A DNA stretch of 19,678 nt, from NCBI GenBank assembly GCA_037439705.1, contig JBBIVP010000016.1, forward strand, positions 1 through 19,678. The letters are read 5' to 3'. The stretch is from JBBIVP01 sp037439705 [NCBI: bacterium] (lineage in GTDB: Bacteria; JBBIVP01). Below, in pieces: positions 1 to 19,678 of the stretch (positions within the stretch are counted from its first letter, which is position 1; each line of letters opens with the position of its first letter). The translations under genes were made by a program, and so were the position numbers. The notes under the pieces are model-generated. The model saw only the letters and a list, made by a program, of their open reading frames with translations, did no database searches and was not told the origin of the DNA.

Positions 1-631
1 TCTCGGTGAGATTTCAGAGATAAAAAAGGGAGCACCGGTGCCTGTGAGGAGCAACGAGAAGTTTTTTCAGAAGAAGGAAGAGATTTCTCCTCTTCCTCCC
101 AGAAGAAGGTGGGAGTTGAGATTCGTGAGGGAAAGAAAAAAGGGAGAAGAGCTTATTGATGAAAACAGGAGAAAAGCAATGGAATTTGGAGAAGCGATTC
201 ACCTCGCCCTTTCTAAAATAAAAGGAGTTTCTTCCCAAAAAGAACTGGAGGAGGCTTTGAGAAGTAGTTTTGAAAGCCTTTTTAAGATTCCGGATTTTGT
301 GCATTTCAGGGAAGAGATTTCGGACAATTTTGGCCGCCTTATCAACTTTTTTAAAAGAGAACTTGCAAGATTTTTTGTGGTTCCATCGGAAAGGGTTTAT
401 ACCGAAAAAGAAGTTCTTGGTGCGGATGGAAGGATGAGGAGGCTTGACAGAGTTATTGTTTCAGATGAAAAGGTAGAGGTTATTGATTTCAAGTGGGGTG
501 AAGGAAGAGAAAGAGAACATAGGGAACAACTCAGGGATTACATTTCTGTCCTTACCGATATTTACGAGGGTAAGCCTGTAAAGGGATATCTGGTTTATCT
601 TGACTCTGAAAAGGTGGAAGAAGTTCAATGA
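1..631 (+). CDS. addA: AddA/UvrD-type helicase-nuclease, C-terminal part (5' partial)
   Basis: The reading frame is open to the left edge (first full codon at base 2), so only the last 209 residues are seen and the helicase motifs lie outside the window. The visible part is a RecB-like PD-(D/E)XK nuclease domain. It has a motif His codon at 200-202 (GEAIHLAL), Asp at 446-448 (DRVIV), the Asp-x-Lys pair at 485-493 (VIDFKWG), and a QLRDYISVL helix that matches the conserved Q-x-x-x-Y element of AddA/RecB nucleases. In the AddAB family this subunit unwinds and cuts DNA ends at double-strand breaks to load RecA. The stop overlaps the start of the AddB-like gene by 4 nt (ATGA at 628-631), so the pair is probably translationally coupled. 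A GTG at 38 could be mistaken for the start, but the residues before it continue the domain. Family assignment is good. AddA versus another UvrD-like nuclease is inferred mainly from the partner gene. Confidence 0.78.
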   Translation, partial: LGEISEIKKGAPVPVRSNEKFFQKKEEISPLPPRRRWELRFVRERKKGEELIDENRRKAMEFGEAIHLALSKIKGVSSQKELEEALRSSFESLFKIPDFVHFREEISDNFGRLINFFKRELARFFVVPSERVYTEKEVLGADGRMRRLDRVIVSDEKVEVIDFKWGEGREREHREQLRDYISVLTDIYEGKPVKGYLVYLDSEKVEEVQ

Positions 632-3459
632 GTTTAAAAGCGGTATTCATTCCTTTTGAGGAGAACCTGATTGAAGAACTCTCAAACAGGTTAATAGAAG
701 GGATGAGGGATAGGGACCTTTCCCGCATAGCAGTTGTGTTTCCCGGAAAAAGACCTTACTACTACCTTATTTCAAGCCTTTCAAAAAAGTGTGGTGGTTC
801 AATCATCCCTCCTCTCATCACATCAATGGATGAGTTTATTTCAAAGTTCCTTTCATGGTACGGGTTTGAGTTTTCACCTTTGAATGACCTTGATGCGGTT
901 TATATCCTCTACGAAATTTTTAAGAAGGAAAATAAGGATTATCAACTCCCTCCACTCTATGTGGAGTCTTTCAAAAAGTTTGAAAACTTTCTTCATTGGG
1001 GTTTTGAAATTCTCAGGGTCATTGAGGAAATGGATGAGGTACTGGTGGATGAGAGAAAAATTGAAGAACTCAAAAAATACCTTAGGATAGGTGGTGAACT
1101 TTCGCCTCAGGAAAGCATGATGCTCTGTATCAGCGATCTCATTTTCAAATTCCATGAAGAGATGGAGAGAATGAGGCTGTGGACGAGAGGTTACAGATAC
1201 AGAAAAGTCTCAGCTCTTCCGGTGGGAGAGATATTAAAAGAAAAAAACATAGAAAAAATTTTCTTTGTAGGGTTCTTCCTTTTCACAGTTTCTGAAAGGG
1301 AATTAATTGAAAAAGCAGGAGATTCTCTTGATGTGAATCTTTTTTTCCATCTTTCTCATCCGGAGGATTTGGAGGAATTTAAGGAGATGTTGAAGAACTT
1401 AAAAATAAAGGAGGTAGAAAGGATACCATCTACAAAAAATTTTCCAATTGAACACAAATTCTCTTTTCATCCCGCTTCAAGTTTACATTTTGAACTTTTT
1501 TACCTCTCCAATCTTTTGAAGGAAGAAAAGGAGTGGAATGCTCTTGCCATAGTGTTGCCGAGAAGTGAAACTCTCATCCCCCTTCTTTCAGATGTGATGA
1601 GCAGATTTGATGTGGAATTCAATGTTTCCATGGGATATCCTCTTGAAAGAAGTTCTCTTTTTCTCCTGTTTGAATCCATACTTAAACTTCAGGAGACAAA
1701 ACATGGAGGTCTATACTATTTAAATTCATATCTTTCATTGATAAAGCATCCGTATGTAAAAAATATTCGCATCAATAACAACACGGGTGCATTTATTTTC
1801 CGAAAGTTAGAAGAAAAACTTACGAGGGACAGATTGATATTCTTTTCCCTTGATGAAGTAGAAAAAATCGTTCATGAAATTGCGAGGGGGAGAGATAGGG
1901 AAACCGCTGTGGAAGTAATGAGGATATTCCACAAGGTGTTTATAAGGGATTTTGAGGGAGTGAAATCATTGAAGGGTTTGAGCAGTCTATTTGAGGAGGT
2001 CATAAAGTTTCTTTTGAAGAACAGTGATTTCGGGCATCATCCACTTTCTTCCGAAACACTTGAGGGATTTCTGAAGTTTTTAAGGGACATGAGGAATTCT
2101 CTCCTGAAAGACGAAGAATTTGACATAGAGGCTCTGAAAAGAATATTTAAAGGTCTGGCAGGGACTTACAGAATTCCGCTTCCAGGAGTTCCGTTGAAGG
2201 GAACCCAGATTATAGGAATGCTTGAGACGCGTTGCCTAAACTTCAAAAAGGTTGTAATTCTGGATGTAAATGAAGGGATTCTGCCGGGTGTAAGAAAATA
2301 TGATCCCATCCTATCCCCTTTAATCAGAAGAAATTTGGGGATTCCGGTTTACAGGGATAACGAGTTGATATACAGGTATCATTTTATGAGGCTGGTTGGT
2401 TCAGCTGAAAGGGTAATGATTTTTTACATAAAAAATCCGGACATGCCGAGAAGCAGGTTTGTTGAAGAACTTATATGGGAAATTGAAAAGAAAACGAAGA
2501 GGTTATTCAGCGAGGAGGAAATAAAAGTTCCTGTTCAGATATTTCTTTCGGAGAATGCGGGGGGGATAAAAAAAGATGTTTCAACCCTTAAAATTCTTGA
2601 AAATATGGAATTCACTCCCACTGATATTGATCTGTATCTGGAATGTCCCTTCAAGTTCTACATCAAAAAAATTTTGAAACTTTCGCCTCCTGAAATCATG
2701 GAAGAAGAGATTGAAGCCCTGGATGTGGGAAATGTTATTCATTCTGCTTTATATAAGATTTTTCAACCATACCTTAAAAAGAAACTTTCTCAGTCTGATT
2801 TTGACGAAATGAAGGAATCGGTAGAGAAAAATGTGGAAGATGCAATGAGGGAGACGCTTAAAGTTATAACGCCCGAGAGGGAAATCCTTAAAAAAATTGT
2901 AATAAAAACAATTGAGACTTATCTTGAAAAAGAAAAGGCTCTCTCTTCTTCAATAGAAGTTCTTGAACTTGAAAGCCCAGGAGAAATGAAACTGAAAATA
3001 AATGGAAAAGAGGTGAAGATAAAAGGAAGGGGGGACAGGGTTGATATGCGGGATGGGAAGATACTGGTTATTGATTACAAGACAGGAAGTATTGATAAGT
3101 ATAATTACAGGAAAGGTATTAAAGCATGTTTTCATGACATGCCTTCAAGACAGGAGATAAAGGGGATAGGAATTGAGTCATTTCAGCTTCCATCCTATGT
3201 CCTTATTTACAAAGACAAGTATTCTCCCTTATGTTCAGTTGATGCGTGCGTCATTTCTTTAAGGGATATAAAGAAAAAAGAATGGAGGGTAAAATTGGGT
3301 GAATATTCAGAAAAATTTTCCGAAGAGATTTTCAGAAAGATGATAAGTGGCATAATAGGAGAGATATTGAATCCAGAAATTCCTTTTTATACGGATGAAG
3401 GGGAAAAATGTTCAAAGTGCTTTTGTCTCACCCCCTGCCTTTCTCTGAGGACCAGATGA
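628..3459 (+). CDS. addB: AddB-type nuclease subunit with Fe-S staple
   Basis: Protein of 943 aa, somewhat shorter than the roughly 1,150 aa of Bacillus AddB. The N-terminus reads AVVFPGKRPYYYL, where ATP-binding AddB proteins carry a GxGKT loop, so the helicase-like half looks inactive, as in many Gram-negative AddB proteins. The C-terminal third is a PD-(D/E)XK nuclease: His705 (VGNVIHSALY), Asp803 (GRGDRVD), and Asp816 with Lys818 (VIDYKTG). Cys673 (LECPFKFY), Cys928, Cys931 and Cys937 (C-x2-C-x5-C at the C-terminus) reproduce the spaced cysteines that hold a 4Fe-4S cluster and staple the nuclease domain in AddB. Cys933 is an extra cysteine. The role is to process the second strand at double-strand breaks together with the upstream AddA-like subunit. 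It starts inside the addA stop (ATGA) and its own stop overlaps the ilvA start in the same way. The gene order addA-addB is the reverse of the Bacillus order. Confidence 0.85.
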   Translation: MSLKAVFIPFEENLIEELSNRLIEGMRDRDLSRIAVVFPGKRPYYYLISSLSKKCGGSIIPPLITSMDEFISKFLSWYGFEFSPLNDLDAVYILYEIFKKENKDYQLPPLYVESFKKFENFLHWGFEILRVIEEMDEVLVDERKIEELKKYLRIGGELSPQESMMLCISDLIFKFHEEMERMRLWTRGYRYRKVSALPVGEILKEKNIEKIFFVGFFLFTVSERELIEKAGDSLDVNLFFHLSHPEDLEEFKEMLKNLKIKEVERIPSTKNFPIEHKFSFHPASSLHFELFYLSNLLKEEKEWNALAIVLPRSETLIPLLSDVMSRFDVEFNVSMGYPLERSSLFLLFESILKLQETKHGGLYYLNSYLSLIKHPYVKNIRINNNTGAFIFRKLEEKLTRDRLIFFSLDEVEKIVHEIARGRDRETAVEVMRIFHKVFIRDFEGVKSLKGLSSLFEEVIKFLLKNSDFGHHPLSSETLEGFLKFLRDMRNSLLKDEEFDIEALKRIFKGLAGTYRIPLPGVPLKGTQIIGMLETRCLNFKKVVILDVNEGILPGVRKYDPILSPLIRRNLGIPVYRDNELIYRYHFMRLVGSAERVMIFYIKNPDMPRSRFVEELIWEIEKKTKRLFSEEEIKVPVQIFLSENAGGIKKDVSTLKILENMEFTPTDIDLYLECPFKFYIKKILKLSPPEIMEEEIEALDVGNVIHSALYKIFQPYLKKKLSQSDFDEMKESVEKNVEDAMRETLKVITPEREILKKIVIKTIETYLEKEKALSSSIEVLELESPGEMKLKINGKEVKIKGRGDRVDMRDGKILVIDYKTGSIDKYNYRKGIKACFHDMPSRQEIKGIGIESFQLPSYVLIYKDKYSPLCSVDACVISLRDIKKKEWRVKLGEYSEKFSEEIFRKMISGIIGEILNPEIPFYTDEGEKCSKCFCLTPCLSLRTR

Positions 3460-4637
3460 TTTCAATAAAGGATATAAGAGAGGCTCGTTCAAAAATTTCT
3501 CCTTACATCCATAAAACTCCACTTATTCGTTCCGATTCATTTTCAAAACTTACAGGTGCTGAGGTTTATATAAAGGCTGAAAACTTTCAGAAGACCGGTT
3601 CATTTAAGGTGCGGGGTGCATTTAATAAGCTTTCAGGAATAAAAAGAAAGGTGATAACTGTGTCCATGGGAAATCATGCACAGGCTGTTGCTTTTGCGGG
3701 TTCAAAACTGGGGGTTAAAACGAAGGTGGTTATGCCTGTGAGCGCTTCTATTGTTAAAGTAGAGGCGACAAAAGGATATGGAGCAGAGGTGGAACTTAAA
3801 GGTGAAAATTATTCGGAAGCACTTGAATATGCTAAATCCCAGAAAAATTACATTTTCGTCCATGGTTTTGACGATGAAAAAATCATTGCAGGGAATGGAA
3901 CCATAGGACTTGAAATTTTAGAAGAACTCAATGATGTGGATGCCATCTTTGTTCCCGTTGGAGGAGGCGGGTTGATTTCAGGTATAGCAGTGGCTGTAAA
4001 ATCGCTTTCTCCGAGAACGGAGGTTATAGGCGTCCAGACAAAATCTGCGATGTCCGCACTTCTTTCATTGAAAAAAGGAAAAATTGTTGAGTTTACCCCC
4101 CAGCCTACTATTGCAGATGGAGTTGCAATTGGAAGGATTGGAGAGAACAATTTTGAAATTATGAAGAAATATGTAGATGATGTGCTCGCGGTTGAAGAGG
4201 GGCTAATTGCCATGTCAATTCTGTTTTTCCTTGAAAGGAAGAAAATGGTGGTTGAAGGAGCGGGTGCTCTTCCTCTTTCAGCCCTTCTTAAGTACAAACG
4301 AAGATTTCATGGCAAAAGGGTTGTGCTTGTGGTGAGCGGAGGCAACATTGATTTTAATCTCATAGACAAGATAATATACAAGGGTTTAGTAAAAAGCGGG
4401 AGAATCGGGATGATTGAAGTTATTGTGGAGGATGTTCCGGGAAGTCTTAAGGCTCTCACCGAAATAATTGCAAATCACAGGGGCAACATCCTTGATGTGG
4501 AACATGACCGTATTTCAAAAGACCTGCCATTTGGAAAAACAAAAATTACATTTATCATTGAGATAAGGAACCCCAATCATCTCAAACAGATATTTTCAGA
4601 TTTTAGAAGGAAAAAATTCTTGGCAAAAGTGTTATAA
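3456..4637 (+). CDS. ilvA: threonine ammonia-lyase (threonine dehydratase), short form with ACT domain
   Basis: PLP enzyme that converts L-threonine to 2-oxobutanoate and ammonia, the entry to isoleucine synthesis. The 393-aa protein has the fold-type II signature: PLP lysine K51 in KTGSFKVRGA, the substrate loop SMGNHAQAVA at 70-79, the phosphate-binding glycine loop VGGGGL at 168-173, and SGGNID at 294-299. Residues about 316-385 (GMIEVIVEDVPGSLKALTEI) form one ACT domain, as in the roughly 400-aa IlvA/TdcB class; the longer E. coli IlvA has two. I chose ATG at 3456 because it overlaps the addB stop as ATGA, follows GAGG at 3447-3450, and gives the usual family N-terminus (MISIKDIREARSKISPYIHKTPL). 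An in-frame ATG at 3408 would add 16 unrelated residues. Whether it is biosynthetic or catabolic is not decided by the sequence, and no other isoleucine gene is in view. The loop carries Met where many relatives have Ala (SAGNHAQG). Confidence 0.92.
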   Translation: MISIKDIREARSKISPYIHKTPLIRSDSFSKLTGAEVYIKAENFQKTGSFKVRGAFNKLSGIKRKVITVSMGNHAQAVAFAGSKLGVKTKVVMPVSASIVKVEATKGYGAEVELKGENYSEALEYAKSQKNYIFVHGFDDEKIIAGNGTIGLEILEELNDVDAIFVPVGGGGLISGIAVAVKSLSPRTEVIGVQTKSAMSALLSLKKGKIVEFTPQPTIADGVAIGRIGENNFEIMKKYVDDVLAVEEGLIAMSILFFLERKKMVVEGAGALPLSALLKYKRRFHGKRVVLVVSGGNIDFNLIDKIIYKGLVKSGRIGMIEVIVEDVPGSLKALTEIIANHRGNILDVEHDRISKDLPFGKTKITFIIEIRNPNHLKQIFSDFRRKKFLAKVL

Positions 4638-4640
4638 AAT

Positions 4641-5351
4641 ATGGCTGAAGTATTTTTTTCCCCGGAAATAAAAGAGGGGTTAATAAAATTGAACGATGAA
4701 GAAACGCATCACATGAGGGTTAAGAGAATAAGGGTGGATGAAGGGATTATCCTTACGGATGGAAGGGGAAAGGCAGGATATGGAAAATTAAAAGAAATAA
4801 AGGAAAGGGCACTTGTTTTTGTGGAGAGGATTGAGGTTGAACCAAAGAAGGAGAATCCTACTGGCTTATGTATTCCTCTGCTCAAGGGAGAGAAGATGGA
4901 GGAAGTAATAAGAATATCTGTTGAACTCGGTGTGGATTTCTTATTTCCATTTATATCTTCAAGAACAATATCCAGACCGAAAGATGAAAAGAAAAAAATT
5001 GAGAGATGGAAGAAAATTATTTTATCTTCGTCAAAAGTGGCAAGGAGGTTTACCTTTCCTGAAATAGAAAAAATTATGGATTTTAGGAGCGTAATTTCCT
5101 TAGAAGGCTGGCAGACAAAGATTCTGTTCTGGGAAAAAGAAAAGGATGTGACGCTACATCAGGTTGCTGAAGAGTTAAAGAAAAAAAGCCTTATTCTGAT
5201 GGGTCCTGAGGGTGGCTTCAGCGATGAAGAAGTTAATATGGCTAAAAAATCGGGCTTTCTTACGGTATCCCTTGGAAAAAGGATTCTTCGTTCCTCAACC
5301 GTTCCATTTTACCTTTTGAGCGTAATTTCTTTTTTAAGAGGAGACCTTTAA
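4641..5351 (+). CDS. rsmE: 16S rRNA (uracil-1498-N3)-methyltransferase RsmE
   Basis: SPOUT-class methyltransferase that uses S-adenosylmethionine to methylate U1498 of 16S rRNA in the 30S subunit. The 236-aa length fits the family. Diagnostic parts are the N-terminal ETHHMRVKRIRVDEGI (residues 21-36, the HLxxVLR-like PUA entry), the knot glycine loop LILMGPEGGFSDEEV at 184-198, and LGKRILRSSTVPFYLL at 211-226, which matches the family's LGxRILRxETA element but with SST in place of ETA. The start ATG at 4641 lies 3 nt after the ilvA stop, so it is the last gene of the addA-addB-ilvA-rsmE transcript. No good Shine-Dalgarno sequence precedes it, which suggests translational coupling. It ends convergently with the O-antigen ligase-like gene, 14 nt away. 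Confidence 0.93.
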   Translation: MAEVFFSPEIKEGLIKLNDEETHHMRVKRIRVDEGIILTDGRGKAGYGKLKEIKERALVFVERIEVEPKKENPTGLCIPLLKGEKMEEVIRISVELGVDFLFPFISSRTISRPKDEKKKIERWKKIILSSSKVARRFTFPEIEKIMDFRSVISLEGWQTKILFWEKEKDVTLHQVAEELKKKSLILMGPEGGFSDEEVNMAKKSGFLTVSLGKRILRSSTVPFYLLSVISFLRGDL

Positions 5352-5371
5352 CCCGATAAAATTCATCAGGG
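5352..5371. terminator. small hairpin between convergent gene ends (weak)
   Basis: The only intergenic DNA between rsmE and the convergent ligase gene holds a short inverted repeat: CCC-GAT, a 7-nt loop, ATC, a bulged A, then GGG. It overlaps the stop of the minus-strand gene. No T-tract follows on either strand, so it does not meet the usual intrinsic terminator pattern. It is listed as the best candidate for termination of both operons. Confidence 0.25.
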
Positions 5372-7021
5372 GATGGATTTGTAAAGTATGAGGGCGTTTA
5401 GAGCCTTTTCTTCATAACCTGCAGATTGATATATCCTGTAAGCGTAGAAGTAGAAGTTTTTGTCGTTCTGTTTTTTGAACTCAAAAGCCCTGTCCATATG
5501 CTCTGCGGAGTCTTTATATCTCATAAGATAGAATTCAAGAAGGCTGAGGATGTAGTATGCTTTGCCGTGAAATGGATTCCTTCTTACAAATTTTTTAAGG
5601 TCTTCAACCGCAGAGGGAAATTCGCGCTTCATTTTGTAATATATTTGTGCCCTCAGGAAATAAAGGTCGCTCTCATAAGGATTTATCTCAACAGCCCTGT
5701 TTATGAAAAAAAGAGCCTTTGGAAGGTTATTTTTAAGGGTCTGAACAATAGCCTGTCTCCTCATCGCTTCTCCTTTGAAGACCTTCAAACCGAAAATTGA
5801 AATAAGGATTGTTAAAATGAAAAGAATAAAAAGCAAAGTTTTAGACCCGACAATTTTTTCCGTCTTTCCTCCCTTTGAAGTAAGATAAACGGAAAAGAAA
5901 AATGCGCCTGTTGTGGGCATTATTCTTGACGGAAAGGAAAAAAGGGAGATTACCGCATATGAGAGAATTGGCAAAAGGAATTCTTCTCTTTTATTTTTTA
6001 AAGCATTGTAAAATGTGGTTCCAAAAAAGAGGATAAATAGAAGAAAGCCTGTAAATCCCTCTTCCGATAAAATTTCGAGGAAATCATTGTGGGCTCTTTT
6101 TGTTTTTACATTCAGTTCGTCAGTCAGTGCTTCAAGTTTTTCACTTCCGTATTTTTCCACATAAACCTCAAAATTTCCCGCTCCAGCTCCAAAAACTGGA
6201 TGGTCTTTAAAAATTTTTAGTGCACTTTTCCAGCATTCAATTCTGAAGACGGATGGAGCATCTTCCATTTTTAATATGGATTTTCCCCTTTCCCAAAAAT
6301 TCTTCGCAGGTGTGAAGAAGAGAACTAAAAACAGGAATACAGCGAAAAAAGGAAGTGTCTTAAGCAGGTTTCTTTTGTAACGAAAAATAAGGTAGAAAAA
6401 AGCTGAGGAGAGAAAGCCCAGAAATCCAGCCATTGCTCTGGCGAGTATGATGTAGGATATTCCAAAAATAAATGTAGCGATTGTTAATGGGTAAAATTTT
6501 TTACCATAATTCAAAAGGGAATAGGAAAAGGCACCTGCTACCGCTATATATTCTGCACTGAAATTTGAAAGTCCAAATGTGCTTGAGATGTCCATTTCTC
6601 CATATTTTGTGTAAAAGGGTTTCATGAATACCCCAAAATATTGCATAATTCCAATGATGGAGACTGCTATTGAAGACAGGGAAAGGAAGATGGAGCATAT
6701 TTTTTCATCAGGTGATAAAGTTTCAGATGTTAAAAGAAAGATGAGAATGGAAATGTAAACCGTTATTATTAAAAGCGAACGGTAGGGGTCCAGGGTATGA
6801 AAAAGGGAGAGCAATGAGAAAATTGTAAAGAGAGCCCAGACAATAAATGGATATGAAAATTGGTTTTCTTTTTTGCCCCTTATAATTATGAAAAACAAAA
6901 AAACGAAGTTGAATAAAGAGAAAAGGAGAAATTTGGACCATATAAATTCTTTTTTCAGAAAAAAAAGAGGAAGTATGAAAAAATATAGAATTGGAAAAGC
7001 AAGTTTTAGCATTTTATACAT
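5366..7021 (-). CDS. O-antigen ligase/polymerase-like membrane protein with C-terminal TPRs
   Basis: Polytopic inner-membrane protein of 551 aa with about a dozen hydrophobic segments in residues 4-415. The family hallmark lies at 270-340: FKDHPVFGAGAGNFEVY followed by RAHNDFLEILSEEGFTG. This is the periplasmic Wzy/WaaL (O-antigen ligase, PF04932-type) loop, with the conserved His311 in AHNDFLE and Arg260 upstream. Residues about 425-545 are soluble and helical and read as TPRs (ALFFINRAVEINPYESDLYFLRAQIYY, then AVEDLKKFVRRNPFHGKAYYILSLL). A TPR tail on a Wzy-like core occurs in O-linked glycosylation ligases and in uncharacterised members. The acceptor, lipid A core, exopolysaccharide or protein, cannot be told, and no glycosyltransferases are nearby. 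The ATG at 7021 overlaps the end of the histidine kinase gene by 8 nt; an alternative ATG at 7012 would remove 3 residues. It is the last gene of its operon. Confidence 0.8.
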   Translation of the reverse strand: MYKMLKLAFPILYFFILPLFFLKKEFIWSKFLLFSLFNFVFLFFIIIRGKKENQFSYPFIVWALFTIFSLLSLFHTLDPYRSLLIITVYISILIFLLTSETLSPDEKICSIFLSLSSIAVSIIGIMQYFGVFMKPFYTKYGEMDISSTFGLSNFSAEYIAVAGAFSYSLLNYGKKFYPLTIATFIFGISYIILARAMAGFLGFLSSAFFYLIFRYKRNLLKTLPFFAVFLFLVLFFTPAKNFWERGKSILKMEDAPSVFRIECWKSALKIFKDHPVFGAGAGNFEVYVEKYGSEKLEALTDELNVKTKRAHNDFLEILSEEGFTGFLLFILFFGTTFYNALKNKREEFLLPILSYAVISLFSFPSRIMPTTGAFFFSVYLTSKGGKTEKIVGSKTLLFILFILTILISIFGLKVFKGEAMRRQAIVQTLKNNLPKALFFINRAVEINPYESDLYFLRAQIYYKMKREFPSAVEDLKKFVRRNPFHGKAYYILSLLEFYLMRYKDSAEHMDRAFEFKKQNDKNFYFYAYRIYQSAGYEEKALNALILYKSIP

Positions 7022-8447
7022 CTTTTAATGGAATCGTAAAGTAAAAGGTGCTTCCTTTTTTTTCTTCGCTTTCAACCCATATCTCTCCATTGTGAGATTT
7101 TATGATTTTTTTGCATATGTAAAGCCCTAGCCCTGTTCCGTGTGGTCTTGTCGTAAAGAACGGGTCAAATATCTTTCCCATTATTTCCTTCGGGATTCCA
7201 GTTCCTGTGTCAGAGATGGAAACCTTTATATGTTTATTTCCATCCTTTTCTTCAACGGATGTCTTTATTGAAATTTTCCCTCCGTCGGGCATAGCCTGGA
7301 TGGCGTTCAAAATCAGGTTCATGAGAAGATGCTGAATCTGTTCTTCATCCATTATGGCAGGTGGAATGGATGGGTCCAAATGAATCTGTATGAAGACCTT
7401 ATTGGTTATTGCCTGTCCTTCAATTAGAAGAAGGGTTTTTTTGATAAGTTCGTTGATGTTTGCCAGTTTAAAGCTCATGGGTGTATCCTTTGCAAATCTC
7501 AGCAGGTTTTGAACGGTTCTGTTGAGCCTTGCTGTGAGGTTCAGGATTTCTTTTAAAATCTCCTTTGCCTTATAAGGAACCTCCTCTTCCTTCAAAAGTA
7601 CCTGGATTACCCCGTTTATCCCTGCAAGAGGATTTTTTATTTCGTGAGCCACACTTGATGCAAGTTCTCCGAGGGTAGCAAGTTTGTCTGCTCTCTGCAT
7701 TTTCTGGTGATAAAATTCATCAAGTTCCTTTCTTGCATTTTCAAGTTTTATAAAAAGGTTAAGGAGTTCGTCAGAAAGCATAGAAAATTCTCGGCTCTTC
7801 ATTTCAAGTTTAACCTTTTGTGCCTCCATCCCGTTTTCATATTTTTTTATTCCATCCATCATATTTCTTATAGGCTTTTCAATAACGAGAGAGAAGATTG
7901 CCTGTGTTCCCGATATGAGCAAAATAAGAAATACTGTCCCTAAACCAACGAGAAGATATGAAATTTTTTTTAGAACAGAATGAAGGTTTGAAGTATCTAT
8001 TTGCATCTCTACAAAAGAAAGGATTTTTTCTCCAGTGTGGCACTTTTTACATCCATCTTCATTGTGGATAGCATAGAAGAATTCTATTTTGGCTTTTTTT
8101 CTGGCTATACATATTTCATCCCTGGGGCAGTTCGGTTCCTCAAATCTGCCTTTTCCTCCTATTTCTGTTCTGTTTTCTCTGTAAAACTTTATTTCTTTTA
8201 GAAATTTCCCTTCTTTGAGGAGTGTAGATTTCAGAATTTGAAACTTATTCTTTTCTCCGCTTTCCATCATTTTCAGGACTTCCCTTCTTATGGTTAAAGA
8301 AAAGTCCCTTGCTCCCTTTATGTAAAGTTCCTTCATAAACTCCCTTGTTGTGAAAATGGAAACCAGAGTCATTGAAAGACAGAGAAATGAAACGATGATT
8401 ATTTCATATAATATAAAATATCTCTTTAAAGAACTTTTTTTCTTCAC
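7014..8447 (-). CDS. membrane sensor histidine kinase with periplasmic CxxCH haem motif
   Basis: 477-aa sensor kinase. Transmembrane helix 1 is at about 11-32. A periplasmic sensor region at about 35-160 contains C133-K-K-C136-H137, a c-type haem attachment motif, and two further cysteines, C107 and C112. Transmembrane helix 2 is at about 162-183, then a HAMP-like linker (about 185-240). The dimerisation/phosphoacceptor helix has His268 in LGELASSVAHEIKNPLAG. The ATPase domain has the N box (NLILNAIQAM, Asn381), G1 (DTGTGIP, 413-419), F box (FDPFFTT, 427-433) and G2 (GTGLGL, 437-442). All catalytic motifs are intact, so it should autophosphorylate in response to a periplasmic signal. By analogy with haem-bearing kinases of anaerobes, redox state or a gas ligand is likely but unproven. 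The start is GTG at 8447, chosen because it precedes the first membrane helix with Lys residues. No response regulator is in the window. It lies 30 nt after trpB and overlaps the ligase gene. Confidence 0.88.
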   Translation of the reverse strand: MKKKSSLKRYFILYEIIIVSFLCLSMTLVSIFTTREFMKELYIKGARDFSLTIRREVLKMMESGEKNKFQILKSTLLKEGKFLKEIKFYRENRTEIGGKGRFEEPNCPRDEICIARKKAKIEFFYAIHNEDGCKKCHTGEKILSFVEMQIDTSNLHSVLKKISYLLVGLGTVFLILLISGTQAIFSLVIEKPIRNMMDGIKKYENGMEAQKVKLEMKSREFSMLSDELLNLFIKLENARKELDEFYHQKMQRADKLATLGELASSVAHEIKNPLAGINGVIQVLLKEEEVPYKAKEILKEILNLTARLNRTVQNLLRFAKDTPMSFKLANINELIKKTLLLIEGQAITNKVFIQIHLDPSIPPAIMDEEQIQHLLMNLILNAIQAMPDGGKISIKTSVEEKDGNKHIKVSISDTGTGIPKEIMGKIFDPFFTTRPHGTGLGLYICKKIIKSHNGEIWVESEEKKGSTFYFTIPLKDV

Positions 8448-8477
8448 CCCACATTTTTTATAACAGAAATTTCTTTC

Positions 8478-9824
8478 TCAATCAATTTTAGGAAGCTTTT
8501 TTAATGCTTCCTTCACCTTTTCCTCTGGGTACTCATAGTCTTCAAGTTTTCCAGAAAAGTAACTATCGTATGCTGATAGGTCAAAGTATCCGTGCCCGCT
8601 GCAGTTGAATAGAATTACTCTTTCCTCTTTTAATTTTTTTGCTTCTAACGCTTCGTCAATGGCTGCTCTTATTGCATGTGCTGTTTCTGGAGCAGGAACA
8701 ATTCCCTCCGTCCTTGCAAATATAACTGCTGCCTCAAATACAGGATTTTGATGGTATGCTTTTGCTTCTATAATTTTTTCGTGGTAGAGAAACGAAATTA
8801 TCGGTGAATCTCCATGATATCTCAATCCACCTGCATGAATTCCGGGAGGAACAAAGTCATGTCCCAGGGTATACATCTTTATAAGTGGGGTTAATTGGGC
8901 TGTATCTCCAAAATCATAAGTGTAAGGACCTTTTGTGAGTGTAGGACATGCTGAAGGTTCCACAGCAACAACCCTGAGTTCCCTACCTGTAAATTTATCG
9001 TAAAGGAAGGGGAAACTTATTCCTCCGAGGTTGCTTCCGCCTCCACAGCATGCGATTACAACATCAGGATACTTTCCTATCATTTCCATCTGTTTTTTTG
9101 CCTCAAGTCCTATTATTGTCTGATGAAGGAGGACATGGTTGAGCACGCTTCCCAAAGAGTATTTTGTATCTTTGTCTTTGACTGCGTCTTCAACTGCTTC
9201 GCTTATTGCTATTCCGAGGCTTCCGGGTGAATCCGGGTTTTCCTTTCTTATTTTCCTTCCTGCTTCAGTCAGTTCAGATGGAGAAGGATAAACCTCGGCA
9301 CCCCATACCTGCATGAGCAACTTTCTGTACGGTTTCTGTTCATAACTTACCCTCACCATATAAACCCGCACATCCATGCCTATCATCTTTCCCGCATAGG
9401 CAAGGGCACTTCCCCATTGACCAGCCCCTGTTTCTGTGGTTAATTTTTTCACCCCTTCTTTCTTATTGAAATATGCCTGAGCAACTGCTGTATTCGGTTT
9501 GTGGCTTCCGGGAGGGCTTACCCCTTCATACTTGTAATAAATTTTTGCAGGCGTATCAAGGTATTCTTCAAGTTTTTTTGCTCTGTAAAGAGGGGTTGGT
9601 CTCCAGTGGGAATAGATTTCAAGAATTTCTTCTGGAATTTTTATCCATCTTTTTGTGGAAACTTCCTGCTCAATGAGTGAATGCGGGAAAATTGGAGCGA
9701 GGTCATCAGGAGTTATGGGTTTTTTTGTTGCTGGATGGATAACAGGAGGGAGTGGTTTTGGGAGGTCCGCAAGGATGTTGTACCATTCTTTTGGTATTTC
9801 CGTTGTCGGGAGAAGATATTTCAT
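8478..9824 (-). CDS. trpB: tryptophan synthase beta subunit, TrpB2 type
   Basis: 448-aa PLP enzyme of the TrpB2 subgroup, longer than the roughly 400-aa TrpB1. It condenses indole with L-serine to form L-tryptophan. TrpB2 hallmarks are the extended N-terminus ([17 protein letters not shown], residues 15-31) and [15 protein letters not shown] at 75-89. The PLP lysine is K109 in [10 protein letters not shown]. The catalytic Glu region is [15 protein letters not shown] at 129-143, and the phosphate loop is [10 protein letters not shown] at 259-268. TrpB2 proteins generally do not bind TrpA and may serve as stand-alone indole salvage enzymes. No trpA or other trp gene is present here, which fits that role. 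The ATG at 9824 is preceded by a perfect AGGAGG and lies 1 nt after the sir2 stop, so it should be well translated as the third gene of the operon. Confidence 0.93.
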
Positions 9825-9825
9825 T

Positions 9826-10632
9826 TTATCCTCCTTTCATTCTTTTTATCTCTTCTAATATCATAGGTATGGCTGAAGCAAAGGATAAATTTATATATAC
9901 ATCTGCTATTGCTTTGTATCCAGGAGAATGAGGATTTATCTCTATCACTTTCCCACCCCTTTCACTTACAATTCTTGGAACAAGTGCAGCGGGATAAACA
10001 ACTCCCGAAGTTCCAAGAACAAGAACGACATCAGCCTCAGATGCAATTTTAAATCCCCTGTCAAGGTCCTTAACAGGCTCACCGAATAGCACCACATCAA
10101 TTCTCATAATTCCACCGCATTCACATTTAGGGAGCATCTCAAGAAGAAAACCAAAATTGAATGGCTCAATTTCAAGGATTTTTGATGTCAAAGCAATAAA
10201 TTCATCCTTTTCCATCTTTTTTGCCTTCATGCAATTGATACATCTCCATCTGTACAGGTTTCCATGAAATTCAATAACATTTTTGCTTCCAGCAAACTGG
10301 TGAAGGTTATCAATGTTCTGGGTAATGACCCACTTTATAATGCCTTCTTCTTCAAGTTGAGCAATCGCTATGTGTCCTTTATTTGGTTTTGCGCTGAACA
10401 TGGTTTCAAGGCTCTTTTTGAGGAAATTCTTTACTTTTTCCGGATTTCTCATCACACTTGAGAGCAATCCCTGAGGTGTCCCGAATTCTTCAGGAGAAAC
10501 CATGTCCCAGATTCCACCTGGGTCTCTGAAGGTGGGAATTCCGCTTTCCTGTGAAACACCTGCTCCAGTAAAGGCTATTGCAAATTTTGAATTGAGAAGG
10601 AACTCTGCTGCTTTTTTAATTTCCAAATTCAT
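9826..10632 (-). CDS. NAD-dependent protein deacylase, Sir2 family
   Basis: 268-aa sirtuin that removes acyl groups from lysine using NAD+. The NAD-binding signature [20 protein letters not shown] is at residues 21-40, QNID at 105-108, and the catalytic His123 sits in [11 protein letters not shown]. The zinc site is Cys131-x2-Cys134 and Cys170-x-Cys172. [19 protein letters not shown] (201-219) and VIEINP (229-234) complete the Rossmann fold. All key residues are present, so it should be active. The CxxC...CxC spacing is the common bacterial one. The start overlaps the stop of the small zinc-ribbon gene by 4 nt (ATGA at 10629-10632), and its stop is 1 nt before trpB. Such proteins are called CobB or NpdA, but substrate specificity cannot be read here, so I give no symbol. 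Confidence 0.94.
9830..9835 (-). promoter_or_regulatory. consensus Shine-Dalgarno (AGGAGG) for trpB
   Basis: AGGAGG on the minus strand lies 5 nt before the ATG at 9824 and inside the last codons of the Sir2 gene, which end in Gly-Gly. It fixes the trpB start. It is the strongest ribosome-binding site I noticed in the window. Confidence 0.85.
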
Positions 10633-10844
10633 TCTTCCCTGAATTTAAAGTATTCGCAATAATTTCCTGTTTCTTTGTCAATAACCCTGTCAGCGGATGG
10701 TTCTGAACAATCGTTATATCTTCCCGGAGAATAGAACCTGCAGTTTATACAGGAATGAAGATATGCTCCACATTTGGGACATGTTTCCCTGAATCCGACC
10801 CTCTCTCCCACATCTATTTTGCTTTTGCATACTCCACACTTCAT
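10629..10844 (-). CDS. 71-aa Cys-rich zinc-ribbon protein of unknown function
   Basis: Small soluble protein with eight cysteines: C3-x2-C6, C22-x2-C25, C32-x2-C35, then C46 and C63, plus His30. The pairs C3/C6 and C22/C25 look like one zinc ribbon. C32/C35 (SCINCRFYSPG) with C46 (NDCSEP) and C63 (NYCEYF) could form a second metal site. The pattern resembles an uncharacterised small protein family I recall from deltaproteobacteria, in which the HSCxNCRFY and NDCxEP stretches are conserved; that recollection is unverified. No function can be assigned. It is translationally coupled to the Sir2 deacylase (ATGA overlap) and is the first gene after a near-consensus promoter. Being a substrate, partner or metal-sensing regulator of the deacylase is speculation. 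AAAGGG lies 5 nt before the ATG, but it overlaps the -10 box. Confidence 0.85.
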   Translation of the reverse strand: MKCGVCKSKIDVGERVGFRETCPKCGAYLHSCINCRFYSPGRYNDCSEPSADRVIDKETGNYCEYFKFREE

Positions 10845-10852
10845 TAATTCCC

Positions 10853-10881
10853 TTTATACTCTACAAAATTTTTCCTGTCAA
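10853..10881 (-). promoter_or_regulatory. sigma70-type promoter for the zinc-ribbon-sir2-trpB operon
   Basis: On the minus strand, TTGACA (10881-10876, perfect -35) is followed by a 17-bp spacer and TATAAA (10858-10853, 5 of 6 to the -10 consensus). An 11 of 12 match with ideal spacing in an 88-bp divergent region is unlikely by chance. The expected start point, about 6-9 nt downstream, falls at roughly 10844-10847, against the ATG at 10844. The transcript would then have almost no leader. Confidence 0.72.
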
Positions 10882-10897
10882 GAAACTTATCAAAGGC

Positions 10898-10926
10898 TTG
10901 AAAATTGTTTTTGATGGTGTTAAAGT
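10898..10926 (+). promoter_or_regulatory. probable extended -10 promoter for the DsbA-Pal gene
   Basis: TTGAAA (10898-10903, 5 of 6) is followed by a 17-bp spacer and TAAAGT (10921-10926, 4 of 6), with a TG at 10918-10919 in the extended -10 position. Its expected start point falls at about 10932-10934, on the ATG at 10933. It is weaker than the divergent promoter, and the two -35 boxes are 16 bp apart. Confidence 0.45.
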
Positions 10927-10932
10927 GATTTT

Positions 10933-11886
10933 ATGATTTTAGAAAAACTGAACAATTGTAGAACTATTTTATTTATTTTTTTATTCCTTTTTTCAATAAG
11001 AGGGTGGGCAGGGATTACAGCTTCCATTGATGATGACCCTTCAAAGGGGAACAAAGACGCTCCTGTGATTCTCCTCATGTTCAGCGATTTTGAATGTCCG
11101 TTCTGCAGAAAATTTGAACTGACAACATTTAAAGAGATAGAGAAAAACTACATTGATGAAGGACTTGTGTTTTTCGTCTTTCGCGATTTTCCGATTCTAT
11201 TTCATCCGTTTGCAAGGGAAGCAGCAAAGGCTGCAAACTGCGCGGGAAAGGAGGGAAAATACTGGGAAATGCACGAACTCCTTGTTTCGGGAGAGATTAA
11301 TCCTCCTGCCATAAGGGAACACGCAAAAACTCTTGGATTGAGTGAAGAAAAATTTGATAAATGTATGGAGGACGAAGAAACAAATGCGGAGATAGAAAAG
11401 GATATGAGGGATGCAAGGGAATACGGGATAAAGGGAACACCGTTTTTTATTATTGGTCAGAACACGGGTGAAGAAACTTTTGAAGGGGAAACAATAACTG
11501 GCGCACAGCCCTATGAGACATTCAAAGCCACAATTGAAAAATACCTGAGGCTACAAAGGATATATTTTTCTACCAACGACTACTCCATTTCAGAATCCGC
11601 AAAGGAAATTATTAACGGACATGTGGAATGGTTGAAGAAACATCCTGCTTTTAAAATCATAATTGAAGGACATACGGATGAAAGGGGAGATGCGGAATAT
11701 AACAGGGTACTGGGAAGAAAAAGAGCGGAAAGTGCAAAAAAACTTCTTCTTGAACTTGGGATTGAGGAAGGAAGGTTAGAGGTTGTAAGCAAGGGAGAGG
11801 ATGAACCCCTTGAGACTGGTCACGATGAGACTTCATGGTCAAAAAACAGAAGGATTGAATTTGTGATAAAGAGAATAAGTTATTAG
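10933..11886 (+). CDS. DsbA-like thioredoxin fused to a Pal/OmpA peptidoglycan-binding domain
   Basis: 317-aa exported protein with three parts. Residues 1-27 are a signal peptide (basic start, hydrophobic ILFIFLFLFSI, likely cleavage after GWAG) without a lipobox cysteine. Residues about 30-205 are a DsbA/thioredoxin-like fold with active site C55-P-F-C58 in FSDFECPFCRKFE and the cis-Pro loop GTP at 168-170; C103 and C144 may form a structural disulfide. Residues about 206-315 are an OmpA-like domain close to Pal: IIIEGHTDERGDAEYN, then RAESAKKLL and WSKNRRIEFVI. Asp249 and Arg264, 15 residues apart, match the pair that binds meso-diaminopimelate in OmpA/Pal. The expected role is a thiol oxidoreductase or chaperone tethered to the cell wall in the periplasm. 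It stands alone between divergent and convergent neighbours. No DsbB or Tol genes are in view. The ATG at 10933 is the only start that keeps the signal peptide, but it lacks a clear ribosome-binding site. Confidence 0.9.
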   Translation: MILEKLNNCRTILFIFLFLFSIRGWAGITASIDDDPSKGNKDAPVILLMFSDFECPFCRKFELTTFKEIEKNYIDEGLVFFVFRDFPILFHPFAREAAKAANCAGKEGKYWEMHELLVSGEINPPAIREHAKTLGLSEEKFDKCMEDEETNAEIEKDMRDAREYGIKGTPFFIIGQNTGEETFEGETITGAQPYETFKATIEKYLRLQRIYFSTNDYSISESAKEIINGHVEWLKKHPAFKIIIEGHTDERGDAEYNRVLGRKRAESAKKLLLELGIEEGRLEVVSKGEDEPLETGHDETSWSKNRRIEFVIKRISY

Positions 11887-11889
11887 AAC

Positions 11890-11904
11890 GTTTATTTATT
11901 AAAC
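11890..11904. terminator. short AT-rich inverted repeat between convergent gene ends (weak)
   Basis: GTTTA, a 5-nt loop, then TAAAC forms a small perfect inverted repeat between the stop of the DsbA-Pal gene (11886) and the stop of the activase frame (11899-11901). With only 5 bp, mostly A-T, it is at best a weak bidirectional terminator. Nothing better is visible in the 12-nt gap. Confidence 0.2.
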
Positions 11905-12783
11905 AACATTTATTCCTTCCTGCCTGAGAATATCTGATAGAAACGAAATTTTTTCTTGAGATATCGGTTGATGGTTGGAATAAGGATATGAAATTCCAAA
12001 AATTTCTTGTTTTGTTTTTGCAAGGCGATGAAAGGGTAGAATGCGAACGGAAACAGGTTTCTTCAGGTTTTTTAGCCATCTGGCAATTAAAAGAATATCT
12101 TCTTCCCTATCGTTGAATTCAGGTATTACTGTAATTCTTATTTCCATGGGAATTTCCTTTGAAGAGAGGGTGAGGAGATTCTTTAGAATTATGGAATTGT
12201 CTTTTCCTATAACTTTTTTTAACTTTTCAGAATCCACATGCTTTAAATCAAAAAGAATGAGGTCAAAATTTTCTGCGATTGGGATTTTTTCTTCGGAAAA
12301 GAAGCCCGATGTTTCCACTGCTGTGTGAACCTTATTTTTTTTCAGAAGAATGAGTCATTCGTAAAGGAAATCCGCCTGAAAAAATGGCTCACCTCCCGAA
12401 AAGGTAACTCCTCCACCTGTTCCCCTGAAAAAATCCTCATCCTTCAAAACCTCTTTTACAAGCTCTTCCGCATCTATATCCACTCCCACTAATCTTCTTG
12501 CTTTAGATGGACATACTTTTACACACATCCCGCATGCCCTGCATCCATTCCTCCATGCATAAGGAATTTCAAAATCCCATTCTCTCGGGCAAACCCTTTT
12601 GCATTCTTTACAGCCTATGCATTTTTTTAAATCATACGCAATTAAGGGTTCAGAGTTTTTCCCCTCCGGGTTATGACACCAGGGACATTTGAGAAGACAG
12701 CCTTTAAGGAAAATCACTGTTCTCAATCCGGGGCCATCGTCCACACATCCTCTTGAGATGTCAAATATTCTTCCCTTTTTCAT
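11899..12783 (-). pseudogene. glycyl radical enzyme activating enzyme (PflA-like radical SAM), interrupted by one in-frame TGA
   Basis: Activases of this family use SAM and a 4Fe-4S cluster to place the glycyl radical on their partner enzyme. The frame has 294 sense-or-TGA codons plus a final TAA, a normal length for the two-ferredoxin subclass. Residues 1-142 carry the radical-SAM triad C29-x3-C33-x2-C36 (GCLLKCPWCHNP), two ferredoxin clusters (C55, C58, C61, C65 and C81, C84, C87, C91) and VTFSGGEPFFQADFLYE. Codon 143 is TGA (12357-12355). The same frame then continues as a normal activase: LILLKKNKVHTAVETSGF, LILFDLKHVD, IRITVIPEFND and VRILPFHRLAKTK. The remainder shows no frameshift and no second stop. 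The start ATG overlaps the enzyme's stop (ATGA at 12780-12783). A GTG at 12318 could restart the second part but would leave two partial barrels. It may be a recent nonsense mutation, a sequencing error or a recoded gene; I prefer the first two. Confidence 0.85.
12355..12357 (-). other. in-frame TGA inside the activase gene
   Basis: The codon string around it encodes FLYE-[TGA]-LILLKKNKV. Relatives normally have Leu at this helix position (ELL). A TTA-to-TGA change is one base. The position is not one of the cluster cysteines, so selenocysteine is not an obvious expectation. Confidence 0.9.
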
Positions 12784-15317
12784 TCATTACTGCCGAATTC
12801 GTAGCGGGAAATGATATCCTCCTGAATGGACTTTCCAAGGTCTGTAAAATATGCGGAATAACCTGAAACCTTGACAATCAAATCCCTGTATTTTTCGGGA
12901 TTTCTCTGGGCGTCCCTGAGGGTTTCCGCTGAAACCACATTTGGTTGAATGTGCATTCCACCGAGTTCAAAGTAAGTTCTTATCATTTTTGCAAAGGTGA
13001 GTATTCCTTCTTCTGTTTTTATGAAAGATGGATGGAATCTCATGTTAAGGGCAATTCCTGATGAAATTTTCTCGGGTGGAAATTTTGCCACAGACCTCAT
13101 CGGTCCCATCGGTCCACATGAAAAATCTCCCATGTTCACAGGAGATACACCATTTGAAATTGGTTCTCCTTTCAGTCTTCCATCAGGAGTGGCACCCAGC
13201 ATAAATCCATCTATTACATGATTTCCATAAGAATAGTAGCAGACTCTGAACCTTCCTCCTCTTGCATTGCGGTATTTTTTAGAAATTTCATAAATCCAGT
13301 TCAGAACATTCTTTGCCATTTCATCAGCCTCTTCATTTCCCCTTCCAAATTTCGGGCACTCATTTATTATCTGCTGTCTCAGAATTTCATAGCCTTTGAA
13401 ATTTTTCTTCAAAATTTTTATAAACTGAGGAAGAGAAACAATTCTTTTTTCGTACGCGACCTTCTTTATGGCGAGAAGGCTATCAACGAGGGTTGCTAAA
13501 CCTCTTACATCAATGGATGTAAAATCATATCTCGCTCCACCTTCTGTAATATCCATTGCTTTCTCAATGCAGTCATCCATAAGAGCGGAGACATAGGGTG
13601 CAGGTAAAATTTCTCTGTATGCCCTATCCTTTCCTTCTGTGGCTTCAATTAGAATTTTTATCTGATGCTCAAGTTGCTTTTTAAAGGCTGAGATAAAATC
13701 CTCAAATGTTTTAAAATGAGCAGGGTCTCCACAATCAATGCCTTCTTTCTGTCCTATAAACGGAGGGGGTTCTTTTCCACTCGTGAGGGTCTGTATGAGG
13801 ACAACCGGGAGGACTAATTCATGCCCTCCAACGCATCCATGGGTATTTGATTGTCCTGATGTTTCAATGCATCCCACTATACAGTAATCCCTTGCATCTT
13901 CAATGCTCAAACCGTCTGCCAGAAGTCCTTCTATTATTTCTTCATCGTTATAAAAGGCTATTCCGTTGGCTTTTTTAAACACTTCACATGCCCGTTTCAG
14001 GAAATCAAAGGGAGTCTTTTTTGAAATCCTAACTGCCAGTTGATTTACCGCACCTCCCATTTCCTCGTATGCTTCAAGAATCAAATAAGAGAGTTCATTC
14101 GTTCCATCCTCACCATCTTTTCTCAATCCGCCTATTGTAACAACATGCTGGCTGTTTCCGAGAACTGCGTTTGTTTCCATTCCAACCTCAGGAATGGGCT
14201 CCACATTTGATTCCAGTTTTATAAAGAATTCCTGAATGAGGGCTTTCTCTTTTTCTCTTGTGATTTTTCCATTCTTAATATCCTCAATATAAAACGGATA
14301 GAGAAATTGATCTATTCTTCCGGGTGCAAAAACTTCGTGTGTTCCATACTGGATTTCTCCTACTAAATGGGTGAGCCATGCGGATTGCAGAGCCTCATGG
14401 AATGTTCTGGGTCTATATCTCGGGACATGTCTGCAGTGCTTTGCTATAAGAAGAAGCCTGTTTTTTTCTTCTTCGTCTTTTGATGAAGAAGCCATTTTTT
14501 CTGCAAGTTCCGCAAACCTTTCAGAATACTTTATGGCGGATTCAAGGCTTATGATAACCGCTTTTAGAAAGTTCTTCTTTTTTTCGTTATTCGGTTCTTC
14601 TATTTCTAATTTTTTGAGCCTTTCCTTTGCTTTGTTTATTATTCCCTCCATTCCGCTTTCAATTACTTTGTTCACTCCGAGGCTTAAATGTCCCTGAACA
14701 TCAAAACAGAAAACCGCTGGAGATGGATTGTTACAGGCGAGTTCGTATCTTAATCTGTTGAGGGTTTTGAGCCTTCTTAAGGTGAGAGGTGCTTTTCTGT
14801 TTGCCCCGGCAATTTTTCTTATATTTTCCCTCCCCACATATCTGATAAATTTAATCATTTTAATAAGTCTCTTTAAAAATCCCTCTTTTCTGTCAATAAG
14901 TCCCTTTCTTTCCCATTCTCTTGCTTTATAATCTCTCAAAGTCTTTCCATCCCAGTATGGAAGAATTACATCCCAGAAAAGTCTTTTTTCATGTTCTTCT
15001 ATTAAGAACGGTCTTTGTTTCATATGAAGGATATCCATTTCCATTTGGAGGGTTCTTAAAAAGTCACCTCTTTCCACAGATAGTGGACCGGCAAGGAATT
15101 TTTCTGTTTTACTGCCTGCTATGTATTCATCGGGATAGATGAAGATTTTCTGGTTTTCAAGGGTTTTTTTAAGAGCGAGGGCATTTCTTATGGCGGGATC
15201 CATTCCTTCTGTTTCTTTATATGCCTCTGTGAAATAATATGCCCTTGCCATACAGATTTCATAGGGTGAGGTGAGCAATTTTCTTTTCATTCTCGCAATT
15301 CTTTCATCAAGAGCCAT
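12780..15317 (-). CDS. glycyl radical enzyme of the pyruvate formate-lyase-like family, substrate unassigned
   Basis: 845-aa enzyme if the ATG at 15317 is used. The active-site loop has catalytic Cys483 and Glu485 in DARDYCIVGCIETSGQSN. GCxE is the pattern of the dehydratase, C-N lyase and decarboxylase branches; true pyruvate formate-lyase has two adjacent cysteines. The glycyl radical site is Gly819 in VKVSGYSAYFTDLGKSIQED near the C-terminus. Other family features are APGRIDQFLYPFY and NGIAFYNDEEIIEGL. The stretch after the active site (TSGQSNTHGCVGGHELVLP) differs from the GCVEP-type loop I know from glycerol dehydratase and choline TMA-lyase, so I do not assign a substrate. I prefer ATG 15317, which is 1 nt after the TPR gene stop and gives the usual RIARMKRKLL opening; TTG at 15338 would add 7 residues. 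No microcompartment shell protein, aldehyde dehydrogenase or transporter is seen nearby. The activase follows with an ATGA overlap. Confidence 0.9.
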   Translation of the reverse strand: MALDERIARMKRKLLTSPYEICMARAYYFTEAYKETEGMDPAIRNALALKKTLENQKIFIYPDEYIAGSKTEKFLAGPLSVERGDFLRTLQMEMDILHMKQRPFLIEEHEKRLFWDVILPYWDGKTLRDYKAREWERKGLIDRKEGFLKRLIKMIKFIRYVGRENIRKIAGANRKAPLTLRRLKTLNRLRYELACNNPSPAVFCFDVQGHLSLGVNKVIESGMEGIINKAKERLKKLEIEEPNNEKKKNFLKAVIISLESAIKYSERFAELAEKMASSSKDEEEKNRLLLIAKHCRHVPRYRPRTFHEALQSAWLTHLVGEIQYGTHEVFAPGRIDQFLYPFYIEDIKNGKITREKEKALIQEFFIKLESNVEPIPEVGMETNAVLGNSQHVVTIGGLRKDGEDGTNELSYLILEAYEEMGGAVNQLAVRISKKTPFDFLKRACEVFKKANGIAFYNDEEIIEGLLADGLSIEDARDYCIVGCIETSGQSNTHGCVGGHELVLPVVLIQTLTSGKEPPPFIGQKEGIDCGDPAHFKTFEDFISAFKKQLEHQIKILIEATEGKDRAYREILPAPYVSALMDDCIEKAMDITEGGARYDFTSIDVRGLATLVDSLLAIKKVAYEKRIVSLPQFIKILKKNFKGYEILRQQIINECPKFGRGNEEADEMAKNVLNWIYEISKKYRNARGGRFRVCYYSYGNHVIDGFMLGATPDGRLKGEPISNGVSPVNMGDFSCGPMGPMRSVAKFPPEKISSGIALNMRFHPSFIKTEEGILTFAKMIRTYFELGGMHIQPNVVSAETLRDAQRNPEKYRDLIVKVSGYSAYFTDLGKSIQEDIISRYEFGSNE

Positions 15318-15318
15318 C

Positions 15319-18300
15319 TCAAACCACCGATAATCCAAATTTTTCTCTCAGCAAGAAATAAGCATCTGATGAATAAAATTTTAAAAGGTCTGAAATGGTT
15401 TCATGCTTTTCCACAAATTCCTTCATTTTTTCCTTTGCCTGAGGAAAGTCTTCCTTAAGTAGAAGTGCTTCTCCCTTTATAGCAGAATCCAGTTTCGGAC
15501 ATGCAAGGAGTGCAACCCTTCCTGCGCTCAATCTGGCTCCAAGGATGTGTCTCTTAAATAACTTCGTGTCAGGCAACTCTTTTAATTCTCCAAGAATTTC
15601 TCCCACCTTTTTGATAATCGTTCCTTTTTTGAAAAGTGGCAGTGCCTTTGAGACCAGTTTTGGGTCAACTGCATCCTTATGTTTGAAATCAGGATTTGCA
15701 AGCATGATAAATCCAAGAAATATGTAATAGGATTTATCGTCGGAAAGGATGTTTGTGAAGGAATATCCCCTTCTGGAAAGTTCAAGCAATTTCGTTCCAA
15801 CAAATTTTAATGTATGAGAATCCAGTGAGCGTGCGACCTTGGAGCCTATCACAAGCGAATTAGGAGACGGGCTTAGTATCTCTTCACCTTTTAATGGGGA
15901 GATGTAAAGCTGAATTTCTTTCAATCCCATAAAACTTCCGATTTCTTCAATTGGTTTCAAAAAAGAATGACCGCTCTTTGGCGAGATCAGAGCATCTTTT
16001 GAAGTACCGAGGGAGAGCGTATCAATTCCTGCAATGGAAATAAAAAATTCACCCGCTACAGTGAAGAAATCTCTTAGTTGAGGGATTTCGTAAGGATGAT
16101 ATAGTTTTTCCCTGTCCTCATCTCCCATGATGCCCGAAGGTAATTTGCCCGCCTTTTCTTTTGAAGCCTCGTAGATGATTTTTTCCACCTTGCTGTCCAT
16201 TTCTCCGAGAAGGTTAAGAATATTGACAATACAGAAAGCGCGGTCGGGCATGTTATTTTTTTCATAATAATAAGCGAGGAAATGCAAGATGTTGAGGTTT
16301 GTGGGACGAAAAAGCTGTACCTTCTTTGATTCTTCGAGCGCTTCTTTTTCTCTCTTTAACTTTATCAAAAGTTCAGCGAGATTTTCCCTTGCTTCCAGAT
16401 AGGAAGGTTCAATGGATAATGTACCCTTGAAAAATTCAACAGCCTTTTCTTCGTTTTTTATTTTATCCCTTGAAATTTCTCCCAATTCAACAAGAAGGTC
16501 GGATGCTTTCTTTCTGTCCGTTTTTTTGAGCCTTTCTACAATTTCCGTTCCGACCTGTACTGAAAATTCCCATTCAGAAAGTTTTTTATGAACATCATAG
16601 AGAAGAATCAGCACAGCAAGGTTTTCTTTGTCCATATCCTTTAATGTTTTCAGGATGTCCCTTGCCCACTCGTTTTTACCCTCATCATAAAAAACCTTTG
16701 CACATTCAAAGAGAAGGTCTTTTCTTTCAGGTGGTATTCGTGCTAAAGACTTATCAATGACTGCCTTTATGCCTTCAACATTTTTAACCTTTAACCTCAA
16801 CTGAAGGAGGTCAAGAGTTATTGATGAATCTTCGGGATTGAGTTCAAAGGCAGATGAAAATGCTTTATGAGCCATTTCATGGTCGTTTATCTTTTCAAGA
16901 TATATTTTTCCCATTTTGTGATATTTCTTGGCTTTTTCCTTATCTTCTAAATAGTTCAGTTCAAGTTTTAAAACCTCGGTCAATTCAGCATAATTTTCCT
17001 CTTCCTCAAGAATTCTTTCTATCTCAAGAAGTGGTAAAAGGTTTGCATAAGTCTCATAGGACTCCTTATAAGCAGAAATAGCCTTTTTCCTTTCTTTTAT
17101 TCCTTCATAGATTTTTCCAAGTTCCATTAAAGCCTTGGAGCCTTCTTCCGGCTCTGAAATTGATGATACAAAATTTCTAATCGCAACCTCAAGAAGTTCA
17201 TATCTTCCAGTAGCTCCGGAAAGCCTTTTTAACTCATCAATGAATTTTTTATTTGTTGGGAAAAGTGAATTCAATTTTGAGTAAATCTCCATTGCACCAT
17301 GAGGATTTGAAAGGTTTTTCTCAAGAACATCCGCACATTCCTTGAGGATGCTTTCTTTTTTTTCAATCTCCTCTATTTCTGCTATTTTTTTCAGTTCCTC
17401 AACGTATTCGCTCCACCTCCGGGAGTTTTTAAGCATCTCAACTCTCATATATCTTGGATAAAGGGAATCGGGATGGGCTCCTATAAAGAAGTCAAGCCAC
17501 CATATTGCTTTTTCATAGTTTCCAAGTTTTTTCTCTGTTTCTGCTGCCAGGATGAATTCTTCATCCTCTATTCCGCCTATCTCAGCCTTTTTTGTGAAGA
17601 ATTCCCTTGTGAGATTTTCATTTTTAAAATTCAAGATTGCTTCCTCAATTCTCAATTCCTCCACAGGAGAACCCGTAAAGGAGAGAATGCACTTTTTTAA
17701 AAATTCTTCCCTTTCCCTTTCATTTAAAATGGAAAGGAAGTTGGAGGAGATAATGAGTTTGCTTTTTTCTGGAATATCAAGGTTCTTTATAAAATCTTCT
17801 ACTTTTCCTTCCGAAAATATATAAGAATAGAGAAGGAGACTATTTTTTTCCTTAAGTTTTTCAGGATTGGATAAGAATTCGTATAAATCAACTGGATAAC
17901 CCTCTATTTGTGAATAGATCTCAAGAAGTTTTTCAAAATCAAAATTCTTGATGGCTTCTTTTTCTATTTCAATCTGGGAGAATGAGTTTTTTCCCATCTT
18001 TTTTCTTGCTTCTTCAAAGCATCTCATAGCGCTGGTCTTATCATTTAGAGAATAATAAAGCCTCCCGCATTTGGTTAGAAGAAATGCAGAAAGTTCATCA
18101 TTCGTGGAAAGTGCTGAAAGAGTTTCAAGACATTTTAACCTTTCTTTTTCATCTATTTCATTTTCCTCAATCATTTCGCACACCGCCCTTTTTTTATAAT
18201 TTTCTTTCTCTAAAAATCTTTTGAGAAACTTTAAAAACTTCTCCTTCTTTCCAGCTTTTTTAAGAAGTATTGCTCCTTCAAAAAATAGTTCATCAGCCCT

Positions 18301-19678
18301 TTCCATTCCTGCTATCTCTATTTCCCTTTCCAGATAGGAAATTGCCTCTTCCATGTTCCCCTCAAGAAGGCTCATATATTTTAAGGCTTCAATTGCCGGA
18401 AGATACTCTGGAATTATATTCAGTACCTTTTTGAATTCATCCTTTGCTCCTTTTACATCTCCTAAATAATTCAGATATATAGTTCCATTTTCCCAGTGAA
18501 GACCTGCTATACTTGCTTTTTCCGAGCTCATTTCAATCAATCTATTATTAATGCTTAAAACCCTTTTCCATTCACCCCTTTTTTTATCAACCTTCTTCAT
18601 GGCTTCAAGAGCAGGGAAATAGGTTGGTGCAATTTCAAGAACCTTTTCGTATGAAAGTGATGCTTTTTCTAACTCTCCTTTTTCCAGTTCGTATATCTCC
18701 CCTATCTTCATGCTCAACAGAATTATCTCCTTCGGGTCATAGGATAACTCTATCTTCTTTTTGTAAATTCCAATTAATTCATCCCATTCCTTAAGAGATG
18801 AAAGCACATCAGGAAGTTTAAACAGTGCAAAGGGTTCAGCTGGCTCAATTTCAAGAATTTTCATCAATGCCAGTTTGGATTTCTGATATTCCCCTGCTTT
18901 TTCAAACATGATTGAGACGTTCATGAGATAAGAGAGTGCTTCTTCTTTTGTTGCCTTTTCCGATAGAGAAAGGCATAAATCTCCAGCTTTTTCATAATTT
19001 CCTGTTTTTATGTATAAATTGAGCAACCTTAGAGCTACATCCCTTTGGGGAGAAATGGAAAAGAGTTCCTCAAGCACCTCCATTGCTTTTTCATACTTTT
19101 CAGATGAAGAATACAGCTCCTCCAGTTTCTCAAGCACATGGAGTCTGTCTTCCGGTGGTAGGAGTTTTCTTTCTTCATTTAGAACATCTATCAATAATTC
19201 CCTGTCATGAGTTTCTTCTACAATTTCCTTTAACAGAAGAAAAGGAAAAACGGAACCAGGTTTGAGTGATATGGCACTTTTTATAGAAGAAATAGCCTTT
19301 TCCCTGTCCACATTCAGAAGGAGCCATGCTTTCTGAAGATAAAGAAATGCCTTCATTTCATTGTCTTTTATTTCCTCAATAATCCCGTCTACGGATTCCA
19401 GAACCATTTCCACATCATCGGTTAGGATTCCGAGCAGTTTTTTCATAACTTTAATATCAATGGTTTTGAGAGATATGTTTTTCAAAAATTCCTTTGCCCT
19501 TTCTCCGCTTTTGAGATAGATAATAGAAAAAACTGCTCCCGAAAATAAGATATAGCTTCTTTCCGGTTCCTTGAACAATTTTGCAAAATCTTCCATCATC
19601 CGAATGGCAGATTCTGGCTGTCCGAGATTCATACTTGATTTTACAGCGAAAGAAAGGACCTCTGTTGATGGAAGGTTA
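15319..19678 (-). CDS. giant TPR protein with degenerate peptidase-like C-terminal domain (5' partial)
   Basis: The frame has no stop up to the right edge, and the 15 residues before the first in-window ATG (19632) read as a continuing TPR helix, so the N-terminus lies outside. 1,452 residues are visible. Most are tandem tetratricopeptide-type helices spread along the protein, with clear units such as LEKASLSYEKVLEIAPTYFP, VKGAKDEFKKVLNIIPEYLP and EEKAVEFFKGTLSIEPSYLE. No signal peptide or membrane helix is visible in this part. The last 265 residues or so (15322 to about 16116) form a separate domain with NSLVIGSKVARSLDSHTLKF, KLLELSRRGYSF and ARLSAGRVALLAC. These line up by eye with the C-terminal domain of very large TPR proteins of myxobacteria and deltaproteobacteria. 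A scaffold or protein-interaction role is likely; the process is unknown. The stop is 1 nt before the glycyl radical enzyme start, so they probably share a transcript. Confidence 0.85.
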   Translation of the reverse strand, partial: NLPSTEVLSFAVKSSMNLGQPESAIRMMEDFAKLFKEPERSYILFSGAVFSIIYLKSGERAKEFLKNISLKTIDIKVMKKLLGILTDDVEMVLESVDGIIEEIKDNEMKAFLYLQKAWLLLNVDREKAISSIKSAISLKPGSVFPFLLLKEIVEETHDRELLIDVLNEERKLLPPEDRLHVLEKLEELYSSSEKYEKAMEVLEELFSISPQRDVALRLLNLYIKTGNYEKAGDLCLSLSEKATKEEALSYLMNVSIMFEKAGEYQKSKLALMKILEIEPAEPFALFKLPDVLSSLKEWDELIGIYKKKIELSYDPKEIILLSMKIGEIYELEKGELEKASLSYEKVLEIAPTYFPALEAMKKVDKKRGEWKRVLSINNRLIEMSSEKASIAGLHWENGTIYLNYLGDVKGAKDEFKKVLNIIPEYLPAIEALKYMSLLEGNMEEAISYLEREIEIAGMERADELFFEGAILLKKAGKKEKFLKFLKRFLEKENYKKRAVCEMIEENEIDEKERLKCLETLSALSTNDELSAFLLTKCGRLYYSLNDKTSAMRCFEEARKKMGKNSFSQIEIEKEAIKNFDFEKLLEIYSQIEGYPVDLYEFLSNPEKLKEKNSLLLYSYIFSEGKVEDFIKNLDIPEKSKLIISSNFLSILNEREREEFLKKCILSFTGSPVEELRIEEAILNFKNENLTREFFTKKAEIGGIEDEEFILAAETEKKLGNYEKAIWWLDFFIGAHPDSLYPRYMRVEMLKNSRRWSEYVEELKKIAEIEEIEKKESILKECADVLEKNLSNPHGAMEIYSKLNSLFPTNKKFIDELKRLSGATGRYELLEVAIRNFVSSISEPEEGSKALMELGKIYEGIKERKKAISAYKESYETYANLLPLLEIERILEEEENYAELTEVLKLELNYLEDKEKAKKYHKMGKIYLEKINDHEMAHKAFSSAFELNPEDSSITLDLLQLRLKVKNVEGIKAVIDKSLARIPPERKDLLFECAKVFYDEGKNEWARDILKTLKDMDKENLAVLILLYDVHKKLSEWEFSVQVGTEIVERLKKTDRKKASDLLVELGEISRDKIKNEEKAVEFFKGTLSIEPSYLEARENLAELLIKLKREKEALEESKKVQLFRPTNLNILHFLAYYYEKNNMPDRAFCIVNILNLLGEMDSKVEKIIYEASKEKAGKLPSGIMGDEDREKLYHPYEIPQLRDFFTVAGEFFISIAGIDTLSLGTSKDALISPKSGHSFLKPIEEIGSFMGLKEIQLYISPLKGEEILSPSPNSLVIGSKVARSLDSHTLKFVGTKLLELSRRGYSFTNILSDDKSYYIFLGFIMLANPDFKHKDAVDPKLVSKALPLFKKGTIIKKVGEILGELKELPDTKLFKRHILGARLSAGRVALLACPKLDSAIKGEALLLKEDFPQAKEKMKEFVEKHETISDLLKFYSSDAYFLLREKFGLSVV

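What the first reader, a model, noticed from the sequence alone, without database searches (positions are those of the whole stretch)
11899..12783. Single in-frame TGA in an otherwise intact glycyl radical activase
Codon 143 of the activase is TGA, while the sequence on both sides continues the radical-SAM activase in the same frame with all expected motifs and no other damage. TGA is the normal stop for at least seven other genes here, so general reassignment is excluded. The remaining options are a very recent nonsense mutation (Leu TTA to TGA), a sequencing or assembly error, programmed readthrough, or selenocysteine. If real and not read through, the partner enzyme would need an activase encoded elsewhere. 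If read through, activase amount could be tuned by recoding.
Basis: partly seen in the sequence, partly recalled or inferred. Interest (0 to 1): 0.68.

Follow-up and report, generated by a model that had tools for sequence, protein, structure and literature searches.

The report
Lone stop codon in activase gene
A single stop codon sits in the middle of an otherwise normal bacterial gene for an enzyme activator; it most likely is a recent chance mutation or a sequencing slip, with no sign found that the cell reads it as anything special.

Summary
On the minus strand (12783..11899) an activase of glycyl radical enzymes has TGA as codon 143 (12355-12357) and is otherwise open to its TAA. Read through, it scores 298 bits against TIGR02494 (cut-off 174) and keeps the three-cysteine motif, both ferredoxin clusters and 11 of 13 conserved columns behind the stop.

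Selenocysteine is not supported. The column is a variable, mostly hydrophobic position (37 distinct relatives: L19 F7 I3 V3 A2 C2 T1). The best hairpin behind this TGA is -3.6 kcal/mol with a 3-bp upper stem; six selenocysteine-type TGAs of formate dehydrogenases give -9.7 to -22.2. None of 62 activase matches listed has an internal stop. TGA ends 6 of 11 other genes here, not seven.

No clear decay is seen, so the lesion is young, an error, or read through. No reads and no genome of this organism are held, so mutation and base-call error cannot be separated. I favour a recent nonsense mutation, then a consensus error; leaky readthrough is a small residual. Ordinary; low interest.

The parts
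11899..12783 (-). Glycyl radical enzyme activase (radical SAM, TIGR02494), interrupted by one in-frame TGA; ATG start at 12783, TAA stop at 11899-11901
12355..12357 (-). In-frame TGA, codon 143, followed by C (GAA TGA CTC)
12358..12783 (-). Residues 1-142 before the stop: C29-x3-C33-x2-C36 radical-SAM motif, two ferredoxin-type clusters (C55/C58/C61/C65 and C81/C84/C87/C91), G130-G131-E132
   Evidence: sequence; Pfam matches; conserved columns (C58 is read from the sequence, it is not among those columns)
11902..12354 (-). Residues 144-294 after the stop, still homologous; in-frame GTG at codon 156 (12316-12318) is the first candidate restart, with AAGG 11 nt upstream
12780..15338 (-). Partner glycyl radical enzyme (PFL-like), uninterrupted: GCIET cysteine motif (C490) and VSGYSA glycyl radical motif (G826); its TGA stop overlaps the activase ATG (ATGA)

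Best explanation
A recent nonsense mutation: a single base change turned codon 143 of a working glycyl radical enzyme activase into TGA, in the sequenced lineage or in the strain that dominates the assembly. Ribosomes stop there and make a 142-residue product that has the cluster-binding cysteines but lacks the second half of the radical-SAM domain, so it should not activate. The adjacent glycyl radical enzyme would then be idle or be served by another activase. Shown: the TGA, the homologous frame on both sides, no clear decay, no recoding element found. Inferred: that the base is real in cells, that it arose by one change, and the loss of function.
For: Only internal stop in 6429 codons of 12 genes. 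The site is a variable, mostly hydrophobic column in 37 distinct relatives, so no special residue is expected there. None of the 57 activase matches listed nor of the 5 has a stop inside, so the TGA was seen only here. The post/pre-stop identity ratio of the window averages 0.73 against 36 relatives, like the 0.73 (s.d. 0.11) of 630 pairs of relatives; 11 of 13 conserved columns behind the stop are kept: no clear decay, hence recent. About 135 of 2646 possible single changes in this gene give a stop, so nothing unusual is needed.
Against: A base-call or consensus error would look identical; no reads, no own genome and no close sister sequence are held; the nearest orthologues are 53-57% identical. 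Homology kept downstream is also what functional readthrough would leave. Hints of slight relaxation, which would make the lesion older, are weak: against the three orthologues the window's ratio is 0.74, 0.70, 0.84, theirs with each other 0.92, 0.87, 0.83; third-position GC behind the stop is 0.298, below the 0.327-0.388 of the 11 other genes and 0.373 before the stop, on 151 codons. Codon adaptation (0.718 before, 0.713 after) tells nothing, since two wrong frames of the same stretch score 0.712 and 0.715 (all).
Confidence: 0.5

Rival explanations
1. Sequencing, consensus or assembly error: the gene in the cells has a sense codon and is an ordinary intact activase next to its enzyme.
For: A lone stop in an otherwise sound operon; no clear decay; the three orthologous enzyme-activase pairs are uninterrupted. 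The window lies in no held genome and may be a metagenome record, where coverage can be low.
Against: No other internal stop in 6429 codons. No frameshift is involved: a run of eight A starts 13 nt after the TGA, but the spacing of the flanking motifs equals that of the three orthologues.
Confidence: 0.35
2. Leaky readthrough: a fraction of ribosomes insert an amino acid at UGA (for instance near-cognate tRNA-Trp) and make some full-length activase, which is needed only in catalytic amounts.
For: The TGA is followed by C, unlike the six terminal TGAs here, which are followed by G, T, T, G, A and G; that UGA-C is the leakiest context is recalled, not from a call. E. coli PFL-activase has Trp at the aligned position. 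Downstream half largely kept.
Against: No stop in any of the 62 relatives' matches listed, so no conserved signal; the local fold is no better than shuffles (z +0.45). One base of context is weak evidence.
Confidence: 0.09
3. Selenocysteine: TGA is decoded by SelB at a bSECIS element, at a residue that is Cys in orthologue L001.
For: Orthologue L001 (genome G001) has Cys (TGC) at the aligned site. All three orthologue genomes have SelB over the curated cut-off and at least one formate-dehydrogenase-family match with one in-frame TGA (in G001 and G002 these matches are below that family's cut-off).
Against: Best hairpin -3.6 kcal/mol with a 3-bp upper stem, against the published limits of at least 4 bp and -7.5 kcal/mol or lower (PMC13188914, passages seen); six control sites give -9.7 to -22.2. 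Cys at the column in only 2 of 37 relatives. Rfam gives five matches, all far under gathering score and none a SECIS family. The passages of the review that I saw name two radical SAM selenoproteins, and its main text has no occurrence of 'glycyl' or 'activating enzyme'.
Confidence: 0.02
4. Two-piece activase: termination at TGA followed by restart at GTG codon 156 gives two fragments that assemble.
For: In-frame GTG at codon 156 with AAGG 11 nt upstream; the TGA also overlaps an out-of-frame ATG (sequence).
Against: The restart would drop residues 143-155; the frame of the overlapping ATG ends after 8 codons (sequence); no match in a relative shows a stop here.
Confidence: 0.02

Closest known systems
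Glycyl radical enzyme activating proteins (NCBIfam TIGR02494, PFLE_PFLC; next best model NF043069, trans-4-hydroxy-L-proline dehydratase activase)
   Same: Full-length match when read through the TGA, 298 bits against cut-off 174; three-cysteine motif, two ferredoxin-type clusters, adjacent glycyl radical enzyme gene
   Different: One in-frame TGA at codon 143; below the cut-offs of the equivalog models listed (25 of 30 families shown), so the substrate class is unassigned
Unitary pseudogenes / nonsense alleles in bacteria (general knowledge, no call)
   Same: Single internal stop in an otherwise intact gene
   Different: No second lesion, and not confirmed by reads
Bacterial selenoproteins such as formate dehydrogenase alpha subunit
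   Same: In-frame TGA with homology on both sides
   Different: No bSECIS-type hairpin and no conserved Cys column

Membership tests
Glycyl radical enzyme activase (TIGR02494) | Profile score over curated cut-off across the whole protein | tested here: met
   298 bits vs 174.35, residues 6-289, with X at the TGA
Glycyl radical enzyme activase (TIGR02494) | CxxxCxxC motif and two ferredoxin-type clusters | tested here: met
   C29/C33/C36, C55/C58/C61/C65, C81/C84/C87/C91 (sequence; all but C58 among the conserved columns); Pfam Radical_SAM and Fer4 over cut-off
Glycyl radical enzyme activase (TIGR02494) | Single uninterrupted reading frame | tested here: not met
   TGA at codon 143
Bacterial selenoprotein | bSECIS: 4-16 bp upper stem, small loop with early G, 16-37 nt from UGA, -7.5 kcal/mol or lower | tested here: not met
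Bacterial selenoprotein | Conserved Cys in homologues at the Sec position | tested here: not met
   Cys in 2 of 37 distinct relatives; column mostly Leu/Phe
Bacterial selenoprotein | selA, selB, selC, selD in the genome | not testable with these tools
   No genome held for the window; SelB in 3 of 3 orthologue genomes
Pseudogene | Disabling change confirmed in cells, not an error | not testable with these tools
   No reads held
Pseudogene | Relaxed constraint after the lesion | tested here: inconclusive
   Ratio 0.73 equals the family's 0.73; against three orthologues slightly low, and third-position GC behind the stop 0.298 against 0.327-0.388 in other genes

The most novel reading that the evidence does not exclude
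The UGA-C is a tolerated, leaky stop: enough full-length activase is made by misreading to switch on the partner enzyme, so that activase dose is set by readthrough. (Narrower than the readthrough rival, hence the lower figure.)
Probability: 0.07. Interest if true: 0.5.

Novelty: new member of a known kind. Interest (0 to 1): 0.12.

Why it matters
As found, it matters little: one more gene with a lone nonsense codon that annotation would split in two. It does show a quick way to test a selenocysteine reading, with formate dehydrogenase TGAs of other genomes as positive controls. If it were read through, it would be a natural case of an activase limited by stop-codon leakiness.

Tried and rejected
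General UGA reassignment: rejected, TGA ends 6 of 11 other genes. Selenocysteine: rejected on hairpin, column and Rfam. Paired frameshift errors around the run of eight A: rejected, the spacing of motifs on both sides of the TGA equals that of the three orthologues. Restart at the ATG overlapping the TGA: its frame ends after 8 codons (sequence). Viral contigs: 14 stretches matched a pattern, none encodes a relative. More orthologues: the order of G033 holds 2 genomes and the class of G002 holds 3, giving no new copy. Placing the organism: the DsbA-OmpA fusion gave 0 of 148 genomes at E 1e-60, without a positive control, and the TrpB-like protein reached at best 70% identity among 247 genomes, so its phylum is unsettled. 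Local-fold z-scores did not separate the controls (-3.82 to -0.05) from the window (0.43) well, so only the hairpin criteria are used; the control sequences are visibly richer in G+C than the window, which favours their hairpins by composition alone. Codon adaptation was no use: wrong frames score the same. Papers: searches were seen as listings only; from the listing I saw passages of PMC1088965 and PMC13188914; one search on premature stops in metagenome genomes held 0 papers.

Limits of the counts: one of 38 relative rows (L011) is a truncated copy of the gene in L055, so 37 distinct genes are counted; the conserved columns still include it. The relatives were taken as stretches between stops, so that call cannot show internal stops; the statement on stops rests, where stops are read through and counted. 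Of 10 formate-dehydrogenase-family rows with one TGA, 7 were held as loci and given; 6 were recognised by the motif search and L060 was dropped.

Full report
What is there. The gene lies on the minus strand, 12783..11899. It starts with ATG, overlapping the TGA stop of the preceding glycyl radical enzyme (ATGA), and ends with TAA after 294 codons; codon 143 (12355-12357) is TGA and is the only internal stop. Twelve genes of the window were examined, 6429 codons; no other internal stop was found.

What it encodes. With X at the TGA the product matches TIGR02494, glycyl-radical enzyme activating protein, at 298 bits (cut-off 174.35) over residues 6-289, and lies below the cut-offs of the equivalog models listed (25 of 30 families were shown). 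Pfam gives Radical_SAM and Fer4 over cut-off. The partner (12780-15338) matches PFL-like and Gly_radical, keeps the GCIET and VSGYSA motifs, has glycerol dehydratase and hydroxyproline dehydratase as the best matches among solved structures, and is under the cut-offs of all 12 NCBIfam models it matches, so its substrate is unassigned.

Relatives. The one scan of genome contigs, with the partner enzyme, gave 7 loci, two of them close (69 and 65% identity). With genome searches three orthologous pairs were found, in G001, G033 and G002: 3 of 247 genomes for the enzyme at E 1e-200; for the activase 5 of 395 at 1e-65, these three being the best at 55, 57 and 53% identity. All 5 activase matches are without internal stops. 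In one search, 24 of 59 genomes had TIGR02494 matches and none of the 57 matches listed had a stop inside.

The residue at the stop. Across 37 distinct relatives held as loci the aligned residue is Leu 19, Phe 7, Ile 3, Val 3, Ala 2, Cys 2, Thr 1 (a truncated duplicate, L011, is not counted). In E. coli PFL-activase it is Trp. It is a variable, mostly hydrophobic position eleven residues behind the GGE motif, not a conserved cysteine. Five of the 37 have a codon one change from TGA (three TTA, two TGC), so the ancestral codon cannot be told.

Selenocysteine test. The three orthologue genomes have SelB over the curated cut-off and formate-dehydrogenase-family matches with one in-frame TGA, so these bacteria probably use selenocysteine and supply positive controls. 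The published bSECIS model asks for a 4-16 bp upper stem, a small loop with an early G, 16-37 nt from the UGA, and -7.5 kcal/mol or lower (PMC13188914, passages seen). Ten rows have one TGA; 7 were held as loci, 6 were recognised, and those 6 give hairpins of -9.7 to -22.2 kcal/mol; behind the window's TGA the best is -3.6 with a 3-bp upper stem. Rfam gives five matches far under gathering score, none a SECIS family, and the local fold is no better than shuffles (z +0.45). Two cautions: the window is poorer in G+C than the controls, and z-scores of the controls themselves were mostly weak (-3.82 to -0.05). Together with the column, selenocysteine is very unlikely.

Age of the lesion. Identity after the stop divided by identity before it averages 0.73 between the window and 36 relatives and 0.73 (s.d. 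0.11) among 630 pairs of relatives; against the three orthologues it is 0.74, 0.70 and 0.84, theirs with each other 0.92, 0.87 and 0.83. Behind the stop 11 of 13 conserved columns are kept. Third-position GC is 0.373 before and 0.298 after the stop, the latter below the 0.327-0.388 of the 11 other genes, on only 151 codons. Codon adaptation is the same on both sides but also in two wrong frames, so it says nothing (all). The second half is thus not clearly decayed, with faint hints the other way. That fits a recent mutation, an error, or translation through the stop, and does not choose between them.

Readthrough and restart. The TGA is followed by C, the context I recall as leakiest; the other six TGAs are followed by G, T, T, G, A and G. 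An activase acts catalytically, so low readthrough might suffice. But nothing conserved supports a signal, and one base of context is weak. A restart at GTG codon 156 would drop residues 143-155 and has AAGG 11 nt upstream, a long spacing.

Verdict. A lone nonsense codon in an otherwise intact gene: most likely a recent mutation (0.5) or an error (0.35), which only reads or close sister genomes can separate. Neither is held here. The finding is ordinary.

Noticed in passing
12780-15338: The partner glycyl radical enzyme seems to be of a rare group: 3 of 247 genomes match at E 1e-200, it is under the cut-offs of the 12 NCBIfam models it matches, and carries a GCIETSGQS motif shared with the three orthologues. 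Its substrate is unassigned.
   Followed up: partly
10933-11886: DsbA-like thioredoxin domain fused to an OmpA/Pal domain; the thioredoxin part resembles the (seleno)lipoprotein family NF041057 (106.7 bits, cut-off 190) but has Cys-Pro-Phe-Cys and no TGA. No match at 1e-60 in 148 genomes.
   Followed up: partly
15319-19632: Long tetratricopeptide-like protein (1437 aa ORF) directly upstream of the glycyl radical enzyme gene; the two ORFs overlap by 20 bases. No family search was made for it.
   Followed up: no
L056, L068, L069: In-frame TGAs in formate-dehydrogenase-family genes of the three orthologue genomes, with bSECIS-type hairpins.
   Followed up: partly
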